Below are positions 1 to 64,000 of a stretch of 64,000 nucleotides of DNA, in pieces. Position 1 is the stretch's first letter. Each line of letters opens with the position of its first letter. The position numbers were made by a program, and so were the translations under genes. The DNA comes from Streptomyces antibioticus (GTDB taxonomy: Bacteria > Actinomycetota > Actinomycetes > Streptomycetales > Streptomycetaceae): contig NZ_KQ948432.1 of NCBI RefSeq assembly GCF_001514065.1, forward strand, positions 141,632 to 205,631, written 5' to 3'. The notes beneath the pieces are model-generated. The model had not been told where the DNA came from, made no database searches, and saw only the letters and a list, made by a program, of their open reading frames with translations.

Positions 1-576
1 GACGGTGTCGAAGAAGACCCCCAGCTCCCGTTCCTGCTCGGTGACTTCGTAGGCCCAGCCGGCGAAGCCGAGGCCGCCGAGCGGGTGGTCGGAGGCGCCG
101 GCCGGGATGGCGTACGGCGTGCCGCCCGACTCCTCGACCTCCCGGAGCGCCTGCTCCCAGCTCTCCTTGAACCCGATCCCGAACCCGGCCCGCACCAGCC
201 GTACGTCGGCGCCCGCGAGCCGGCTGATCAGGATGTTGCCGACCTTGTCGTAGACCGCGTCCGGCCAGTCCACCCAACTCTCCTGCACCAGGACGCACTT
301 GAGCCCGGCGCGGGCGGCGACGGCCGCGACCTGCCGGGTGTGGTTGGACTGGACACCGCCGATGGAGACGAGGGTGTCGCAGCCCTTCGCGAGGGCGTCG
401 GCGACGAGGTACTCCAGCTTGCGGGTCTTGTTCCCGCCGTACGCGATCCCGGAGTTGCAGTCCTCCCGCTTGGCCCACAGGGACGCGCCGCCGAGGTGCG
501 CGGTCAGGCGTTCCAGGGGGTGGACGGGCGAGGGTCCGAAGAGGAGGGGGTAACGCTCGTACGAGGAAAGGGACAT
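1..576 (-). CDS. acdS: 1-aminocyclopropane-1-carboxylate deaminase (N-terminal part)
   Basis: The first 192 codons of a PLP fold-type II enzyme that opens the ring of ACC, the plant ethylene precursor, to 2-oxobutyrate and ammonia. Visible are [10 protein letters not shown] near residue 36, the PLP-lysine motif GGNKTRK (Lys50), QSNHTRQ near residue 75 and the glycine-rich [11 protein letters not shown] stretch. The gene runs off the left edge, so roughly the last 145 residues of a normal ~340-residue protein are unseen. The ATG at 576 follows the GntR gene stop by 18 nt on the same strand, so the two are probably one operon. D-cysteine desulfhydrases share the fold. The overall motif set favours ACC deaminase, but the C-terminal specificity residues are outside the window. 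Confidence 0.87.
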
Positions 577-594
577 GGGGAGTCTCCCTGATCG

Positions 595-1233
595 TCAGTC
601 GCTGTCCGCGAGCTCGGCCAGCCCGCGCCAGATCTCCGCGGTGACCCGCACCGCCGCGTCCACGTCACCGGCCGCGCAGGCCGCGATGAGCCGCTCGTGC
701 AGCCCGGCCGAGCGGCAGTTGCCGCCCTCGCCGAAGCGGCGGCGTTCCAGTCGGCGGATGAGGGGGGTGTAGCGGGCGGCGGTCGCGGCGGCGGCGCGGT
801 TGCCGCTGACGCGGACGAGGACGTCGTGGAGGTCGTCGTCGGCCTGGAGCGCGCCGTCCACGTCACCCGCGCCGACGGCCGCGGCGAACCGCTCGTTGGC
901 CGTGCGCATCGCCTCGATGTCCGCGGCGAACAGCCGGGGCACGGCGATCCGGGTGACCAGCTCGTGCATGGCGCCGACGACCGCGGCGGCGTCCCGTACG
1001 TCCGAGGCCACGACCGGTGTCACCCGTGTGTAGCTCTGCGGCTTGCTCTCCAGCAGCCCTTCGTCGACGAGCCGCGAGAACGCCTCCCGCACCGGCGCCC
1101 GCGACAGTCCGAGCAGCTCGGCGAGATCGGCGTCCCGCACGACCGCGCCGGGCTCCAGCTCCCCGGCCACGATGGCGTCCCTGATGGCCGCGTAGGCGCG
1201 GTCCCTGAGCAACGTACGCGGTATGGCGTCCAC
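595..1233 (-). CDS. GntR-family (FCD-domain) transcriptional regulator
   Basis: A 212-residue regulator. Residues ~8-72 form the GntR winged helix (DRAYAAIRDAIVAGELEPG, then LAELLGLSRAPVREAFSRL). Residues ~85-205 are the all-helical FCD effector domain, with acidic and His positions that in this family often hold a metal or carboxylate ligand. It is the first gene of an operon with the ACC deaminase gene, so it probably controls ACC use. The chosen start is a GTG at 1233, 7 nt from a good -10 hexamer, which implies a leaderless message. The ligand cannot be told from sequence. Confidence 0.88.
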   Translation of the reverse strand: MDAIPRTLLRDRAYAAIRDAIVAGELEPGAVVRDADLAELLGLSRAPVREAFSRLVDEGLLESKPQSYTRVTPVVASDVRDAAAVVGAMHELVTRIAVPRLFAADIEAMRTANERFAAAVGAGDVDGALQADDDLHDVLVRVSGNRAAAATAARYTPLIRRLERRRFGEGGNCRSAGLHERLIAACAAGDVDAAVRVTAEIWRGLAELADSD

Positions 1234-1240
1234 AACTGAA

Positions 1241-1270
1241 ATGTTAGATGTCAGCCCTGGACGCCGACAA
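1241..1270 (-). promoter_or_regulatory. Promoter of the gntR-acdS operon (leaderless)
   Basis: On the minus strand TTGTCG (1270-1265), an 18-nt spacer and TAACAT (1246-1241) form a near-consensus vegetative promoter. The -10 box ends 7 nt before the GTG at 1233, so transcription would begin at or next to the start codon. No ribosome-binding site is present, which fits a leaderless mRNA. Confidence 0.6.
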
Positions 1271-1286
1271 GAGTGCGGACAAGGGT

Positions 1287-1318
1287 GTGGCCCGCACCCC
1301 CCGTGAAGTGCGGGCCAC
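1287..1318 (-). terminator. Terminator hairpin after rsr
   Basis: A perfect 10-bp GC-rich stem (GTGGCCCGCA 1287-1296 with TGCGGGCCAC 1309-1318) and a 12-nt loop lie about 20 nt beyond the rsr stop. Position and strength fit an intrinsic terminator. Like many Streptomyces terminators it lacks a long U tract. Confidence 0.65.
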
Positions 1319-1338
1319 CCCTGCCTGCTCGCCCGGCC

Positions 1339-2919
1339 TCAGGCCGCCCACGGCCAGTCGGCGTCGCGAGCGCTCTCCAGCAGCGGCACCATCCGGAACG
1401 CCGCGTCCGACAGGCCCCCGAAGGTGTGCCGGTTCGCCTTGCCCGACGGGCCGTGGCCCGCCCGGTAGCCGGCCAGGTTCCAGGTGTAGACCGGCACGTC
1501 GGCGGGGACCTGCTCGGTCGGGTCGCCGTAGTGGCTGTACGCGTACTGCTCGTCGGTGACGATCAGCACCCGGTCGTGCCCCCGGTAGTGCCGGCGCACC
1601 GCGCCCGTGGTGTCGGTGCCGCCCAGGTTGCCGAAGCGCTCCAGGATCTTCAGCACCGACTCGCCCTTGCGGAACCGCACCTCGGCGCTGGTGGTGCCGA
1701 ACTGCACGAGGTCGGCGCGCTCGGCGCGCAGCGCGAGGGCCGTGCCGAAGATCGCCGCCGCGTCCGCCCGGTTGAGCTGCGAGCGGCTCGACAGCGGACC
1801 CCACATCGAGCCCGAGCGGTCGACGAGGACGAGCGTCCGGCCGGACAGCGCGGGCACGTTGGCCAGCGAGTGGCCGAGCGCCTGCTCCAGCGGGTACGCC
1901 CAGCGCAGCGACGGCGCGTGCTGGTATGCGGCGAGGTACCGGAAGGGGAACTGCCGCGACCGCGCGACCTCCGCCGGGTCACTGATCCGGGCCGCGACCT
2001 GGGCCGCGACCTCGTCGGACACCCCGGCCTGGTCGAAGTTGCGGAGATTCCGCACGAGCGCCATCGCGCCCATGGACGGAATGACCGCCTCCCAGGCCGC
2101 CTTGTCCATCGGCCCCTGCAACCAGCCGGCCAGCGCCTCCCAGGTCATCCCGGCGGCAGCGAGCCGCTCGGCGCCGCCCTCGGAGGTGACGACCGCGCGC
2201 CGCTCGGCGACCGGCAGCGCCATCAGCTCACGGTGCGCGACCAGCGTCCGGTTCGACGCGGGCGGCACGGCCGTGTCCGGGTTGTGCCGGCGGTCGAGGG
2301 CGTACCGGAACAGCTCGCCCTGCCACGGCTTGTCCGGGTCGGGCGTCGCGTGCACCAGGTTGAGGATGTCGCCGAAGCGGTAGCCCTTGGCCGCCGTGTC
2401 GTACTTCAGCAGGGACTTTCCGCTGTAGAGACGTCGTACGGCGTCGGCGACGCCGCGCTTGACGGGCTTGGGCACATTGCGGCCGTAGGTCGCCGTCCAG
2501 TACGCGAGCAGCTCGCCGGGCTCGTCCGGACGCCGGAGCACGGAGTCGACGACCTGCCGGTTGGAGGGGCCGCCGGTGGCGCCCGCGTCGAGGCGCGCCT
2601 TCACGTACTCGGCGGCGCCGACGACGGAGGCGGTACGGAGGTTGCCCTCGCCGCGCAGCCAGCCGAGCAGCCCCGCGGTCCACTCCGGGTCGGTGACGGC
2701 GAGCTCCCGCACGAGCGTCGCGAACCGGTCGTCGCGGTCGGCGCCGGCCTCGTAGAAGGTGTCCTGCGCGACGAAATTGGCGACGGCGAGCAGAAACAGC
2801 TCGGAACGCGCGTCCCGCTCACGGCCTCGGCCGCCCTGGAAGGTACGCAGAATGCGGCCCATGGAGGTGACACGCGAAGTGGGCTGCGCCCGTGCTGTCT
2901 TCCTGTTGAATCGCGACAT
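1339..2919 (-). CDS. rsr: Ro60/Rsr family RNA-binding protein (TROVE + vWA)
   Basis: A 526-residue orthologue of the ring-shaped Ro60 autoantigen. Residues ~10-340 are the HEAT-like TROVE domain, which in this family threads misfolded RNA ends through the ring and holds Y RNA on its outer surface. Residues ~358-526 are a von Willebrand A domain with an intact MIDAS motif DRSGSMWG (Asp367). In bacteria Rsr with a Y RNA assists exoribonucleases such as PNPase or RNase II in rRNA trimming and decay under stress. The ATG at 2919 is preceded by GGGGG at suitable distance. Three Y-RNA-like elements lie directly upstream on the same strand. No RtcB ligase or RtcA cyclase gene, frequent partners elsewhere, lies in the window. 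Confidence 0.93.
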   Translation of the reverse strand: MSRFNRKTARAQPTSRVTSMGRILRTFQGGRGRERDARSELFLLAVANFVAQDTFYEAGADRDDRFATLVRELAVTDPEWTAGLLGWLRGEGNLRTASVVGAAEYVKARLDAGATGGPSNRQVVDSVLRRPDEPGELLAYWTATYGRNVPKPVKRGVADAVRRLYSGKSLLKYDTAAKGYRFGDILNLVHATPDPDKPWQGELFRYALDRRHNPDTAVPPASNRTLVAHRELMALPVAERRAVVTSEGGAERLAAAGMTWEALAGWLQGPMDKAAWEAVIPSMGAMALVRNLRNFDQAGVSDEVAAQVAARISDPAEVARSRQFPFRYLAAYQHAPSLRWAYPLEQALGHSLANVPALSGRTLVLVDRSGSMWGPLSSRSQLNRADAAAIFGTALALRAERADLVQFGTTSAEVRFRKGESVLKILERFGNLGGTDTTGAVRRHYRGHDRVLIVTDEQYAYSHYGDPTEQVPADVPVYTWNLAGYRAGHGPSGKANRHTFGGLSDAAFRMVPLLESARDADWPWAA

Positions 2920-2967
2920 GCTGAATTCCCCCGAATTCACTGTGGGTTTCGGAGGGAGGCGCAGCAG

Positions 2968-3126
2968 AAGGAGGGTGCCCGAGTTCGAAGTCGGCTGCGG
3001 AACAGACTGGCGCGTCTTCCGTTCCGCCACATCGACCCTGAGTCGATGACGGGATTCGAACCCGCACGAGGATCTACCCCACCAGTTCCGGAAGTATCCG
3101 CCGCCTGCGCACCGGGCACCCACCTT
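2968..3126 (-). ncRNA. Y-RNA-like element 3 with permuted tRNA-Leu-like domain
   Basis: Read on the minus strand, the ends pair: GGGTGCCC (3121-3114) with GGGCACCC (2980-2973), extended past one mismatch to 3126/2968. Inside, pieces of a tRNA appear in permuted order. First comes a T arm with loop TTCGAAT (3065-3049). Then comes a 7-bp acceptor-like helix closed by a short loop (CATCGAC 3048-3042, TCAGG, GTCGATG 3036-3030). Last is a D arm with GG in its loop (about 3027-3012). The D arm and the long segment before the T arm resemble class II tRNA-Leu. The anticodon arm is replaced by the long end-pairing stem. Such YrlA-type architecture is known for bacterial Y RNAs. The assignment is inferred from structure and from position next to rsr. 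Confidence 0.78.
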
Positions 3127-3134
3127 GAGCTGCG

Positions 3135-3208
3135 CCTCCCGAGATCAAGTCGGCTGCGGCATGGGATCTTTTGGGAGAAGAAGTAGCCGCGGCCCGCGCA
3201 CCGGGAGG
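3135..3208 (-). ncRNA. Y-RNA-like element 2, minimal form without tRNA domain
   Basis: About 74 nt on the minus strand. CCTCCCG (3208-3202) pairs with CGGGAGG (3141-3135), and GCGGC (3190-3186) pairs with GCCGC (3160-3156), leaving a ~25-nt loop that starts with TACTTC (3185-3180). Both stem strands closely match the stem of element 3: CCCGGTGCGC, CGGC/CGGA and TACTTC on the 5' side, CCGCAGCCGACTT on the 3' side. It therefore looks like the same module with the tRNA-like insert missing. Its first nucleotides overlap the last pairs of element 1, so the mature ends are uncertain. It could be a separate small RNA, part of one long precursor, or a decayed copy. Confidence 0.55.
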
Positions 3209-3360
3209 TGCATGAAGTTGTGGTGTCCAGAGTTCAGGTCGGCGGAACCGACATTAGGTGCTCTAACCCCTGAGCTACACCGGCGCGTGGTACCGGTGGC
3301 GGGACTCGAACCCGCGGCCGCCCCATTATGAGTGGAAGTAGGTCCTGCCTTCGCACCTGG
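3206..3360 (-). ncRNA. Y-RNA-like element 1 with permuted tRNA-Met-like domain
   Basis: A minus-strand RNA of about 155 nt. The ends pair as AGGTGC-GAAG (3358-3349) with CTTC-AT-GCACCT (3217-3206), a stem with a small bulge as in Ro-binding Y RNA stems. The 5' strand CGAAGGCAG resembles the conserved Y RNA sequence. Inside stands a complete tRNA 3' half: CTCATAA (3332-3326, the loop of elongator tRNA-Met), 5-nt stem strand, 5-nt variable loop, T arm with TTCGAGT (3315-3299), acceptor strand CACCGGT, then ACCA (3291-3288). After CGC follows the 5' half: acceptor strand GCCGGTG (3284-3278), TA, and D stem GCTC/GAGC around AGGGGTTA (3275-3260). The tRNA is thus circularly permuted and opened at the anticodon loop, where the Y stem enters. 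Confidence 0.83.
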
Positions 3361-3369
3361 ACGTGTTTC

Positions 3370-3375
3370 ACTCTA
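3370..3375 (-). promoter_or_regulatory. -10 box of the Y RNA / rsr transcription unit
   Basis: TAGAGT on the minus strand (3375-3370) fits the TAnnnT consensus. Transcription about 7-9 nt downstream would start at 3363-3360, exactly where the outer stem of Y-RNA-like element 1 begins. The -35 region is weak (TCGCCC with 17 nt spacing). No clear terminator separates element 3 from rsr, so the RNAs and rsr may share this promoter. Confidence 0.5.
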
Positions 3376-3409
3376 GGAGGCGTGCCGCGGGTGGGCGAGC
3401 CAATTAAAT

Positions 3410-4852
3410 TCAGCCGCGCTTCTGGCGCTTCCAGGGTCCGGTGATGGCGAGCATGATGCCGGGGGTCTGGATGTTGGCGAACAGGGTCCTGCCGTCGCAG
3501 GAGAAGGTGACGCCGGTGAACTCGCTGTACTCGGGCTCGTCTTCGGTGCCGATGTTGAGTTCGTTGCGGGCGATCGGGTACGTCTTGCCGCTGTCCGTGG
3601 CGCCGAAGAGGTGCTGGATGCCCTCGCCGTCCTCGGCGATGACGAGGCCGCCGTACGGGGAGACGGTGATGTTGTCGGGCCCGTCGAAGGCGCCGTCGAC
3701 GGAGGGGTCGGGGTTGACGCCGAGGAGCACCTTCAGGGTGAGGGTGCGGCGCTTGGGGTCGTAGAACCAGACCTGGCCGTCGTGCTGGACGGGGCTCTCG
3801 GCGCGGGCGAAGGAGGAGACGATGTAGGCGCCGCCGTCGCCCCACCACATGCCCTCCAGCTTGCGGGCGTGGGTGACCTGGCCGGCGGTGAACTGCTTGC
3901 GGACGGCGACGGTCTTGGCGTCGCGGTCGGGGACGTCCACCCAGTCGACGCCGTAGACGGTGCCGATCTTGGTGGCGCGGGAGAGGTCGTCGACGAACTG
4001 GCCGCCGGAGTCGAAGCACTTGAAGGCCTGGAGGGCGCCGGCGTCGTCGGCGAGGGTGCGCAGCTTGCCGCGGCCGTGCTCGAAGCCCTGGGGCGGGGTC
4101 CAGCGGAAGAGCAGGCCGTTGGGCGAGGCCGCGTCCTCGGTGAGGTAGGCGTGGCCGCGCCTGGGGTCGATGACGACGGCCTCGTGGGCGTAACGGCCGA
4201 AGAACTTCAGAGGCTTGGGGACGCGGTTGGCGCGGTGGTCGATCGGGTCGACCTCGAAGACGTAGCCGTGGTCCTTGGTCATGCCGTTGGTGCCGGCCTT
4301 GTCCTCGGTCTCCTCGCAGGTGAGCCAGGTGTCCCAAGGGGTGCGCCCGCCGGCGCAGTTGGTGGAGGTGCCGGCGATGCCGACCCACTCGGCGACGTGC
4401 CCGCCGGGGCGGACCTCGACGACGGTGCAGCCGCCGGACGCGGCGGGGTCGTAGACCAGGCCCTCGGTGAGCGGGACGGGGTACTTCCAGTTGGCGCGCG
4501 GGCCCTTCAGCTCGTGGTTGTTGACGAGGAGGGTCGTCCCGCGGGGGCCGTCGAAGGTGGCGGTGCCGTCGTGGTTGGACGGGGTGATCTCGCCCGACTC
4601 CAGCTTGGTCCTGCCGCTGTAGGTGATGACGCGGTACTTGAACCCGGCGGGCAGCGCGAGGATGCCGTCGGGGTCGGGGATCAGGGGCCCGTAGCCGACT
4701 CCGCCGCGAGCGTCCGCCCCGCTCTCGGCGTCGATGTCGGTGGACGCGAGGGCTTGCGGCGCGGTGGCGAGGGCGCCGACGCTGCCGGCCAGCGCGACAC
4801 CGGCACCGGTGATCGCGGAGTTTCTGGCGAAGTCCCTGCGGGTGAGCGACAT
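3410..4852 (-). CDS. PhoX-family (DUF839) secreted phosphatase-like protein
   Basis: A 480-residue exported protein. The N-terminus MSLTRRDFARNS plus a hydrophobic stretch to about residue 36 is a Tat signal (twin arginines 5-6), with processing near ALAST. The mature part is a single PhoX/DUF839 beta-propeller, with LVNNHELKGP, WLTCEETEDK, GRYAHEAVVIDP and FDGPDNITVSP matching the acidic Ca/Fe-binding loops of this family. Characterised PhoX enzymes are periplasmic or secreted alkaline phosphatases; other members lack proven activity. It stands alone, ending 35 nt before the Y RNA promoter. Confidence 0.85.
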   Translation of the reverse strand: MSLTRRDFARNSAITGAGVALAGSVGALATAPQALASTDIDAESGADARGGVGYGPLIPDPDGILALPAGFKYRVITYSGRTKLESGEITPSNHDGTATFDGPRGTTLLVNNHELKGPRANWKYPVPLTEGLVYDPAASGGCTVVEVRPGGHVAEWVGIAGTSTNCAGGRTPWDTWLTCEETEDKAGTNGMTKDHGYVFEVDPIDHRANRVPKPLKFFGRYAHEAVVIDPRRGHAYLTEDAASPNGLLFRWTPPQGFEHGRGKLRTLADDAGALQAFKCFDSGGQFVDDLSRATKIGTVYGVDWVDVPDRDAKTVAVRKQFTAGQVTHARKLEGMWWGDGGAYIVSSFARAESPVQHDGQVWFYDPKRRTLTLKVLLGVNPDPSVDGAFDGPDNITVSPYGGLVIAEDGEGIQHLFGATDSGKTYPIARNELNIGTEDEPEYSEFTGVTFSCDGRTLFANIQTPGIMLAITGPWKRQKRG

Positions 4853-5026
4853 GGTGTCTCCTGTGTGGCGGTGGGTGTGCCGTGGGAGGTGGCGGACCTC
4901 GGGTCGGCGTCACCGTCCCGCCCACGCCTGAACGGGGGCTGAACACGGGACGACGTCCGCATGTTCGCTTCCATGAATCCGTCGGCACACCCCGACCCGC
5001 GGTGCGGCCCACCGCCGCCCCGCGAC

Positions 5027-6454
5027 TCAACCGCCGTGCTGCGAGCGGGCCTTGAAGGCCGCCTTGCGCGCTTCCTTCGCGATCTTCTTGTCCGGGTGCA
5101 GCCGTCCCATCGCCTCCAGCACATCCGCGGTAGCCGGGTGGTCCACCCGCCATGCGGCGGCGAAGAACCCGCTGTGCTGCTGGGCGAGGCCCTCCACGAG
5201 CCCCTGCAACTCCTCGGAGTTGCCCTCGGCGGCGAGCTGTGCGGCGACCGTGTCGACGGTGAGCCAGAAGATCATCGCCTCCGAGGGCGGCGGTACGTCC
5301 GTGGCGCCGCGCTCGGTCAGCCAGACCCGGGCCAGGCCACCGAGCTCCGGGTCGTCGAGGACCGCCCGCAGCGCCGGTTCGGCCTCCGGCCCCACGAGGG
5401 ACAGGGCCTGCTGGCAGCGCAGCCGGCGCAGCGGTGCGCCCCCGTCCCCGCCCCGGCTGGCGGCCAGCAACTCCCGGGCGGCGGCGAGGGGTTCACGCCG
5501 GTCCAGCCACTGCTCGGTCTCGGCCTGCGCGGCCCCGGGCGGGAAGGCGGCGGTGCCGTCGAGCAGGGCGTCCGCGCCCTTGTCGACGAGGTCCCCGACG
5601 GCGGGCGCCGCGAATCCGGCCTCAAGGAGCCGGGCCCGGAGTCCGTACAGGCCGAGCGGGGTGAGCCGCACCATGCCGTAGCGGGAGACGTCGGTGTCGT
5701 CGACCGGCGCGGCGGGCTCCTCGTCGGCGTCGGCCATGAGCGCCTCGTCGACGGGCTGGTACTCGACGAGTCCGATCGGCTCCAGGACCCGGAACTGGTC
5801 GTCGAGGCGCATCATCGCGTCGGAGACCTGTTCGAGGACGTCGTTGGTGGGTTCCCCCATGTCGTTGGGGACGATCATGGACGCGGCGAGGGCGGGGAGC
5901 GGCACCGGCCGGTCGCCGGGGCCGTCCTCGTTGACGGTGAGCAGATAGAGGTTGCCGAGCACGCCGTCGAGGAAGTCGGCCTCGGCCTCCGGGTCCCAGT
6001 CGAGGGCGGAGAGGTCGATCTCGCCGCCCTCGTCCATGGCGTCCACCAGATCGTCGAGGTCGGGAACGCCCGCGTCGGCGACGACCGTCTCCAGCGCCGC
6101 GAGCCACACCCCGAGCACGTCCTGCGGGGAGCCGCCGGTGAGCAGGGCGAGGTCCTCGCCGGCCGCGACGGTGCCCTCCTCCTCGTCGGTGATCTCGACA
6201 AGTCCGGTGTCGATCGCGACCCGCCAGGCCTCGCTCGCCCAGGCCGCGGCGTCGTCCCCGGTCACGCCGAGGAACTCGGCGGCGGCGGGAAGCTGGTCCT
6301 CGATCAGTCCGCCGCCGGCGTCGACGCGGGTCTCGGGAGAGGCCCAGCGGGCCAGCCGGGCGGCCCGGGAGAGCAGCGGCGTGGACAGCGCGTCCCGCGC
6401 CAGCTCCGCTTCGGGGTGCAGCCGCACCGGCGGCAGGGGGGAGCTGTCTGACAT
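5027..6454 (-). CDS. Conserved hypothetical protein, 475 aa
   Basis: Not recognised as a named family. The protein is soluble and acidic, with no signal peptide or membrane segment. The first 300 residues contain acidic stretches and mixed helices. The C-terminal ~120 residues are rich in Ala, Leu and Glu and look like helical repeats, ending in a basic tail (KKIAKEARKAAFKARS). The ATG at 6454 has AGGAGA at 12-14 nt. Codon use is normal for the region, so it is a real gene. It lies alone between a PhoX-type gene and a divergent nuclease. Confidence 0.8.
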   Translation of the reverse strand: MSDSSPLPPVRLHPEAELARDALSTPLLSRAARLARWASPETRVDAGGGLIEDQLPAAAEFLGVTGDDAAAWASEAWRVAIDTGLVEITDEEEGTVAAGEDLALLTGGSPQDVLGVWLAALETVVADAGVPDLDDLVDAMDEGGEIDLSALDWDPEAEADFLDGVLGNLYLLTVNEDGPGDRPVPLPALAASMIVPNDMGEPTNDVLEQVSDAMMRLDDQFRVLEPIGLVEYQPVDEALMADADEEPAAPVDDTDVSRYGMVRLTPLGLYGLRARLLEAGFAAPAVGDLVDKGADALLDGTAAFPPGAAQAETEQWLDRREPLAAARELLAASRGGDGGAPLRRLRCQQALSLVGPEAEPALRAVLDDPELGGLARVWLTERGATDVPPPSEAMIFWLTVDTVAAQLAAEGNSEELQGLVEGLAQQHSGFFAAAWRVDHPATADVLEAMGRLHPDKKIAKEARKAAFKARSQHGG

Positions 6455-6566
6455 CGGCTGCTTCTCCTAGACATCGCGTCTTACCACTCAGCCGCTCAGC
6501 CTAGACGGATTTGGACCCATGCCGCCCGGTTCATCTCCCCGTCAGGTCTCGTACATGACCGAAACC

Positions 6567-6596
6567 TTGACAACTGACGTGATCACGCAGGAGATT
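6567..6596 (+). promoter_or_regulatory. Possible promoter of the secreted nuclease gene
   Basis: TTGACA (6567-6572) is a perfect -35 hexamer. GAGATT (6591-6596) at 18-nt spacing is a weak -10. It points to the nuclease gene, with a ~150-nt leader that contains a long inverted repeat. Confidence 0.4.
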
Positions 6597-6666
6597 ACGC
6601 GCGTAGAAATTCACTGCACACCTGTTCACCGCCCTGACACCTGCGCACGCTACTTTCTACGCGCGT
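6597..6666. repeat. 13-bp perfect inverted repeat in the nuclease leader
   Basis: ACGCGCGTAGAAA (6597-6609) and its exact complement TTTCTACGCGCGT (6654-6666) are separated by 44 nt, between the putative promoter and the TTG start at 6752. As RNA this would be a stem around a 44-nt loop; as DNA it could be two half-sites of an operator. Confidence 0.6.
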
Positions 6667-6751
6667 CGCCTCCGCCCCACCGGTCGCGGCTCCCACCGTT
6701 CCACGCTCCACCCTCGTCCCGGCGCACCAGATCGTCCCCGGAGGGATCCCG

Positions 6752-8581
6752 TTGCCGAGCAAGTCTTCCGCGCGCCTCGCCGCGCTCACCGTCGCCGCCA
6801 TGTGCTCCGCCGCGTCCACGGTCGTCCTGACCTCCCCCGCGCACGCGGACTCCGTGCGCATCCATGACATCCAGGGCACGACCCGGATATCCCCGTACGC
6901 CGGCCAGAAGGTCGCGGACGTCTCCGGCATCGTCACCGGTATCCGTACGTACGGTTCGTCCAAGGGCTTCTGGATCCAGGACCCGAACGCGGACGACAAC
7001 CCGGCCACCAGTGAGGGCGTGTTCGTCTTCACCAGCTCCACCCCGAAGGGCGTCGCCGTCGGCGACCTCGTCACGGTCTCCGGCACGGTCTCGGAGTACG
7101 TCCCCGGCGGCACCTCCTCCGGCAACCAGTCGATCACCGAGATCACCAAGCCGACCACCACGGTCGTCTCCAGCGGCAACGCCGTCCCGGCCCCCGTGGT
7201 CGTGGACGCCAGGTCGGTCCCGGCCGCCTACGTCCCGGCCGGTGACGCCGCCGCGGGCAACTCGATCAACGGCCTGACCCTGGAGCCGTCGAAGTACGCC
7301 CTGGACTACTACGAGTCCCTGGAGGGCGAGAACGTCCAGGTCGCCGACACCCGCGTGGTCGGCGCCAGCGACCCGTACACCGAGCTGTGGGTGACGGTGA
7401 AGCCGCGCGAGAACGCCAACCGCCGCGGCGGCACCGTCTACGGCTCCTACGACGCCCAGAACACCGGCCGGCTCCAGATCCAGTCGCTCGGCCCGACCTC
7501 CGCCTTCCCGAAGGCGAACGTCGGCGACGTCCTGGAGGGCGCCACCGCCGGTCCGCTGGACTACAACCAGTTCGGCGGCTACACCCTCGTCGCCAACACG
7601 ATCGGCACGCTGAAGAGCGGCGGCACCGAGCGCGAGACGACCGAGAAGCAGAAGCGCGGCGAGCTCGCGGTCGCGACGTACAACGTCGAGAACCTCGACC
7701 CGTCCGACGACACCTTCGCCGCGCACGCCGCCGCGATCGTGAACAACCTTCAGTCGCCCGACATCGTGTCCCTGGAGGAGATCCAGGACAACAACGGCGC
7801 GACCAACGACGGTACGGTCGCCGCCGACCAGACGGTGCAGAAGCTGATCGACGCGATCACGGCCGCGGGCGGCCCGACGTACGACTGGCGCTCCATCGAC
7901 CCGACGAACGGCACGGACGGCGGCGAGCCGGGCGGCAACATCCGCCAGGTGTTCCTGTTCAACCCGGAGCGGGTCTCCTTCACCGACCGCGCGGGCGGCG
8001 ACGCCACCACGGCCGTCGGGGTGACGAGGGAGCGCAGCAAGGCGGCCCTGACGGTCTCCCCCGGCCGCATCGACCCGGCGAACGAGGCCTGGACGTCCAG
8101 CCGCAAGCCGCTGGTCGGCGAGTTCGTCTTCCGCGGCCGCACGGTCTTCGTGATCGCCAACCACTTCAACTCCAAGGGCGGCGACTACGGTCTGACCTCG
8201 GCGACCCAGCCGGTGCCGCGCAGCTCGGAGGTGCAGCGACACAAGCAGGCCACCCTGGTCAACGCGTTCGTCAAGGACATCCTCGACACCCAGAAGAACG
8301 CGGACGTCATCGCGCTCGGCGACATCAACGACTTCGAGTTCTCCGACACCGCCAAGATCCTGGAGACGGACGGCGCCCTGTGGTCGGCGATCAAGTCGCT
8401 GCCGAGGAGCGAGCGTTACTCGTACGTCTACCAGGGCAACACCCAGGTCCTGGACCAGATCCTGGTCTCCCCGTCGATCCGGCGCGGCTGTGACTTCGAG
8501 TACGACAGCGTGCACGTCAACTCGGAGTTCAACGACCAGATCAGCGACCACGACCCGCAGGTCCTGCGCTTCAAGCCGTAA
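6752..8581 (+). CDS. Secreted endonuclease/exonuclease/phosphatase-family nuclease
   Basis: A 609-residue exported nuclease-like protein. The signal peptide is residues 1-32 (cleavage after AHA). Residues ~35-290 form an OB-fold-like N-terminal region typical of ExeM/NucH-type extracellular nucleases. Residues ~305-609 are the EEP catalytic domain, with TYNVENL, IVSLEEIQDNNG (catalytic Glu), NHFNSKGGD, GDINDFEFSD and the terminal SDHDPQV motif all intact. The TTG start at 6752 is chosen because GGAGGG precedes it by 7 nt and the signal peptide begins there. Likely role: degradation of extracellular DNA for nutrients or during development. Confidence 0.88.
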   Translation: MPSKSSARLAALTVAAMCSAASTVVLTSPAHADSVRIHDIQGTTRISPYAGQKVADVSGIVTGIRTYGSSKGFWIQDPNADDNPATSEGVFVFTSSTPKGVAVGDLVTVSGTVSEYVPGGTSSGNQSITEITKPTTTVVSSGNAVPAPVVVDARSVPAAYVPAGDAAAGNSINGLTLEPSKYALDYYESLEGENVQVADTRVVGASDPYTELWVTVKPRENANRRGGTVYGSYDAQNTGRLQIQSLGPTSAFPKANVGDVLEGATAGPLDYNQFGGYTLVANTIGTLKSGGTERETTEKQKRGELAVATYNVENLDPSDDTFAAHAAAIVNNLQSPDIVSLEEIQDNNGATNDGTVAADQTVQKLIDAITAAGGPTYDWRSIDPTNGTDGGEPGGNIRQVFLFNPERVSFTDRAGGDATTAVGVTRERSKAALTVSPGRIDPANEAWTSSRKPLVGEFVFRGRTVFVIANHFNSKGGDYGLTSATQPVPRSSEVQRHKQATLVNAFVKDILDTQKNADVIALGDINDFEFSDTAKILETDGALWSAIKSLPRSERYSYVYQGNTQVLDQILVSPSIRRGCDFEYDSVHVNSEFNDQISDHDPQVLRFKP

Positions 8582-8599
8582 CCGGAACAGTGCTCCAAC

Positions 8600-8632
8600 A
8601 GGCCCGGCTGGACGACGAGTTCAGCCGGGCCT
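8600..8632 (+). terminator. Terminator after the nuclease gene
   Basis: A perfect 11-bp stem (AGGCCCGGCTG 8600-8610 with CAGCCGGGCCT 8622-8632) and an 11-nt loop lie between the convergent nuclease and ABM-protein stops, so it can serve both strands. Confidence 0.7.
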
Positions 8633-8639
8633 GGCTGCG

Positions 8640-9341
8640 TCAGCCGGGCAGCAGCCCGAGCACGTGCTCGTACCGGCTGACGGTGCTGCTCTTCACCCCC
8701 GGCCAGTTCTGGACCCGCTTCCACAGCTCGGTCGCCGAGCCGACGCCGTCGCCAGGGGCGGCCAGGGCGTCGATGTGGGCCTGGGCGGTCTGCCACTCGG
8801 CGTAGTTGAGGACGCGGGTGCCGTCGGTGCCGAGGTGGAAGTGGGCCGCGATGCCACCGGGGTGCGGGGCCGGCTCGCTCTCCAGCGCCTCGAAGACGGC
8901 GTCGACCCAGGCGCGCTGCCGCTGCGGATCGGGCCCTTCGAACTCGACCTCGACGATGACGACGCATCCCGGCACACGCGTGTCGCCCTCCTGGGCGAGG
9001 CTGCGATAGCGGCGGAAGCGATCGAGCCGGACCCGCTCGATGCCCGGTACGGCGGTGTCGACCTCGTCGACGCGCTCCTGCCGCCGGGTCTTCACGAACG
9101 CCTCGTACGCCGACTCGCTCGTCCACTGCGAGTGGTGCAGCAGGGTGGAGCCGTCGTCGCCGGCGTAGACGTGGTAGCCGAGCAGACCGGCGGCCGGCCA
9201 GTCCCGGCGTTCCCAGGTCCGCGCGATCGCGTCCACCGCCAGGCGCTGCCGCTCGGGAGTGCCGACGCGCCAGGTGCTGAAGAAGGGCGCTCCGACGCGC
9301 GGGTCGGTCAGGTCGGGATGGTCGCCGGTACGACGGGTCAT
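8640..9341 (-). CDS. Double antibiotic-biosynthesis-monooxygenase (ABM) domain protein
   Basis: A 233-residue soluble protein made of two ABM ferredoxin-like domains (about residues 20-110 and 120-215). Each has the typical pattern of a strand, helix and a W-centred strand (YHVYAGDDGSTLLHHSQWTS; FHLGTDGTRVLNYAEWQTA). ABM proteins include small cofactor-free monooxygenases and haem-degrading enzymes; tandem copies fold like the homodimer. There is no biosynthetic cluster beside it, so a general quinone- or haem-related role is as likely as antibiotic synthesis. Confidence 0.82.
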   Translation of the reverse strand: MTRRTGDHPDLTDPRVGAPFFSTWRVGTPERQRLAVDAIARTWERRDWPAAGLLGYHVYAGDDGSTLLHHSQWTSESAYEAFVKTRRQERVDEVDTAVPGIERVRLDRFRRYRSLAQEGDTRVPGCVVIVEVEFEGPDPQRQRAWVDAVFEALESEPAPHPGGIAAHFHLGTDGTRVLNYAEWQTAQAHIDALAAPGDGVGSATELWKRVQNWPGVKSSTVSRYEHVLGLLPG

Positions 9342-9414
9342 GTCGGTCTCCGCAGATTCGAGTGCCGATGCGTGTACCGACGACCCTCCAACCTCAACCG
9401 CGATTCAGGTCAAG

Positions 9415-9978
9415 TCACCTCTTGGGGTACCGCCAAGACACCACGACCACCGCGGCGAGGGCCGCGCCGATGACGAGCGCCGGGCGCGGATGCCGGATCG
9501 CCGCCTGGACCACGGGCCGGGCGGGCTGCGGAACGCCGTGCTCGACCCGGTGCCGCAGCTCGTGACCGGTCTTCGCCGCCCGGTCCTGTGTCTGACGGCC
9601 GGTCCTCGTGGCCCGGTCCTGGACCTTGTGGCCGGCCTGCGTGGCCTTGTCCTGCACCGTGTGACGGGCCTGTGCGGCCCGGTCGTGCAGGGTGTGGCCG
9701 GCGTGCGTGGCCTTGTCGTGGGCCGTGTGGCCGGCCTGCGCCGCGGTGCTGCGCAGCTGCACGGTCATCGCGCCCGCCTTGTCCCTGAGGTCGGCCGCCC
9801 GCGCCCGCGCTCGGCCCTTCACGTCCATCTTTCCTGCCAACTCCTCCACTGTGTCGCCGAGTTGACTGCGGGTCCGCTCGATCTGCTCGCGCAGCTCCTC
9901 GGGCCCCTTGACCCCGCTGCCCTGGGCTTCGCTGCCCTGGGCTTCGCTGCCCACACCCGGCGTCGTCCGGTCCGTCAT
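9415..9978 (-). CDS. DUF3618 protein with 11-residue amphipathic repeats
   Basis: A 187-residue protein. Residues ~25-60 are the DUF3618 motif (LREQIERTRSQLGDTVEELAGKMDVK). Residues ~85-150 hold about six 11-residue repeats of the type KATHAGHTLHD / RAAQARHTVQD / KATQAGHKVQD, like the helical repeats of LEA-type stress proteins. A membrane helix (PALVIGAALAAVVVVSW) ends the protein. The start overlaps the holin-like gene stop by 4 nt. Together they suggest an envelope-associated structural or stress protein. The function is unknown. Confidence 0.85.
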   Translation of the reverse strand: MTDRTTPGVGSEAQGSEAQGSGVKGPEELREQIERTRSQLGDTVEELAGKMDVKGRARARAADLRDKAGAMTVQLRSTAAQAGHTAHDKATHAGHTLHDRAAQARHTVQDKATQAGHKVQDRATRTGRQTQDRAAKTGHELRHRVEHGVPQPARPVVQAAIRHPRPALVIGAALAAVVVVSWRYPKR

Positions 9979-10385
9979 CGATGCGCCCTTTCCCTGATCT
10001 CCTCGACATCGGCCCTGACGCTGCCCAAGGCCTCCTCGGGCGTGGGGGGTGCGGCGCGGCGGAGCTGGGCGCGGCCGCGTGCGGCCAGCAGGGCGGCGGT
10101 CGCGAACAGCACGGCCGTCACGATGAGCGCCGCGGCCCAGACGGGCAGCGTCAGGGAGAGGGCGGCGGCGGCCGTGGCGGAGAGGGCGAGCAGGCCGGCG
10201 TAGGCGACCGCGCCGGCGGCGCCGATCATGCCGCCGCCGCGTCCGGCCCGCCGCCCCTTCTCGGCGAGCTCCTCCTTGGCGAGGGCCACTTCCTGCCGTA
10301 CGAGCTGGGAGAGCTGCTCGGTGGCCTGGCCGACGAGTTCGCCCACGGAGTGCTGGGCTTGCCCGGGCTCCTGGGTCTGGGTCAC
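9975..10385 (-). CDS. Phage-holin-like (DUF1469) membrane protein
   Basis: A 136-residue protein with an amphipathic N-terminal helix (QLSQLVRQEVALAKEELAEKG), then two membrane segments (about residues 55-75 and 80-100) and a short charged C-terminus. This is the layout of the DUF1469 / holin III superfamily common in actinobacteria. Lytic function is not implied: no phage genes are near, and the stable partner is the DUF3618 gene, with which it overlaps by 4 nt. Confidence 0.85.
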   Translation of the reverse strand: MTQTQEPGQAQHSVGELVGQATEQLSQLVRQEVALAKEELAEKGRRAGRGGGMIGAAGAVAYAGLLALSATAAAALSLTLPVWAAALIVTAVLFATAALLAARGRAQLRRAAPPTPEEALGSVRADVEEIRERAHR

Positions 10386-10438
10386 GGTGTCCGCCTCCTC
10401 TCGGTTTCGGACCGTCCGAGTACCCGGACCCGCCCCCG

Positions 10439-11110
10439 CTACCCCTGCGAACCGGCCTCCGGCCCGCGTTCGCCCAGCCTCGCCAACTGCGTCTGGAACC
10501 AGTCGAGGCGTGCCTGCAACAGGGCGGCCTCCGCGGCGAGTTCGGAGACGCCGAGGTCCGCCGTCGCCGTGCTCCCGCTGCCCGCCACGACCCGCAGTCC
10601 CTCCCCCGCCAGCCGCGCGAAGGAGGCGAGCGAGACGGACGTACGGCCCCGCAGGCAGGCCGCGCAGGACGGGGCGAGGCCGCGCCAGCCCGGCCTGCCC
10701 CAGCCGGCGTCGGCGAGGGCGGCGGCGGTCGCACCGCAGGCGCAGGGGCCGACGGTGGCGGTGCGGACGCGCTGGCGGGCGTAGCGGTAGCCGAGTTCGA
10801 AGCGGAGGTAGCGGCCGAGGACGGAGACCTCCAGCAGGACGGCGGCGCGGTGCTCGGCGGTGCAGAGCAGCGCCTCGGCCGTCGTACGGTCGTGGACGCA
10901 GTGGAAGCCGCAGTCGCAGCGGCGGTGCGGTGCCGGGTGCCGCAGGCCGTAGACGCAGGACGCGTCGGCCAGGACCCCGTACGGCAGCGCGCCGCCCAGC
11001 GACACCCCGGTGAACCCGGCCCGGGTGCCGTCGTGGGACAGCACCGGGTGGGCGATCTTGTATCCGGTCGGCGGCTCCGTCGGGCGTTCCTCCGGGAGCC
11101 GGAGCCTCAT
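10439..11110 (-). CDS. Conserved hypothetical protein with Cys-rich zinc-like motifs
   Basis: A 223-residue soluble protein, not recognised by name. The middle part has paired cysteines and histidines (HRRCDCGFHCVHD; GPCACGATAAAL; PSCAACLRGR) that look like a zinc-bound fold. The N-terminal KIAHPVLSHDGTRAGFTGV resembles small Streptomyces proteins of unknown role. The last 60 residues look helical or coiled-coil. The ATG at 11110 overlaps the stop of the tiny upstream gene by 4 nt, so translation is coupled. Confidence 0.78.
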   Translation of the reverse strand: MRLRLPEERPTEPPTGYKIAHPVLSHDGTRAGFTGVSLGGALPYGVLADASCVYGLRHPAPHRRCDCGFHCVHDRTTAEALLCTAEHRAAVLLEVSVLGRYLRFELGYRYARQRVRTATVGPCACGATAAALADAGWGRPGWRGLAPSCAACLRGRTSVSLASFARLAGEGLRVVAGSGSTATADLGVSELAAEAALLQARLDWFQTQLARLGERGPEAGSQG

Positions 11111-11235
11111 CGGGCGGCCGGCACCTCTTCGGGCGCCTTCAGTTCCTCGATCTCCTCGGGGAGTTCCAGCGCGGGTTCCTCCGCGCGGTCCCGCTCTTCC
11201 GCGACTCCGGTGGCGAGTGCCTTGCCGAGCTTCAT
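11107..11235 (-). CDS. Small acidic protein, 42 aa
   Basis: An open frame from ATG 11235 to TGA 11107 encodes MKLGKALATGVAEERDRAEE, then a run of Glu/Leu/Pro residues ending in VPAAR. It overlaps the next gene by ATGA, and it lies at the head of the four-gene unit ending in the DUF3618 gene. The overlap and normal third-position GC bias support a real gene. The short basic head followed by an acidic tail gives no family clue. It may serve mainly to couple translation of the downstream gene. Confidence 0.6.
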   Translation of the reverse strand: MKLGKALATGVAEERDRAEEPALELPEEIEELKAPEEVPAAR

Positions 11236-11400
11236 GACGCCTCCCATGACCAGGGGCCGATGACCGTCCTGGCCATGGTGACCCATGAGGGGCCGATTTG
11301 GACATAGGGCCTACCCCGGCCCCACCTCTCAGCAATGCTTACCAATACATCGTAGAAGAATTAAGTGGAGCTTCACGATGACTGTGCCGAGACTACTCCC

Positions 11401-12303
11401 ATGACGTACTCCGGCTCCCCCGCCCCGCTCTTCGGCCGCGCCCTCTGCGCGATGATCACGCCCTTCACCGAGGGCGGCGCCCTCGATCTGGCCGGGGCGC
11501 AGCGGCTCGCCGAGCGGCTGGTGGCGGAGGGCTGCGACGGCCTGGTCCTGTCCGGCACCACGGGCGAGTCGCCGACCACGTCGGACGCCGAGAAGGCGGA
11601 CCTGGTCCGGGTGGTGCGGGAGGCGGTCGGCACCCGGGCGTCGATCCTCACCGGCATCGGCACCTTCGACACCCGGCACACCGTCGAACTCGCCCTGGAG
11701 GCCGAAAAGGCGGGCGCGGACGGGGTGTTGCTGGTCAGCCCGTACTACAGCAGGCCCCCGCAGGACGCCCTGGAGGCGCACTTCCGCCAGATCGCGGACT
11801 CCTCGGGCCTGCCGATCGCGCTCTACGACATCCCCGGCCGCACCGGCACCCGCATCGAGCCCGACACCCTGCTCCGGCTCGCCGAGCATCCGAGGATCGT
11901 CGCGGTCAAGGACTGCTCCTACGACTTCCTCGCCGCCCAGAAGGTCATCGCCCGCACGGAGTTGGCGTACTACGCGGGCTGCGACGAGCACAACCTCGCG
12001 CTGTACGCGGTCGGCGGTGCGGGGTACATCAGCACGGTGGCGAACGTAGCCCCGGCCCAACTCCGCGCTGTCCTGGACGCGTTCGACGCGGGCGACACGG
12101 CGGAGGCGGCCCGCCTCCAGCAACAGGCCACGCCTCTCATCGAGTTGATGATGTCGGCTGGCCTGCCCGGCACGGTGACGGCGAAGGCCCTGCTGGCCGA
12201 ACTGGGCCTGCCCGCGGGCCCGGTCCGCGCACCGCTGCTGCCCGCCGGCCGGGGGGCGGTCGACGGGCTGCTGGCGGCGTACGAAGAGCTTCGCCGAAGC
12301 TGA
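11401..12303 (+). CDS. dapA: Dihydrodipicolinate synthase family protein (DapA paralogue)
   Basis: A 300-residue TIM-barrel aldolase. The N-terminal SGTTGESPTTSDAEK contains the TTGES substrate-binding motif, YYSRPPQ the catalytic Tyr, and VAVKDCSYD the Schiff-base Lys in strand 6. GRTGTR matches the pyruvate-binding Arg region. The enzyme condenses pyruvate with aspartate semialdehyde in lysine/diaminopimelate synthesis, and dapD lies 2.6 kb away. Streptomyces commonly carry several paralogues and some act on other aldehydes, so the substrate is not certain. The ATG at 11401 gives family length; an in-frame GTG at 11365 would add 12 residues. Confidence 0.85.
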   Translation: MTYSGSPAPLFGRALCAMITPFTEGGALDLAGAQRLAERLVAEGCDGLVLSGTTGESPTTSDAEKADLVRVVREAVGTRASILTGIGTFDTRHTVELALEAEKAGADGVLLVSPYYSRPPQDALEAHFRQIADSSGLPIALYDIPGRTGTRIEPDTLLRLAEHPRIVAVKDCSYDFLAAQKVIARTELAYYAGCDEHNLALYAVGGAGYISTVANVAPAQLRAVLDAFDAGDTAEAARLQQQATPLIELMMSAGLPGTVTAKALLAELGLPAGPVRAPLLPAGRGAVDGLLAAYEELRRS

Positions 12304-12332
12304 ATCAGCGCTCAGCCGTCAGCGCGCAGCCG

Positions 12333-13550
12333 TCAGCGCTCCGCGAAGACCGGCTCCCAGGCCAGACGCTGGGGACCGTCGTCCGGATCGCGCACGCCGC
12401 TCAGGACCACGACCTTGTCGCTGCCGATCGTGACGAGGACGAGGTGGTCCTTGTAGCCGGCGTTCTTGAGGGGTGTGGTGCGTTCCCAGGCGATGAGGCG
12501 GTGGTCGTCGACCCAGGCGAGCAGTTGGCCACCGCGGACCTTGGTGATCTCCTTGCCGGTGAGGGGGTTCCGGATCGAGGAGTAGGACTTGCCGGGGAGC
12601 TTCTTGCCCATGTTGACCTCTTTGGTCAGACCGAGGGCGGCCAGCTCTCCGTTCGGGGAGATCCGGGCCGGGACGTCCCAGCGCAGGTACTTCTCCTTCG
12701 CGGGCGCGGTGATCTTCTTGCCGGAGAGGTTGTAGAACTCCTCCATGCCGTCGTTGCCGCCGACGACCTGGGCGTACACCGCCTTGTCGTCGTCGGTGAA
12801 GGCGAAGTCGGCGCGGCTCGGGACGTCACGGTTCGGCTTGATCTGCCACCAGGATCCGTTGTGGCTCTCCAGGTCGAAGATCATGTACCCGGACCGGGAG
12901 GTACCGCCTTCCATGAACGCCGGGTCCACGCCCCCGCTGCCGTTCTCGACCCTGACGCGCACGTCGGGGTGCTCGTCGTACGTCGTGATGACCAGCTTGG
13001 TCCCGTCGTGGGAGAACGCCAGCCCGCCGGCCCCCGTCCTGACGTCGAACCACTGCTTGACCTTCCCTGTCGTGAGGTCGAGCAGCCCGAACCGGGAGGC
13101 GGGCAGGGTCCGTTCGATGACGGCGGCGGTCTTGGCGCCGGGTGCGACAGCGACGTAGGACCAGCGGTTGTCCTTCTTGTACCGGCCGGTCGAGGGGTCG
13201 AGGAGTCGGTAGGTCCGTTCGGCGACCCCGTCGCCCTTGCCGGTCTTCCTGGTCGCCGTCGTGTAGTAGGCGGCGACCACGGTCCGCCCGGCCGAGATTG
13301 CCGTCACCGGCAGCGAGTGCCCCCCGGTCACCCCGCTCGGGCGTACGTCGTCCCGGCCGCCGGAGACCAGCTGCGGCACCGCTACCGAGACCGCGACCAC
13401 GGCCGCGGTGGCCGCCGCCACGGACGCGAAAGTACGGGTCCGCCGGCGCCGGCGCTCGGCCAGCACGCGGTCGGCGAACCCCGGTGCCGCCGGCTCCTGT
13501 TCACCGGCCAGGTCCCGCAGGGAGTCACGCACGAGTTCCTCGACGTTCAC
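12333..13550 (-). CDS. Membrane-anchored beta-propeller-like protein, partner of the ECF sigma factor
   Basis: A 405-residue protein with a ~40-residue cytoplasmic head (MNVEELVRDSLRDLAGEQEP, basic RRRRRTR), one membrane helix (~42-62) and a ~340-residue outer domain with WD/propeller-like strand repeats (DLTTGKVKQWF, LAFSHDGTKLVITTYDE, ISPNGELAALG). The start overlaps the sigma factor stop by 4 nt. Such pairs usually act as sigma and anti-sigma or sensor. The head lacks the HxxxCxxC motif of zinc anti-sigma factors, so anti-sigma action is inferred only from position and topology. Confidence 0.8.
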   Translation of the reverse strand: MNVEELVRDSLRDLAGEQEPAAPGFADRVLAERRRRRTRTFASVAAATAAVVAVSVAVPQLVSGGRDDVRPSGVTGGHSLPVTAISAGRTVVAAYYTTATRKTGKGDGVAERTYRLLDPSTGRYKKDNRWSYVAVAPGAKTAAVIERTLPASRFGLLDLTTGKVKQWFDVRTGAGGLAFSHDGTKLVITTYDEHPDVRVRVENGSGGVDPAFMEGGTSRSGYMIFDLESHNGSWWQIKPNRDVPSRADFAFTDDDKAVYAQVVGGNDGMEEFYNLSGKKITAPAKEKYLRWDVPARISPNGELAALGLTKEVNMGKKLPGKSYSSIRNPLTGKEITKVRGGQLLAWVDDHRLIAWERTTPLKNAGYKDHLVLVTIGSDKVVVLSGVRDPDDGPQRLAWEPVFAER

Positions 13551-14095
13551 GGACGTACCTCCACGGGTGCGTAGTCACGGGACGGCCGGCTCGGGGTGTT
13601 CAGGGCGGCCAGTTCGGGCGCGAGGACGCGCAGTCGGGCGAGCGAGCGGTGGGTGGTGGACCGTACGGTGCCGACCGAGCAGCCCAGGATGCGGGCCACG
13701 TCCGCCTCCGGTAGGTCCTCGAAGTAACGCAGTACCAGCACGGTGCGCTGGCGGGCGGTGAGCCGTGCGAGCGCGCCCCGCATCACCAGGCGCACCTCGG
13801 CGGCCGAGGAGTCGTCACCGCCGGTACGGTCCTCCGGCGGCTCGGCGACGCTGAGCTCGCGTCTGGGCCATTTCAGCCGCCAGCGGCTGATCTGCTGCCG
13901 GTAGAGGATCTGCCGGACGTACGCCTCGGGCTCGTCGATGCGGTGCCAGCGGCCGGCCGCCTTGATCAGCGCGTTCTGCAGCAGGTCCTCGCCGGCGTGC
14001 CGGTCCCCGCCGCTGAGCAGCACGGCCGTCTTCAGCAGCGCGGACGACCGGTGCTCCACGAACTCCCGGAAACTGTCCTGCGCCTCGGCATCCAT
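13547..14095 (-). CDS. SigE-family ECF RNA polymerase sigma factor
   Basis: A 182-residue sigma-70 group 4 protein. Region 2 spans about 8-75 (FREFVEHRSSALLKTAVLL, DLLQNALIKAAGRW) and region 4 about 110-160 (ARLTARQRTVLVLRYFEDLPEADVARILGCSVGTVRSTTHRSLARL), with the helix-turn-helix intact. It belongs to the actinobacterial SigE-type subgroup whose members sit with an N-terminally similar membrane partner, as here. ATG at 14095 is chosen because sigma-2 begins a few residues later. Confidence 0.9.
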   Translation of the reverse strand: MDAEAQDSFREFVEHRSSALLKTAVLLSGGDRHAGEDLLQNALIKAAGRWHRIDEPEAYVRQILYRQQISRWRLKWPRRELSVAEPPEDRTGGDDSSAAEVRLVMRGALARLTARQRTVLVLRYFEDLPEADVARILGCSVGTVRSTTHRSLARLRVLAPELAALNTPSRPSRDYAPVEVRP

Positions 14096-14259
14096 CGTCA
14101 CCTTCTCTTCCCCGGGGTGCTCCCCCGGGGCCCGTCCCCGGAACGGACCCGGTGTCCGCCCCCTCTGCCCCTTGTGACGCGCGCGGCCGGGCCCCGCTAT
14201 GCCTGCCGGGCACAGAAATTTCAGCGCCCGGCATCCCACCCCTGTCGTACGGTGAGCCG

Positions 14260-14754
14260 GTGAGCCGCCCTCTGCTCTTCCTCGACGTCGACGGCCCCCT
14301 GAACCCGTACGCGGCCAAGCCGGAGCGCCGCCCCGAGGGTTACACGACGATCCGGGTGGCCCTGCGCCCGGGCCGCCCGCTGCGCGTGTGGCTCAGCCCG
14401 TCCCACGGCCCGGCCCTCCTCTCCCTGCCCTACGACCTGTGCTGGGCGACGACGTGGATGGACGCGGCCAACCGCTGGATCGCCCCGGTCGTCGGACTCC
14501 CCGAGCTCCCCTACGTCGACTTCGGCGACCGTCTCCTCGCCCACCGTCCGGACGGGGTGCACTGGAAGACGGAGGCGATCGTGGCGTACGCCGAGGGCCG
14601 GCCCTTCGCGTGGGTGGACGACGAACAGAGCGCCGCGGACGAGGCGTTCGTCGCCAAGCACCATCCCGGCCTCGCCCTGCTGCACCACGTGGACCCCCGA
14701 ATCGGCCTGCGCGAGCGGGACTTCGCGATGTTGCGGAACGCTGAGCTGAGCTGA
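14260..14754 (+). CDS. HAD-like hydrolase-fold protein
   Basis: A 164-residue protein of the HAD superfamily. LFLDVDGPLNP is motif I (DxD), and FAWVDDEQSA near residue 125 is the acidic motif IV. The region between (WATTWMDAANRWI; VHWKTEAIVAYAEG) matches the HAD domains found in actinobacteria and in some nucleic-acid repair fusions. GTG at 14260 puts motif I at residue 8. A TACGGT hexamer 6 nt upstream could be the -10 of a leaderless promoter. The substrate is unknown. Confidence 0.8.
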   Translation: MSRPLLFLDVDGPLNPYAAKPERRPEGYTTIRVALRPGRPLRVWLSPSHGPALLSLPYDLCWATTWMDAANRWIAPVVGLPELPYVDFGDRLLAHRPDGVHWKTEAIVAYAEGRPFAWVDDEQSAADEAFVAKHHPGLALLHHVDPRIGLRERDFAMLRNAELS

Positions 14755-14823
14755 AGGCGCCTAGCGGACGCCTTCAACTCGCCCTGGCTGCGGCGGGGGC
14801 GTGGGGTGGGCCCTGGGCCCCGA

Positions 14824-14869
14824 AATGAGGCCGCCCTCCCAGGTGGTCCACCGGGAGGGCGGCCTCATT
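14824..14869 (-). terminator. Strong bidirectional terminator between dapD and the HAD gene
   Basis: A perfect 17-bp stem (14824-14840 with 14853-14869) and a 12-nt loop. The outer A/T pairs give U-rich ends on both strands. It lies 21 nt beyond the dapD stop and also follows the convergent HAD gene. Confidence 0.85.
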
Positions 14870-14889
14870 GTCCGAGGTCTCTGATCTGA

Positions 14890-15879
14890 TCAGTTGTGGC
14901 TGTGCAGGATCTCGTTCAGACCGCCCCACACCGCGTTGTTCGGGCGGGCCTCGACCGTGCCGGTGACCGAGTTGCGGCGGAAGAGGATGTTGGAGGCGCC
15001 GGAGAGCTCGCGGGCCTTGACGATCTGACCGTCGGGCATGGTGACCCGGGTGCCGGCGGTGACGTACAGCCCGGCCTCGACCACGCACTCGTCGCCGAGC
15101 GCGATACCGACGCCGGCCTCGGCGCCGACGAGGCAGCGCTCGCCGATGGAGATGATGACGCTGCCGCCGCCGGAGAGGGTGCCCATGGTGGAGGCGCCGC
15201 CACCGATGTCGGAACCGTCGCCGACGACGACACCGGCGGAGATACGGCCCTCGACCATGGACGTGCCGAGGGTGCCGGCGTTGAAGTTGACGAAGCCCTC
15301 GTGCATGACGGTGGTGCCCTCGGCGAGGTGCGCGCCGAGGCGGACGCGGTCGGCGTCGGCGATGCGGACGCCCTTGGGGGCGACGTAGTCCGTCATCCGC
15401 GGGAACTTGTCGATGGACGTCACCTGGAGGTGCAGGCCCTCGGCGCGGGCGTTGAGCCGCACCTTCTCGACGTCGTCGACGGCGACGGGGCCGAGGGAGG
15501 TCCAGGCGACGTTGGCGAGGAAGCCGAACATGCCCTCCAGGCTCTGGCCGTGCGGCTTGACGAGCCGGTGGCTGAGGAGGTGGAGGCGCAGGTAGACGTC
15601 GTGGGCGTCGATGGGCTTGGCGTCGAGCGACGAGATGACCGTACGAACCGCGACGACCTCGACGCCACGCCGCGCATCCGTCCCGATGGCCTGGGCGGCA
15701 CCCGCGCCGAGCGCCTCGACGGCCTGCTCGGCGGACAGCCGCGCGGTACCGGAGGGCCCGGCCTCTTCCGTCAGCTCGGGCGCGGGGAACCAGGTGTCGA
15801 GAACAGTGCCGTCAGCGGCGATGGTGGCAAGCCCGGCGGCCACGGCGCCGGTCGTACGAGGAACAGTCGTGTCGGTCAT
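14890..15879 (-). CDS. dapD: 2,3,4,5-tetrahydropyridine-2,6-dicarboxylate N-succinyltransferase
   Basis: A 329-residue acyltransferase for the succinylase branch of diaminopimelate/lysine synthesis. It uses succinyl-CoA to acylate tetrahydrodipicolinate in the cytoplasm. The C-terminal half (about 170-310) is a left-handed beta helix with hexapeptide repeats ([38 protein letters not shown]). The GGGA and [13 protein letters not shown] segments match the actinobacterial DapD type, which is longer than the enterobacterial one. It is monocistronic with its own terminator. Confidence 0.93.
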
Positions 15880-16217
15880 GAGGGCAACCTAACCGCCCAC
15901 GGGCTGCGGAGGCTAACCAGCGGGGGGCGCGTCTCAGGTGGCGGGCCACCCGGGGGTTCTCGTCGTCGGTCGGGGCCTGCAACGCCCTCAGGGCCGCACC
16001 CGCACCCGCAACGCCCCTGGGGACGGCTCACCTGAGTGCCCTACCAGGAGCGCCCCGTACGCCACGAGTACCGGCTCACCGAGCGCCAACTCCAGGACGA
16101 ACGCGGCGAGTTGCGCGACCCGGTCGCGGACGGCACCCCGTTCACCGTCCTGTGCGGCTTCCCGGCACCTACGTCCGCACCGACTCGTCATCGCGGGGAG
16201 CGTGGCGTCGGCGACGG
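15880..16217. other. Intergenic region between dapD and the TetR gene
   Basis: A 338-nt stretch without an intact gene. The left part should hold the dapD promoter. The only recognisable piece is a short HxlR-regulator relic on the plus strand at 16036-16092. Around 15980-16020 are C-rich short repeats (CGCACC). Nothing else is visible. Confidence 0.6.
16036..16092 (+). pseudogene. Relic of an HxlR-family regulator gene
   Basis: Reading from 16036, the frame gives PYQERPVRHEYRLTE, the hallmark segment at the end of the HxlR winged helix. A stop codon directly precedes it, there is no N-terminal domain, and after LTE the sequence no longer fits the family. It is therefore a fragment of a lost gene. 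It may once have paired with a neighbouring efflux or oxidoreductase gene. Confidence 0.6.
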
Positions 16218-16769
16218 TCAGGCGTCTGAGCGGGGCGGAATGATCCGCGCCAGCACCTCGCGCGCGTACTCCTCGTCGTACACCCCGTCCGTCAGCAGCA
16301 CCTGAAGACAGATCCCGTCCATCAGCGCGGCCAGCGCCCGCGCCGTGACCGGATCGGTGTGGCGGGCCACCAGGTCGACGAGCCCCTCGGTCCACTCGGC
16401 GGCGACCGGGCGCAGGGCGGGCCGGCGCAGGGCGGCGAGGTAGAGCTCGTACTCCAGCTCCACACCGGTCCGGTCCCCGGCGAGCCACTCCCCCATCCAG
16501 CCCGCGAGCTCCGCGGCCAGGTCGGCGTGCGGGTCCTCCAGGCCGCCGCGCGCCGCGATGACCTTGGCGAAGCCCTCGTTCGCCTGCCGCAGCGCCGCGA
16601 CCATCAGCTCGTCGAGGGTCGTGAAGTGGTACGTCGTCGAACCGAGCGGCACATCGGCCTCGGCGGCGACCGTGCGATGACTCAGCCCGGCCAGGCCCTT
16701 CTCGCCGACGACCCGGATCGCCGCGTCGATGATCCGCTGCCGGCGCTCGGGGTCGTAGCGCCGGCCCAT
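16218..16769 (-). CDS. TetR-family transcriptional regulator
   Basis: A 183-residue repressor. Residues ~8-55 are the TetR helix-turn-helix (RIIDAAIRVVGEKGLAGLS, HRTVAAEADVPLGSTTYHF). The remainder is an all-helical ligand domain of the TetR_C_6 type. Its ATG shares one base with the stop of the SMR efflux gene, so both are one operon. The palindromes over the operon promoter are its probable operators. The inducer would be a small cationic drug or dye, by analogy with QacR-like pairs. Confidence 0.88.
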   Translation of the reverse strand: MGRRYDPERRQRIIDAAIRVVGEKGLAGLSHRTVAAEADVPLGSTTYHFTTLDELMVAALRQANEGFAKVIAARGGLEDPHADLAAELAGWMGEWLAGDRTGVELEYELYLAALRRPALRPVAAEWTEGLVDLVARHTDPVTARALAALMDGICLQVLLTDGVYDEEYAREVLARIIPPRSDA

Positions 16770-17089
16770 CAGTGCGCACCGCCCAGGTTCAGCACGACCA
16801 CCCCGACGATGATCAGCACGATCCCGGCGGCCTTGGCGGCCGTCATCCCCTCCCCCAGGAACACCATCCCGATGGCGGCGATGGAGGCGGTGCCGACACC
16901 GGCCCAGATGGCGTACGCGGTGCCGACCGCGACCGTCCGCAGGGTCTGCGCGAGCAGCGCGAACGAGACCACGTACCCGAGCACGGTCAGCAGCGAGGGC
17001 AGCAGCCGGCTGAACCCCTCGCTGTACTTCATCGCGGTCGTCGCGCCCACCTCGGCCGCGATGGCCCCGATCAGCAACACATATCCCAT
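16769..17089 (-). CDS. Small multidrug resistance (SMR/EmrE-like) efflux protein
   Basis: A 106-residue protein with four membrane helices, the normal SMR length. The conserved Glu in helix 1 is present (Glu13 in GAIAAEVGATTAMKYSEGF). YAIWAGVGTASIAAIGMVFLGE matches helix 3, where SMR dimers contact. The family exchanges protons for lipophilic cations or guanidinium. ATG at 17089 lies 7 nt from a TACACT -10 box, so the message is probably leaderless. The TetR gene follows directly. Confidence 0.9.
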   Translation of the reverse strand: MGYVLLIGAIAAEVGATTAMKYSEGFSRLLPSLLTVLGYVVSFALLAQTLRTVAVGTAYAIWAGVGTASIAAIGMVFLGEGMTAAKAAGIVLIIVGVVVLNLGGAH

Positions 17090-17090
17090 G

Positions 17091-17125
17091 TGTACGAGTG
17101 TACAGATGATGCGTACGGCCGTACA
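17091..17125 (-). promoter_or_regulatory. Promoter with two operator palindromes for SMR-tetR
   Basis: On the minus strand -35 TGTACG (17125-17120) and -10 TACACT (17102-17097) are 17 nt apart. A 14-bp inverted repeat TGTAC-N4-GTACA (17091-17104) covers the -10. A 12-bp palindrome GTACGGCCGTAC (17113-17124) covers the -35. Both have the GTAC half-sites expected of one repressor, most likely the operon's own TetR protein. Confidence 0.62.
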
Positions 17126-17332
17126 CAACGACGTCGGGCAAAGTCCAGACCAAAGGATGCGGAAGGGGCTGCGAATGCGACGTGAAAGCTCCGTGGAGAA
17201 CGATATGGAAACCGCTCACTGAAAGGGCTGCTGCGAAGGAAGCCGTTCCACTACTGTGCCGTTTGCTTCACCGTTCACACACCCCCCATCACAGCCTCGG
17301 CCTTGCCATGGGCTCCGCCGGAGGAACCACGC

Positions 17333-18151
17333 ATGCCAGAAAACCAGTCCCGTCCTCCCCAGCCCTGGGAGAACGGGTGGGTCCCCGACACGTCCCGAGC
17401 CCCCGGGACCCGGCGCCTCTATCTCGCGGGCACGCTGGCGGTGGCCACGATCATCGCCTGCGTCACGGCAATAGCCTGGACGGACAGGGAACCTGAGACC
17501 CTGTCACAGCCGGCGCCCTCGGGCACCTGGACGCAGCCGGGCCTGCTCTCGTTCGGCACCCCGGCCCCGCCGGAGGTGACGCCACCGAAGGGAAAGAGCG
17601 GCCTCACCACCGACGAGGCCACGACCCCGGCCCCGCACCAACAGGGCTCCGCGTCCCCGTCCCCGGCGGCGCACCCCACAACCAAGTCGCCTTCCAAGCA
17701 CCCGAGTTCATCGGCCGACCCGAAGCCGACGACCACCTGGCGCTCCGTCAGGTCGGTCAACTACCCCGACCGGTACTGGCACATCAGCGGCGGCTACGTG
17801 AAGCTCGACCCCGTCGGCGGCTCGGAGTCCCGCGAGGACGCCACCTTCAAACTGGTCAAGGGCCTGGCCGACAGCTCCTGCTACTCCTTCGCCACCGCCG
17901 ACGGCCAGTACCTGCGCCACCGCAGCTTCGTCCTGGTGGCGAACCGCAACGACGGCTCGGCCATGTTCCGCCAGGACGCGACCTTCTGCCCCCGCCCGTC
18001 GTCCGTCCCCGGCGCGATCATGCTGGAGTCGGTCAACTACCCCGGCCGCTTCCTGCGCCACCAGAACTTCCAACTCAGACTGGACCCGTACCAGTACAAC
18101 GACCTGTACCGCCAGGACTCGGCGTTCCGCCTGGTGGCGGGGCTGGCCTGA
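17333..18151 (+). CDS. Membrane-anchored AbfB-domain (arabinose-binding-like) protein
   Basis: A 272-residue type II membrane protein. It has a short cytoplasmic head, one membrane helix (~28-48, LYLAGTLAVATIIACVTAIAW) and a Pro/Ser/Thr-rich linker to ~135. The C-terminal AbfB beta-trefoil-like domain has the repeats VRSVNYPDRYWHISGG, FATADGQYLRHRSF and LESVNYPGRFLRHQNF. AbfB domains bind arabinofuranose side chains and are usually joined to glycosidases; no catalytic domain is present here. ATG at 17333 is preceded by GGAGG. It may tether sugar polymers at the cell wall. Confidence 0.83.
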   Translation: MPENQSRPPQPWENGWVPDTSRAPGTRRLYLAGTLAVATIIACVTAIAWTDREPETLSQPAPSGTWTQPGLLSFGTPAPPEVTPPKGKSGLTTDEATTPAPHQQGSASPSPAAHPTTKSPSKHPSSSADPKPTTTWRSVRSVNYPDRYWHISGGYVKLDPVGGSESREDATFKLVKGLADSSCYSFATADGQYLRHRSFVLVANRNDGSAMFRQDATFCPRPSSVPGAIMLESVNYPGRFLRHQNFQLRLDPYQYNDLYRQDSAFRLVAGLA

Positions 18152-18159
18152 GCATGCGA

Positions 18160-18190
18160 AAGGGGCCGCGGCACATGGCCACGGCCCCTT
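18160..18190. terminator. Bidirectional terminator between the AbfB gene and the suf operon
   Basis: AAGGGGCCG (18160-18168) pairs with CGGCCCCTT (18182-18190), with further inner pairing, between two convergent stops (18151 and 18204). It probably ends both the AbfB-domain gene and the suf operon. Confidence 0.7.
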
Positions 18191-18203
18191 CCCACACGCT
18201 CTG

Positions 18204-18536
18204 TCAGACGTTGAACCCGAGCGCCCGAAGCTGCTCGCGTCCGTCGTCCGTGATCTTGTCCGGGCCCCACGGCGGCATCCAGACCCAGTTGATGCGGAGT
18301 TCGTTGACGAGGCCGTCCGTGGCGGACTTGGCCTGGTCCTCGATGACGTCCGTCAGCGGGCAGGCCGCCGAGGTCAGGGTCATGTCGATCGTCGCGATGT
18401 TGGCGTCGTCGATGTGGATGCCGTAGATCAGCCCCAGGTTGACGACGTCGATGCCCAGTTCGGGGTCGACGACGTCGTACAGCGCCTCGCGGACCTCTTC
18501 CTCCGAGGCCGGCTTCATCTCAAGCGTCTCGCTCAT
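18204..18536 (-). CDS. MIP18/DUF59-family metal-sulfur cluster assembly factor
   Basis: A 110-residue DUF59 protein. Residues ~13-100 carry the family pattern ALYDVVDPELGIDVVNLGLIYG with the conserved DPE, and TLTSAACPLTDVIEDQ with the single Cys. DUF59 proteins (SufT, PaaD, the MIP18 core) help target or mature Fe-S clusters. It is the last gene of the suf operon and overlaps sufU by 4 nt, which supports a maturation role. Confidence 0.9.
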   Translation of the reverse strand: MSETLEMKPASEEEVREALYDVVDPELGIDVVNLGLIYGIHIDDANIATIDMTLTSAACPLTDVIEDQAKSATDGLVNELRINWVWMPPWGPDKITDDGREQLRALGFNV

Positions 18537-19000
18537 GCCGTCTTCCTTTCGGCGTCGGCTCCGCCCAGGGCCTGGGCCGTCGCGTCCTTCCACGCCATCC
18601 AGCTGAGGAGGGCGCACTTCACCCGGGCCGGGTACTTGGAGACACCGGCGAACGCGACCGCGTCCTCCAGCACCTCCTCCATCGCGTCGTCGGGCTCGAT
18701 CCTGCCCTTGGACTGCATCAGCTCCAGGAAGGTCTCCTGGATCTGCTGCGCGTCGGACAGGTCCTTGCCGACCAGCAGCTCGTTCAGCACCGAGGCCGAG
18801 GCCTGGCTGATGGAGCAGCCCTGGCCCTCGTACGACACGTCCTCGACCGTGGTGCCGTCGTACTTCACGCGCAGAGTGATCTCGTCGCCGCACGTCGGGT
18901 TCACGTGGTGCACCTCGGCGTCGCCGTCCCGGAGACCACGCCCGTGCGGGTGCTTGTAGTGGTCCAGGATGACTTCCTGGTACATCGAATCCAGCTTCAC
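18533..19000 (-). CDS. sufU: SufU zinc-dependent sulfurtransferase
   Basis: A 155-residue SufU/IscU-like protein. Its three cysteines lie in NPTCGDEITL (~40), GQGCSISQASAS (~65) and VKCALLSW (~127), and Asp42 follows the first one, the zinc-ligand set. In Gram-positive organisms SufU accepts the persulfide from SufS by zinc-ligand exchange rather than being a true scaffold. It lies directly downstream of sufS with a 9-nt gap, as expected for partners. Confidence 0.93.
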   Translation of the reverse strand: MKLDSMYQEVILDHYKHPHGRGLRDGDAEVHHVNPTCGDEITLRVKYDGTTVEDVSYEGQGCSISQASASVLNELLVGKDLSDAQQIQETFLELMQSKGRIEPDDAMEEVLEDAVAFAGVSKYPARVKCALLSWMAWKDATAQALGGADAERKTA

Positions 19001-19009
19001 GACAGCCTC

Positions 19010-20266
19010 TCAGCCGAAGAAGTTCCGTACGTGCTCCAGCCCCTCGACGAGTGCGTCGATCTCGGCAGGCGTGGAGTACAGATAGAACGACGCTCGCGTG
19101 GTGGCAGGAATTCCGTACCGGAGGCAGACCGGGCGAGCGCAGTGGTGTCCCACGCGGACCGCGATGCCCTGCTCGTCCAGCACCTGACCCACGTCGTGCG
19201 GGTGGATGTCACCGAGGGTGAAGGAGATCGCCGCGCCCCGGTCCTCGGCCGTGGTCGGGCCGATGATCCGCAGGTCCGGGACCTCGTTGAGTTTCCGTAC
19301 CGCGTACTCGGTCAGCGCGTGCTCATGGGCGAGGATCTTGTCCATGCCGATCGAGTTCAGGTAGTCGATCGCCGCGCCGAGACCGACCGCCTGGGCGATC
19401 GGGGGCGTGCCCGCCTCGAACTTGTGGGGGGCGGGAGCGTACGTCGACGAGTGCATCGACACCGTCTCGATCATCTCGCCGCCGCCCAGGAACGGAGGCA
19501 GGTCCTCCAGGAGCTCCTGGCGGCCCCAGAGCACGCCGATGCCCGTCGGACCGCACATCTTGTGGCCGGTGAAGGCCACGAAGTCGGCCTGGAGGGCCTG
19601 CACGTCCAGCGGCATGTGCGGCGCGGCCTGCGAGGCGTCGATGCAGACCAGGGCGCCGACCTCCTGCGCCCGGCGCACTATCGCCTCGACCGGGTTGACC
19701 GTGCCCAGGATGTTCGACACCAGCACGAAGGAGACGATCTTCGTCTTCTCCGTGATGATCTCGTCGATGTTGGACAGGTCGAGGCGGCCGTCGTCGGTCA
19801 GGCCGAACCACTTCAGCTTCGCGCCCGTGCGCTGCGCGAGCAGCTGCCACGGCACGATGTTGGAGTGGTGCTCCATCTCCGTGATGACGATCTCGGTCTC
19901 GGCGTCCACGCGGTAGGGCTCATCGGCCCAGCCCAGCATGTTCGCCACGAGGTTGAGCGACTCGGAGGCGTTCTTGGTGAAGATCACCTCGTCACGCGAG
20001 GGCGCGTTGATGAACGCGGCGACCTTGTCGCGCGCGCCCTCGTACAGCGCCGTGGCCTCCTCGGCGAGCACATGCACACCGCGGTGGACGTTGGCGTTGT
20101 AGCGCTCGTAGTACTCGCTCAGGGCGTCCAGTACCTGGCGCGGCTTCTGCGACGTCGCCGCGTTGTCCAGGTACACGAGCTTCTGCCCGTCGTGGACCTG
20201 ACGGTCCAGGATGGGGAAGTCCTTGCGGATCGCCTCGACGTCGAGGAGGCCCGGCAGCTGTGTCAC
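19010..20266 (-). CDS. sufS: SufS group II cysteine desulfurase
   Basis: A 418-residue PLP enzyme that takes sulfur from cysteine, leaving alanine, for Fe-S cluster building. The PLP lysine is in FTGHKMCGPTGIGVLWG. The persulfide Cys is in VGHHCARPVCLRYG in the short group II loop. VYLDNAATSQKP near the N-terminus and EHHSNIVPWQ match the family. The start overlaps sufC by 4 nt. Confidence 0.95.
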   Translation of the reverse strand: MTQLPGLLDVEAIRKDFPILDRQVHDGQKLVYLDNAATSQKPRQVLDALSEYYERYNANVHRGVHVLAEEATALYEGARDKVAAFINAPSRDEVIFTKNASESLNLVANMLGWADEPYRVDAETEIVITEMEHHSNIVPWQLLAQRTGAKLKWFGLTDDGRLDLSNIDEIITEKTKIVSFVLVSNILGTVNPVEAIVRRAQEVGALVCIDASQAAPHMPLDVQALQADFVAFTGHKMCGPTGIGVLWGRQELLEDLPPFLGGGEMIETVSMHSSTYAPAPHKFEAGTPPIAQAVGLGAAIDYLNSIGMDKILAHEHALTEYAVRKLNEVPDLRIIGPTTAEDRGAAISFTLGDIHPHDVGQVLDEQGIAVRVGHHCARPVCLRYGIPATTRASFYLYSTPAEIDALVEGLEHVRNFFG

Positions 20267-21027
20267 GCGGATGCGCCACCCTTCGTGTAAGCCTCGTAGC
20301 CCTCGGCCTCCAGCTTGTCGGCGAGCTCGGGGCCACCCGACTCGACGATCTTGCCGGCCGCGAACACATGGACGTGGTCGGGCTTGATGTAGCGCAGGAT
20401 GCGCGTGTAGTGCGTGATCAGCAGGGTGCCGACCTCGCCGGTCTCGCGGACGCGGTTGACGCCCTCGGAGACGATGCGGAGCGCGTCGACGTCCAGACCG
20501 GAGTCCGTCTCGTCGAGGATCGCGACCTTCGGCTTGAGCAGTTCGAGCTGGAGGATCTCGTGGCGCTTCTTCTCACCGCCGGAGAAGCCCTCGTTGACGT
20601 TGCGCTCGGCGAAGGACGGGTCCATGTTGAGGCGCTCCATGGCCCCCTTGACCTCCTTCACCCAGGTGCGCAGCTTGGGGGCCTCGCCGCGGATGGCGGT
20701 GGCGGAGGTGCGCAGGAAGTTGGAGACGGAGACACCGGGGACCTCGACCGGGTACTGCATCGCCAGGAACAGGCCCGCGCGGGCGCGCTCGTCGACGGAC
20801 ATCTCCAGGACGTCCTCGCCGTCCAGCGTCACGGTGCCACCGGTGATCGTGTACTTCGGGTGACCCGCGAGGGAGTAGGCGAGGGTCGACTTGCCGGAGC
20901 CGTTGGGGCCCATGATGGCGTGCGTCTCGCCCTGCTTCACGGTCAGGTCGACGCCCTTGAGGATCTCCTTCGTGGCGTTGTCGGCCTCGACGGTGACGTG
21001 CAGGTCTCGGATTTCAAGCGTTGCCAT
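20263..21027 (-). CDS. sufC: SufC Fe-S assembly ATPase
   Basis: A 254-residue ABC-type ATPase of the SufBCD scaffold. Walker A is GPNGSGKSTLAYSLAG, the signature is FSGGEKKRHEILQL and Walker B is VAILDETDSGLDVDAL, with a switch His in LLITHYTRIL. It has no membrane partner and works in the cytoplasm with SufB and SufD. The Rieske-ferredoxin gene lies 7 nt upstream. Confidence 0.96.
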   Translation of the reverse strand: MATLEIRDLHVTVEADNATKEILKGVDLTVKQGETHAIMGPNGSGKSTLAYSLAGHPKYTITGGTVTLDGEDVLEMSVDERARAGLFLAMQYPVEVPGVSVSNFLRTSATAIRGEAPKLRTWVKEVKGAMERLNMDPSFAERNVNEGFSGGEKKRHEILQLELLKPKVAILDETDSGLDVDALRIVSEGVNRVRETGEVGTLLITHYTRILRYIKPDHVHVFAAGKIVESGGPELADKLEAEGYEAYTKGGASA

Positions 21028-21034
21028 GGGTGCC

Positions 21035-21352
21035 TCAGGACTCCTGGGTGAGGGAGACGAGCACGTCGTCCCCTTCGATCTTTACGGGGTATACGGGGAC
21101 GGGGCGCGTCGCGGGAAGGCCGGACGGCTTGCCGGTGCGGAGGTCGAAGCTGGAGCCGTGCAGCCAGCACTCGATCTGGCAGTCCTCCACCTCGCCCTCG
21201 GAGAGCGAGACGTTCGCGTGGGAGCAGATGTCGTGGATCGCGAACACCTCGCCCTCGGTGCGGACGACCGAGACCGGCGTGCCGTCGAGTTCCACCCGCT
21301 TCGGGGTGTCCTCCTCCAGCTCGCTCAGCCCACAGGCGCGTACGTAGGCCAT
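21035..21352 (-). CDS. Rieske [2Fe-2S] ferredoxin in the suf operon
   Basis: A 105-residue single-domain Rieske protein. Both ligand boxes are intact: ICSHANVSLSEGE (Cys-x-His) and CQIECWLHGSSFDL (Cys-x2-His). Automatic annotation often calls such proteins dioxygenase ferredoxin subunits, but no oxygenase is near. It sits between sufD and sufC and shares one base with sufD. An electron-supplying role in Fe-S assembly is the simplest inference. Confidence 0.92.
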   Translation of the reverse strand: MAYVRACGLSELEEDTPKRVELDGTPVSVVRTEGEVFAIHDICSHANVSLSEGEVEDCQIECWLHGSSFDLRTGKPSGLPATRPVPVYPVKIEGDDVLVSLTQES

Positions 21353-22533
21353 CAGACCGTGGCCTCCAGCTCGGCCTCGATCTTCTCGAGCAGGCGCGCC
21401 TCGATGTCCTCGACGCCGATCTGCTGGACCAGCTCGGCGAAGAAGCCGCGGACCACCAGGCGACGGGCCTCGTCGGCGGGGATGCCGCGGGCCATCAGGT
21501 AGAAGAGCTGCTCGTCGTCGAAGCGGCCGGTCGCGGAGGCGTGCCCGGCGCCGACGATCTCGCCGGTCTCGATCTCCAGGTTCGGCACGGAGTCGACCCG
21601 GGCGCCGTCCGTGAGGACGAGGTTCCGGTTCATCTCGTAGGTGTCCGTGCCCTCGGCCTTGGCCTCGATCAGCACGTCACCGATCCACACGGCGTGCGCG
21701 TCGTCGCCCTGGAGCGCGCCCTTGTAGACGACGTTGGACTTGCAGTGCGGGGTGTTGTGGTCGACCAGGAGGCGGTGCTCCTGGTGCTGACCGGCGTCGG
21801 TGAAGTACAGGCCGAACAGCTCGGCCTCGCCACCGGTGCCGGCGTAGGTCACGCGCGGGTGCAGTCGTACGAGGTCGCCGCCGAAGGTGACGACCACGGA
21901 CTTGAAGGAGGCGTCCCGGCCGACGAGCGCGTTGTGCTGCGCCACGTGCACGGCCTTGTCGTCCCAGTCCTGGACGGAGACGACGGTCAGCTTGGCGCCG
22001 TCCCCGAGCACGTAGTCGACGTTGACGGCGAGGACGGCGTCACCGGTGTGGTCGATGACGACGACGGCCTCGGCGAAGGCGCCCAGCTCGATGACCTGGT
22101 GAGCGAAGGCGGTGCCGCCCTCGCCGTGCACGGCGATCCGGATGGGCTCGGTGAGGACCGTCTCCTTGGGGACGGTGATCACACCGGCCTTCTCGAACGC
22201 CGAGTAGGCCTGGGCGGCGATGCGGTCCACCGGGGTGCCGGCCTTGCCGAGGCGCGCGTCGTCGCGGCCGACGGCCTCGACGGTGACGCCCTCGGGGGCC
22301 TGCACGTCCACCTTCACGCCGTCGCCGGTGGCGACGGCGGTGCCGTCGTGCAGCCCGCGCAGGCGCTCCAGCGGGGTGAACCGCCACTCCTCCTCGCGGC
22401 CGTGCGGGACCGGGAAGTCCGCCACGTCGAAGGACGGGGGCGCGCTCATGCGCGTGGCGACGGTCGACTCGGCGGCCACCGCGATCGAGCCGGCGGTGGT
22501 GGACCCCACCGGGATGTTCTGAGCCTCAGCCAT
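21352..22533 (-). CDS. sufD: SufD scaffold protein
   Basis: A 393-residue right-handed beta-helix protein of the SufBCD complex. The C-terminal core (about 150-370) shows LFGLYFTDAGQHQEHRLLVD, HCKSNVVYKGALQG and VGAGHASATGRFDDEQLFYL, the last two being SufB/SufD hallmarks, and RGFFAELVQQI at the end. SufD pairs with SufB and anchors one SufC. It is 54 nt downstream of sufB. Confidence 0.94.
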   Translation of the reverse strand: MAEAQNIPVGSTTAGSIAVAAESTVATRMSAPPSFDVADFPVPHGREEEWRFTPLERLRGLHDGTAVATGDGVKVDVQAPEGVTVEAVGRDDARLGKAGTPVDRIAAQAYSAFEKAGVITVPKETVLTEPIRIAVHGEGGTAFAHQVIELGAFAEAVVVIDHTGDAVLAVNVDYVLGDGAKLTVVSVQDWDDKAVHVAQHNALVGRDASFKSVVVTFGGDLVRLHPRVTYAGTGGEAELFGLYFTDAGQHQEHRLLVDHNTPHCKSNVVYKGALQGDDAHAVWIGDVLIEAKAEGTDTYEMNRNLVLTDGARVDSVPNLEIETGEIVGAGHASATGRFDDEQLFYLMARGIPADEARRLVVRGFFAELVQQIGVEDIEARLLEKIEAELEATV

Positions 22534-22587
22534 GGCTGTCGGTCTGCTCTCTTCCTACGTAAGTGACTTGACGGAGACGGGTCGCTG

Positions 22588-24012
22588 CTAGCCGACCGCG
22601 CCTTCCATCTGGAGCTCGATCAGCCGGTTGAGTTCCAGCGCGTACTCCATCGGCAGCTCCTTCGCGATGGGCTCGACGAAGCCGCGCACGATCATGGCCA
22701 TCGCCTCGAACTCGGAGAGACCGCGGCTCATCAGGTAGAAGAGCTGGTCCTCGGAGACCTTGGAGACGGTCGCCTCGTGGCCCATGGACACGTCGTCCTC
22801 GCGGACGTCCACGTAGGGGTACGTGTCGGAGCGGGAGATGGTGTCGACGAGCAGCGCGTCGCACAGCACGTTGGACTTGGAGCCGTGGGCGCCCTCACCG
22901 ATCTCGACGAGACCGCGGTAGGACGTACGACCGCCACCGCGCGCCACCGACTTGGAGACGATGTTGGAGGACGTGTTCGGCGCCATGTGGACCATCTTGG
23001 AGCCGGCGTCCTGGTGCTGGCCCTCGCCCGCGAAGGCGATGGACAGGGTCTCGCCCTTGGCGTGCTCGCCCATCAGGTAGACGGCCGGGTACTTCATCGT
23101 CACCTTGGAGCCGATGTTGCCGTCGATCCACTCCATGGTCGCGCCCTCGTACGCCACGGCGCGCTTGGTGACCAGGTTGTAGACGTTGTTCGACCAGTTC
23201 TGGATGGTCGTGTAGCGGCAGCGGGCGTTCTTCTTGACGATGATCTCGACGACCGCGGAGTGCAGCGAGTCCGACTTGTAGATCGGGGCCGTACAACCCT
23301 CGACGTAGTGCACGTAGGCACCCTCGTCGACGATGATCAGGGTCCGCTCGAACTGGCCCATGTTCTCCGTGTTGATACGGAAGTAGGCCTGGAGCGGGAT
23401 CTCCACGTGCACGCCCTTCGGCACGTAGATGAAGGAGCCGCCGGACCACACCGCAGTGTTCAGCGACGCGAACTTGTTGTCGCCGACCGGGATGACGGTG
23501 CCGAAGTACTCCTTGAAGAGCTCCGGGTGCTCCTTGAGGGCGGTGTCGGTGTCGAGGAAGATGACGCCCTGCTCCTCCAGGTCCTCGCGGATCTGGTGGT
23601 AGACGACCTCGGACTCGTACTGGGCCGCGACACCGGCGACGAGGCGCTGCTTCTCCGCCTCGGGGATGCCGAGCTTGTCGTACGTGTTCTTGATGTCCTC
23701 GGGCAGGTCCTCCCAGGACTCCGCCTGCTTCTCCGTGGAGCGCACGAAGTACTTGATGTTGTCGAAGTCGATGCCCGACAGGTCCGAGCCCCAGTTCGGC
23801 ATGGGCTTCTTGTCGAACAGGCGCAGGCCCTTGAGACGGAGCTTGGTCATCCACTCCGGCTCGGACTTCTTCGCGGAGATGTCGCGGACGACGTCCTCGT
23901 TGATGCCGCGCTTTGCAGAGGCGCCGGCCGCGTCGGAGTCCGCCCAGCCGTATTCGTACTTACCCAGGCCCTCGAGCTCGGGGTGGGCAGTCTCCTCGAT
24001 GGGGAGAGTCAT
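22588..24012 (-). CDS. sufB: SufB Fe-S scaffold subunit
   Basis: The 474-residue central scaffold on which SUF clusters are built. Features are [28 protein letters not shown] (conserved Cys), [34 protein letters not shown] and [22 protein letters not shown]. The length is standard and no intein is present, unlike many mycobacterial SufB genes. The start overlaps the sufR stop by 4 nt. Confidence 0.96.
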
Positions 24013-24752
24013 GCGGGGTTCCTCCCGGCCGTGCTTGCAGATGCGTTGTGTGCGGTGTGGGAAATCTTGGGGATGAACGTCGTGCAGACGCCGTCACCGT
24101 GCGCGATGGTCGCCAGTCGCTGGACGTGCGTTCCGAGCAGCTGGGAGAAGATCTCGGTCTCCGCCTCGCAGAGCTGCGGGAACTTTTCCGCGACGTGGGC
24201 GACGGGGCAGTGGTGCTGGCACAGCTGCTCGCCGACCGGTGCGCTGCGCGCCGTAGCAGCGTACCCGTCCGCGCTCAAGGCCTTGGCCAGGGCTTCGGTG
24301 CGCTCCTCGGGGGCGGCGGACTCGATGGCCCGCCGGTACGCGGTCGCCTGCTCGGCGATCCTGGCGCGCGCGAAGGCGACGACGGCCTCGTCCCCACCGA
24401 AGCGCTCCCTGATGAAGTTGAGGGCGTCCGCGGCGAGCTTGTCGTAGGACTGGTCGAAGGCGTCCCGGCCGCAGTCGGTGAGCGCGAAGACCTTGGCGGG
24501 ACGTCCGCGCGTGCGCGCGCCGTAGACCTTCTGCTCGCGCGCCTCCACGACGTCGTCGGCGACCAGTGCGTCGAGATGCCTGCGTACGGCGGCCTGGGTC
24601 AGGCCGAGGCGCCCGGCGAGCTCGGCGACGGTCGACGGCCCGTGGTCCAGGATGGACCGCGCGACCCGGTTGCGCGTCGAGCGCTCCCCGGTCGCGAGCT
24701 CCTCCTGAGGGGCCCCCGTGGGGGTCTCCCGAGCCTCGCCGACGTTTTTCAC
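24009..24752 (-). CDS. sufR: SufR, Fe-S-sensing repressor of the suf operon
   Basis: A 247-residue winged-helix protein. Residues ~25-95 are the ArsR/DeoR-like HTH ([23 protein letters not shown], then [10 protein letters not shown]). The C-terminus has Cys178, Cys182 and Cys195 ([18 protein letters not shown]), able to hold a [4Fe-4S] cluster. Holo-SufR represses the operon when clusters are plentiful. A GTG at 24752 is chosen because a promoter ends 6 nt before it, giving a leaderless message, and a SufR operator overlaps it. In-frame starts up to 24824 exist, but they lie upstream of this promoter. Confidence 0.9.
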
Positions 24753-24765
24753 AACGCCATTGTTG
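24752..24765. promoter_or_regulatory. SufR operator (CAAC-N6-GTTG)
   Basis: A 14-bp palindrome CAAC-GCCATT-GTTG overlaps the -10 box and the start codon of sufR. From memory, this spacing and half-site equal the operator described for Streptomyces SufR. Binding here would block transcription initiation, which fits autorepression. Confidence 0.75.
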
Positions 24766-24788
24766 CGTAATTCCTCAGAGCCGGGCAA
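24759..24788 (-). promoter_or_regulatory. suf operon promoter
   Basis: On the minus strand TTGCCC (24788-24783), an 18-nt spacer and AACAAT (24764-24759) form a promoter whose start point would fall at the sufR GTG (24752). It is covered by the SufR operator. Confidence 0.6.
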
Positions 24789-24824
24789 GCCGCGTCCGGA
24801 TCGATCAACGGTGGAGTGCATCAC

Positions 24825-24843
24825 TTAGGTAAGGCTGACCTGA
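24825..24843. promoter_or_regulatory. Iron-box-like site (DmdR/IdeR type)
   Basis: TTAGGTAAGGCTGACCTGA agrees at 16 of 19 positions with the DtxR/IdeR/DmdR iron-box consensus TTAGGTTAGGCTAACCTAA. It lies in the space between sufR and the divergent acetyltransferase gene, about 37 bp upstream of the suf -35 box, so an iron regulator may act on either gene. Confidence 0.65.
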
Positions 24844-24913
24844 CCTGCGGAAGCGATCTTTGATCGATCAATTCGGTGGCGTCGCACGCCCCCGTCGGGG
24901 ACACTCCACAACC

Positions 24914-25711
24914 ATGCCCATACCCCCTCCGACCGGCCCTCTTGTCACCCGAGGCACCGTCGCAGCGCAGCTGCGCGAGCTGGGTGTGCGCGACGGCGAG
25001 ATCCTGCTCGTCCACTCCTCCCTGAAGTCCCTCGGCTGGGTCTGTGGCGGCGCCGTCGCGGTCACCCAGGGACTGCTCGACGCCCTGGGTCCGAACGGCA
25101 CCCTGGTGGTCCCCACCCAGACCGGCGACCTCTCCGACCCGGCCGTGTGGGAGAACCCGCCGGTGCCCGAGGAGTGGTGGGGCACGATCCGCACGTCCAT
25201 GCCGGCCTACGACCCCGTGATCACCCCCAGCCGCGGGGTCGGGGTGATTCCCGAGACCGTCCGCACCTGGCCCGGCGCCCTGCGCAGCGCGCACCCCCAG
25301 ACGTCGTTCGCGGCGCTCGGCGCACGCGCGCGTGAGGTGGTCGACGGGCACGCGACCGACTGCCGCCTCGGCGAGCGCAGCCCCCTGGCCCGCCTGGAAG
25401 AGCTCCACGCGCGCGTGCTGCTCCTCGGCGCGGGCTACGACACCTGCACGAGCTTCCACCTCGCCGAGTACCGCATACCGTCCCCGCTCGTGAAGGTCGG
25501 CCGCCCCGGCCCCGTCGGCTGGGAGACGGTGACCGAGGTCTCGATCTCCTCCGACCGCTTCGACGAGCTCGGCCACGACTTCGAACGGGACCGTCCCGTC
25601 GTACGGGGCAAGGTGGGCGCGGCCGACGCCCGGCTGTTCCCGGTGGCCGACGCGGTGGCGTACGCGGAGCGCTGGCTGGCGGTGCACCGCCCCCGTGAGG
25701 AGGAGATCTGA
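24914..25711 (+). CDS. AAC(3)-family N-acetyltransferase
   Basis: A 265-residue member of the Antibiotic_NAT family. VHSSLKSLGWVCGGA, GTLVVPTQTGD, NPPVPEEWWGTIRTSMP, HPQTSFAALGARA and LLGAGYDTCTSFHLAEYR follow the AAC(3) pattern, including the acetyl-CoA loop and the catalytic His of the HPQ/SF region. True members acetylate the 3-amino group of aminoglycosides; others (YokD-like) have unknown amine substrates. It stands divergent from sufR and close to an ABC exporter. No aminoglycoside cluster is visible. Confidence 0.87.
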   Translation: MPIPPPTGPLVTRGTVAAQLRELGVRDGEILLVHSSLKSLGWVCGGAVAVTQGLLDALGPNGTLVVPTQTGDLSDPAVWENPPVPEEWWGTIRTSMPAYDPVITPSRGVGVIPETVRTWPGALRSAHPQTSFAALGARAREVVDGHATDCRLGERSPLARLEELHARVLLLGAGYDTCTSFHLAEYRIPSPLVKVGRPGPVGWETVTEVSISSDRFDELGHDFERDRPVVRGKVGAADARLFPVADAVAYAERWLAVHRPREEEI

Positions 25712-25756
25712 ACCCGGCGACCGGAGCCGCCGCCGCCGTACCTAGACTCTTGAGCC

Positions 25757-26680
25757 ATGCGAAGTGAGCCCGTGGTCCAGGTCCAGGCCCTGGTGAAGCG
25801 GTACGGCACGAAGACCGCGGTGGACGGCCTCGACCTGGTGGCCGGAGCGGGTGTCACCGCCGTGCTCGGTCCCAACGGAGCGGGCAAGACGACCACGATC
25901 GAGACCTGCGAGGGGTACCGCAAGCCGGACTCCGGCACGGTCCGCGTCCTGGGCCTCGACCCGGTCCGGCAGTCCCGTGAGCTGCACACCCGGATCGGCG
26001 TGATGCTCCAGTCCGGCGGCGTCTACTCCGGTGCCCGCGCGGACGAGATGCTCCGCCATGTCGCCAGGCTGCACGCCCACCCCCTCGACGTGGACGGCCT
26101 CATCGAGCGCCTCGGTCTCGGCAGTTGCGGCCGGACGACGTACCGCCGTCTGTCGGGCGGCCAGCAGCAGCGGCTGGCGCTGGCCATGGCCGTCGTGGGC
26201 CGCCCGGAACTCGTCTTCCTCGACGAGCCGACCGCCGGCCTCGACCCGCAGGCCCGCCACGCCACCTGGGACCTGGTCCGCGATCTGCGCGCCGACGGTG
26301 TCTCCGTCATCCTCACCACGCACCACATGGACGAGGCCGAACAGCTCTCCGACGACGTCGCGATCATCGACGCGGGCCGGGTCATCGCCCAGGGCTCCCC
26401 CGAGGAGCTGTGCAAGGGCGGCGCCGAGAACACATTGCGCTTCAGCGGCCGCCCGGGCCTCGACGTCGGCTCCCTGCTGAAGGCCCTCCCGGCGGACTGC
26501 ACGGCGGCCGAGCTGACGCCCGGCTCCTACCGGGTCGGCGGCAAGGTGGACCCGCAGCTGCTCGCCACCGTCACCTCCTGGTGCGCCCAGCACGGCGTGA
26601 TGCCGGAGAAGATCTCGGTCGAACGGCACACGCTGGAAGACGTCTTTCTCGAGCTCACGGGCAAGGAGCTGCGCTCATGA
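25757..26680 (+). CDS. ABC exporter ATP-binding protein
   Basis: A 307-residue ATPase of the drug/antibiotic export (DrrA/CcmA-like) group. Walker A is GPNGAGKTTTIETCEGY, the Q loop MLQSGGVY, the signature LSGGQQQRLALAM, Walker B LVFLDEPTAGLDPQA and the switch TTHHMDEAE. The last ~70 residues form the extra domain of this group. It overlaps the permease gene by ATGA, so one ATPase and one permease form the transporter. Confidence 0.94.
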   Translation: MRSEPVVQVQALVKRYGTKTAVDGLDLVAGAGVTAVLGPNGAGKTTTIETCEGYRKPDSGTVRVLGLDPVRQSRELHTRIGVMLQSGGVYSGARADEMLRHVARLHAHPLDVDGLIERLGLGSCGRTTYRRLSGGQQQRLALAMAVVGRPELVFLDEPTAGLDPQARHATWDLVRDLRADGVSVILTTHHMDEAEQLSDDVAIIDAGRVIAQGSPEELCKGGAENTLRFSGRPGLDVGSLLKALPADCTAAELTPGSYRVGGKVDPQLLATVTSWCAQHGVMPEKISVERHTLEDVFLELTGKELRS

Positions 26681-27447
26681 CCGCCACCGGTACGTACACC
26701 CCGAAGCCGGGCGCGGCCCCCTTGGGGCGCATGATCGCGACGCAGGCGGCGCTGGAGACGAAGATGCTCCTGCGCAACGGCGAGCAGCTCCTGCTGACGG
26801 TCGTGATCCCGACCCTCCTCCTGGTCCTCTTCAGCTCGGTCGACATCGTCGACACGGGCGCGGGCGAGGCGGTCGACTTCCTCACCCCCGGCATCCTCGC
26901 GCTCGCGGTCATGTCCACGGCCTTCACGGGCCAGGCCATCGCGACGGGCTTCGAGCGGCGCTACGGCGTCCTGAAGCGGCTGGCCGCCTCCCCGCTGCCC
27001 CGCTGGGGCCTGATGGCGGCGAAGACGGCCTCGGTGCTGGTGACGGAGATCCTCCAGATCGTGCTGCTGACGGTGATCGCCTTCGCGCTGGGCTGGGACC
27101 CACAAGGGAATCCGCTGGCAGTCCTCCTCCTGCTGATCCTGGGCACGGCCGCCTTCTCCGGCCTGGGCCTGCTGATGGCGGGCACCCTCAAGGCGGAGGC
27201 GACGCTCGCCGCCGCCAACCTGGTCTTCCTGCTGCTCCTCGTCGGCGGCGGCGTCATCGTCCCGATGGACAAGTTCCCGCCCGCCGCGCAGGACGCCCTC
27301 GGCCTGCTCCCGATCTCCGCCCTCTCCGACGGCCTGCGGGACGTCCTCCAGCACGGGGCCGGAATGCCCTGGGGCGACCTGGGGATCCTGGCGGTGTGGG
27401 CGGTCGTCGGGCTGGCGGCGGCCGGGAAGTTCTTCCGCTGGGAGTGA
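26677..27447 (+). CDS. ABC-2 type exporter permease
   Basis: A 256-residue integral membrane protein with six predicted helices and the ABC-2 pattern (FLTPGILALAVMSTAFTGQAIATGFERRYGVLKRLAASPLPR, given here in part, then GLGLLMAGTLKAE and LLPISALSDGLRDVLQHG). It pairs with the upstream ATPase. The locus directly precedes ctaA, as in many actinobacteria, so a role linked to haem A or respiratory assembly is possible. Drug export is equally plausible. Confidence 0.9.
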   Translation: MTATGTYTPKPGAAPLGRMIATQAALETKMLLRNGEQLLLTVVIPTLLLVLFSSVDIVDTGAGEAVDFLTPGILALAVMSTAFTGQAIATGFERRYGVLKRLAASPLPRWGLMAAKTASVLVTEILQIVLLTVIAFALGWDPQGNPLAVLLLLILGTAAFSGLGLLMAGTLKAEATLAAANLVFLLLLVGGGVIVPMDKFPPAAQDALGLLPISALSDGLRDVLQHGAGMPWGDLGILAVWAVVGLAAAGKFFRWE

Positions 27448-27466
27448 GAGGGACCACGGGACCCTC

Positions 27467-27497
27467 GTGAAAGCGTGCACAAGCAGCCCCCTACGAT
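27467..27497 (+). promoter_or_regulatory. ctaA promoter
   Basis: GTGAAA (27467-27472) and TACGAT (27492-27497) with a 19-nt spacer resemble a vegetative promoter. The start point would fall at the GTG at 27505, again suggesting a leaderless message. Confidence 0.5.
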
Positions 27498-27504
27498 GGA
27501 CCCC

Positions 27505-28515
27505 GTGCCAAAGCTGACCCGCGCCGACGCCACGGACGCCGTGCGCAACCCCCTCGCCTTCATCGCCGCACGCTGGACCCCAGAACCCCGGACGGTGCAG
27601 CGGGCGGCTCTCGCCGCGCTCGTCATGTCGGTGGTCATCGTGGTCACCGGCGGCGCGGTGCGGCTGACCGGCTCGGGCCTCGGCTGCCCGACCTGGCCCA
27701 AGTGCACCGACGACTCGCTCACCACCACGAGCGCCATGGGCGTGCACGGCGTGATCGAGTTCGGCAACCGCATGCTGACGTACGTCCTGTGCGCCGCCGT
27801 CGGCTGGGCCATCATCGCCGCGCGCTCCGAGAAGCCCTACCGGCGCAGCCTCACCCGGCTCGGCTGGGCCCAGTTCTGGGTCGTGATGAGCAACGCCGTC
27901 CTCGGCGGCATCGTCGTCCTCGTCGGCCTGAACCCGTACACGGTCGCCGCGCACTTCCTGCTCTCCACCGCCCTGATCGCGGTCGCCACGGTGATGTGGC
28001 AGCGCACCCGGGAGGGCGACGGCGTGCCGCGTCCGCTGGTCGGCGCGTCGGTGCAGCAGCTGGTGTGGTTCCTGGTCGCCGCGGCCGTCCTGCTGATCGC
28101 GGTGGGCACGGTCGTGACCGGCTCGGGCCCGCACGCGGGTGACTCCAGCGAGGTCGAGCGGATGCCGCTGGACTGGGAGACGGTCAGCAAGCTGCACGCC
28201 GTGCTGGCGTGGATCGTGGTGACGCTGACGTTCGCCCTGTGGTTCGTCCTCAAGGCCGTCGACTCCCCCAAGGGCCCGCTGGACCGCACCCGCGACCTCT
28301 TCCTGGTCCTGCTCTCGCAGGGCGCCATCGGCTACGTCCAGTACTTCACCGATCTGCCCGAGATCCTCGTCGGCCTCCACATGTTCGGCTCGTGCCTGGT
28401 ATGGATCGCGGTCCTGCGGGTGCTGCTCGCGCTGCGCGAGCGGCCCGAGGCCGAGGTCCGGCTGCCGGATCAGCCGTACGCCGCCACGAGCTCGTCGATC
28501 GCCGGGCCCAGGTAG
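27505..28515 (+). CDS. ctaA: Heme A synthase (CtaA/COX15 family)
   Basis: A 336-residue membrane protein with about eight helices that oxidises the C8 methyl of haem O to give haem A for cytochrome aa3 oxidase. VVTGGAVRLTGSGLGCPTWPKC holds the conserved outer-loop cysteine pair. HGVIEFGNRMLTY, AHFLLSTALI, VVTGSGPHAG and LHAVLAW supply the haem-ligand histidines. GTG at 27505 is taken as start because a -10 box ends just before it; ATG 27496 and GTG 27475 are alternatives. Its 3' end overlaps the convergent nucleotidyltransferase gene by 46 nt. Confidence 0.92.
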   Translation: MPKLTRADATDAVRNPLAFIAARWTPEPRTVQRAALAALVMSVVIVVTGGAVRLTGSGLGCPTWPKCTDDSLTTTSAMGVHGVIEFGNRMLTYVLCAAVGWAIIAARSEKPYRRSLTRLGWAQFWVVMSNAVLGGIVVLVGLNPYTVAAHFLLSTALIAVATVMWQRTREGDGVPRPLVGASVQQLVWFLVAAAVLLIAVGTVVTGSGPHAGDSSEVERMPLDWETVSKLHAVLAWIVVTLTFALWFVLKAVDSPKGPLDRTRDLFLVLLSQGAIGYVQYFTDLPEILVGLHMFGSCLVWIAVLRVLLALRERPEAEVRLPDQPYAATSSSIAGPR

Positions 28516-29210
28516 CTCCGGGTCAGCTCACCCCTGCGCGCCGCCCACTCCTCGGTGGTCGGCGCCGGCGTCCTGTCGTACCGCCGCGCGCGGATGTCCT
28601 CGACGACCTCGACGGGTGCGCCGAGTTCCGGCAGCAGCTCCAGCGCCTCCCGCTTGGACAGGAGCCGTCCGTCGCGCAGGGTGGCGGTCGCGCGGGCGAA
28701 GGTCGTCAGGCCCACGTCGACCCAGGGGGCCTGCCGCCACCGCGCCGCCTTCGCGAGCTTGGGCCGCCAGAAGTCCCGCTGATCACGTACGACGAACTCC
28801 TCCAGTTCGAGATCCAGGACCGGCGGCAGCAGCCCCGCGGGCGCCTTCCCGTGCAGCACGCGCCCGAAGGTGTGCAGTTCACGCCGGGTCACGGGGGTGA
28901 CCGGGCGCTTGAACAGCTGCTGGTGCGCCCAGGTCAGATGGGACAGCCTGGCGTCCTCGACGGCGTCCGGCGTCAGATAGGTGCAGTGCAGCAGCCCGGC
29001 GAGCGGTTCGTGCCGCAGCCGCGCGTGCAGCGTCGCGAGCCGCCAGGTGGTGCGCCGGGTGAGGGGGCGGTCCATGACGGCGATCAGGTCGAGGTCGCTG
29101 CGGCCCTCCTGGTAGTCCCCGCCGGCGAGCGACCCGTGCGCCCACACGGCGAGCGGGTCCAGCGGGGCGAGGCCGGACAGGAAGCGGTCGAGTAACGCGT
29201 CGGTCTGCAT
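28470..29210 (-). CDS. Nucleotidyltransferase-fold protein
   Basis: A 246-residue protein. The first 60 residues are a Pol-beta-type nucleotidyltransferase core: VWAHGSLAGGD, then GRSDLDLIAVMD with the two metal-binding Asp. The rest is a helical domain like those of aminoglycoside adenylyltransferase relatives (RELHTFGRVLHGK, RDFWRPKLAKAARW). Substrates in this group include antibiotics, nucleotides and proteins, and none can be chosen here. ATG at 29210 gives the usual length. Confidence 0.8.
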   Translation of the reverse strand: MQTDALLDRFLSGLAPLDPLAVWAHGSLAGGDYQEGRSDLDLIAVMDRPLTRRTTWRLATLHARLRHEPLAGLLHCTYLTPDAVEDARLSHLTWAHQQLFKRPVTPVTRRELHTFGRVLHGKAPAGLLPPVLDLELEEFVVRDQRDFWRPKLAKAARWRQAPWVDVGLTTFARATATLRDGRLLSKREALELLPELGAPVEVVEDIRARRYDRTPAPTTEEWAARRGELTRSYLGPAIDELVAAYG

Positions 29211-29291
29211 GCCCCCATCCTGTACAGCACGTACGGGTTCGTACACACCGCACCCGCACCCCGCACCCCCGCACCTCGCGCCCCGCACCCG

Positions 29292-30398
29292 TCACTCCAG
29301 CCCGTACACCCGGCGCGCGTTCCCCGCCGCGATCAGCCCGGCCACCCGCTGTGCGTCCGCGAGCGACCACGCCCCCTCGGCGACCCACGTACCGAGGACG
29401 CGCCCGAGCGCCTCGCGGAACAACCGCGCCCCCACCACATGCAGTTCCGGCAGGCCCTGGGCGCCGCTGGAGAAGAGGATCTTGCCGAAGGGGGCGAGTT
29501 CCAGGATCTCCGCCAGGACGGTCGCCGCCCGGGCCCCCGTCCGCACGAGCGCCGCGCCCGAGTCGGCGTAGACGTGCGGGAAGACGCCCGCGAGATGGGC
29601 GGCGTGACGGTGGTACGGGTAGCCGTGCAGCAGGACCAGGTCGGTGCCGAGGCCGGCCGTGGCGCGGACGAAGTCGGTGAGCAGCACCGGGTCCGTGCGG
29701 TCGATGCGCTGGCCCGGCTCGCCGAGCCCGGCGTGCAGCTGGAGGGGCAGTCCCGAGGCGACGGCGATCCACAGCAGATGCCGTAGCAGCACCGGATCGG
29801 TCAGTTCGCCGCCCACCCGGCGGCCCGCCAGCCACCGCCCGGCCGCTCCCCGCACCTCGCCCGCCCCCGGCGGTTCGGGGGCGAGGGCGAGTCCGTGCCG
29901 TACGCCCGCCACCGAGGTGAAGGCGACCGCGCTCGTGGCCGCGCCGTGCACGGATTCCGCGAGGTTGGCGAGGAAGGACTCGACGGTGCCGGAGGTGTCG
30001 GCGACCTGTTCGGCGAGGAGTTCGAGCCGCACGATCTCGCGGGCCTCGGCGTCCGACGCCACCGCCATCTCGTCGGGGCCGGTCAGATCGCCGGGCAGGC
30101 CCGCGTCGACGAGGTACGTCGTGATGCCACTGCCCCGCAGCAGCCTGCGGCCCGCTTCCAGTACGCCGAGTTCACGGCGTCTGGCGAGATAACGGGCGGG
30201 CGGACAGTGCGGTTCCAGACCGAGCAGGGGTGGGCACCATCGTCGTACGGCGAAGCCCGTCTGGGTGTCGAAGAGGGTCGTACCGGGGGCGGGCGGCCCC
30301 TCGGTACGGGCCAACTGGGCCTCGAAGGTGCCGAGGCCCAGCTCGGTTCTCAGTACGCCGTGGCAGTACTGGTCCACGAGGGACGGCGTTTCGATCAT
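29292..30398 (-). CDS. Amidohydrolase-family (amidohydrolase 2-like) protein
   Basis: A 368-residue TIM-barrel hydrolase-like protein. SLVDQYCHGV near the N-terminus stands where HxH metal ligands usually lie and keeps only one His. LPLQLHAGLGEP, LVLLHGYPYHRHAAHLAGVFPHVYAD (in part) and ILFSSGAQGLPEL match the later barrel strands of the FluG-like amidohydrolase 2 group. The reduced HxH suggests one metal site or an altered reaction. The low-complexity CCGCACC region lies 3'. Confidence 0.78.
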   Translation of the reverse strand: MIETPSLVDQYCHGVLRTELGLGTFEAQLARTEGPPAPGTTLFDTQTGFAVRRWCPPLLGLEPHCPPARYLARRRELGVLEAGRRLLRGSGITTYLVDAGLPGDLTGPDEMAVASDAEAREIVRLELLAEQVADTSGTVESFLANLAESVHGAATSAVAFTSVAGVRHGLALAPEPPGAGEVRGAAGRWLAGRRVGGELTDPVLLRHLLWIAVASGLPLQLHAGLGEPGQRIDRTDPVLLTDFVRATAGLGTDLVLLHGYPYHRHAAHLAGVFPHVYADSGAALVRTGARAATVLAEILELAPFGKILFSSGAQGLPELHVVGARLFREALGRVLGTWVAEGAWSLADAQRVAGLIAAGNARRVYGLE

Positions 30399-30497
30399 CC
30401 GGACTCCCGCGGTCGGCCCCTGTCTGTTACGGGGCCTAACGGGTGAACGGGGCGTCAGGTGATGCTTTCGCACACCCGGTGTGAAACCCGGCGCGCG

Positions 30498-30830
30498 TCA
30501 GTCGTTGCCGGGGCCGCCCACCTGGATGCCCGCCATGCGGGTCCACTCGTAGCGGCCGGTCTTCACCTTGGCCGCGAACTCGCCGTCGAAGTCCTCGTGG
30601 ACGGTGATGCCGGACTTCTCGACGGCCTTCTGGGCGATCTCGTAGGTGGGGGCGACCAGGTTGCCCCAGTTGCCGTCCTCGCCGACGAGGGCGATGCGGG
30701 CGCCGCGCTGGCCGATGTAGGCCACCTGGCCCTCGGCGCCGCCGTGTGCCTTGGAGAAGGCGGTGATCTGCTTGGCGAGCTTGGCCGCCTTGCGGTCCGC
30801 CTTCGCGTCAACCTGCTGCGTGTCTGCCAT
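30498..30830 (-). CDS. Conserved hypothetical protein, 110 aa
   Basis: Not a named family. A small, basic-to-neutral soluble protein with a Lys/Ala-rich head (DAKADRKAAKLAKQITAF) and a compact beta-rich part (VAYIGQRGARIALVGEDGNWGNLVAP, in part). Its terminal GRYEWTRMAGIQVGG is characteristic of a protein widely kept in Streptomyces. It lies 58 nt after ctaB on the minus strand, with its own ATG at 30830. Confidence 0.82.
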   Translation of the reverse strand: MADTQQVDAKADRKAAKLAKQITAFSKAHGGAEGQVAYIGQRGARIALVGEDGNWGNLVAPTYEIAQKAVEKSGITVHEDFDGEFAAKVKTGRYEWTRMAGIQVGGPGND

Positions 30831-30888
30831 GGCCAGGATGCTACTCACCGGTAGATCCACTGGCGAGGCCAGGGCACTGTGATGTGCG

Positions 30889-31836
30889 TCAGCGCAGGAA
30901 CGGGTCCACCGCGATCGCCACGAAGAGCAGCGACACATAGGTGATCGACCAGTGGAACAGGCGCATCTCCTTGAGTTTCGCGCCCGTCACCTCCGCCTTC
31001 GCGCGATTCTGCAGCGCGTGCGCCTCCCACAGCCACCAACCGCCCGCGACCAGGGCGACCAGCGTGTAGAACCAGCCGGTGTAGCCGAGGGGGGTCAGGA
31101 GCAGGGAGACGGCGACCATCACCCAGCTGTAGATCACGATCTGCTTGGCGACCGTCTTGTTGGAGGCGATGACCGGCAGCATCGGCACGCCCACGCGCGC
31201 GTAGTCCTCCTTCACCTTCATGGACAGCGGCCAGTAGTGCGGCGGCGTCCAGAAGAAGATGACCAGGAAGAGGATGACCGGCGCCCAGGTGAGGGAGTTC
31301 GTCACGGCCGACCAGCCGATCAGGACCGGCATGCAGCCGGCGATGCCGCCCCACACGATGTTCTGCGAGGTGCGGCGCTTGAGGATCATCGTGTAGACGA
31401 CCACGTAGAAGAGCAGCGCACCGAGGGACAGCCAGGCCGACAGCCAGTTGACGGTCAGCCCGAACAGCAGCGTCGAGACGACCGCGAGGCTGATGCCGAA
31501 GATCAGGCACTCGCGCGGCGACACCATGCCGGTGACCAGCGGACGCTGCGAGGTGCGGTCCATCAGGGCGTCGATGTCCCGGTCGATGTACATGTTCAGC
31601 GCGTTCGCGCCGCCCGCCGACAGGTAGCCGCCGATGCAGGTGAGAAGCACCAGCGTCAGGTCGGGCACCCCCTGCTCGGCGAGGAACATCACCGGAACGG
31701 TGGTGATGAGCAGGAGCTCGATGATCCGCGGCTTGGTCAGCGCCACGAATGCCTTGACACGGGCCCCGAACGGCCGGTGACTCGAGCGCTTGCTCTCCCC
31801 CAGCACCCCGGCTGGACGGGATTCGACGGCCGTCAC
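30889..31836 (-). CDS. ctaB: Protoheme IX farnesyltransferase (haem O synthase)
   Basis: A 315-residue UbiA-family prenyltransferase with about nine membrane helices. It attaches farnesyl to haem b, the step before Cta[24 protein letters not shown] is the first Asp-rich motif (given in part elsewhere as NxxxDxxxD), and the second is in [34 protein letters not shown] begins helix 1. GTG at 31836 is chosen because the conserved protein begins about 25 residues later; upstream codons are unlike the family. Confidence 0.93.
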
Positions 31837-32222
31837 GCACACCCCTACAGAGACATCCCAGCGAGCCTCAGCCGTGTGAAGTCCCGGTAAAGGCCCGCGC
31901 GTACCACGCCACTGTAGACGTTGCCCATACCCCGACATTCGCGGGGGTGGGGTCGTGTTGGGAGGCACCCCCGGACGAGTGGCGCGGGGGGCGCCGGAAG
32001 AGCCGATCGACACTCGGTTGAGCACTCGAACGAGCACGTCCGTATTCAGTTGCCGAATGACGGTTCGGCCCAGTCAGGAGGCGGATCGTCGCGACGCCCG
32101 GCAGTCTGGAATGACGCGCAAAAACGCACGTACATACGGGGGTAGGCTCGACAACGGCCGGGGCGCCCCGTGCACCGGCATTTTCGACATGCCTGACATG
32201 TGGAGAGGAGCCCTGACCCAGG
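31837..32222. other. Divergent promoter region between ctaB and tkt
   Basis: 386 nt without a gene. A TAGGCT hexamer at 32143-32148 could be the tkt -10, giving a leader of about 70 nt, but no matching -35 was found at usual spacing. AGGAG at 32206-32210 is the likely tkt ribosome-binding site. The ctaB promoter must lie at the left side, and no clear boxes were recognised. A small inverted repeat ATTC-N7-GAAT is at 32043-32057. Confidence 0.5.
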
Positions 32223-34310
32223 GTGAGCACCAAGCCGACCACCACAGACCTCGAGTGGACCGAGCTGGACCAGCGGGCCGTCGACACCGCCCGCGTCCTG
32301 GCCGCCGACGCCGTACAGAAGGTCGGCAACGGCCATCCGGGTACGGCGATGAGCCTGGCCCCCGCCGCGTACACCCTCTTCCAGAAGGTGATGCGGCACG
32401 ACCCGGCGGACCCGGAGTGGGTCGGGCGCGACCGGTTCGTGCTGTCCGCGGGCCACTCGTCCCTGACCCTGTACACCCAGCTCTACCTGGCCGGCTTCGG
32501 CCTGGAGCTGGACGACCTGAAGGCGTTCCGGACGTGGGGCTCGAAGACCCCCGGTCACCCGGAGTACGGCCACACCAAGGGCGTGGAGACCACCACCGGT
32601 CCGCTGGGCCAGGGTGTCGCCAACGCGGTGGGCATGGCCATGGCCGCCCGCTACGAGCGCGGTCTGTTCGACCCGGAGGCGCCGCAGGGCGAGTCGCCCT
32701 TCGACCACTTCATCTACGCCATCGCCGGTGACGGCTGCCTCCAGGAGGGCATCTCCGCCGAGGCGTCCTCCCTCGCGGGCCACCAGAAGCTCGGCAACCT
32801 GATCCTGCTGTGGGACGACAACCACATCTCGATCGAGGGCGACACGGAGACGGCCGTCTCCGAGGACACCGCCAAGCGGTACGAGGCGTACGGCTGGCAC
32901 GTCCAGCGGATCGCCCCGAAGCCGGACGGCGACCTGGACCCGCACGCGATCTACAACGCCATCGAGGCCGCGAAGAAGGTGACGGACAAGCCGTCCTTCA
33001 TCGCGATGCGCTCGATCATCGCCTGGCCCGCCCCGAACGCGCAGAACACCGAGGCCGCCCACGGCTCGGCGCTCGGCGACGACGAGGTGGCCGCCACCAA
33101 GCGCGTGCTCGGTTTCGACCCGGAGCAGTCCTTCGAGGTCGCCGACGAGGTCATCGCCCACACCCGCCAGGCCCTCGACCGTGGCCGTGAGGCCAAGGCC
33201 GAGTGGGAGAAGCAGCTCCAGGAGTGGCGCGACAACAACGCGGAGCGCGCCGCCGAGTTCGACCGCATCGCCGCGGGCGAGCTGCCCAAGGGCTGGGAGG
33301 AGAAGCTCCCGGTCTTCGAGCCCGGCAAGGGCGTCGCCACGCGTGCCGCGTCCGGCAAGGTGCTCCAGGCGCTCGGCGCGGTGATCCCCGAGCTGTGGGG
33401 CGGCTCCGCCGACCTCGCGGGCTCGAACAACACCACGATCGACAAGGCCTCCTCGTTCCTCCCGGCGGACAACCCGCTGCCGGAGGCGAACCCGTACGGC
33501 CGCACGATCCACTTCGGCATCCGTGAGCACTCCATGGCCGCGGAGATGAACGGCATCGCGCTGCACGGCAACACCCGCATCTACGGCGGCACGTTCCTCG
33601 TGTTCTCCGACTACATGCGCAACGCCGTCCGCCTGTCGGCCCTGATGCACCTGCCGGTGACGTACGTGTGGACGCACGACTCCATCGGTCTGGGCGAGGA
33701 CGGCCCGACGCACCAGCCGGTCGAGCACCTCGCCTCGCTGCGCGCCATCCCGGGCCTGAACGTGGTCCGCCCGGCCGACGCCAACGAGACCGCCATCGCC
33801 TGGCGCGAGATCCTCAAGCGCTGGACGAAGGAGTTCGGCAAGGGCGCCCCGCACGGTCTGGCGCTGACCCGCCAGGGCGTGCCGACGTACGAGCCCAACG
33901 AGGACGCGGTGAAGGGCGGCTACGTCCTGTTCGAGGCCTCCGGCGGTGCGCCCGAGGTCATCCTCATCGCCACCGGCTCCGAGGTGCACGTCGCCGTCGA
34001 GGCGCGCGAGCAGCTGGAGGCCGACGGCGTTCCGACGCGTGTGGTGTCCATGCCGTCCGTGGAGTGGTTCGAGGAGCAGGACCAGGGGTACCGGGACAGC
34101 GTCCTGCCGCCCGCCGTCAAGGCGCGTGTCGCGGTCGAGGCCGGAATCGGTCTGACCTGGCACAAGTACGTCGGCGACGCCGGTCGCATCGTTTCCCTGG
34201 AGCACTTCGGTGCTTCCGCCGACGGCAAGGTCCTTTTCCAGGAGTTCGGCTTCACTGCCGAGAACGTGGCCGCCAAGGCCCGGGAATCCCTCGCCGACGC
34301 CCAGCGCTGA
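32223..34310 (+). CDS. tkt: Transketolase
   Basis: A 695-residue thiamine-diphosphate enzyme moving two-carbon units in the non-oxidative pentose phosphate pathway. Seen are GNGHPGTAMSLAP (catalytic His), TTGPLGQGVANAVGMA, the ThDP motif GDGCLQEGISAE with NHISIEGDT, EHSMAAEMNGIALHG (catalytic Glu) and DGPTHQPVEHLASLR. It is the first gene of the tkt-tal-zwf-opcA-pgl unit. GTG at 32223 follows AGGAG by 12 nt, which is a long spacing. Confidence 0.97.
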   Translation: MSTKPTTTDLEWTELDQRAVDTARVLAADAVQKVGNGHPGTAMSLAPAAYTLFQKVMRHDPADPEWVGRDRFVLSAGHSSLTLYTQLYLAGFGLELDDLKAFRTWGSKTPGHPEYGHTKGVETTTGPLGQGVANAVGMAMAARYERGLFDPEAPQGESPFDHFIYAIAGDGCLQEGISAEASSLAGHQKLGNLILLWDDNHISIEGDTETAVSEDTAKRYEAYGWHVQRIAPKPDGDLDPHAIYNAIEAAKKVTDKPSFIAMRSIIAWPAPNAQNTEAAHGSALGDDEVAATKRVLGFDPEQSFEVADEVIAHTRQALDRGREAKAEWEKQLQEWRDNNAERAAEFDRIAAGELPKGWEEKLPVFEPGKGVATRAASGKVLQALGAVIPELWGGSADLAGSNNTTIDKASSFLPADNPLPEANPYGRTIHFGIREHSMAAEMNGIALHGNTRIYGGTFLVFSDYMRNAVRLSALMHLPVTYVWTHDSIGLGEDGPTHQPVEHLASLRAIPGLNVVRPADANETAIAWREILKRWTKEFGKGAPHGLALTRQGVPTYEPNEDAVKGGYVLFEASGGAPEVILIATGSEVHVAVEAREQLEADGVPTRVVSMPSVEWFEEQDQGYRDSVLPPAVKARVAVEAGIGLTWHKYVGDAGRIVSLEHFGASADGKVLFQEFGFTAENVAAKARESLADAQR

Positions 34311-34343
34311 CGCTGACATACGACACGTAGGAGATGTAATTCC

Positions 34344-35462
34344 ATGACAGACGCACTCAAGCGCCTCTCCGAAGAAGGCGTCGCGATCTGGCTGGACGAC
34401 CTGTCGCGCAAGCGGATCACGTCCGGCAACCTCGCCGAACTGATCGACCAGCAGCACGTCGTGGGCGTCACCACCAACCCGTCGATCTTCCAGAAGGCGA
34501 TCTCCCAGGGCGACGGCTACGACCAGCAGCTGTCCGACCTCGCCGCCCGCAAGGTCACCGTCGAAGAGGCCATCCGCATGATCACGACGGCGGACGTCCG
34601 CGACGCCGCCGACATCCTGCGCCCGGTCTTCGACGCCACCGGCGGCCAGGACGGCCGCGTGTCGATCGAGGTCGACCCGCGCCTGGCCCACAACACCAAG
34701 GCGACGGTCGCCGAGGCCAAGCAGCTCGCGTGGCTGGTCGACCGCCCCAACACCCTCATCAAGATCCCGGCCACCAAGGCGGGCCTGCCGGCCATCACCG
34801 AGGTGATCGGCAACGGCATCAGCGTCAACGTCACGCTGATCTTCTCGCTGGAGCGCTACCGCGAGGTCATGGACGCCTACCTGGCCGGTCTGGAGAAGGC
34901 CAAGGCCAAGGGCCTCGACCTGTCCCTGATCCACTCGGTGGCGTCCTTCTTCGTGTCCCGCGTGGACACCGAGATCGACAAGCGGCTCGACGCGCTCGGC
35001 ACCGACGAGGCCAAGGCCGCCCGCGGCAAGGCCGGTGTCGCCAACGCCCGGCTCGCCTACGAGGCGTACGAGGAGGTCTTCTCCTCCGACCGCTGGGCCG
35101 CCCTCGACAAGGCGCAGGCCAACAAGCAGCGCCCGCTGTGGGCCTCGACCGGCGTGAAGGACCCGGCCTACAAGCCGACCCTGTACGTCGACGAGCTGGT
35201 CGCCCCCAACACGGTGAACACCATGCCGGAGGCCACCCTCCAGGCCACCGAGGAGAGCGGCGAGATCCGCGGCAACGCCGTCGCCGGCACCTACGACCAG
35301 TCCCGCGCCGAGATCGAAGCGGTGGAGAAGCTCGGGATCTCGTACAACGAGGTCGTGCAGCTGCTGGAGGACGAAGGCGTCGAGAAGTTCGAGGCGTCCT
35401 GGAACGACCTGCTCAAGTCGACCGAGGCGGAGCTGGAGCGCCTCGCACCCTCGGAGGGCTAA
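34344..35462 (+). CDS. tal: Transaldolase
   Basis: A 372-residue class I aldolase-type transaldolase that moves dihydroxyacetone units between sugar phosphates. [13 protein letters not shown] is the N-terminal signature and [16 protein letters not shown] holds the Schiff-base Lys. [20 protein letters not shown] completes the barrel pattern of the longer actinobacterial type. GGAG lies before the ATG. It is 33 nt after tkt and 3 nt before zwf. Confidence 0.96.
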
Positions 35463-35465
35463 ACC

Positions 35466-37004
35466 TTGCCAGCCTTTTCCGGTTCCGGAGCGAACCCGCT
35501 TCGTGACCCCGCGGACCGACGGCTCCCGCGTATCGCGGGGCCGTCGGGCCTGGTCATCTTCGGCGTCACGGGCGACCTGTCCCGCAAGAAGCTCATGCCC
35601 GCCGTGTACGACCTCGCCAACCGGGGTCTGCTGCCGCCGGGCTTCTCCCTCGTCGGCTTCGCACGCCGCGAATGGCAGCACGAGGACTTCGCGGCCGAGG
35701 TGCACGACGCCGTCAAGGAGCACGCCCGTACGCCGTTCCGCGAAGAGGTCTGGCAGCAGCTCATCCAGGGGATGCGCTTCGTCCAGGGCACCTTCGACGA
35801 CGACGACGCGTTCGAGCGGCTGCGCGGCACCATCGAGGAGCTCGACAAGGCACAGGGCACGGGCGGCAACTTCGCCTTCTATCTGTCGGTGCCGCCGCGC
35901 TCCTTCCCGGTGGTCATCCAGCAGCTGAAGAAGCACGGCCTCGCCGACCAGTCCTCCGGCTCCTGGCGGCGCGCGGTCATCGAGAAGCCGTTCGGCCACG
36001 ACCTGAAGTCGGCCGAGGACCTCAACAAGGTCGTCCACGAGGTCTTCGCCCCGGACCAGGTCTTCCGCATCGACCACTACCTCGGCAAGGAGACCGTCCA
36101 GAACATCCTGGCGCTCCGCTTCGCCAACCAGATGTTCGAGCCGATCTGGAACCGGTCCTACGTGGACCACGTGCAGATCACCATGGCCGAGGACATCGGC
36201 ATCGGTGGGCGCGCGGGGTACTACGACGGCATCGGCGCGGCCCGTGACGTCATCCAGAACCACCTCCTCCAGCTCATGGCCCTCACCGCCATGGAGGAGC
36301 CCTCGTCCTTCGACGCGGACGCGCTGGCCGCCGAGAAGACCAAGGTGCTCGGCGCCGTGCGGCTGCCGAAGGACCTGGGCCGGGACACCGTCCGCGGTCA
36401 GTACGCGGCGGGCTGGCAGGGCGGTGAGAAGGCGGTCGGGTACCTCGAGGAGGAGGGCATCGACCCCAAGTCGAAGACCGACACGTACGCCGCGATCAAG
36501 GTGGAGGTCGACAACCGCCGCTGGGCGGGCGTCCCCTTCTACCTGCGCACCGGCAAGCGGCTCGGCCGCCGGGTCACGGAGATCGCGGTCGTCTTCCAGC
36601 GGGCCCCGCACTCCCCCTTCGACTCCACGGCCACCGAGGAGCTCGGGCAGAACGCGATCGTCATCCGCGTCCAGCCCGACGAGGGCATCACCGTCCGCTT
36701 CGGCTCCAAGGTGCCCGGCACCTCCATGGAGATCCGGGACGTGTCGATGGACTTCGCGTACGGCGAGTCCTTCACGGAGTCCTCGCCCGAGGCGTACGAG
36801 CGGCTGATCCTCGACGTGCTGCTCGGCGACTCCAACCTCTTCCCACGCACCGAGGAGGTCGAGCTGTCCTGGAAGATCCTCGACCCGATCGAGGAGTACT
36901 GGGACAAGCACGGCAAGCCCGCCCAGTACCCGTCCGGCACGTGGGGGCCGGTCGAGGCGGACGAAATGCTCGCACGCGAGGGACGGAGCTGGCGCCGGCC
37001 ATGA
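35466..37004 (+). CDS. zwf: Glucose-6-phosphate 1-dehydrogenase
   Basis: A 512-residue dehydrogenase, first enzyme of the oxidative pentose phosphate pathway and a main NADPH source. The Rossmann motif is VIFGVTGDLSRKKLMPA. The active-site motif is RIDHYLGKETVQN. EKPFGHDLKSAEDLN is also intact. The TTG start at 35466 follows the tal stop by 3 nt and has GGAGGG 9 nt upstream. It overlaps opcA by 4 nt, its activator in actinobacteria. Confidence 0.96.
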   Translation: MPAFSGSGANPLRDPADRRLPRIAGPSGLVIFGVTGDLSRKKLMPAVYDLANRGLLPPGFSLVGFARREWQHEDFAAEVHDAVKEHARTPFREEVWQQLIQGMRFVQGTFDDDDAFERLRGTIEELDKAQGTGGNFAFYLSVPPRSFPVVIQQLKKHGLADQSSGSWRRAVIEKPFGHDLKSAEDLNKVVHEVFAPDQVFRIDHYLGKETVQNILALRFANQMFEPIWNRSYVDHVQITMAEDIGIGGRAGYYDGIGAARDVIQNHLLQLMALTAMEEPSSFDADALAAEKTKVLGAVRLPKDLGRDTVRGQYAAGWQGGEKAVGYLEEEGIDPKSKTDTYAAIKVEVDNRRWAGVPFYLRTGKRLGRRVTEIAVVFQRAPHSPFDSTATEELGQNAIVIRVQPDEGITVRFGSKVPGTSMEIRDVSMDFAYGESFTESSPEAYERLILDVLLGDSNLFPRTEEVELSWKILDPIEEYWDKHGKPAQYPSGTWGPVEADEMLAREGRSWRRP

Positions 37005-38038
37005 AGATAGACCTCACGGACACCACCGCCAGCAAGATCAACAAGGCGCTGGTCAAGGGCCGCCGGGCCATCGGCACGCCGGCCGTCGGCATGGTGCTGA
37101 CGCTGGTCATCGTCACGGACGAGGAGAACGCGTACGACGCCCTGAAGGCCGCCAACGACGCGTCGCGCGAGCACCCCTCGCGCACGCTGGTGGTCATCAA
37201 GAGGGTCTCGCGCTCACCCCGCGACCGGACGCAGTCCCGCCTGGACGCCGAGGTACGGGTGGGCGCGGACGCGGGCACCGGCGAGACGGTCGTGCTCCGG
37301 CTGTACGGCGAGGTCGTGCACCACGCCCAGTCGGTCGTCCTGCCGCTGCTGCTGCCCGACGCCCCCGTGGTCGTCTGGTGGCCGGTGGACGCGCCGCTCG
37401 ACCCGGCGAACGACCCGCTGGGCGCGCTGGCCCAGCGCCGGGTCACCGACACCTACGCCTCCGAGCAGCCGGTACGGGACCTGGGCGCCCGCGCCGACAC
37501 CTACACCCCTGGCGACACCGACCTGTCCTGGACCCGCATCACGCCCTGGCGCTCGATGCTGGCGGCGGCCCTCGACCAGGTCACCGTGGACGTCAAGGGC
37601 GTCGAGGTGGAGGGCGAGGAGTTCAACCCGAGCTGCGAGCTGCTGGCGATGTGGCTCGCGGACCGGCTGGACGTGCCGGTGAAGCGGTCGCTGTCCTCGG
37701 GCCCCGGCCTCACCGCCGTCCGCATGGACACCAACCACGGCCCGATCGTCCTCGACCGCGCGGACGGCGCCCTCGCGACGCTGTCCATCGAGGGCCAGCC
37801 GGACCGTGCGGTGGCGCTCAAGCGGCGCGAGACGGCCGAGCTGATCGCGGAGGAGCTGCGGCGCCTCGACCCGGACGACACGTACGCGTCCGCGCTGCGG
37901 TTCGGGGTGGAGAAGCTGAACACGGCTCCGGTGGCGGTCTCGGTGGAGACGCCTGTGGAGGAGGCGGCCAAGGCTCCGGCCAAGAAGGCGGCCGCCAAGC
38001 GGACCACCGCCACGTCGCGGAAGGCGGCGGCGAAGTGA
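37001..38038 (+). CDS. opcA: OpcA, glucose-6-phosphate dehydrogenase assembly protein
   Basis: A 345-residue protein of the OpcA family, which stimulates G6PDH by binding it. TRTLVVIKRVS-like HPSRTLVVIKRVSR, VLPLLLPDAPVVVWWPVDAP (20 residues) and TPWRSMLAAALDQ are family hallmarks. The last ~35 residues are an Ala/Lys-rich basic tail (AKAPAKKAAAKRTTATSRK) not needed for the fold. It overlaps zwf and pgl by 4 nt each. Confidence 0.95.
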   Translation: MKIDLTDTTASKINKALVKGRRAIGTPAVGMVLTLVIVTDEENAYDALKAANDASREHPSRTLVVIKRVSRSPRDRTQSRLDAEVRVGADAGTGETVVLRLYGEVVHHAQSVVLPLLLPDAPVVVWWPVDAPLDPANDPLGALAQRRVTDTYASEQPVRDLGARADTYTPGDTDLSWTRITPWRSMLAAALDQVTVDVKGVEVEGEEFNPSCELLAMWLADRLDVPVKRSLSSGPGLTAVRMDTNHGPIVLDRADGALATLSIEGQPDRAVALKRRETAELIAEELRRLDPDDTYASALRFGVEKLNTAPVAVSVETPVEEAAKAPAKKAAAKRTTATSRKAAAK

Positions 38039-38817
38039 GCACTCCGCAGCTGGTCGTGCACCGCGACAAGGAGCTGATGGCCCGGGCCGCGGCGGCCCGC
38101 CTGATCACGAAGATCGTGGACGCCCAGGCCTCCCGGGGCCAGGCGTCCGTGGTCCTCACCGGCGGCCGCAACGGCAACGGCCTGCTGGCCGCGCTGGCGG
38201 CGGCTCCGGCCCGGGACGCGATCGACTGGGGCCGGCTCGACCTGTGGTGGGGAGACGAGCGCTTCCTGCCCGAGGGCGACCCGGACCGCAATGTCACGCA
38301 GGCCCGCGAGGCCCTGCTGGACGCGGTGCCGCTCGACCCGAAGCGGGTGCACGCCATGCCCGCCTCGGACGGCCCCTACGGCGCCGACGTGGACGCGGCG
38401 GCGGCCGGGTACGCGGAGGAGCTGGCCCGCGCGGCCGTGCCCGAGAACCACGGTTCGGTGCCGACCTTCGACGTCCTGATGCTGGGCGTCGGCCCGGACA
38501 CGCATGTGGCGTCGCTGTTCCCCGAGCTCCCCGCGGTGCGCGAGACGGAACGCACGGTGGTCGGCGTCCGCGGCGCCCCGAAGCCGCCGCCGACCCGGGT
38601 CACCCTGACCCTGCCCGCCATCCGCGCCGCCCGCGAGGTCTGGCTCCTGGCGGCGGGCGAGGACAAGGCCCAGGCCGCGGCGATCGCCCTGTCGGGCGCG
38701 GGCGAGATCCAGGCCCCGGCGGCCGGCGCCCAGGGCCGCTCCCGCACCCTGTGGCTCCTCGACGCGGCAGCGGCCTCACAGCTCCCGAGGTCGCTGTACC
38801 CGCCGGCGTCGCCCTGA
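38035..38817 (+). CDS. pgl: 6-phosphogluconolactonase
   Basis: A 260-residue NagB-fold lactonase that opens 6-phosphogluconolactone made by Zwf. VVLTGGRNGNGLLAAL is the phosphate loop and WWGDERFLPEGDPDRN the active-site region. DVLMLGVGPDTHVASLFP carries the usual GxGxDGH-like motif with Pro-Asp-Thr-His. GTG at 38035 overlaps opcA. The operon probably ends in the hairpin at 38840. Confidence 0.94.
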   Translation: MSTPQLVVHRDKELMARAAAARLITKIVDAQASRGQASVVLTGGRNGNGLLAALAAAPARDAIDWGRLDLWWGDERFLPEGDPDRNVTQAREALLDAVPLDPKRVHAMPASDGPYGADVDAAAAGYAEELARAAVPENHGSVPTFDVLMLGVGPDTHVASLFPELPAVRETERTVVGVRGAPKPPPTRVTLTLPAIRAAREVWLLAAGEDKAQAAAIALSGAGEIQAPAAGAQGRSRTLWLLDAAAASQLPRSLYPPASP

Positions 38818-38827
38818 GCGTCCTGGC

Positions 38828-39580
38828 TCAGAAGTCCAGTTCCTTGAGCAGGTCGGGATCTTTCCCGACCTGCTCAAGGAAGGTCTCGAAGAGCGATGGG
38901 TCGAACAGCAGCCCGTAGTACGGCTGGGGAATGACCACGTCGTTGATCACTGCCGTCGGCGTACCCTCCGCCTCGGAACGGTCGAAGGCCTTCTGAGAGG
39001 CCGTCACGAACGTGCGGTACTTCATCGTCTTCACCGCGGAGTCGAAGGCGGGACCGCGCAACCCCTTGACCTGACTCGCCAGTTCGAGCAGGTAGGCGTC
39101 GGTGAAACCGTCGACGGACTCCGCGGGCTGGTTGGCGTACAGCACATCGTGGTACTCCGCGAACTTGCCCGCCTCCAGCGCGGCCCGCAGGGCGTTGACC
39201 GCCTTCTTCGAACCGCTGCCGCCCATCCGGTCGTCCAGGAACGACGCGAGGGTGTACCGCGTGCTCGCTTCCCGCCGGATCGTGGCCTGCCGCAGCACCG
39301 GCGCGCCGCCGGTGGTCTCGAACTCCTCGCACACCGGGCAACGCAGGTCCTCGTACAGATGCACGGCGAGCGGGGCATGCGGGTCGCCGACCACGATCGT
39401 GGTCCCGTCCGCGGCAAGCTTCTCGGGCACGTCCGCCGGCCCCGCATACGCGGCCGGAGCCTCCCGGCCCGCCCTCAGCGGCGCGTCCTCGTCCGCTTGG
39501 TGCCGTTGCCCGCACCCGGCGAGCGTCGCCCCCGCCAAGGCCACCGTCAACACCACGGCGAGCCGTCCCCCACGCATCAT
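38828..39580 (-). CDS. DsbA-like thioredoxin-fold lipoprotein
   Basis: A 250-residue secreted protein. The signal ends in the lipobox LAGC, so it is probably attached to the membrane. Residues ~60-245 are a DsbA/Thioredoxin_4 domain with active-site motif CPVCEEF and the cis-Pro region EGTPTAVIND. It may form, isomerise or reduce disulfides outside the cell. The last codons form an 18-bp hairpin. ATG at 39580 is 5 nt after GAGG; the adjacent ATG at 39577 is possible. Confidence 0.86.
   Translation of the reverse strand: MMRGGRLAVVLTVALAGATLAGCGQRHQADEDAPLRAGREAPAAYAGPADVPEKLAADGTTIVVGDPHAPLAVHLYEDLRCPVCEEFETTGGAPVLRQATIRREASTRYTLASFLDDRMGGSGSKKAVNALRAALEAGKFAEYHDVLYANQPAESVDGFTDAYLLELASQVKGLRGPAFDSAVKTMKYRTFVTASQKAFDRSEAEGTPTAVINDVVIPQPYYGLLFDPSLFETFLEQVGKDPDLLKELDF
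38840..38881. terminator. Coding-region hairpin acting as a shared terminator
   Basis: An 18-bp perfect stem (38840-38857 with 38864-38881) and a 6-nt loop lie inside the last codons of the DsbA-like gene and 23 nt after the convergent pgl stop. It would terminate pgl transcripts. On the other strand it lies before its gene's stop codon. Confidence 0.62.
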
Positions 39581-39647
39581 CCACACCTCTTGTCTCCCCT
39601 GATTCAGGGGGACCTTAGGCCATGACGTACAGGAGTCGCACAGATTT

Positions 39648-40586
39648 TCAGCGGCCACCCGGGCCCGGGCCGTAGGGGTTGCCGTGGTGGTAGGGGTGCC
39701 CCTGGTTGTACGGGTTTCCGTTGGGCGGTCCGTACGGGTTCCCGGCGGGCGGTCCGTACGGGTTGCCGTACGGATTGCCCTGCGGCGGCACGTACGGCGG
39801 CGTCGGAGGGGTGTGGGGCGGCATCGGGGGCATCGGCGGGACGGGCGGTGCCTGGGTGGCCGGGTGGGCCGCCAGGCGGATGCCGTAGTGCTGGTCCAGT
39901 CGTCGCATCTCCATCAGCGCGATGCCCGTGACCGTCAGGGGCGCGCCCAGGATGAACAGGACGCCCATCCCGAGGCTCAGGCCGTGCAGATCGCCCGTGA
40001 GGAGGTCGGGCAGGGCCATCAGCCAGGTGGTCACCGTGGCCAGCAGCGGCGGCAGACAGCGGTGCACACCGGCGGTGCCGAAGAAGTTCGCACCCACGTG
40101 CCAGGCACCGCGTCCGACGAAGACCGCCAGCCAGATCACCAACGGGGCGAGCAGCAGGAGGAAGAGTCCCGCGGCGGTCGTCGACTGGAGCAGCACGACC
40201 GTGAGCACGATCGACCCGACGAAGAGCAGCAGCAGCTTCAGCGAGTTGAACAGCGGCGGTTTCAGTGCCCGGATGTCGCCGTGCCGCTTCCACACCAGCA
40301 GCATGACGCCGACCGTCAGCGGCGTGATGAACAGCAGGACGACGGACGCCGTCAGCATGTTCTCCAGCATCTCGTCGAAGGCGAAGCCACCCTCCACGAA
40401 GGTGTAGACGCCGACCGCCGCTATCGTCCCGGCGATGAGACGGATCTTCTTGAGCTGCTCCACGGCCGGGTCGATGGACTCCGGGATCCACGCCGGATGA
40501 AACGCGGCCCGTGCCGCGTGCTTCGGCTTCAGCAGATCCCTCGCCGTCAGCGAGCCACCCGTCCAACTGCCTTGCGAACCAGCCAT
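39648..40586 (-). CDS. Membrane protein with Pro/Gly/Asn-rich C-terminal repeats
   Basis: A 312-residue protein with about six membrane helices between residues ~50 and 235. The ~75-residue cytoplasmic or outer tail is rich in Pro, Gly, Asn and Tyr with repeats of the kind PPxGNPYG (QGNPYGNPYG, AGNPYGPPNGNPY). No named family is recognised. Similar low-complexity tails occur on actinobacterial membrane proteins of unknown function. ATG at 40586. Confidence 0.8.
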   Translation of the reverse strand: MAGSQGSWTGGSLTARDLLKPKHAARAAFHPAWIPESIDPAVEQLKKIRLIAGTIAAVGVYTFVEGGFAFDEMLENMLTASVVLLFITPLTVGVMLLVWKRHGDIRALKPPLFNSLKLLLLFVGSIVLTVVLLQSTTAAGLFLLLLAPLVIWLAVFVGRGAWHVGANFFGTAGVHRCLPPLLATVTTWLMALPDLLTGDLHGLSLGMGVLFILGAPLTVTGIALMEMRRLDQHYGIRLAAHPATQAPPVPPMPPMPPHTPPTPPYVPPQGNPYGNPYGPPAGNPYGPPNGNPYNQGHPYHHGNPYGPGPGGR

Positions 40587-40689
40587 TTTGCACTCCCCCG
40601 AGCCATGGCCTCCATGATCGCCGGGGAGTCTACGGGAAGCGGACGGTCCCACGCCGCCCGCTTTCCCGCATCGTGACCCTCAACGGCGG

Positions 40690-42342
40690 CTACCGACCGC
40701 GCAGCTCCCGGTACTTGGCGACCAGCGCCCGCGTCGAGGCGTCCAGCCCCGGCACGTCCGCGCCCTCCGTGAGCGCCGGTTCGACGCGCTTGGCGAGCAC
40801 CTTGCCCAGCTCGACGCCCCACTGGTCGAAGGAGTCGATGTTCCAGACGGCACCCTGGACGAAGACCTTGTGCTCGTACAGCGCGACGAGCTGCCCGAGC
40901 ACGGACGGCGTGAGCTCCTTGGCGAGGATCGTCGTCGTCGGGTGGTTGCCCTTGAACGTCTTGTGGGCCACCAGCTCCTCCGGCGCCCCCTCGGCCCGCA
41001 CCTCGTCAGGCGTCTTGCCGAAGGCCAACGCCTGCGTCTGGGCGAAGAAGTTGGCCATCAGCAGGTCGTGCTGCGCCTTCAGCCCCTCGCTGAGCTCCGC
41101 CACCGGCTCGGCGAAGCCGATGAAGTCCGCCGGGATCAGCTTGGTGCCCTGGTGGATCAACTGGTAGTAGGCGTGCTGCCCGTTGGTGCCGGGCGTGCCC
41201 CACACCACCGGCCCGGTCTGCCAGTCCACGGGCCGGCCGTCGCGCTGCACCGACTTGCCGTTGGACTCCATGTCCAGCTGCTGGAGGTAGGCCGTGAACT
41301 TGGACAGGTAGTGGCTGTACGGCAGCACCGCGTGCGACTGCGCGTCATGGAAGTTGCCGTACCAGATGCCCAACAGGCCGAGCAGCAGCGGCACGTTGGA
41401 CTCGGCGGGCGCGGTGCGGAAGTGCTCGTCGACGATGCGGAAGCCGTCGAGCATCTCCCGGAAGCGGTCCGGGCCGATGGCGATCATCAGGGACAGGCCG
41501 ATCGCCGAGTCGTAGGAGTAGCGGCCGCCGACCCAGTCCCAGAACTCGAACATGTTCGCCGTGTCGATACCGAAGTCGGCGACCTTACCCGCGTTGGTCG
41601 ACAGCGCCACGAAGTGCTTGGCGACGGCTTCCTGACCGGCCTTCAGCTCACCGAGCAGCCACTCCCGCGCCGAGGTGGCGTTGGTGATCGTCTCGATGGT
41701 GGTGAAGGTCTTGGACGCGACGATGAACAGCGTCTCCGCCGCGTCCAGGTCGCGGGTGGCCTCGTGCAGGTCGGCGCCGTCGACGTTCGACACGAAACGG
41801 ACGGTGAGGTCGCGGTCGGTATAGGCCCGCAGCACCTCGTACGCCATCGCGGGGCCGAGGTCGGAGCCGCCGATACCGATGTTGACGACGTTCCTGATCC
41901 GCTTGCCGGTGTGGCCGGTCCACTCACCCGAGCGCACCCGGTCGGCGAAGTCGCTCATCTTGTCGAGGACGGCGTGCACCTGCGGCACGACGTTCTCGCC
42001 GTCGACCTCGACGACCGTGTCCCGCGCGGCGCGCAGCGCGGTGTGCAGGACGGCACGGTCCTCGGTGGTGTTGATCTTCTCGCCGCGGAACATGGCGTCC
42101 CGCAGCCCGAACACGTCCGTCGCGACGGCCAGTTCACGCAGCAGCCGCAGGGTCTCGTCGGTGACCAGGTGCTTGGAGTAGTCGATGTGCAGGTCGCCCA
42201 CCCGCAGCGTGTATCCGGTGCCACGCCCGGGATCGGCGGCGAACAGCTCGCGCAGCCGCACCTCGCCGAGTTCCTCGCGGTGCTTGGCCAGAGCGGTCCA
42301 CTCGGGCGTCTGGTTGAGCCTGGTACGGCCGTCTGCGTTCAT
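40690..42342 (-). CDS. pgi: Glucose-6-phosphate isomerase
   Basis: A 550-residue isomerase linking glycolysis and the pentose phosphate pathway. [11 protein letters not shown] is the sugar-phosphate site. [20 protein letters not shown] and [12 protein letters not shown] match the two family signatures (the usual VW of the first is YD here). [13 protein letters not shown]-like sequence and the C-terminal [11 protein letters not shown] follow. The length equals the long bacterial type. It stands on the opposite strand to the zwf operon. Confidence 0.96.
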
Positions 42343-42395
42343 GTCCGACTTCCGCCTTCTTTTCGTGCCTGTCCCAGCTGGTCCAACCTAGTTGA

Positions 42396-43667
42396 TCAGC
42401 GGGTGACGTGAGCTGTCGTGGCGCTGTCCTGCGGTGCAACAACAGGTACGTCCCGCTTGAACGCCGGTATCAACGAAGCGACGGACAGCGTGAAGAACGC
42501 GGCGGCGAGCAGCGCCGGGGTGTTGAGTCCCCAGGCTGTGGCGGCGGCCCCGCCCAGCAGGGCTCCCAGGGGTGCCCCGGCGACGCCCAGCGTCCGGAAG
42601 GCGGAGCTGACCCGGCCCAGCATGCCGGCGGGGCTGCGCTGCTGCATGAGGGTCGTGGTGTTCACGTTCCACACCATGCCCATGAGCCCGAAGACGGCCA
42701 TCGCGGCGACCAGCGCGGCCAGGCTGCGGACCGTCCCCATGACGACCAGGGCGCCGATCTGCACGCTGCCCGCGAGCAGGACCGCCCGCACCCGGCCCAC
42801 CCGGGTGACGAGGAGCAGCCGGTTGACCGCTCCGCCGGCCAGCGAGCCGACGGTGTAGGCGGTCGTCGCCAGCACGAACCCCGTGCGGCCCGCGTCCAGC
42901 CAGCCGGTCACCAGCAGCACCATGGTCGCGATGAGGGCGCCCACGCCGATGTTACACAGGGCGGTGGCGGCGCACAGGCCGCGCAGGGCCCGGTCGCGGG
43001 CGAGGGTGCGCAGGCCCTCGGTGATCTCCCGGCGCAGGGTGCTGCCCGCCGGCTTGGGCTTGCGGGCCGGGGCCACCGGCCGCAACGAGGCCACCAGGGC
43101 GGCCGCCAGCAGGAAGGTCGCCGCGTCGGCCGCGAAGGGCAGCGCGGCGCCGCCCGCGAGCAGCAGCGGCACCACGGGGGCGCCCAGGAGCCCGCCCGCG
43201 ATCTTCTGGCCGGTCATCAGCCGGGCGTTGGCGCTGCCGAGGGCGTCGTCGTCGACCAGGGACGGCAGCAGGGCCGTGGAGGCGTTGTCGAAGAGGGTCT
43301 GGAACGTGGTCAGCGCGAAGGCGAGCGCGATGAGCAGGCCGATGGATGCGTGGCCGACGCCGACGGCGACCGCGAAGCAGGCGACGAGCAGACCTCGTAG
43401 GGCATCCACCGTCCACATCGCGCGCCGCTGGTCCACGCGGTCGGCGACGGCGCCGCCGAGCAGTCCGAAGACCAACCAGGGCAGGTAGCCACAGGCGGTG
43501 ACCGCCGCTATCGCCAGGGGCTCGTCGGTCAGGGTGGTGGCCAGCAGGGGCAGCGCCGCCGTACGCAGCGCGTCTCCGAAGCTGGAGAGCACGGCGGCAC
43601 CCCACAGCCGCCCGAATCCCCCACGCCACGCGGGCGCACCCACACGCACAGCCTCGACCGTCGCCAC
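42396..43667 (-). CDS. MFS transporter (exporter-like)
   Basis: A 423-residue protein with 12 predicted helices. FGDALRTAALPLLA begins helix 1 and the loop 2-3 motif appears as GGAVADRVDQRR. It belongs to the enterobactin-exporter/macrolide-exporter-like MFS group (NIGVGALIATMVLLVTGWL; ASTALLPSLVDDDALGSAN). The substrate is unknown. GTG at 43667 has a strong GAGGGGGA Shine-Dalgarno sequence. Confidence 0.88.
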   Translation of the reverse strand: MATVEAVRVGAPAWRGGFGRLWGAAVLSSFGDALRTAALPLLATTLTDEPLAIAAVTACGYLPWLVFGLLGGAVADRVDQRRAMWTVDALRGLLVACFAVAVGVGHASIGLLIALAFALTTFQTLFDNASTALLPSLVDDDALGSANARLMTGQKIAGGLLGAPVVPLLLAGGAALPFAADAATFLLAAALVASLRPVAPARKPKPAGSTLRREITEGLRTLARDRALRGLCAATALCNIGVGALIATMVLLVTGWLDAGRTGFVLATTAYTVGSLAGGAVNRLLLVTRVGRVRAVLLAGSVQIGALVVMGTVRSLAALVAAMAVFGLMGMVWNVNTTTLMQQRSPAGMLGRVSSAFRTLGVAGAPLGALLGGAAATAWGLNTPALLAAAFFTLSVASLIPAFKRDVPVVAPQDSATTAHVTR

Positions 43668-43828
43668 GGCTTCCCCCTCACGATTCGCACGCCTTACAGC
43701 GATGCACAAACCGTAGAGGTCACCACTGACAGCCAGTGGGGCCTGTGGATAACCCCGTCGCACCGCGGTGGACGGGCGTGAAACAGCTCCGGCCAGACAT
43801 CCCTCGGTGCCCGGCCGGTCGTCAACTC

Positions 43829-44164
43829 CTAGATCTCGCCCCGCAGTTTGGCGAGCGCCTCGGCGAGGATCGCCTCGCCGTCCGCGTCGCTGCGCCGCTC
43901 CCGTACGTACGCGAGGTGCGTCTTGTACGGCTCGGTACGCGGCGGGTCCGGCGGGTTGTCCCGGTCCTGTCCGGCGGGGAAGCCGCAGCGCGGACAGTCC
44001 CAGGTTTCGGGAACCTGCGCGTCGCTGGCGAAGCTGGGCTGCGTCTCGTGCCCGTTGGAGCACCAGAAGGAGATGCGCAGTCGGGGCGCGGACTCGCCCC
44101 GCTCGGCCTCGCCCATCGGCCCCGCCCCGACCCGGCTTCCTCGGATCGCGTTGCCACTTGCCAC
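43829..44164 (-). CDS. rbpA: RNA polymerase-binding protein RbpA
   Basis: A 111-residue actinobacterial factor that binds the principal sigma factor and polymerase and stabilises the open complex. The N-terminal basic tail (GNAIRGSRVG), zinc core with Cys35, His39, Cys57 and Cys60 (FWCSNGHET, WDCPRCG), the linker TEPYKTHLAYVRERRSD and the C-terminal sigma-binding helix are all present. Some Streptomyces rbpA promoters respond to oxidative-stress sigma factor R. No clear sigma-R box was seen upstream here. Confidence 0.96.
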   Translation of the reverse strand: MASGNAIRGSRVGAGPMGEAERGESAPRLRISFWCSNGHETQPSFASDAQVPETWDCPRCGFPAGQDRDNPPDPPRTEPYKTHLAYVRERRSDADGEAILAEALAKLRGEI

Positions 44165-44363
44165 GGTCGTAACTCCCTGCGTGATGGTGCCGCGAAGCGA
44201 GTCGGCGTTTCGCTTCGTTGCGAGCGCCTCAGTCTACGTAAGGCCCAACGCGCGTCCAGTGATTGGAGTTACAGCCCCCACATCTAGACGCAAGCCCCAT
44301 GATAGGCCGCGCTCAGGGGCGCGTACCGAACATGGGGCCTTACGTACAGAATGTGCGGGGCGG

Positions 44364-44600
44364 TCAGTTGTTCGTCTTCATCAGGAGACCGAGCACGATG
44401 ATGCAGGCGAACCAGAGCAGACCGACCACGATGGTGATCCGGTCGAGGTTGCGCTCGGCGACGGAGGAACCGCCGACGGACGACTGCATGCCGCCGCCGA
44501 ACATGTCGGAGAGGCCGCCACCCTTGCCCTTGTGCATCAGCACCAGCAGCATCATCAGCGCGCTGAAGACGATCAGGGCGATCGAGAACCCCATAACCAC
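44364..44600 (-). CDS. secG: SecG, preprotein translocase subunit
   Basis: A 78-residue protein with two membrane helices (about 3-22 and 54-73) joined by a Gly-rich loop (HKGKGGGLSDMFGGGMQSS). This is the standard actinobacterial SecG, part of the SecYEG channel. A GTG at 44600 gives MVMGFSIAL; ATG 44594 is possible. It follows tpiA by 96 nt on the same strand, a conserved actinobacterial order. Confidence 0.94.
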   Translation of the reverse strand: MVMGFSIALIVFSALMMLLVLMHKGKGGGLSDMFGGGMQSSVGGSSVAERNLDRITIVVGLLWFACIIVLGLLMKTNN

Positions 44601-44696
44601 GGCTGGACCAACTTCCTCGGATCTGGACGGACGACAGGGGCACAGCCACCGGGCTGTGCCCCCGCAAGGGTACGACGGATCGCCGCTACCGCATAC

Positions 44697-45473
44697 TTAC
44701 TGGTCGCGGAAGCGCACGATCTTGACGAACTCGTCGGCATCGAGCGACGCACCGCCCACGAGCGCACCGTCGATGTCGGCCTGCGCCATGATCTCGGCGA
44801 CGTTGCCGGACTTCACGGAGCCGCCGTACTGGATGCGGACCTGGTCGGCCAGCTCCTGCGTGTACAGCTCGGCGATCTTGCCGCGGATGGCGGCGCAGAC
44901 CTCCTGGGCGTCCTCGGCGCCGCAGACCTTGCCGGTGCCGATGGCCCACACGGGCTCGTAGGCGATCACGACGGACTCGGCCTGTTCGGCCGGGAGGTCC
45001 TTCAGACCGCCCTCGACCTGGGCGAGGGTGTGGGCGACATGGTTGCCCGCCTCGCGGACGTCCAGTTCCTCGCCGACGCACAGGATCGGGGTCAGGCCGT
45101 GCTTGTAGGCGGCCTTGACCTTGGCGTTGACGATCTCGTCGGTCTCGGCGTGGTACTGGCGGCGCTCGGAGTGGCCGACGGCCACGTACGTGCACTTCAG
45201 CTTGGCCAGCATGGCGCCGGAGATCTCGCCGGTGTAGGCGCCGGAGTCATGGGCCGAGAGGTCCTGGGCGCCGTACTTGATCTTGAGCTTGTCGCCGTCG
45301 ACCAGGGTCTGCACGGAGCGCAGGTCGGTGAAGGGCGGCAGGACGGCGACCTCTACGGCCTCGTAGTCCTTGTCCGCGAGGGCGAAGGCGAGCTTCTGGA
45401 CGTGTGCGATGGCCTCGAGGTGGTTGAGGTTCATCTTCCAGTTACCCGCCATGATCGGCGTGCGAGTGGTCAT
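44697..45473 (-). CDS. tpiA: Triosephosphate isomerase
   Basis: A 258-residue TIM barrel. GNWKMN gives the catalytic Lys, [11 protein letters not shown] the His, [11 protein letters not shown] the catalytic Glu with loop 6, and [10 protein letters not shown] the phosphate loop. It interconverts dihydroxyacetone phosphate and glyceraldehyde 3-phosphate. It lies 6 nt after pgk and is co-transcribed with it. Confidence 0.97.
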
Positions 45474-45479
45474 GCGGGG

Positions 45480-46691
45480 TCAGTCCTCCAGTGCGGCGAG
45501 GCCGGGGAGCGTCTTGCCCTCGAGGTATTCGAGGGAGGCGCCGCCGCCGGTCGAGATGTGGCCGAACGCGTTCTCGTCGAAGCCGAGCGTGCGCACGGCA
45601 GCGGCGGAGTCTCCGCCGCCGACGACGGTGAAGCCGTCCGAGTCGATGAGGGCCTGGGCGACCGCCTTGGTGCCCTCGGCGTAGTCGGGGTGCTCGAAGA
45701 CGCCCATGGGACCGTTCCAGAACACGGTCGCGGCGTCGGTGAGCTTGCCGGCGTACAGCTCGCCGGTCCTGGGGCCGACGTCCAGGCCGAGGGAGCCCTC
45801 GGGGATGTCGGAGGCGTCGACGACGGCGTGCTCGGTGGGCGCCTTGGTCTTCAGGTCCGGGAAGCCCGTGGAGACCACGACGTCGACCGGGAGCAGAAGC
45901 TCGACGCCGAGCTTCTCGGCGCGCTCCAGGTACTCGGTGACGGCCGGGATCTGGTCCTCCTGGAGCAGCGAGGCGCCGACCTCGTAGCCCTTGGCCTTGA
46001 GGAAGGTGAAGGCCATGCCGCCGCCGATGAGGATGCGGTCGGCCTTGCCGAGGAGCTGGTCGATGACGGCCAGCTTGTCGGAGACCTTGGAGCCGCCGAG
46101 CGCCACGGCGTAGGGCCGCTTCACGTCCTCGGTGAGCTTCTTCAGGACGCCGACCTCGGTGGCGATGAGGTAGCCGGCGTAGTGCGGCAGCTTGGCCGGG
46201 AGGTCGAAGACCGAGGCGTGCTTGCGGTGCACCGCGCCGAAGCCGTCACCGACGTAGACGTCGGCGAGGGCGGCGAGCCGGTCGGCGAAGGCGGCGCGCT
46301 CGGCGTCGTCCTTGGAGGTCTCGCCGGCGTTGAAGCGCAGGTTCTCGATGACCGCGACCTGGCCGTCGGCGAGGCCGGCGACGGTCGACGTGGCGGACTC
46401 GCCGACGGTGTCGGTCGCGAACGCGACGTCGGCGCCGAGGAGTTCACCGAGGCGCGCGGCGGCGGAGGCGAGGGAGAACGCCGGGTCCGGGGCGCCCTTG
46501 GGGCGGCCCAGGTGCGAGGCGACGACCACCCGGGCGCCCGCCTCGGCCAGCGCCTTGACGGTGGGCAGCACCGCGCGGATACGGCCGTCGTCGGTGATGG
46601 TGGTGCCGTCCAGCGGCACGTTGAGGTCGGCGCGGACGAAGACCCGCTTGCCTGCGACGCCTTCGGCGAGAAGTTCGTCGATCGTCTTCAT
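45480..46691 (-). CDS. pgk: Phosphoglycerate kinase
   Basis: A 403-residue two-domain kinase for the ATP-forming step of lower glycolysis. RVFVRADLNVPLDG is the N-terminal signature, SHLGRPKG and ENLRFNAGE the substrate site, ALGGSKVSDK and GGGMAFTFL the hinge, and VVGGGDSAAAV the nucleotide loop. ATG at 46691. It comes 122 nt after gap on the same strand. Confidence 0.97.
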   Translation of the reverse strand: MKTIDELLAEGVAGKRVFVRADLNVPLDGTTITDDGRIRAVLPTVKALAEAGARVVVASHLGRPKGAPDPAFSLASAAARLGELLGADVAFATDTVGESATSTVAGLADGQVAVIENLRFNAGETSKDDAERAAFADRLAALADVYVGDGFGAVHRKHASVFDLPAKLPHYAGYLIATEVGVLKKLTEDVKRPYAVALGGSKVSDKLAVIDQLLGKADRILIGGGMAFTFLKAKGYEVGASLLQEDQIPAVTEYLERAEKLGVELLLPVDVVVSTGFPDLKTKAPTEHAVVDASDIPEGSLGLDVGPRTGELYAGKLTDAATVFWNGPMGVFEHPDYAEGTKAVAQALIDSDGFTVVGGGDSAAAVRTLGFDENAFGHISTGGGASLEYLEGKTLPGLAALED

Positions 46692-46813
46692 ATAGGGGAC
46701 TCCTGGGGAGGGCTCTGACTCGTACGAAAGCTGATCACATGAGCGAGGGCTCGGACAACGCGCCCTCGCGCTGCCCGAGCCCTGCACTCATATCAAGCTG
46801 CCTGCTCTGTCGA

Positions 46814-47851
<1,038 letters not shown>

Positions 47852-47953
47852 CTATGCGGTGCCGGCGAGCTCTGTTTGGGATGTCCCCGACCGCCTACGA
47901 CCCTACCTCTCCGATGCCCCCTCGGTGACATCGAGATGCCCCATACACGGGCA

Positions 47954-47989
47954 GGCGGTCCGTACCCGCCAGTAGGGGTACGGACCGCC
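47954..47989 (-). terminator. Terminator after the M14 carboxypeptidase gene
   Basis: A perfect 14-bp stem (GGCGGTCCGTACCC 47954-47967 with its complement 47976-47989) and 8-nt loop lie 90 nt beyond the carboxypeptidase stop and upstream of gap. It should keep read-through out of gap. Confidence 0.75.
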
Positions 47990-48079
47990 CGGGCCGAAAG
48001 CCCGTATAGCTCGAATTGACTACGGAGAGTCAGTCACTGTTGACCAGTGCGCTCCCCGCTCGTACGTGTTTGTCCGCGC

Positions 48080-51031
48080 TCATCCGTTGAGCGCGGCGAG
48101 CGCCTTTCCGAGCAGTGCCGTGCGGTCGGCCGCCGCGGTGACGTGCTCCAGGCCGAAGCCCAGCAGCACGGTGTCGTCCGTGGTGACCGCGCCGTACGTC
48201 TTGAACAGTTCGCCGGAGCGTCCCCAGTCCTTGACGACCGCCGGGCTGCCCGCGGGCGGTCCGGGGACGCTCCAGGCGCCCAGCGAGGTCTCGAAGCCCT
48301 CGGTCTCCGTGGCCTGGCCGCCGATGACGACGGAGGCGTTGTCGACGAGGACGCCGCGACCGCCGCTGCCGGGGTCGGTGATGTAGCTGATGGAGATCTC
48401 GACCTTCTTGCCGGCGTAGGCGGACAGGTCGAAGGCGACCTGCTGCCACCCGGCCGACGCCCCGGTGAAGCTGTTCCACTGGCCGCTGGTGCCGGTGTTG
48501 GTGCAGCCGCCGGACCCAAGGGTCAGATAACGCTTGAGCGCGGGGTGGGCCGCGATGAAGTACCCGGCCTCGCACTCGACGGGCACCGCGGTGCTGGTGC
48601 CGCCGTTCTTGTCCGGGAGCGTCGTCCAGTCGTCGGCCCCGGTCGTGTGGGCCTCCAGGACGGCGTGGTCGTAGCCCTCCTCGGTGTTCCACAGCATCCG
48701 GGTCTGGAACGTGGGCGCCTGCGCGGCGGTCACGTTGGTGAGGTCGATGGTGCGGGTGAGGCGGTTCCAGGCGTAGTCGCTGTGCGTGACGGCGGCCATG
48801 GAGGCGCCTTCGTAGGGCCCGTACGGGTTGACGGTGCCGGGGTAGCTGCCGCCGCCCGCGCTCGCGAACTGCGGGAACGTGGCGGCCGGCAGGTTGTCGG
48901 AGGTGACGCTGAACGACCCGGCGGTGTCGAGCGGGTTGCCCGGCGCCGCGCCGAGGGCCCCACCGGCTCCGGCGAGCTTGCCGCTGCCCTGGAAGGCGGT
49001 GGCGTTCGGCAGGGAGGTGCGGGTGTAGGCGCCCAGGTAGTACTGGCTGAAGTCGTTCGACAGAGTGCCGCCGCCGAGGTCGACGTTGCCGCCGGCCCGC
49101 TCGCCGGCCTCGATCAGCTTGCCGCCCTCGTTGAGGAAGGCGCGCAGCTGGAGCTGGGTGGCGTTGCCCGGGATGCTCGCGCCCGTGTAGTGGACGACGG
49201 TCTTGAAGTGGTCGAGCACGCCGAGCGCGTCGGGCGCGCCCTGGGTGGCGACGTCCCAGACGATCGCCTTGCGGCCGTTGGCCTTCAGGGCGTCGACGTA
49301 GGTCTGCGCCTGGGTCGCGGTCGCGCCCTCCTCGGCGACCACCAGCGTGTCCGCGCGCGGCCGTTCGGCGACCGTGTAGGTGAAGTGCTGGCTGGAGGTG
49401 CGCTTCTTGTCGGGCGTCCAGCCGGTGAACCACACCTCGACCTTGTCGCCCGGGCCGCCTTCGCGGACCTTGGCGCGGTACTCGTCGAAGTAGAGGTTGT
49501 CCTCACCGCCGTACGTCTCGCCGCCCTTCCAGGCGCGGAGCGGCACGTCGTGCGTGTGGCCGCCGTTGACGCGGTACTTGAGCTCCTTGTCGCGCACGGC
49601 TCGGCGCCCGACGACGGAGACCTCCTGGTCGGCGCCGCGCGAGTAGGACGTGGCAAAGGTCTTCGGGGTGAAGTCGGCGGCCTTCAGGCCGAGCGAGGAC
49701 TTCGGCTGGTCGGGCTGCTTGGCCGACTCGGCGACGGAGAGCGCGAACGGGATGTTCTTCTCGAACTCCTGCTGGATCAGCTTCTCGTCGTCGGGGAAGT
49801 TGAACACCGACTGGCAGTCGGCCGCGTTCCACTGGTCGTTGGGGTCGAGGTTCGAGGCGGTCTGGCAGGTCGACATCTCGGGCGTGTACATCGCCAGGCC
49901 GTTGACGTTCGACGCGTGGCCGTCCGCCTCGCCGTTGGTGGTGTAGAGCTCCGAGGAGACCTGCGGACGGTAGCCGGGGATCGCGGAGTTGTCGGGGGTG
50001 CCGGCGAGCGCCTTGTACATGACGTCGTCCGGGGTGTCGGTGGCCACCTGCCAGCCGACGCCGTAGAGGAGGAGTTCGGCGGCGGAGTGGTAGTTGATGC
50101 CGTACGTGAAGCCGATCCGCTTCTCGAACGCGTCGAGCGCCTTGGTCTCGGGCTCGGAGCTCGGTGCCGTGCCGCGGTAGGTCTCGCTGGTGGGGTTGGG
50201 CGACGAACCCTCGTTGTCGTAGCCCCACTTGTAGGCGAAGTTGCGGTTGAGGTCGACGCCGTCGCCGATGGCGATGGAGCCGTCGCCGTTGTTGTCGTGG
50301 AGGTTCTTGCGCCACAGGCGCTGGTCGGTGCCGGTGAACGTGTAGTCGTAGCCGTCGGGGTTGGCCGAGAGGACGAACCACAGTTCGGTGGAGTCGACGA
50401 TCTTCTTGATCCGCTTGTCGGTCTTGTAGTGGTCCAGGTAGTAGTGCAGCAGGCGCCGCGTCATCTCCGGAGTGATCCACTCGCGGGCGTGCTGGTTGGA
50501 CAGGTAGAGGACGGCGGGCTTGCCGCCGTCCTTGGTCTGCTTCGCGTTCTTGGTCAGTTTGAGCGCGAGGATGTCCTGCCCGTTCACCGTCTTGCCGATG
50601 GAGACGGCCTTGGTGAGGCCCGGGTTGGCCTGGGCGGTGGCGAGGATCTCCTGCTTGAGGCCGCCGCTGCCGCTGTAGGGGCGGTACACGCCCTCGGCGG
50701 CGGCCTCGACGCGGGCCTCGGCCTTGGCGGAGAGGGTGTGCTCGGCGAGGTCGACGCCCTGCTTCTCCAGCTTGTCGGCCTGTTTGTCGGTGAGGTAGAC
50801 CTCGACGGTCGCGGTGCCCTTCGCGGGTACCTGCTCGCTCAGTTCGTGGCCGTCCTGACCGGCCGCCAGTAGCAGGGGTACCTGCGCGCTGGTGACGTCG
50901 GCCCGGTAGACCTTGATCTCGTCGGGACCGGGAGAGCCGCTGCTCTCCGCGGCCTGGGCGAGGGGCGCGAGGCCCGCGCCGCCCAGGAGGAGTGCGCCAA
51001 CGGCGAGGATCGGTCTCGCTCTTCGACTCAT
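48080..51031 (-). CDS. Secreted M14 zinc carboxypeptidase, multidomain
   Basis: A 983-residue exported protein. The signal peptide is residues 1-27 (LAPLAQAAES). Residues ~30-110 look like a propeptide. Residues ~118-440 are the M14 domain with the zinc set His181, Glu184 (NQHAREW) and His315 (INYHSAAE) and catalytic Glu385 (YTPEM). Beyond are ~540 residues: an Ig/CBM-like strand region, a ThuA/GATase-like part (DTLVVAEEGATATQAQTYVDAL, in part) and a C-terminal jelly-roll (YAGKKVEISISYITDPGSGG). It probably digests extracellular peptides. Confidence 0.9.
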   Translation of the reverse strand: MSRRARPILAVGALLLGGAGLAPLAQAAESSGSPGPDEIKVYRADVTSAQVPLLLAAGQDGHELSEQVPAKGTATVEVYLTDKQADKLEKQGVDLAEHTLSAKAEARVEAAAEGVYRPYSGSGGLKQEILATAQANPGLTKAVSIGKTVNGQDILALKLTKNAKQTKDGGKPAVLYLSNQHAREWITPEMTRRLLHYYLDHYKTDKRIKKIVDSTELWFVLSANPDGYDYTFTGTDQRLWRKNLHDNNGDGSIAIGDGVDLNRNFAYKWGYDNEGSSPNPTSETYRGTAPSSEPETKALDAFEKRIGFTYGINYHSAAELLLYGVGWQVATDTPDDVMYKALAGTPDNSAIPGYRPQVSSELYTTNGEADGHASNVNGLAMYTPEMSTCQTASNLDPNDQWNAADCQSVFNFPDDEKLIQQEFEKNIPFALSVAESAKQPDQPKSSLGLKAADFTPKTFATSYSRGADQEVSVVGRRAVRDKELKYRVNGGHTHDVPLRAWKGGETYGGEDNLYFDEYRAKVREGGPGDKVEVWFTGWTPDKKRTSSQHFTYTVAERPRADTLVVAEEGATATQAQTYVDALKANGRKAIVWDVATQGAPDALGVLDHFKTVVHYTGASIPGNATQLQLRAFLNEGGKLIEAGERAGGNVDLGGGTLSNDFSQYYLGAYTRTSLPNATAFQGSGKLAGAGGALGAAPGNPLDTAGSFSVTSDNLPAATFPQFASAGGGSYPGTVNPYGPYEGASMAAVTHSDYAWNRLTRTIDLTNVTAAQAPTFQTRMLWNTEEGYDHAVLEAHTTGADDWTTLPDKNGGTSTAVPVECEAGYFIAAHPALKRYLTLGSGGCTNTGTSGQWNSFTGASAGWQQVAFDLSAYAGKKVEISISYITDPGSGGRGVLVDNASVVIGGQATETEGFETSLGAWSVPGPPAGSPAVVKDWGRSGELFKTYGAVTTDDTVLLGFGLEHVTAAADRTALLGKALAALNG

Positions 51032-51126
51032 GTGCCCCCCTTGCAGTGGTCCGCCACAGCAGCGAACAGATGCCAGGCTCATGACACTTCATGATCCAGT
51101 CAAGGGTGCCTCACTGACATGCAAAA

Positions 51127-51163
51127 GCCGGTGCCGTTCACCCAAGCGGGCGGCGGCACCGGC
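51127..51163 (-). terminator. Terminator of the uvrC-rapZ-yvcK-whiA operon
   Basis: GCCGGTGCCG (51127-51136) pairs perfectly with CGGCACCGGC (51154-51163) around a 17-nt loop, 15 nt after the whiA stop. An A-run at 51123-51126 gives U residues after the stem on the minus strand. Confidence 0.75.
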
Positions 51164-51177
51164 GTCCTGACGGTTGA

Positions 51178-52167
51178 TCAGCCCACCAGGTTGTCGGCCA
51201 TCTCCTCCGTGATGCTGGACTCCGTGCCCGGAATGCCGAGGTCCTGGGCCCGCTTGTCGGCCATCGCCAGCAGTCGGCGGATCCGGCCGGCGACGGCGTC
51301 CTTGGTCAGCGGCGGGTCGGCGAGGGCGCCGAGCTCCTCCAGCGAGGCCTGCTTGTGCTCCATGCGCAGGCGCCCGGCGGCGGCGAGGTGCTCGGGCACG
51401 TCGTCGGCGAGGATCTCCAGCGCGCGCTGCACCCGGGCACCGGCGGCGACGGCCGCGCGGGCCGAGCGGCGCAGGTTGGCGTCGTCGAAGTTGGCGAGCC
51501 GGTTCGCCGTCGCCCGCACCTCGCGGCGCATCCGGCGCTCCTCCCAGGCCAGCACCGACTCATGGGCGCCGAGCCGGGTGAGCAGCGCGCCGATCGCGTC
51601 GCCGTCCCGCACGACCACGCGGTCCACGCCGCGTACCTCGCGGGCCTTCGCGGCGATGGACAGCCGGCGGGCGGCGCCGACCAGGGCGAGCGCGGCCTCG
51701 GGGCCCGGGCAGGTCACCTCCAGGGAGGACGAGCGACCGGGCTCGGTGAGCGAGCCGTGCGCCAGGAAGGCCCCGCGCCAGGCGGCCTCCGCGTCACAGG
51801 TGGCACCGGAGACGACCTGCGGGGGCAGACCGCGGATCGGGCGGCCCCGGCCGTCGACCAGGCCGGTCTGCCGGGCCAGCTGGTCACCGCCGGCGACGAC
51901 CCGGACGACGTAACGTGAGCCGCGGCGCAGTCCGCCCGGCGCCATCACGATCAGCTCCGAGCTGTGGCCGAAGATCTCCAGGATGTCCCGCTTGAGTCTG
52001 CGGGCCGCCATCGCGGTGTCAAGCTCCGCCTCGATCACGATGCGCCCGCTCACCAGGTGAAGGCCGCCGGCGAACCGCAGAATGGCGGAGACCTCCGCCT
52101 TTCTGCAGCAGGTCCGGGTGACGGGGAGCCGGGAGATCTCGTCCTTCACCGCTGCCGTCATCGCCAT
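51178..52167 (-). CDS. whiA: WhiA sporulation regulator
   Basis: A 329-residue protein required with WhiB for sporulation septation in Streptomyces. The N-terminal ~220 residues are a degenerate LAGLIDADG homing-endonuclease fold ([20 protein letters not shown], in part; [19 protein letters not shown]). The C-terminal HTH domain follows ([21 protein letters not shown]). Its start overlaps yvcK by 10 nt. ATG at 52167; a second ATG two codons on is possible. Confidence 0.96.
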
Positions 52168-53234
52168 GGGCCGATCCTTCCATGCATCCGAAAAATACGG
52201 TCGTACGCGGCGGCCAACAGCTCCGGGTCGTGCCTCGGGGTTCCGTCGGGCCGGGCCACCGGGGCCAGCTCGACCGCGGCGCCGAACCGCTTGGCGGCAT
52301 CGGTGAGCGAGTCACGGTCGGGCACGGCGGCCTCGTCGGCCAGCACCACGTCCAGGGCGAGTTTAGGGGCGTGTCGTCCCAAAACCTCCAAATGACGCTG
52401 CGGGGAGAAGCCATCGGTTTCTCCGGGCTGCGGGGCGAGGTTCAGCGAGAGTACCCGGCGCGCCTTCGTCTCGGTGAGGGCGTCCAGCAGTTCCGGCACC
52501 AGAAGGTGCGGGATGACCGAGGAGAACCAGGAGCCGGGGCCGAGGACCACCCAGTCCGCGTCCATGACCGCGGCCACCGCCTCGGGGACGGCCGGCGGGT
52601 CGTGCGGCACCAGGTGCACCGACTGCACCTCACCGGGGGTGAGGGCGACGGTGGCCTGGCCGCGGACGGTGTCCACCTCCTCCGGCCGCTCCGGGTCGTG
52701 CCCCTTGACCAGGGCCTGGAGCTCCAGGGGGACGGCGGACATGGGCAGCACGCGGCCGTGCGCGCCGAGCAGCTTGCCGACCAGGTCCAGGGCCTGGACA
52801 TGGTCGCCGAGCTGCTCCCACAGGGCGACGATCAGCACATTGCCGACCGCGTGGTCGTGCAGGTCGCCCTTGGAGTGGAAGCGGTGCTGGATGACGCGGG
52901 CCCAGGTCTGGCCCCAGTCGTCGTCACCGCACAGCGCGGCCAGCGCCTTGCGCAGGTCGCCGGGCGGCAGGACGCCCAGCTCGTCGCGGAGCCGGCCGCT
53001 GGAGCCGCCGTCGTCGGCGACGGTGACTACGGCGGTGAGGTCACCGGTGATGCGGCGCAGCGCGGCGAGCGAGGCGGACAGGCCCATGCCGCCGCCGAGG
53101 GCGACGACCTTGGGCTGGGCGCCGCGACGGCGGGGCCTGGCGCCCCGGACCTCGACGGGCCGGCCCGCGCGGGACTCGGGCACCGTCCGGCCCAGCCTGC
53201 CGAGCCGGGCCAGCCGCGGAGAACGTGCGGTCAT
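52158..53234 (-). CDS. yvcK: YvcK/CofD-like gluconeogenesis factor
   Basis: A 358-residue protein of the YvcK family. A 40-residue basic N-terminal extension precedes [18 protein letters not shown], the nucleotide-binding loop; [15 protein letters not shown] and [15 protein letters not shown] follow. YvcK binds UDP-sugars and links carbon state to cell-wall growth in other bacteria. Gene order rapZ-yvcK-whiA is conserved in Gram-positive bacteria, with 4- and 10-nt overlaps here. Confidence 0.92.
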
Positions 53235-54220
53235 TCGCGTCCCATGTCCCGGTGTACGACCACCGTCTCCACGCCCTGGGAGACGAGGCGGGCGGCGAGC
53301 TTCTCGGAGGTGGCGACGGAGCGGTGCTTGCCGCCGGTGCAGCCGACCGCGATGGTCACGTACCGCTTGCCCTCGCGGCGGTAGCCGGCCGCGATGAGCT
53401 GGAGCAGTTCGCTGTAGCGGTCGATGAACTCCTTGGCGCCGGGCTGGTTGAAGACGTACGCCGACACCTCCTCGTTGAGGCCGGTGTAGGGGCGCAGCTC
53501 CGGGACCCAGTGCGGGTTGGGCAGGAAGCGCATGTCCACGACCAGGTCGGCGTCGACCGGGAGGCCGTACTTGAAGCCGAAGGACATGACGGTGGCCCGC
53601 AGCTCGGGCTCCTCCTCGCCGGCGAACTGGGCGTCCATCTTGGCGCGCAGTTCGTGGACGTTGAGGCTGGAGGTGTCGATGACCAGGTCGGCGTCGCCGC
53701 GCAGCTCGCGCAGCAGTTCGCGCTCGGCGGCGATGCCGTCGACGATGCGGCCGTCGCCCTGGAGGGGGTGCGGGCGGCGCACGGACTCGAAGCGGCGCAC
53801 CAGGGCGTCGTCGGAGGACTCCAGGAAGACGATCCGCCGGGTGACGTGCTTGGCCTCGAGGTCGGCGAGGGACTCGCGGAGGTTGTCGAAGAAGCGCCGG
53901 CCGCGGACGTCGACGACCACCGCGATCCGGGCGACATTGCCCTGGGAGCGGGCGCCGAGCTCCACCATGGTGGGGATCAGCGCGGGCGGGAGGTTGTCGA
54001 CGACGAACCAGCCGAGGTCCTCCAGACACTTGGCGGCGGTCGACCGGCCGGCTCCGGACATCCCGGAGATGATCACCAGCTCGGGGATGGCCGCCTCGGG
54101 GATCCCGGCCGCGTCGCCGTTGGTGCCCGTGCTCACCTGTGCTCCGTCTCCGCCTTGGCTCTCTTGGCCCAGGTCGTCCTGGCCTGGGCTCTCCTGGCCT
54201 TCGTGCTCGTTCACATTCAT
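53231..54220 (-). CDS. rapZ: RapZ/YvcJ nucleotide-binding protein
   Basis: A 329-residue P-loop protein. A ~45-residue acidic Gln/Gly-rich head is followed by [19 protein letters not shown] (Walker A with Arg in place of Lys, usual in actinobacteria) and [14 protein letters not shown]. The C-terminal domain with [18 protein letters not shown] resembles the RNA- and metabolite-binding half of E. coli RapZ. The RNA target is not known in actinobacteria. Confidence 0.93.
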
Positions 54221-56289
54221 GTCTCCTGCCCCCGTCGTTCGTCCGGGGCGCCCGCCGTCGCGGGCTCCCCTGTGGAACCCATGGTGCCGGGTTCCTCTTC
54301 CATGATCTCTCCAGTAGCTGTGTTCACCGCAGGGGCGGCCGGTGCCGCCTGGGCGAGGGCCACGGCAATGGTCTCGGCTGTTTTGCGGCCTATGCCGGGA
54401 ACCTCGCAGATCTGATCGATGGTGGCAGACCGAAGTTTCTTCAACGAGCCGAAATGTTTCAGAAGCGCCTGCTTACGGGTGTCCCCCAGACCGGGTACGT
54501 CGTCCAGGGGGCTCGACCGGAACCGCTTGGCCCGCTTGGTGCGCTGGTAGGTGATCGCGAAGCGGTGGGCCTCGTCACGGACGCGCTGGAGGAGGTAGAG
54601 GCCCTCGCTGGTGCGGGGCAGGACGACCGGGTCCTCCTCGTCGGGCAGCCAGACCTCCTCCAGGCGCTTGGCCAGACCGCAGACGGCGACGTCGTCGATG
54701 CCGAGCTCGTCGAGGGCCTTCTTGGCGGCGGCCACCTGCGGCCGGCCGCCGTCGACGACGACGAGCTGGGGCGGGTAGGCGAACTTCTTGGGGCGTCCGT
54801 TGTCCTCGGTGAGGGTGTTCCCGGAGGCATCCCGGAAGTCGTCCTGGGCGACCTCCTGAGAGGCTTCGTCCACCCACTCGCCGGTCTTCTCCTTCTCGGC
54901 GATGTACCGCTTGAAGCGGCGGGTGATGACCTCGTGCATGGAGCGGACGTCGTCCTGGCCCTCGAAGCCCTTGATCTGGAAGCGGCGGTACTCGCTCTTG
55001 CGCTGGAGGCCGTCCTCGAAGACGACCATGGAGGCCACGACGTCGTCGCCCTGGAGGTGGGAGATGTCGTAGCACTCGATGCGCAGGGGCGCGCTGTCCA
55101 AATCGAGGGCCTCGGCGATCTCCTCCAGGGCGCGCGAGCGGGTCGTCAGGTCGGAGGCCCGCTTGGTCTTGTGCAGCACGAGGGCCTGTTGCGCGTTGCG
55201 CGCCACGGTCTCCATGAGGGCCTTCTTGTCGCCGCGCTGCGGGATGCGCAGCGAGACGTTCGACCCGCGGCGGCCGGTGAGCCACTCCTGGACCGGCTCG
55301 AGAGGGTCGGGCAGGGCCGGGACGAGGACCTCCTTGGGGACGGAGTCGCCGGTCTCCTCGCCGTAGAGCTGCTGGAGGGCGTGCTCGACGAGGGCGCCGG
55401 TGGTGATCTCCTCGACCTTGTCGGTGACCCAGCCGCGCTGGCCGCGCACGCGTCCGCCGCGCACGTGGAAGATCTGGACGGCGGCTTCGAGCTCGTCCTC
55501 GGCGACCGCGATCAGGTCGGCGTCGGTCGCGTCGGCGAGCACGACCGCGTTCTTCTCCATGGCCTTCTTCAGGGCCTCGATGTCGTCGCGCAGGCGGGCC
55601 GCCCGCTCGTACTCCATCTCCTCCGCGGCCTCCGTCATCTGCTTCTCCAGACGGCGGAGGTAGGTGCCGGTGCGGCCGGCCATGAAGTCGCAGAACTCCT
55701 CGGCGAGTTCGCGGTGTTCGTCGGCCGAGATCCGGCCGACGCAGGGCGCCGAGCACTTGCCGATGTAGCCGAGCAGACAGGGGCGGCCGGTGCGGGCGGC
55801 GTTCTTGAAGACGCCGGCGGAGCAGGTCCGGACGGGGAAGACGCGCAGCAGGAGGTCGACGGTGTCGCGGATCGCCCACGCGTGCCCGTAGGGGCCGAAG
55901 TACCTGACGCCCTTCTTCTTGTGACCGCGCATCACCTGCACGCGCGGGAACTCCTCGTTCATCGTCACCGCGAGGTACGGGTAGCTCTTGTCGTCGCGGT
56001 ACTTGACGTTGAACCGGGGGTCGTACTCCTTGATCCAGGAGTACTCCAGCTGGAGGGCCTCGACCTCCGTGGACACCACCGTCCACTCCACGGACGCGGC
56101 GGTGGTCACCATCGTGCGGGTGCGGGGGTGCAGGTTCGCCAGGTCCTGGAAGTAGTTCGCCAGTCGCTGGCGCAGGCTCTTCGCCTTTCCGACGTAGATC
56201 ACCCTGCGGTGCTCGTCGCGGAACCTGTAGACCCCGGGAGAGTCCGGGATCTGTCCCGGTACGGGGCGGTAGCTGGAGGGGTCGGCCAT
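54217..56289 (-). CDS. uvrC: UvrC excinuclease subunit
   Basis: A 690-residue nuclease of nucleotide-excision repair that cuts on both sides of a lesion. The GIY-YIG domain is at the N-terminus ([23 protein letters not shown], in part), UvrB-binding UVR helix near 210 ([18 protein letters not shown]), the RNase H-like domain with [24 protein letters not shown] (in part) and a C-terminal helix-hairpin-helix ([16 protein letters not shown]). It leads the operon with rapZ, overlapping by 4 nt. Confidence 0.96.
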
Positions 56290-56341
56290 GCTTCACACCC
56301 TACTGGCGGGCGGTGACAGTCCGGCGGGGCTGTGGATGACG

Positions 56342-57016
56342 CTAGTGAGACTCCAGGAATGTGAGAACGGCCAGTACCCGCCGGTGGTCGTCCGTGTCCT
56401 CGGTGAGGCGGAGTTTGCCCAGGATGCTGCGGACGTGTTTCTCGACGGTGCCCTCGGTGACCCACAGGCGGCGGCCGATGCCGGCGTTGGAGCGGCCCTC
56501 TGCCATGAGGGCGAGGACCTCGCGTTCGCGGGAGCTCAGGTGGGCCAGCGGGTCGTCGCGGCGCTGGGCCGTGAAGAGCTCGTGGACCAGGGAGGGGTCC
56601 ACCACCGAGCCGCCCCGGCCGATGCGGTCCAGGGCCTCGATGAACTCGTCGACCACCGTGACCCGGCTCTTGAGGAGGTAGCCGATGCCCCGGCCGCTGG
56701 CCAGCAGCTCCAGGACGTCCTCGACCTCGACGAACGCCGACAGGACGAGGATGCCGGTGCCGGGGTGGCGCTCGCGGATCGTGCGGGCCGCCTTCAGGCC
56801 CTCGGTGGAGTGGTCGGGCGGCATTCTGATGTCGACGATCGCGAGGTCGGGGCGGTGTGCGTGGACGAGGTCCAGGAGCCTCGCCGCGTCACCGGCCTGG
56901 CCCACGACCTCGTACCCGACGCGCTCGCACAGGCTCGCCAGGCCTTCCCTGAGCAGGATGTTGTCGTCGGCGAGGACGACCCGCCCCCGCGTCCGCCGCT
57001 GCGATGCGTCATCCAT
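56342..57016 (-). CDS. LuxR-type (NarL family) response regulator
   Basis: A 224-residue regulator. The receiver domain (15-130) has VVLADDNILLREG with the acidic pair and AIVDIRMPPDHS with the phospho-acceptor Asp. The C-terminal LuxR HTH (about 155-215) has LSSREREVLALMAEGRSNAGI and TVEKHVRSILGKL. It follows the large histidine kinase gene on the same strand across a 395-nt spacer with tandem repeats, so the kinase is its probable partner. Confidence 0.93.
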   Translation of the reverse strand: MDDASQRRTRGRVVLADDNILLREGLASLCERVGYEVVGQAGDAARLLDLVHAHRPDLAIVDIRMPPDHSTEGLKAARTIRERHPGTGILVLSAFVEVEDVLELLASGRGIGYLLKSRVTVVDEFIEALDRIGRGGSVVDPSLVHELFTAQRRDDPLAHLSSREREVLALMAEGRSNAGIGRRLWVTEGTVEKHVRSILGKLRLTEDTDDHRRVLAVLTFLESH

Positions 57017-57172
57017 GGTCCCGGCTCCCCTTGCCCGAACGGAGCGGTGCGTCCAACAGCCTGCCCCACCGCCGGGGTTACGGCTAGCGGGAAGCGGAAT
57101 TGGATGCCTGCCGTGACGACACGCGCGCGTGGACGAGCGATGCTCGTAAGCAGGGCGATGCGGAGGGCCGGC

Positions 57173-57287
57173 CACAACACCGCGACACGGAAGGACCGGT
57201 CACAACACCGCGACACGGAAGGACCGGTCACAACACCGCGACACGGAAGGACCGGTCACAACACCGCGACGCGGAAGGACCGGTCAC
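57173..57287. repeat. Four 28-bp tandem repeats between kinase and regulator
   Basis: A 28-bp unit begins at 57173, 57201, 57229 and 57257 (core CACAACACCGCGACACGGA), identical except for the first flank and one A-to-G change in the last copy. It lies in the 395-nt spacer between the LuxR regulator start and the histidine kinase stop. The copies are head-to-tail without spacers, so this is a minisatellite, not CRISPR. Confidence 0.9.
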
Positions 57288-57304
57288 GCACCCGCCCGCC
57301 AGAC

Positions 57305-57326
57305 CGGACGGCAGCCTCTCCGTCCG
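57305..57326 (-). terminator. Possible terminator after the histidine kinase gene
   Basis: CGGACGG (57305-57311) and CCGTCCG (57320-57326) form a 7-bp GC stem with an 8-nt loop, 86 nt past the kinase stop. It is weak compared with other terminators of the window. Confidence 0.4.
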
Positions 57327-57411
57327 AACCGACCGCCCGGGGCGTACGCGAACGTCACCACGTCCGAGGTCCCCCCGCCTGGACGCCTCCCCCCGCGTGC
57401 GCCCCGGGCGG

Positions 57412-60261
57412 TCACCCGTCCGTCGAGGGCGCGTCCAGCGGCAGCCGCACCCGCAGGGTGGTGCCCGCGCCGGGCGGACTGCCGAGCTCCAGCTTGCCGC
57501 CGATCGCCTCGACCCGGTCGACGAGCCCGATCAGTCCGGAACCACGGTCCGTCTCGACGCCCCCGACGCCGTCGTCCCTGACCACCAGTTCCAGCATCCC
57601 GCCCTCGATCCCGGCCCGAACCTCGACCACGCGCGCGTGCGCGTGTTTCGCGGCGTTGTTGAGGCACTCGGAGGCGACGTAGTACGCGGCCACCTCCACC
57701 CGTTCCGGCAGCCGGGCCGGCGGCAGCTTCAGGTCGAGTTCCACGGGGACGGCGGAGCGCCGGGCCAGGGACCGCAGGGCGGGGCCCAGGCCGCCCTGCG
57801 ACAGGATGGCCGGGTGGATGCCGCGGGCCACCTGGAGCAGCTCCTGGAAGGCGTCGTCGAGGCCCTCGCCGACATGGGCGAGTTGCAGGCTGAGCTGCCG
57901 GGCGAGTTCCGACAGCGGACCCGACGAGAGTGACCGGCTCGACGGGTCGGACGGGCCTCCCGGAGCCTCCGAATCCTCCGAATCCACGACCCCAGCCAGA
58001 TCACCCAGATCACCCGGATCCCTCAGATCCGCCACATCCCCCAGATCCCCCAGATCCGCCAGATCCGCCAGCAGCGACTCGGCCACCCTCAGCTCCAGTC
58101 GCACCGCGACGAGCCGCTGCTGCACCCCGTCATGGAGGTCGCGCTCGAAGCGGCGCCGGGAGGCGTCGGCCGCGGCGACCACGCGCGCGCGGGACGCGGT
58201 CAACTGGGCGCGGCTGTCGGCGTTGGCGAGGGCCGTGGCGGCGAGTTCGGTGAAGTCGGCCAGCCGTGACTCGGTTCCGGAGAGCAGGGGTGCGGACGGG
58301 GAGGCCACCACGATGAAGCCCCAGAGCCGGCCGTCGACGACGATGGGAGCGCCCGCCACGTGCCCCACGTGCACCGGGAGCCGCGTCCGGGCCATCTCCC
58401 GTACCGCCTTCAGCCCCGCCTGACGGCGCTCCTCGCGCGTGGCCCGTTCGCTCTCCTCCGGGATGTCGAGCGCGATCCCGAGGACGGTCTGGCGGGCGTC
58501 GGACTCCTGCCGCAGAACCGTCGCGGTCGTGCCGAGCAGGCCCCCGACCTCCTCCGCCACCGCCTCGAACACCTTGCGCGGAGGCGCACCGCGGGCCACC
58601 AGGACGGCGACCCGGCGCAGGGCGGCCTGTTCGGCGGCGGTCCGCCCGCTCTCGGTGACGTCCCGGGCGGCGGCGTAGACGAGCCCTTCCTCCCGGACCA
58701 GCCGGGCGCTCCACCGCAGCCAGAGCTCGGTGCCGTCCCGCCGCAGGAAGCGGCTCTCGACACCGGTGAGCACGGTGTCGTCGTCCAGTCGGGCGAGGCC
58801 TTCCAGGACGCTCTCCTCGTCCCGCTCGTCCACGAATGACAGGAACGGCCGGGCCAGAAGCTCGTCGGCCGGGTAGCCCAGGGTGCGTTCGAAGGCGGGG
58901 TTGACCCGCTTGAGGTAGCCGTCGACTCCGCAGACGCACAGCAGGTCGGGAGAGAGCTCGAAGATGCCCGCCAACTCCCGTTCGGCCTGCTCGCGCTTTC
59001 CGTGCACCGCCGCGAAGGACGCCATGGTGGCGTTCATGCCGTCGAGCAGCTGGGCCCAGGTGCCCTGGAAGGCGGCGACGTCGGCCCGGTGGTCCGGACG
59101 GTGGTGGTCGATCGCCGTGTTCATGGCCCGGATCTCGCCGGCCAACCGCTCCGTCGTCGCCTGTAGCGCGCGGAAGGTGTCGGCGACGTCGCCCAGTTCG
59201 TCACGGCCCGCGTACCGGATGTCGTACGACAGTTCGCCGTACGACAGCGCCCGCGCGCCCGCGGAGATCTCGCCGAGCGGGCGGATGAGGGACCGGCGCA
59301 GCGTCAGGGCGAGGCCGGTGACGAGGGCGACGACCGCGAGCGCGAGGACGAGGTCGCGCACGACCCGGGTCTCCGCGCCGTGGCGATCCTCGGCGCCGGC
59401 GACGGCGAGTTCCCGCGCGGCCCTGTCCTGGATGCCGCGCAGGGCGGCGATGCGGGCCTCGGAGTCGGCCGTCCAGTCCTCGTACGACGGCAGCCGGGCG
59501 CTCCCGGGAGCGGTGGCGTCCAGCAGGTCGCGGACCTCGCGGACGGCCCGGGCCGGGGCCTGCGACTGCACCCTGCGGAGCTTGCCGCGCAGGTCGTCCG
59601 AGGTGTTCTGCTCGAAGATGCCCAGCTCGGCCTCCTCCAGGGCGGGCCAGCGGCCGGCGATGGCGGGGCGCCGGCCGGGCGGCGCGTCGAGCAGGACGCA
59701 GAGGTCCGCGCGTTCGCGTTCCGCGGCCTCCACGGCTCGCAGGAACGCGACATGGGCGTCGGCGGCCTGGCCGGCCCTGCGGGTGGGGCGTCCCGATTCG
59801 AGGGCGGCGACGGCGTCGAGCAGGGCGTCCTCGCTCTCCGCGTACCGTTGCGCCACCGCGTGCGCGGAGAGCGTGCCGGTGCGCACGGTGTGCAGTCGGC
59901 TGCCCACGGTGGTGAGTACGCCGGTGATGTCGGCCCTGGTCCAGGAGGCGGCGCGGTCGACGGCCCGGTCCAGTGCACGGTCGGTGTCCCGCTCGGCCTC
60001 GGCGCGCTCGGCCGGGGTGAGCGGCCCGGGACGCAGCGCGGCCTGTACGGCGGTGATCCGCTCGTGTGCGACGGCGTCGGAGACATCGGTGATCGCGAAC
60101 GACACGTCGGACGCGGCACGGAACGTCCGCAGCGTGTCGGCCTCTTCCCACTGGTCCTCGGCGCTCAGGGCGATGAAGGCCAGCATCCCGGTCACCGGCA
60201 GCAGCACGAGGAGCATGAGCTTGCGGCCCACGCGAAGACGGGAGAGAAGCGGGGGACGCAC
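57412..60261 (-). CDS. Sensor histidine kinase with nitrate-sensing-like, HAMP, PAS and GAF domains
   Basis: A 949-residue membrane kinase. TM1 is ~14-31, followed by a NIT-type helical sensor (~40-300), TM2 ~305-327 and HAMP to ~385. PAS is ~425-545 (FELSPDLLCVCGVDGYLKRVN, in part) and GAF ~560-690. The HisKA_3 helix has phospho-His710 (RDLHDGVQQRL), and the ATPase domain starts ~830 (ECLNNAAKHA, DDGVGG). Between the two dimerisation helices stands a ~45-residue insert with DLGDLADL-like repeats. GTG start at 60261. The adjacent LuxR regulator is the likely target. Confidence 0.92.
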   Translation of the reverse strand: MRPPLLSRLRVGRKLMLLVLLPVTGMLAFIALSAEDQWEEADTLRTFRAASDVSFAITDVSDAVAHERITAVQAALRPGPLTPAERAEAERDTDRALDRAVDRAASWTRADITGVLTTVGSRLHTVRTGTLSAHAVAQRYAESEDALLDAVAALESGRPTRRAGQAADAHVAFLRAVEAAERERADLCVLLDAPPGRRPAIAGRWPALEEAELGIFEQNTSDDLRGKLRRVQSQAPARAVREVRDLLDATAPGSARLPSYEDWTADSEARIAALRGIQDRAARELAVAGAEDRHGAETRVVRDLVLALAVVALVTGLALTLRRSLIRPLGEISAGARALSYGELSYDIRYAGRDELGDVADTFRALQATTERLAGEIRAMNTAIDHHRPDHRADVAAFQGTWAQLLDGMNATMASFAAVHGKREQAERELAGIFELSPDLLCVCGVDGYLKRVNPAFERTLGYPADELLARPFLSFVDERDEESVLEGLARLDDDTVLTGVESRFLRRDGTELWLRWSARLVREEGLVYAAARDVTESGRTAAEQAALRRVAVLVARGAPPRKVFEAVAEEVGGLLGTTATVLRQESDARQTVLGIALDIPEESERATREERRQAGLKAVREMARTRLPVHVGHVAGAPIVVDGRLWGFIVVASPSAPLLSGTESRLADFTELAATALANADSRAQLTASRARVVAAADASRRRFERDLHDGVQQRLVAVRLELRVAESLLADLADLGDLGDVADLRDPGDLGDLAGVVDSEDSEAPGGPSDPSSRSLSSGPLSELARQLSLQLAHVGEGLDDAFQELLQVARGIHPAILSQGGLGPALRSLARRSAVPVELDLKLPPARLPERVEVAAYYVASECLNNAAKHAHARVVEVRAGIEGGMLELVVRDDGVGGVETDRGSGLIGLVDRVEAIGGKLELGSPPGAGTTLRVRLPLDAPSTDG

Positions 60262-60547
60262 CGTCGATCCTCAGCGTCCGGCGCCCGGGCGGTCCGCTCC
60301 GAAGGCGACCGCCCTGTCGTTCCCGACCGACGTTCTCATCGCGCACCCCCACCCGACCGGACGTCCACGGCCGCCCCAGGGCAGCCCACATGCTACCGCG
60401 CGTGATGCGTCATGGCCTCTGGGTGAAGGTGAACCGCCTTGTCCGGCAACGGACTTCGGCACATTCCTGCTGCCTGGTAGCAACGCGCGTCCATTCTTTC
60501 CCGCTAGCCGGAACGCGCGTCCACCGACCCGTTGGCACCCTGTGAGC

Positions 60548-60922
60548 ATGTCCATGCGCTGTCTTCTCGTCGATGACAGCATCCGGTTCCTGGAGGCCGC
60601 GCGCACCCTGCTGGAGCGCGACGGCGTCGCCGTCGTCGGCGTCGCCAGGTCGGGGCCGGAGGCTCTCGCGCGGGCCGCCGAACTGGTGCCGGACCTCGTC
60701 CTGGTGGACATCGACCTCGACGGCGAGAGCGGCTTCGACCTCGCCGTCGCCCTGACCAGCCGCGTCACGTCCGTGATCATCCTGATCTCCACCCACTCGC
60801 TGGACGACTTCCAGGAACTCGTCGCCGCCAGCCCGGCCCGCGGCTTCCTGCACAAGTCGGCGCTCTCCGGCCGGGCGATCAGAGCCGTCCTCGACAACGG
60901 CGACCCCGGTGCGCCGACTTGA
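60548..60922 (+). CDS. Stand-alone response-regulator receiver
   Basis: A 124-residue single receiver domain. It has CLLVDDSIRFL with the acidic pair, LVLVDIDLDGESG with the phospho-Asp, ISTHS with the Thr/Ser switch and GFLHKSAL with the conserved Lys. There is no output domain. It lies divergent from the big kinase gene, 286 nt away. It may act as a phosphate sink or as a protein-interaction output. Confidence 0.9.
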   Translation: MSMRCLLVDDSIRFLEAARTLLERDGVAVVGVARSGPEALARAAELVPDLVLVDIDLDGESGFDLAVALTSRVTSVIILISTHSLDDFQELVAASPARGFLHKSALSGRAIRAVLDNGDPGAPT

Positions 60923-61145
60923 CGTGACCAGTCGCGTATCGGCCGCACACGGCCCGCCGTTGGGCCGGAGGTGTTGTCGGGACTAGGTCAACACGCTTCA
61001 ATGCGGGGGAACTCGGGGCCGTGACCGACGGCGCACGCAAGCCACGGCGTACGTACGCAAAGACGCCGCGCCGACGGGTGACCCCGAGGGCATCCCCGCG
61101 CACGGTCTGACCAGCCGTTGCGAACACCCACAGAAAGGCCCCTGC

Positions 61146-62105
61146 ATGCCGCACGCCACACAGCACGCGGACGTCGCCGCCGTCGTCGCCACCGCGGAAC
61201 TGGACTCGGCCCTGCGAGGCGGCCCCTTCCACGTGGCCCTGCGTGCCGCGATCGCCGCCCGCGGTCTGCCGCTCCAGCGGGTGCAGCACCATCTGTCACG
61301 TCACGGGGTCAAAGTCGGCGTCACCAGCCTGAGTTACTGGCAGCAGGGCGCCCGCCGTCCACAGCGCCCCGAGTCGCTGCGCGCCGTCCGCGCCCTGGAG
61401 GAGATCCTCCAGCTGCCCGAGGAGTCGCTGATCAGGCTGCTCGCCGAGAGCGACGACACCGCGGCCGGCCAGCGCCCCGCCGCCCGTTCCTACCGCTCCC
61501 TGGTCGAGGCCTCGGGCGTGCTGCACCGGCTGCTCGCCGAGCTGGGCTCGCCCGTGGACGGCGGCCTGCACACGCTCGGCCATCACGAGTGGGTACGGAT
61601 CGGCGGGCGCCGCGAGCTCCTCGGGCGCGAGTCGCACCACATCGTGCGCGCCCACAAGGACGGCGTCGACCGCTTCGTCGCCGTCCACCACGGGGACCCG
61701 GGATGCGCGCCGGCGCGGATGCAGGTGCACGCGCTGGAGAACTGCCGAACGGGGCGCGTCCGGCTGCACCACGACACCGGGGTGCTCGTCGCCGAGCTGC
61801 TCTTCGACACCCGGCTCCGGGCCGGCGAGACGTTCCTGTTCCGCTACGCCGTCGAGGACGGCACGGCCGGTGTCTCCCGCGAGTACGTCCGCGGGTTCGG
61901 GCCCGCCGGCGGCCAGTACGCGCTCCAGGTGCGGTTCGACGAGAACGTGCTGCCGATCCGCTGCCACCGCTTCACCCAGCACTCGCCGGCGGCCCCTCGC
62001 AGTGGCCGCCAGGAACTGGCCCTCACCGGCCTGCACCGCTCGGTCCACATCGTCGAGCCACGGGTGCGGAGCGGGATCGTGGGGATCGGGTGGGACTGGG
62101 AGTAG
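61146..62105 (+). CDS. Conserved Streptomyces protein with N-terminal HTH-like region
   Basis: A 319-residue soluble protein, not a named family. The first ~95 residues resemble a Cro/C1-type helix-turn-helix region (FHVALRAAIAARGLPLQRVQHHL, in part; SLSYWQQGARRPQRPESLRAV). The rest is beta-rich (VRLHHDTGVLVAELLFD, FLFRYAVEDGTAG). DNA binding followed by a ligand domain is inferred only. The downstream LacI gene begins 130 nt on. Confidence 0.78.
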   Translation: MPHATQHADVAAVVATAELDSALRGGPFHVALRAAIAARGLPLQRVQHHLSRHGVKVGVTSLSYWQQGARRPQRPESLRAVRALEEILQLPEESLIRLLAESDDTAAGQRPAARSYRSLVEASGVLHRLLAELGSPVDGGLHTLGHHEWVRIGGRRELLGRESHHIVRAHKDGVDRFVAVHHGDPGCAPARMQVHALENCRTGRVRLHHDTGVLVAELLFDTRLRAGETFLFRYAVEDGTAGVSREYVRGFGPAGGQYALQVRFDENVLPIRCHRFTQHSPAAPRSGRQELALTGLHRSVHIVEPRVRSGIVGIGWDWE

Positions 62106-62130
62106 AGCGCGCCCGCTGACGTCCGATACT

Positions 62131-62162
62131 GCGCGTAAACGCTTGCGCAAGCGTTTACGCGC
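62131..62162. promoter_or_regulatory. 32-bp perfect palindrome, LacI-type operator
   Basis: A 32-bp exact palindrome without loop, centred between 62146 and 62147, with core CGCTTGCGCAAGCG. The C-G centre and AAGCG half-sites fit LacI-family operators. Its right arm overlaps the -35 of the promoter of the lacI gene. Confidence 0.8.
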
Positions 62163-62182
62163 GGCTCCGGATGGGATACGTT
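62154..62182 (+). promoter_or_regulatory. Promoter of the lacI-pfkB genes
   Basis: TTTACG (62154-62159) and TACGTT (62177-62182) with a 17-nt spacer match the vegetative consensus well. The -35 lies within the 32-bp palindrome, so the repressor would block polymerase and regulate itself. Confidence 0.6.
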
Positions 62183-62234
62183 CCCGGCCTGAAGGTGTCG
62201 CCGGTTGCCGTCACCGGCTCGGAACGGGGGTGTC

Positions 62235-63308
62235 ATGCCGACCATGGCCGACGTGGCGCGCAGCGCGGGCGTCTCCGTGGCGACCGTCTCGCACGTGCTC
62301 AACGGCACCCGGCCGGTCCTCCCCCACACCCGCCAGGCCGTCCTGGACGCCATGGAGGAGCTCGGCTACACGCCCAACACCCTCGCCCGTTCCCTGGTGA
62401 CGTCCCGCACCCGGTCCATCGGCCTCGCGGTGTCGGCGATCAGCAACCCGTACTTCACGGAGATCCTCCAGGGCGTCGAGGCCGAGACCCTGCGGCACGG
62501 CTACAGCCTCCTCATCGCCGACCCGCACGACGACCCCGTCCATGAGCGCAAGGTCGTCCAACTGCTGCACGAGCGGCGGGTGGACGGCCTGATCGTCGCG
62601 CCCTCCGCGGACCCCGGCGACCTGCTCGCCTACCTCGACCGCCACCGAGTGCCGACCGTGCTCCTGGACCGGGTGGTCGACGGCCCGCCGCACTTCGACC
62701 AGGTCTGCGCCGAGAACGCCGGGCCGACGAGCAGGCTCGTCACCCACCTCGCCGGACTCGGCCACCGGCGGATCGGCCTGGTCGCGGGCCTGCCGGGGCT
62801 GAGCACCAGCGGCGAACGGCTCGCCGGGTACCGGTCCGGCCTCACGGCCGCCGGGCTGCCGTACGACGAACAGCTCGTCGCGTACGGCGACTCCGCGTCG
62901 GCCGGTGCCGAGCGGGCGACCGCCGCGCTGCTGTCCCTCGCCGATCCGCCGACGGCCCTCGTCACGGCCAACAACGCGATGACCATCGGCGCCCTGCGCA
63001 CCCTGCGCGACCGTGGCCTGTCCGTGCCCGGCGACCTCGCGCTGTGCTGCTTCGACGACTTCGCCTGGGCGGACCTCTTCTCGCCCCGGCTCACCGCGAT
63101 CGCCCAGCCAAGCAAGGAGCTGGGCGCCGAGGCGGTCCGGGTGCTCCTGGCGCGGCTGGCCACCCCGGACCGGCCGGCCGAGACCGTGCGGCTGCCCTGC
63201 ACGTTCGTCCACCGCTGCTCGTGCGGCTGTCCCGAGACCACCGAGAAGTCCGAGCAGTTCGAGATGTTCGAGCAGCTCAAGAAGCCCGAGAAAGGACCCG
63301 ACTCGTGA
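62235..63308 (+). CDS. LacI-family transcriptional regulator
   Basis: A 357-residue repressor. Residues 4-50 are the HTH and hinge (TMADVARSAGVSVATVSHVLNG, in part; YTPNTLARSL). The rest is a periplasmic-binding-protein-like sugar domain (GLAVSAISNPYFTEILQGVE, HRRIGLVAGL, CCFDDFAWADL). The last ~25 residues are an acidic Glu/Lys tail. It overlaps the kinase gene by 4 nt, so the kinase substrate sugar or its phosphate is the probable inducer. Confidence 0.93.
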   Translation: MPTMADVARSAGVSVATVSHVLNGTRPVLPHTRQAVLDAMEELGYTPNTLARSLVTSRTRSIGLAVSAISNPYFTEILQGVEAETLRHGYSLLIADPHDDPVHERKVVQLLHERRVDGLIVAPSADPGDLLAYLDRHRVPTVLLDRVVDGPPHFDQVCAENAGPTSRLVTHLAGLGHRRIGLVAGLPGLSTSGERLAGYRSGLTAAGLPYDEQLVAYGDSASAGAERATAALLSLADPPTALVTANNAMTIGALRTLRDRGLSVPGDLALCCFDDFAWADLFSPRLTAIAQPSKELGAEAVRVLLARLATPDRPAETVRLPCTFVHRCSCGCPETTEKSEQFEMFEQLKKPEKGPDS

Positions 63309-64000
63309 TCGTCGTCGCCGGTGAGGCCCTCATCGATCTGGTACCGCAGGGCACGGGCGCCCTGGCGGGGCTCACGCCGGCGCTCGGCGGCGGCCCGTAC
63401 AACACCGCCGTCGCCCTCGGCCGCCTCGGCTCCCCCACCGCCTTCTGCTCCCGTACGTCGTCCGACGCGTTCGGCGAGGCGCTGCTGGACGGGCTGCGGC
63501 GGGCGTCGGTGGACGTGTCGGCCGTCCAGCGCGGCCCGGAACCGACCACCCTGGCCGTGGCCACGATCGACGCACACGGCTCGGCCGCCTACTCGTTCTA
63601 CGTCGACGGCACCGCCGACCGCCTGTTCACAGCCCCCTCTCAACTCCCCGCCGGTACGCGCGCGGTGTCCTTCGGCACCTGTTCGCTGGTGCTGGAGCCA
63701 GGGGCGAGCGCCTACGAGGAGCTGATGCGGGCGGCGGCCGCGCAGGGCGTGTTCACCGCGCTCGACCCCAACATCCGCGCCGGGCTGATCCCGGACCCGG
63801 ACGCCTACCGGGCCCGGTTCAAGAGCTGGCTGCCGTCGGTGTCGCTGCTGAAGCTGTCCGAGGAGGACGCGCTGTGGCTGGGCGGCACCCCGCGCGAGTG
63901 GCTGGCCTCGGGTCCCTCGGCCGTGGTCGTCACGCAGGGCGGTGAGGGGCTGACCGCGTTCACCCGGGACGGGGGCGTGCACACGGTGCCGGGCGAGGAG
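63305..64000 (+). CDS. PfkB-family carbohydrate kinase (N-terminal part)
   Basis: 232 codons of a ribokinase/fructokinase-type enzyme are visible. VIVVAGEALIDLVPQG, the GG-containing substrate loop (LGGGPYNTAVALGRLG) and FYVDGTADRLF match PfkB kinases, as does VVTQGGEGLTAF near the right edge. The C-terminal signature with the catalytic DTVGAGD lies beyond the window. GTG at 63305 overlaps the LacI stop. The sequence looks most like fructokinases, but the sugar is uncertain. Confidence 0.9.
   Translation, partial: MIVVAGEALIDLVPQGTGALAGLTPALGGGPYNTAVALGRLGSPTAFCSRTSSDAFGEALLDGLRRASVDVSAVQRGPEPTTLAVATIDAHGSAAYSFYVDGTADRLFTAPSQLPAGTRAVSFGTCSLVLEPGASAYEELMRAAAAQGVFTALDPNIRAGLIPDPDAYRARFKSWLPSVSLLKLSEEDALWLGGTPREWLASGPSAVVVTQGGEGLTAFTRDGGVHTVPGEE

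What the first reader, a model, noticed from the sequence alone, without database searches (positions are those of the whole stretch)
2968..3360. Array of three Y-RNA-like elements directly upstream of rsr
In ~390 nt three end-paired RNA modules lie head to tail on the rsr strand: ~155, ~74 and ~159 nt. Elements 2 and 3 share both stem strands, and all three carry TACTTC just after the 5' stem strand (3340-3335, 3185-3180, 3096-3091). That three RNAs precede one Ro60 gene is seen in the sequence. That they are Ro partners is inferred from family knowledge of YrlA-type RNAs next to rsr. A multi-RNA set could let one protein use different adaptors.
Basis: partly seen in the sequence, partly recalled or inferred. 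Interest (0 to 1): 0.93.

Follow-up and report, generated by a model that had tools for sequence, protein, structure and literature searches.

The report
Array of tRNA-mimic Y RNAs
Just before the gene for a Ro60-like RNA-chaperone protein, this Streptomyces-type genome carries three small RNA elements built on one shared stem, two of them bearing rearranged copies of transfer RNAs, and in related species the copied tRNA is a different one, which suggests an interchangeable set of adaptors.

Summary
The three elements are real: window 3362-3225 (A), 3207-3136 (B) and 3118-2976 (C), minus strand, upstream of rsr. Across 169 related rsr loci plus the window the commonest layouts are A-B-C (78), B-C (57), A-C (16) and A-B (11). 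Stems show compensatory changes in every slot; a model of A finds C in the window at E=5e-17. They are best read as Y RNAs, though below Rfam's YrlA cut-off.

Slot A keeps a seven-base anticodon-like loop (C32, U33, A38 in 106 of 106 that parse, of 109). Slot C is cut open in the anticodon loop and its tRNA resemblance differs between species: Leu (window), Arg, Lys, Met, Trp. The window (Leu) and a relative with 97% identical Rsr (Arg) differ in this. Host tRNA-Arg searched against a whole genome hits slot C in two pieces in swapped order. A -10-like motif lies at fixed spacing before first A elements. Solitary Y-like RNA genes exist in some genomes.

Circular permutation and several Y RNAs per species are known; tRNA-identity turnover, the anticodon arm and solitary genes I did not find in eight literature searches, but the key papers were not readable. 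Rsr binding is untested.

The parts
1342..2919 (-). rsr (Ro60/TROVE protein with weak von Willebrand A match, ATG at 2919)
   Evidence: sequence; PF05731 E=1.9e-13 at residues 273-332 and VWA_2 below its cut-off
3225..3362 (-). Element A: Y RNA with permuted tRNA-like domain including an anticodon-like arm
   Evidence: R1 153.1 bits (its training set includes this copy); covariation; Rfam YrlA 34.9 bits over 3327-3251, below gathering 69
3321..3337 (-). Element A anticodon-like arm, stem UUCCA/UGGGG, 7-nt loop CUCAUAA at 3332-3326
   Evidence: A1 columns 27-43: two of five pairs with both-sided changes in 4 of 23 sequences each; loop census
3299..3315 (-). Element A T arm
   Evidence: A1 columns 49-65, two of five pairs with both-sided changes
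3278..3298 (-). Element A acceptor-like hairpin (closed by a loop instead of free ends)
   Evidence: A1 columns 66-88, 3 of 7 pairs with both-sided changes
3260..3275 (-). Element A D arm
   Evidence: A1 columns 91-106, (stem invariant, so no covariation evidence of its own)
3136..3207 (-). Element B: minimal Y RNA, no tRNA-like domain
   Evidence: R2 84.7 bits (training set includes this copy); covariation
2976..3118 (-). Element C: Y RNA with permuted class II (leucine-type) tRNA-like domain
   Evidence: R1 74.2 bits without any slot C in its training; alignment A4; tRNA comparison
3068..3080 (-). Element C long variable arm
   Evidence: A4 columns 40-54: all 5 pairs have both-sided changes in some sequences; 2 to 5 of 18 rows unpaired or gapped per pair
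3049..3065 (-). Element C T arm
   Evidence: read from the sequence; RNAalifold on A4 chose another pairing here, on A3 (class I) it shows the T arm
3030..3048 (-). Element C acceptor-like hairpin
   Evidence: A4 columns 74-93
3011..3029 (-). Element C leucine-type D arm (GUGGCGGAAC...AGACGCG)
   Evidence: alignment to host tRNA-Leu
3370..3375 (-). -10-like TAGAGT, 7 nt before element A
   Evidence: TA(A/G/C)AGT upstream of first A in 89 of 108 loci, upstream of later C in 0 of 152 and later B in 1 of 92; no sigma-70 consensus site found
2923..2938 (-). GAATTCGGGGGAATTC palindrome over the rsr ribosome-binding region
   Evidence: exact in 117 of 169 loci

Best explanation
This is a three-element Y RNA array in front of the Ro60 orthologue rsr. 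Shown by sequence: each element is closed by the same kind of long stem with conserved internal-loop motifs, A and C carry circularly permuted tRNA-like domains, B does not, and only the first element has a promoter-like motif. Inferred: one transcript starts at or next to the first base of element A and runs through A, B, C into rsr; the elements are released or stay in the leader; Rsr binds the shared stem; the variable upper part is the effector end that gives the particle its partner, as described for PNPase with known bacterial Y RNAs. A would offer a four-armed tRNA mimic, C a mimic without closed anticodon arm whose tRNA identity turns over between species, B a bare form that occupies Rsr without a tRNA-type partner. 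The tRNA-like parts are derived from real host tRNAs by exchange of sequence tracts with tRNA genes or between alleles.
For: TROVE neighbour; shared stems and covariation with shuffle and slide controls; association with rsr across 392 genomes (Fisher p 4e-60 for 154/192 against 4/175, species relatedness not corrected); matches to R1 or R2 at 18 of 19 fetched TROVE loci outside the genus, six with about four elements in a row (L248, L249, L252, L255, L257, L258); YrlA similarity of 33-57 bits in 10 of 12 related loci scanned; permuted tRNAs score better than unpermuted ones in 249 of 250 long elements, median margin 11, e.g. Arg 45.8 vs 27.8 (L003), Lys 46.0 vs 29.0 (L231), Leu 42.7 vs 27.2 (L070); whole-genome BLAST of host tRNA-Arg hits slot C as tRNA 36-62 (96%) followed by tRNA 6-34 (93%) in G063; promoter-like motif at fixed spacing before first elements only.
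Against: No expression or binding data. Every Rfam YrlA score stays under the gathering score of 69. Element A's own folding energy is ordinary. 38 of 192 strong-rsr genomes lack an R1 hit below 1e-13; some of these carry B-C arrays that R1 scores weakly (e.g. G182, C at 5.1e-11), but G038 and G055 gave only the tandem-tRNA hit and G005 one unexamined full-length hit at 5e-9. 70 of 152 slot C elements could not be assigned to one tRNA. The window's own Leu score (27.4 against 24.4 for the next amino acid) is a modest margin; its Leu label rests on the D arm and variable arm.
Confidence: 0.85

Rival explanations
1. The elements are mainly a cis-acting 5' leader: Rsr binds them in its own mRNA and controls rsr expression, or they sense tRNAs.
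For: No terminator-like site in 2880-3520 and almost no -10-like motif before B or C when they are not first, so they probably share a transcript with rsr.
Against: Related elements stand alone without a TROVE relative within about 2.1-2.6 kb at 11 loci, 10 of them with a -10-like motif upstream; in G196 and G329 no TROVE was found in the genome.
Confidence: 0.1
2. Chance inverted repeats, or remnants of tandem tRNA genes (3' half of one tRNA followed by 5' half of the next looks like a permuted tRNA).
For: Tandem tRNA genes do score with R1: hits near 1e-10 are listed for most genomes; the own genome's hit C2:378419-378497 overlaps two tRNA genes. The YrlA model also hits there.
Against: The hits of this kind that I could inspect cover model positions 26-104 only and lack the outer stem; array elements match 1-138 and covary in outer and inner stems.
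Confidence: 0.02
3. The elements are Y RNAs, but changes of tRNA identity in slot C are neutral drift or exchange between strains of a few old alleles, not repeated capture from tRNA genes and not adaptive.
For: Leu-type (56) and other (96) forms recur across the Rsr tree with at least 21 changes, as allele exchange would give; T arm and acceptor hairpin are an identical 38-nt run in the window and in L003, so whole modules were not swapped in one piece.
Against: Close tracts to several different tRNAs (Arg, Lys, Met, Trp, Leu) need several source tRNAs.
Confidence: 0.35

Closest known systems
YrlA / bacterial Y RNAs (Rfam RF02553; Salmonella YrlA structure 6CU1)
   Same: Next to rsr; end-paired stem; T arm, closed acceptor hairpin and D arm in permuted order. 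Circular permutation of Y RNA 6CU1 against tRNA is stated in PMC11472068 (passages).
   Different: All scores below the gathering score. Element A adds a covarying anticodon-like arm; element C of the window has a class II variable arm; element B lacks the tRNA-like domain.
Salmonella yrlB-yrlA pair in the rsr-yrlBA-rtcBA operon
   Same: More than one Y RNA beside one rsr (PMC7790460, passages).
   Different: There they lie within an RNA repair operon; here A, B and C precede rsr, with a PhoX-like gene upstream. I did not examine yrlB sequence and did not look for rtcB here.
Deinococcus radiodurans Y RNA in the Rsr-PNPase particle (RYPER)
   Same: Proposed role: Y RNA bridges Rsr and an effector (PMC8394870 and PMC7790460, passages).
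   Different: No partner tested here.
Vertebrate Y RNAs
   Same: Ro60 site on a conserved lower stem with bulges, variable loop (PMC4726728, passages).
   Different: No Rfam vertebrate Y RNA match in window 1-8000 at E<=1; the bulge pattern drawn by RNAalifold is not the same.

Membership tests
bacterial Y RNA (YrlA-type) | Encoded beside a Ro60/Rsr gene | tested here: met
   association
bacterial Y RNA (YrlA-type) | 5' and 3' ends form a long conserved stem | tested here: met
   much of the outer stem is invariant, so covariation there comes from few pairs
bacterial Y RNA (YrlA-type) | tRNA-like domain with T, acceptor and D arms in permuted order | tested here: met
   Elements A and C. Element B: not met
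Rfam RF02553 (YrlA) | Gathering score of 69 bits | tested here: not met
   34.9 bits for element A; best of 12 related loci 56.7. I file these as Y RNAs in the wider sense, not as RF02553 members
bacterial Y RNA (YrlA-type) | Stable transcript bound by Rsr | not testable with these tools
   needs RNA-seq and co-immunoprecipitation
bacterial Y RNA (YrlA-type) | Substrate of tRNA-modifying enzymes (TruB, DusA) | not testable with these tools
   described for YrlA in PMC8394870 (passage)

The most novel reading that the evidence does not exclude
Actinobacterial Ro60 particles are loaded from a changing library of rearranged host tRNAs. The slot next to rsr is repeatedly rebuilt from different tRNA genes (leucine, arginine, lysine, methionine, tryptophan), while the first slot keeps a complete anticodon-type arm with an invariant U33 and A38. 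The RNAs would act as decoys or docking copies of particular tRNAs, for example against tRNA-cutting toxins or for tRNA repair and modification enzymes, and the turnover would reflect a contest over which tRNA is targeted. Solitary copies would supply more identities (anticodon loops of Asp, Glu and Gly type).
Probability: 0.25. Interest if true: 0.85.

Novelty: new variant of a known kind. Interest (0 to 1): 0.62.

Why it matters
What bacterial Y RNAs recruit with their tRNA-like ends is largely open. A natural series in which the docking stem stays constant while the tRNA identity changes, in one case between species with 97% identical Rsr, lets one ask directly whether tRNA identity decides the partner. 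It also gives a three-member set (full mimic, open mimic, no mimic) on one protein in one organism, and predicts tRNA-type modifications in element A's anticodon-like loop.

Tried and rejected
Chance hairpins: rejected by covariation and by model R1 finding C. tRNA genes: ARAGORN finds none in the window. Single-sequence MFE of the whole array joins elements to each other, so I relied on alignments. A first slot parser missed most A elements through a scoring slip; corrected. Ungapped Rsr identities among the Arg-type loci may be distorted by small length differences and are not used. The tRNA comparison of the own genome's solitary copy was made on the wrong strand and is not used. tRNA family search in 8 genomes listed too few tRNAs per genome to compare and was followed by BLAST with two tRNAs. 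No match to the array in the phage collection and two short ones in the plasmid collection. Literature: in eight full-text searches I saw no title or abstract on Streptomyces Y RNA arrays, tRNA-identity turnover or solitary Y RNAs; of the papers I read only passages of six and no whole text. Chen 2014 and two reviews that I asked for are not held and Wang 2018 was not looked up, so absence from print is not shown. The idea that U36, A37 and A38 point to t6A modification rests on recalled rules for that modification.

Full report
Observation. Window 2968-3360 does hold three end-paired RNA modules on the rsr strand. I place them at 3362-3225 (A), 3207-3136 (B) and 3118-2976 (C). Upstream lies a PhoX-like gene (3410-4852, minus). 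In window 1-8000 Rfam gives one relevant match, YrlA over 3327-3251 at 34.9 bits against a gathering score of 69.

Relatives. The named collection gave 80 rsr loci kept of 322 relatives; a genus-wide search found rsr in 217 of 392 genomes, 192 of them strong and 25 weak by my reading of the list. I used 29 loci of that search (the thirtieth is the window's own) and fetched 60 more. The set of 169 loci plus the window contains near-duplicates (distinct sequences: 96 of 109 A, 130 of 149 B, 135 of 152 C). L009 has no upstream sequence and L013 and L085 only 292 nt, so element A could not be seen there. A script that looks for GTGCG flanked by a pairing stem gave: A-B-C 78, B-C 57, A-C 16, A-B 11, A alone 4, and one each of empty, C-B, b-A-B and C-B-C, of 170. 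These counts are approximate: in L195 (filed A-B) a C-like element with an altered motif is visible, in L187 (filed C-B) the first 'C' lies in coding sequence, and in some A-C loci such as L004 a short remnant of B is seen.

Structure. Twenty-three A, 37 B and 32 class I C sequences, thinned for diversity, were aligned. Consensus folds show the outer stem, an inner stem, and in A and C the T arm, a closed acceptor-like hairpin and the D arm. Pairs with changes on both sides: A 10 of 40, class I C 14 of 37, B 4 of 17; in each case 0 of 500 shuffles reached that number, and slid structures fall to 31-51% of cells paired. For A the count of further pair types was reached by 24 of 500 shuffles. 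Some helices are invariant and give no evidence, for example the D stem of A and most of the outer stem of B. For 18 class II C elements 11 of 45 pairs have both-sided changes (0 of 500 shuffles), including all five pairs of the long variable arm; there RNAalifold drew the T and D arms differently from tRNA, so those arms rest on sequence.

Independent detection. Model R1 (slot A) finds C in the window at E=4.8e-17, the next non-array match at 0.21. Over 392 genus genomes R1 hits below 1e-13 occur in 154 of 192 with strong rsr, 2 of 25 with weak matches and 4 of 175 without (lists typed by hand). Hits around 1e-10 are listed for most genomes; those inspected cover model positions 26-104 and in the own genome fall on tandem tRNA genes. 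Of the four genomes without rsr, G283 and G186 keep an array beside a short rsr tail, which indicates deletion of the gene; G196 and G329 have solitary elements. Of 30 TROVE loci of the class, 29 have an R1 match (E up to 0.01) or R2 match (up to 0.05), among them 18 of the 19 from outside the genus; six of these show about four elements in a row (L248, L249, L252, L255, L257, L258).

tRNA content. tRNA genes of the window's genome were collected; 63 ARAGORN predictions, some doubtful or near-identical, were used. Of 250 long elements, 249 aligned better to a tRNA in permuted order than to any in native order; the exception is L102 C. Slot A resembles tRNA-His best in 67 of 94 listed, then Met 9, Arg 7 and others, with a margin of 3 or more over the next amino acid in only 28. 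Its anticodon-like arm has a seven-base loop in 106 of 109 (C32 106, U33 106, U36 104, A37 95, A38 106 of 106; positions 34-35 vary; the window has CUCAUAA). Slot C has a leucine-type D arm in 56 of 152, 45 of them at least 142 nt long and 11 shorter (hybrids such as L019); of the other 96, 26 could be assigned with a margin of 3 or more (7 Arg, 7 His, 5 Lys, 3 Met, 2 Trp, 1 Phe, 1 Pro) and 70 could not. The clearest are Arg in L003 (45.8 against 32.4 for the next amino acid) and L074 (45.5 against 28.5), Leu in L070 (42.7 against 28.5), Lys in L231 (46.0 against 39.7), Met in L209 (44.0 against 34.0) and Trp in L210 (42.2 against 36.2). tRNA-Arg(ACG) is identical in the own genome, G063, G033 and G159; BLAST with it finds slot C of G063 as tRNA 36-62 at 96% followed downstream by tRNA 6-34 at 93%, and G033 likewise (93% and 93%); for G159 one piece was listed. 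For tRNA-Lys one piece of slot C was listed in G278 and none in G054 or G257.

Turnover. On a FastTree tree of 169 Rsr proteins the fewest changes are 21 for leucine-type against other D arms in slot C (152 loci) and 26 for presence of slot A (169). No shuffled control was run, and recombination, parsing errors and cut contigs would inflate these counts. The window (Leu) and L003 (Arg) have Rsr 96.9% identical by ungapped comparison, yet differ in slot C and in presence of slot A; their T arm and acceptor hairpin share an identical 38-nt run, so the difference lies in the two flanking tracts. I infer patchy exchange with tRNA genes or between alleles; the two cannot be separated here.

Expression signals. 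TA(A/G/C)AGT precedes first A elements in 89 of 108 loci, in 86 at exactly 7 nt, later C elements in 0 of 152 and later B in 1 of 92. First B elements have a similar motif within 45 nt in 43 of 57, most often (28) at 20 nt; later B in 1 of 92. No sigma-70 consensus or terminator-like site was found in 2880-3520. This suggests one start at the array and read-through into rsr.

Solitary genes. Of 19 second-locus regions that I picked from the R1 list, 8 have a TROVE relative nearby and 11 do not. Of those 11, 10 show a TANNNT motif upstream (nine at 6-7 nt, one at 14), and in nine the downstream 70 nt fold into a clear long hairpin (-33 to -45 kcal/mol; no shuffled control; L269 and L270 are weaker). 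Their anticodon-like loops include CUGUCAA, CUCUCAA and UUGCCAA, as in tRNA-Asp, -Glu and -Gly. The window's own genome has one such copy at C1:1016182-1016317 (92.2 bits), but its outer stem looks decayed and no -10-like motif was found.

Placement. These work like, and most likely are, bacterial Y RNAs. Several Y RNAs per rsr and the permuted tRNA-like domain are known (PMC7790460, PMC11472068, passages). From recall, Chen 2014 reported Y RNAs near Ro60 in many bacteria with at least one tRNA-like one per species; that paper was not readable here. New relative to what I could read: the modular three-slot layout, the anticodon-like arm of slot A, the changing tRNA identity of slot C, the class II form, and solitary genes.

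Noticed in passing
window 2923-2938 (-): Palindrome GAATTCGGGGGAATTC over the rsr ribosome-binding region, exact in 117 of 169 loci; could hide the ribosome site in a hairpin or be an operator.
   Followed up: partly
L269-L275, L280-L282, L287: Solitary Y-like RNA genes without TROVE nearby, in two genomes (G196, G329) without any detected TROVE.
   Followed up: partly
L276-L279, L283-L286: Further TROVE relatives in the genus with their own Y-like elements.
   Followed up: partly
L328, L329 (G186, G283): rsr apparently deleted to a short tail while the Y RNA array remains.
   Followed up: yes
L289 (G000:C1:1016182-1016317): Apparently decayed solitary Y-like element in the window's own genome.
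   Followed up: partly
L291 (G000:C2:378419-378497): Tandem tRNA genes mimic a permuted tRNA and score about 1e-10 with the Y RNA model; a trap for annotation.
   Followed up: partly
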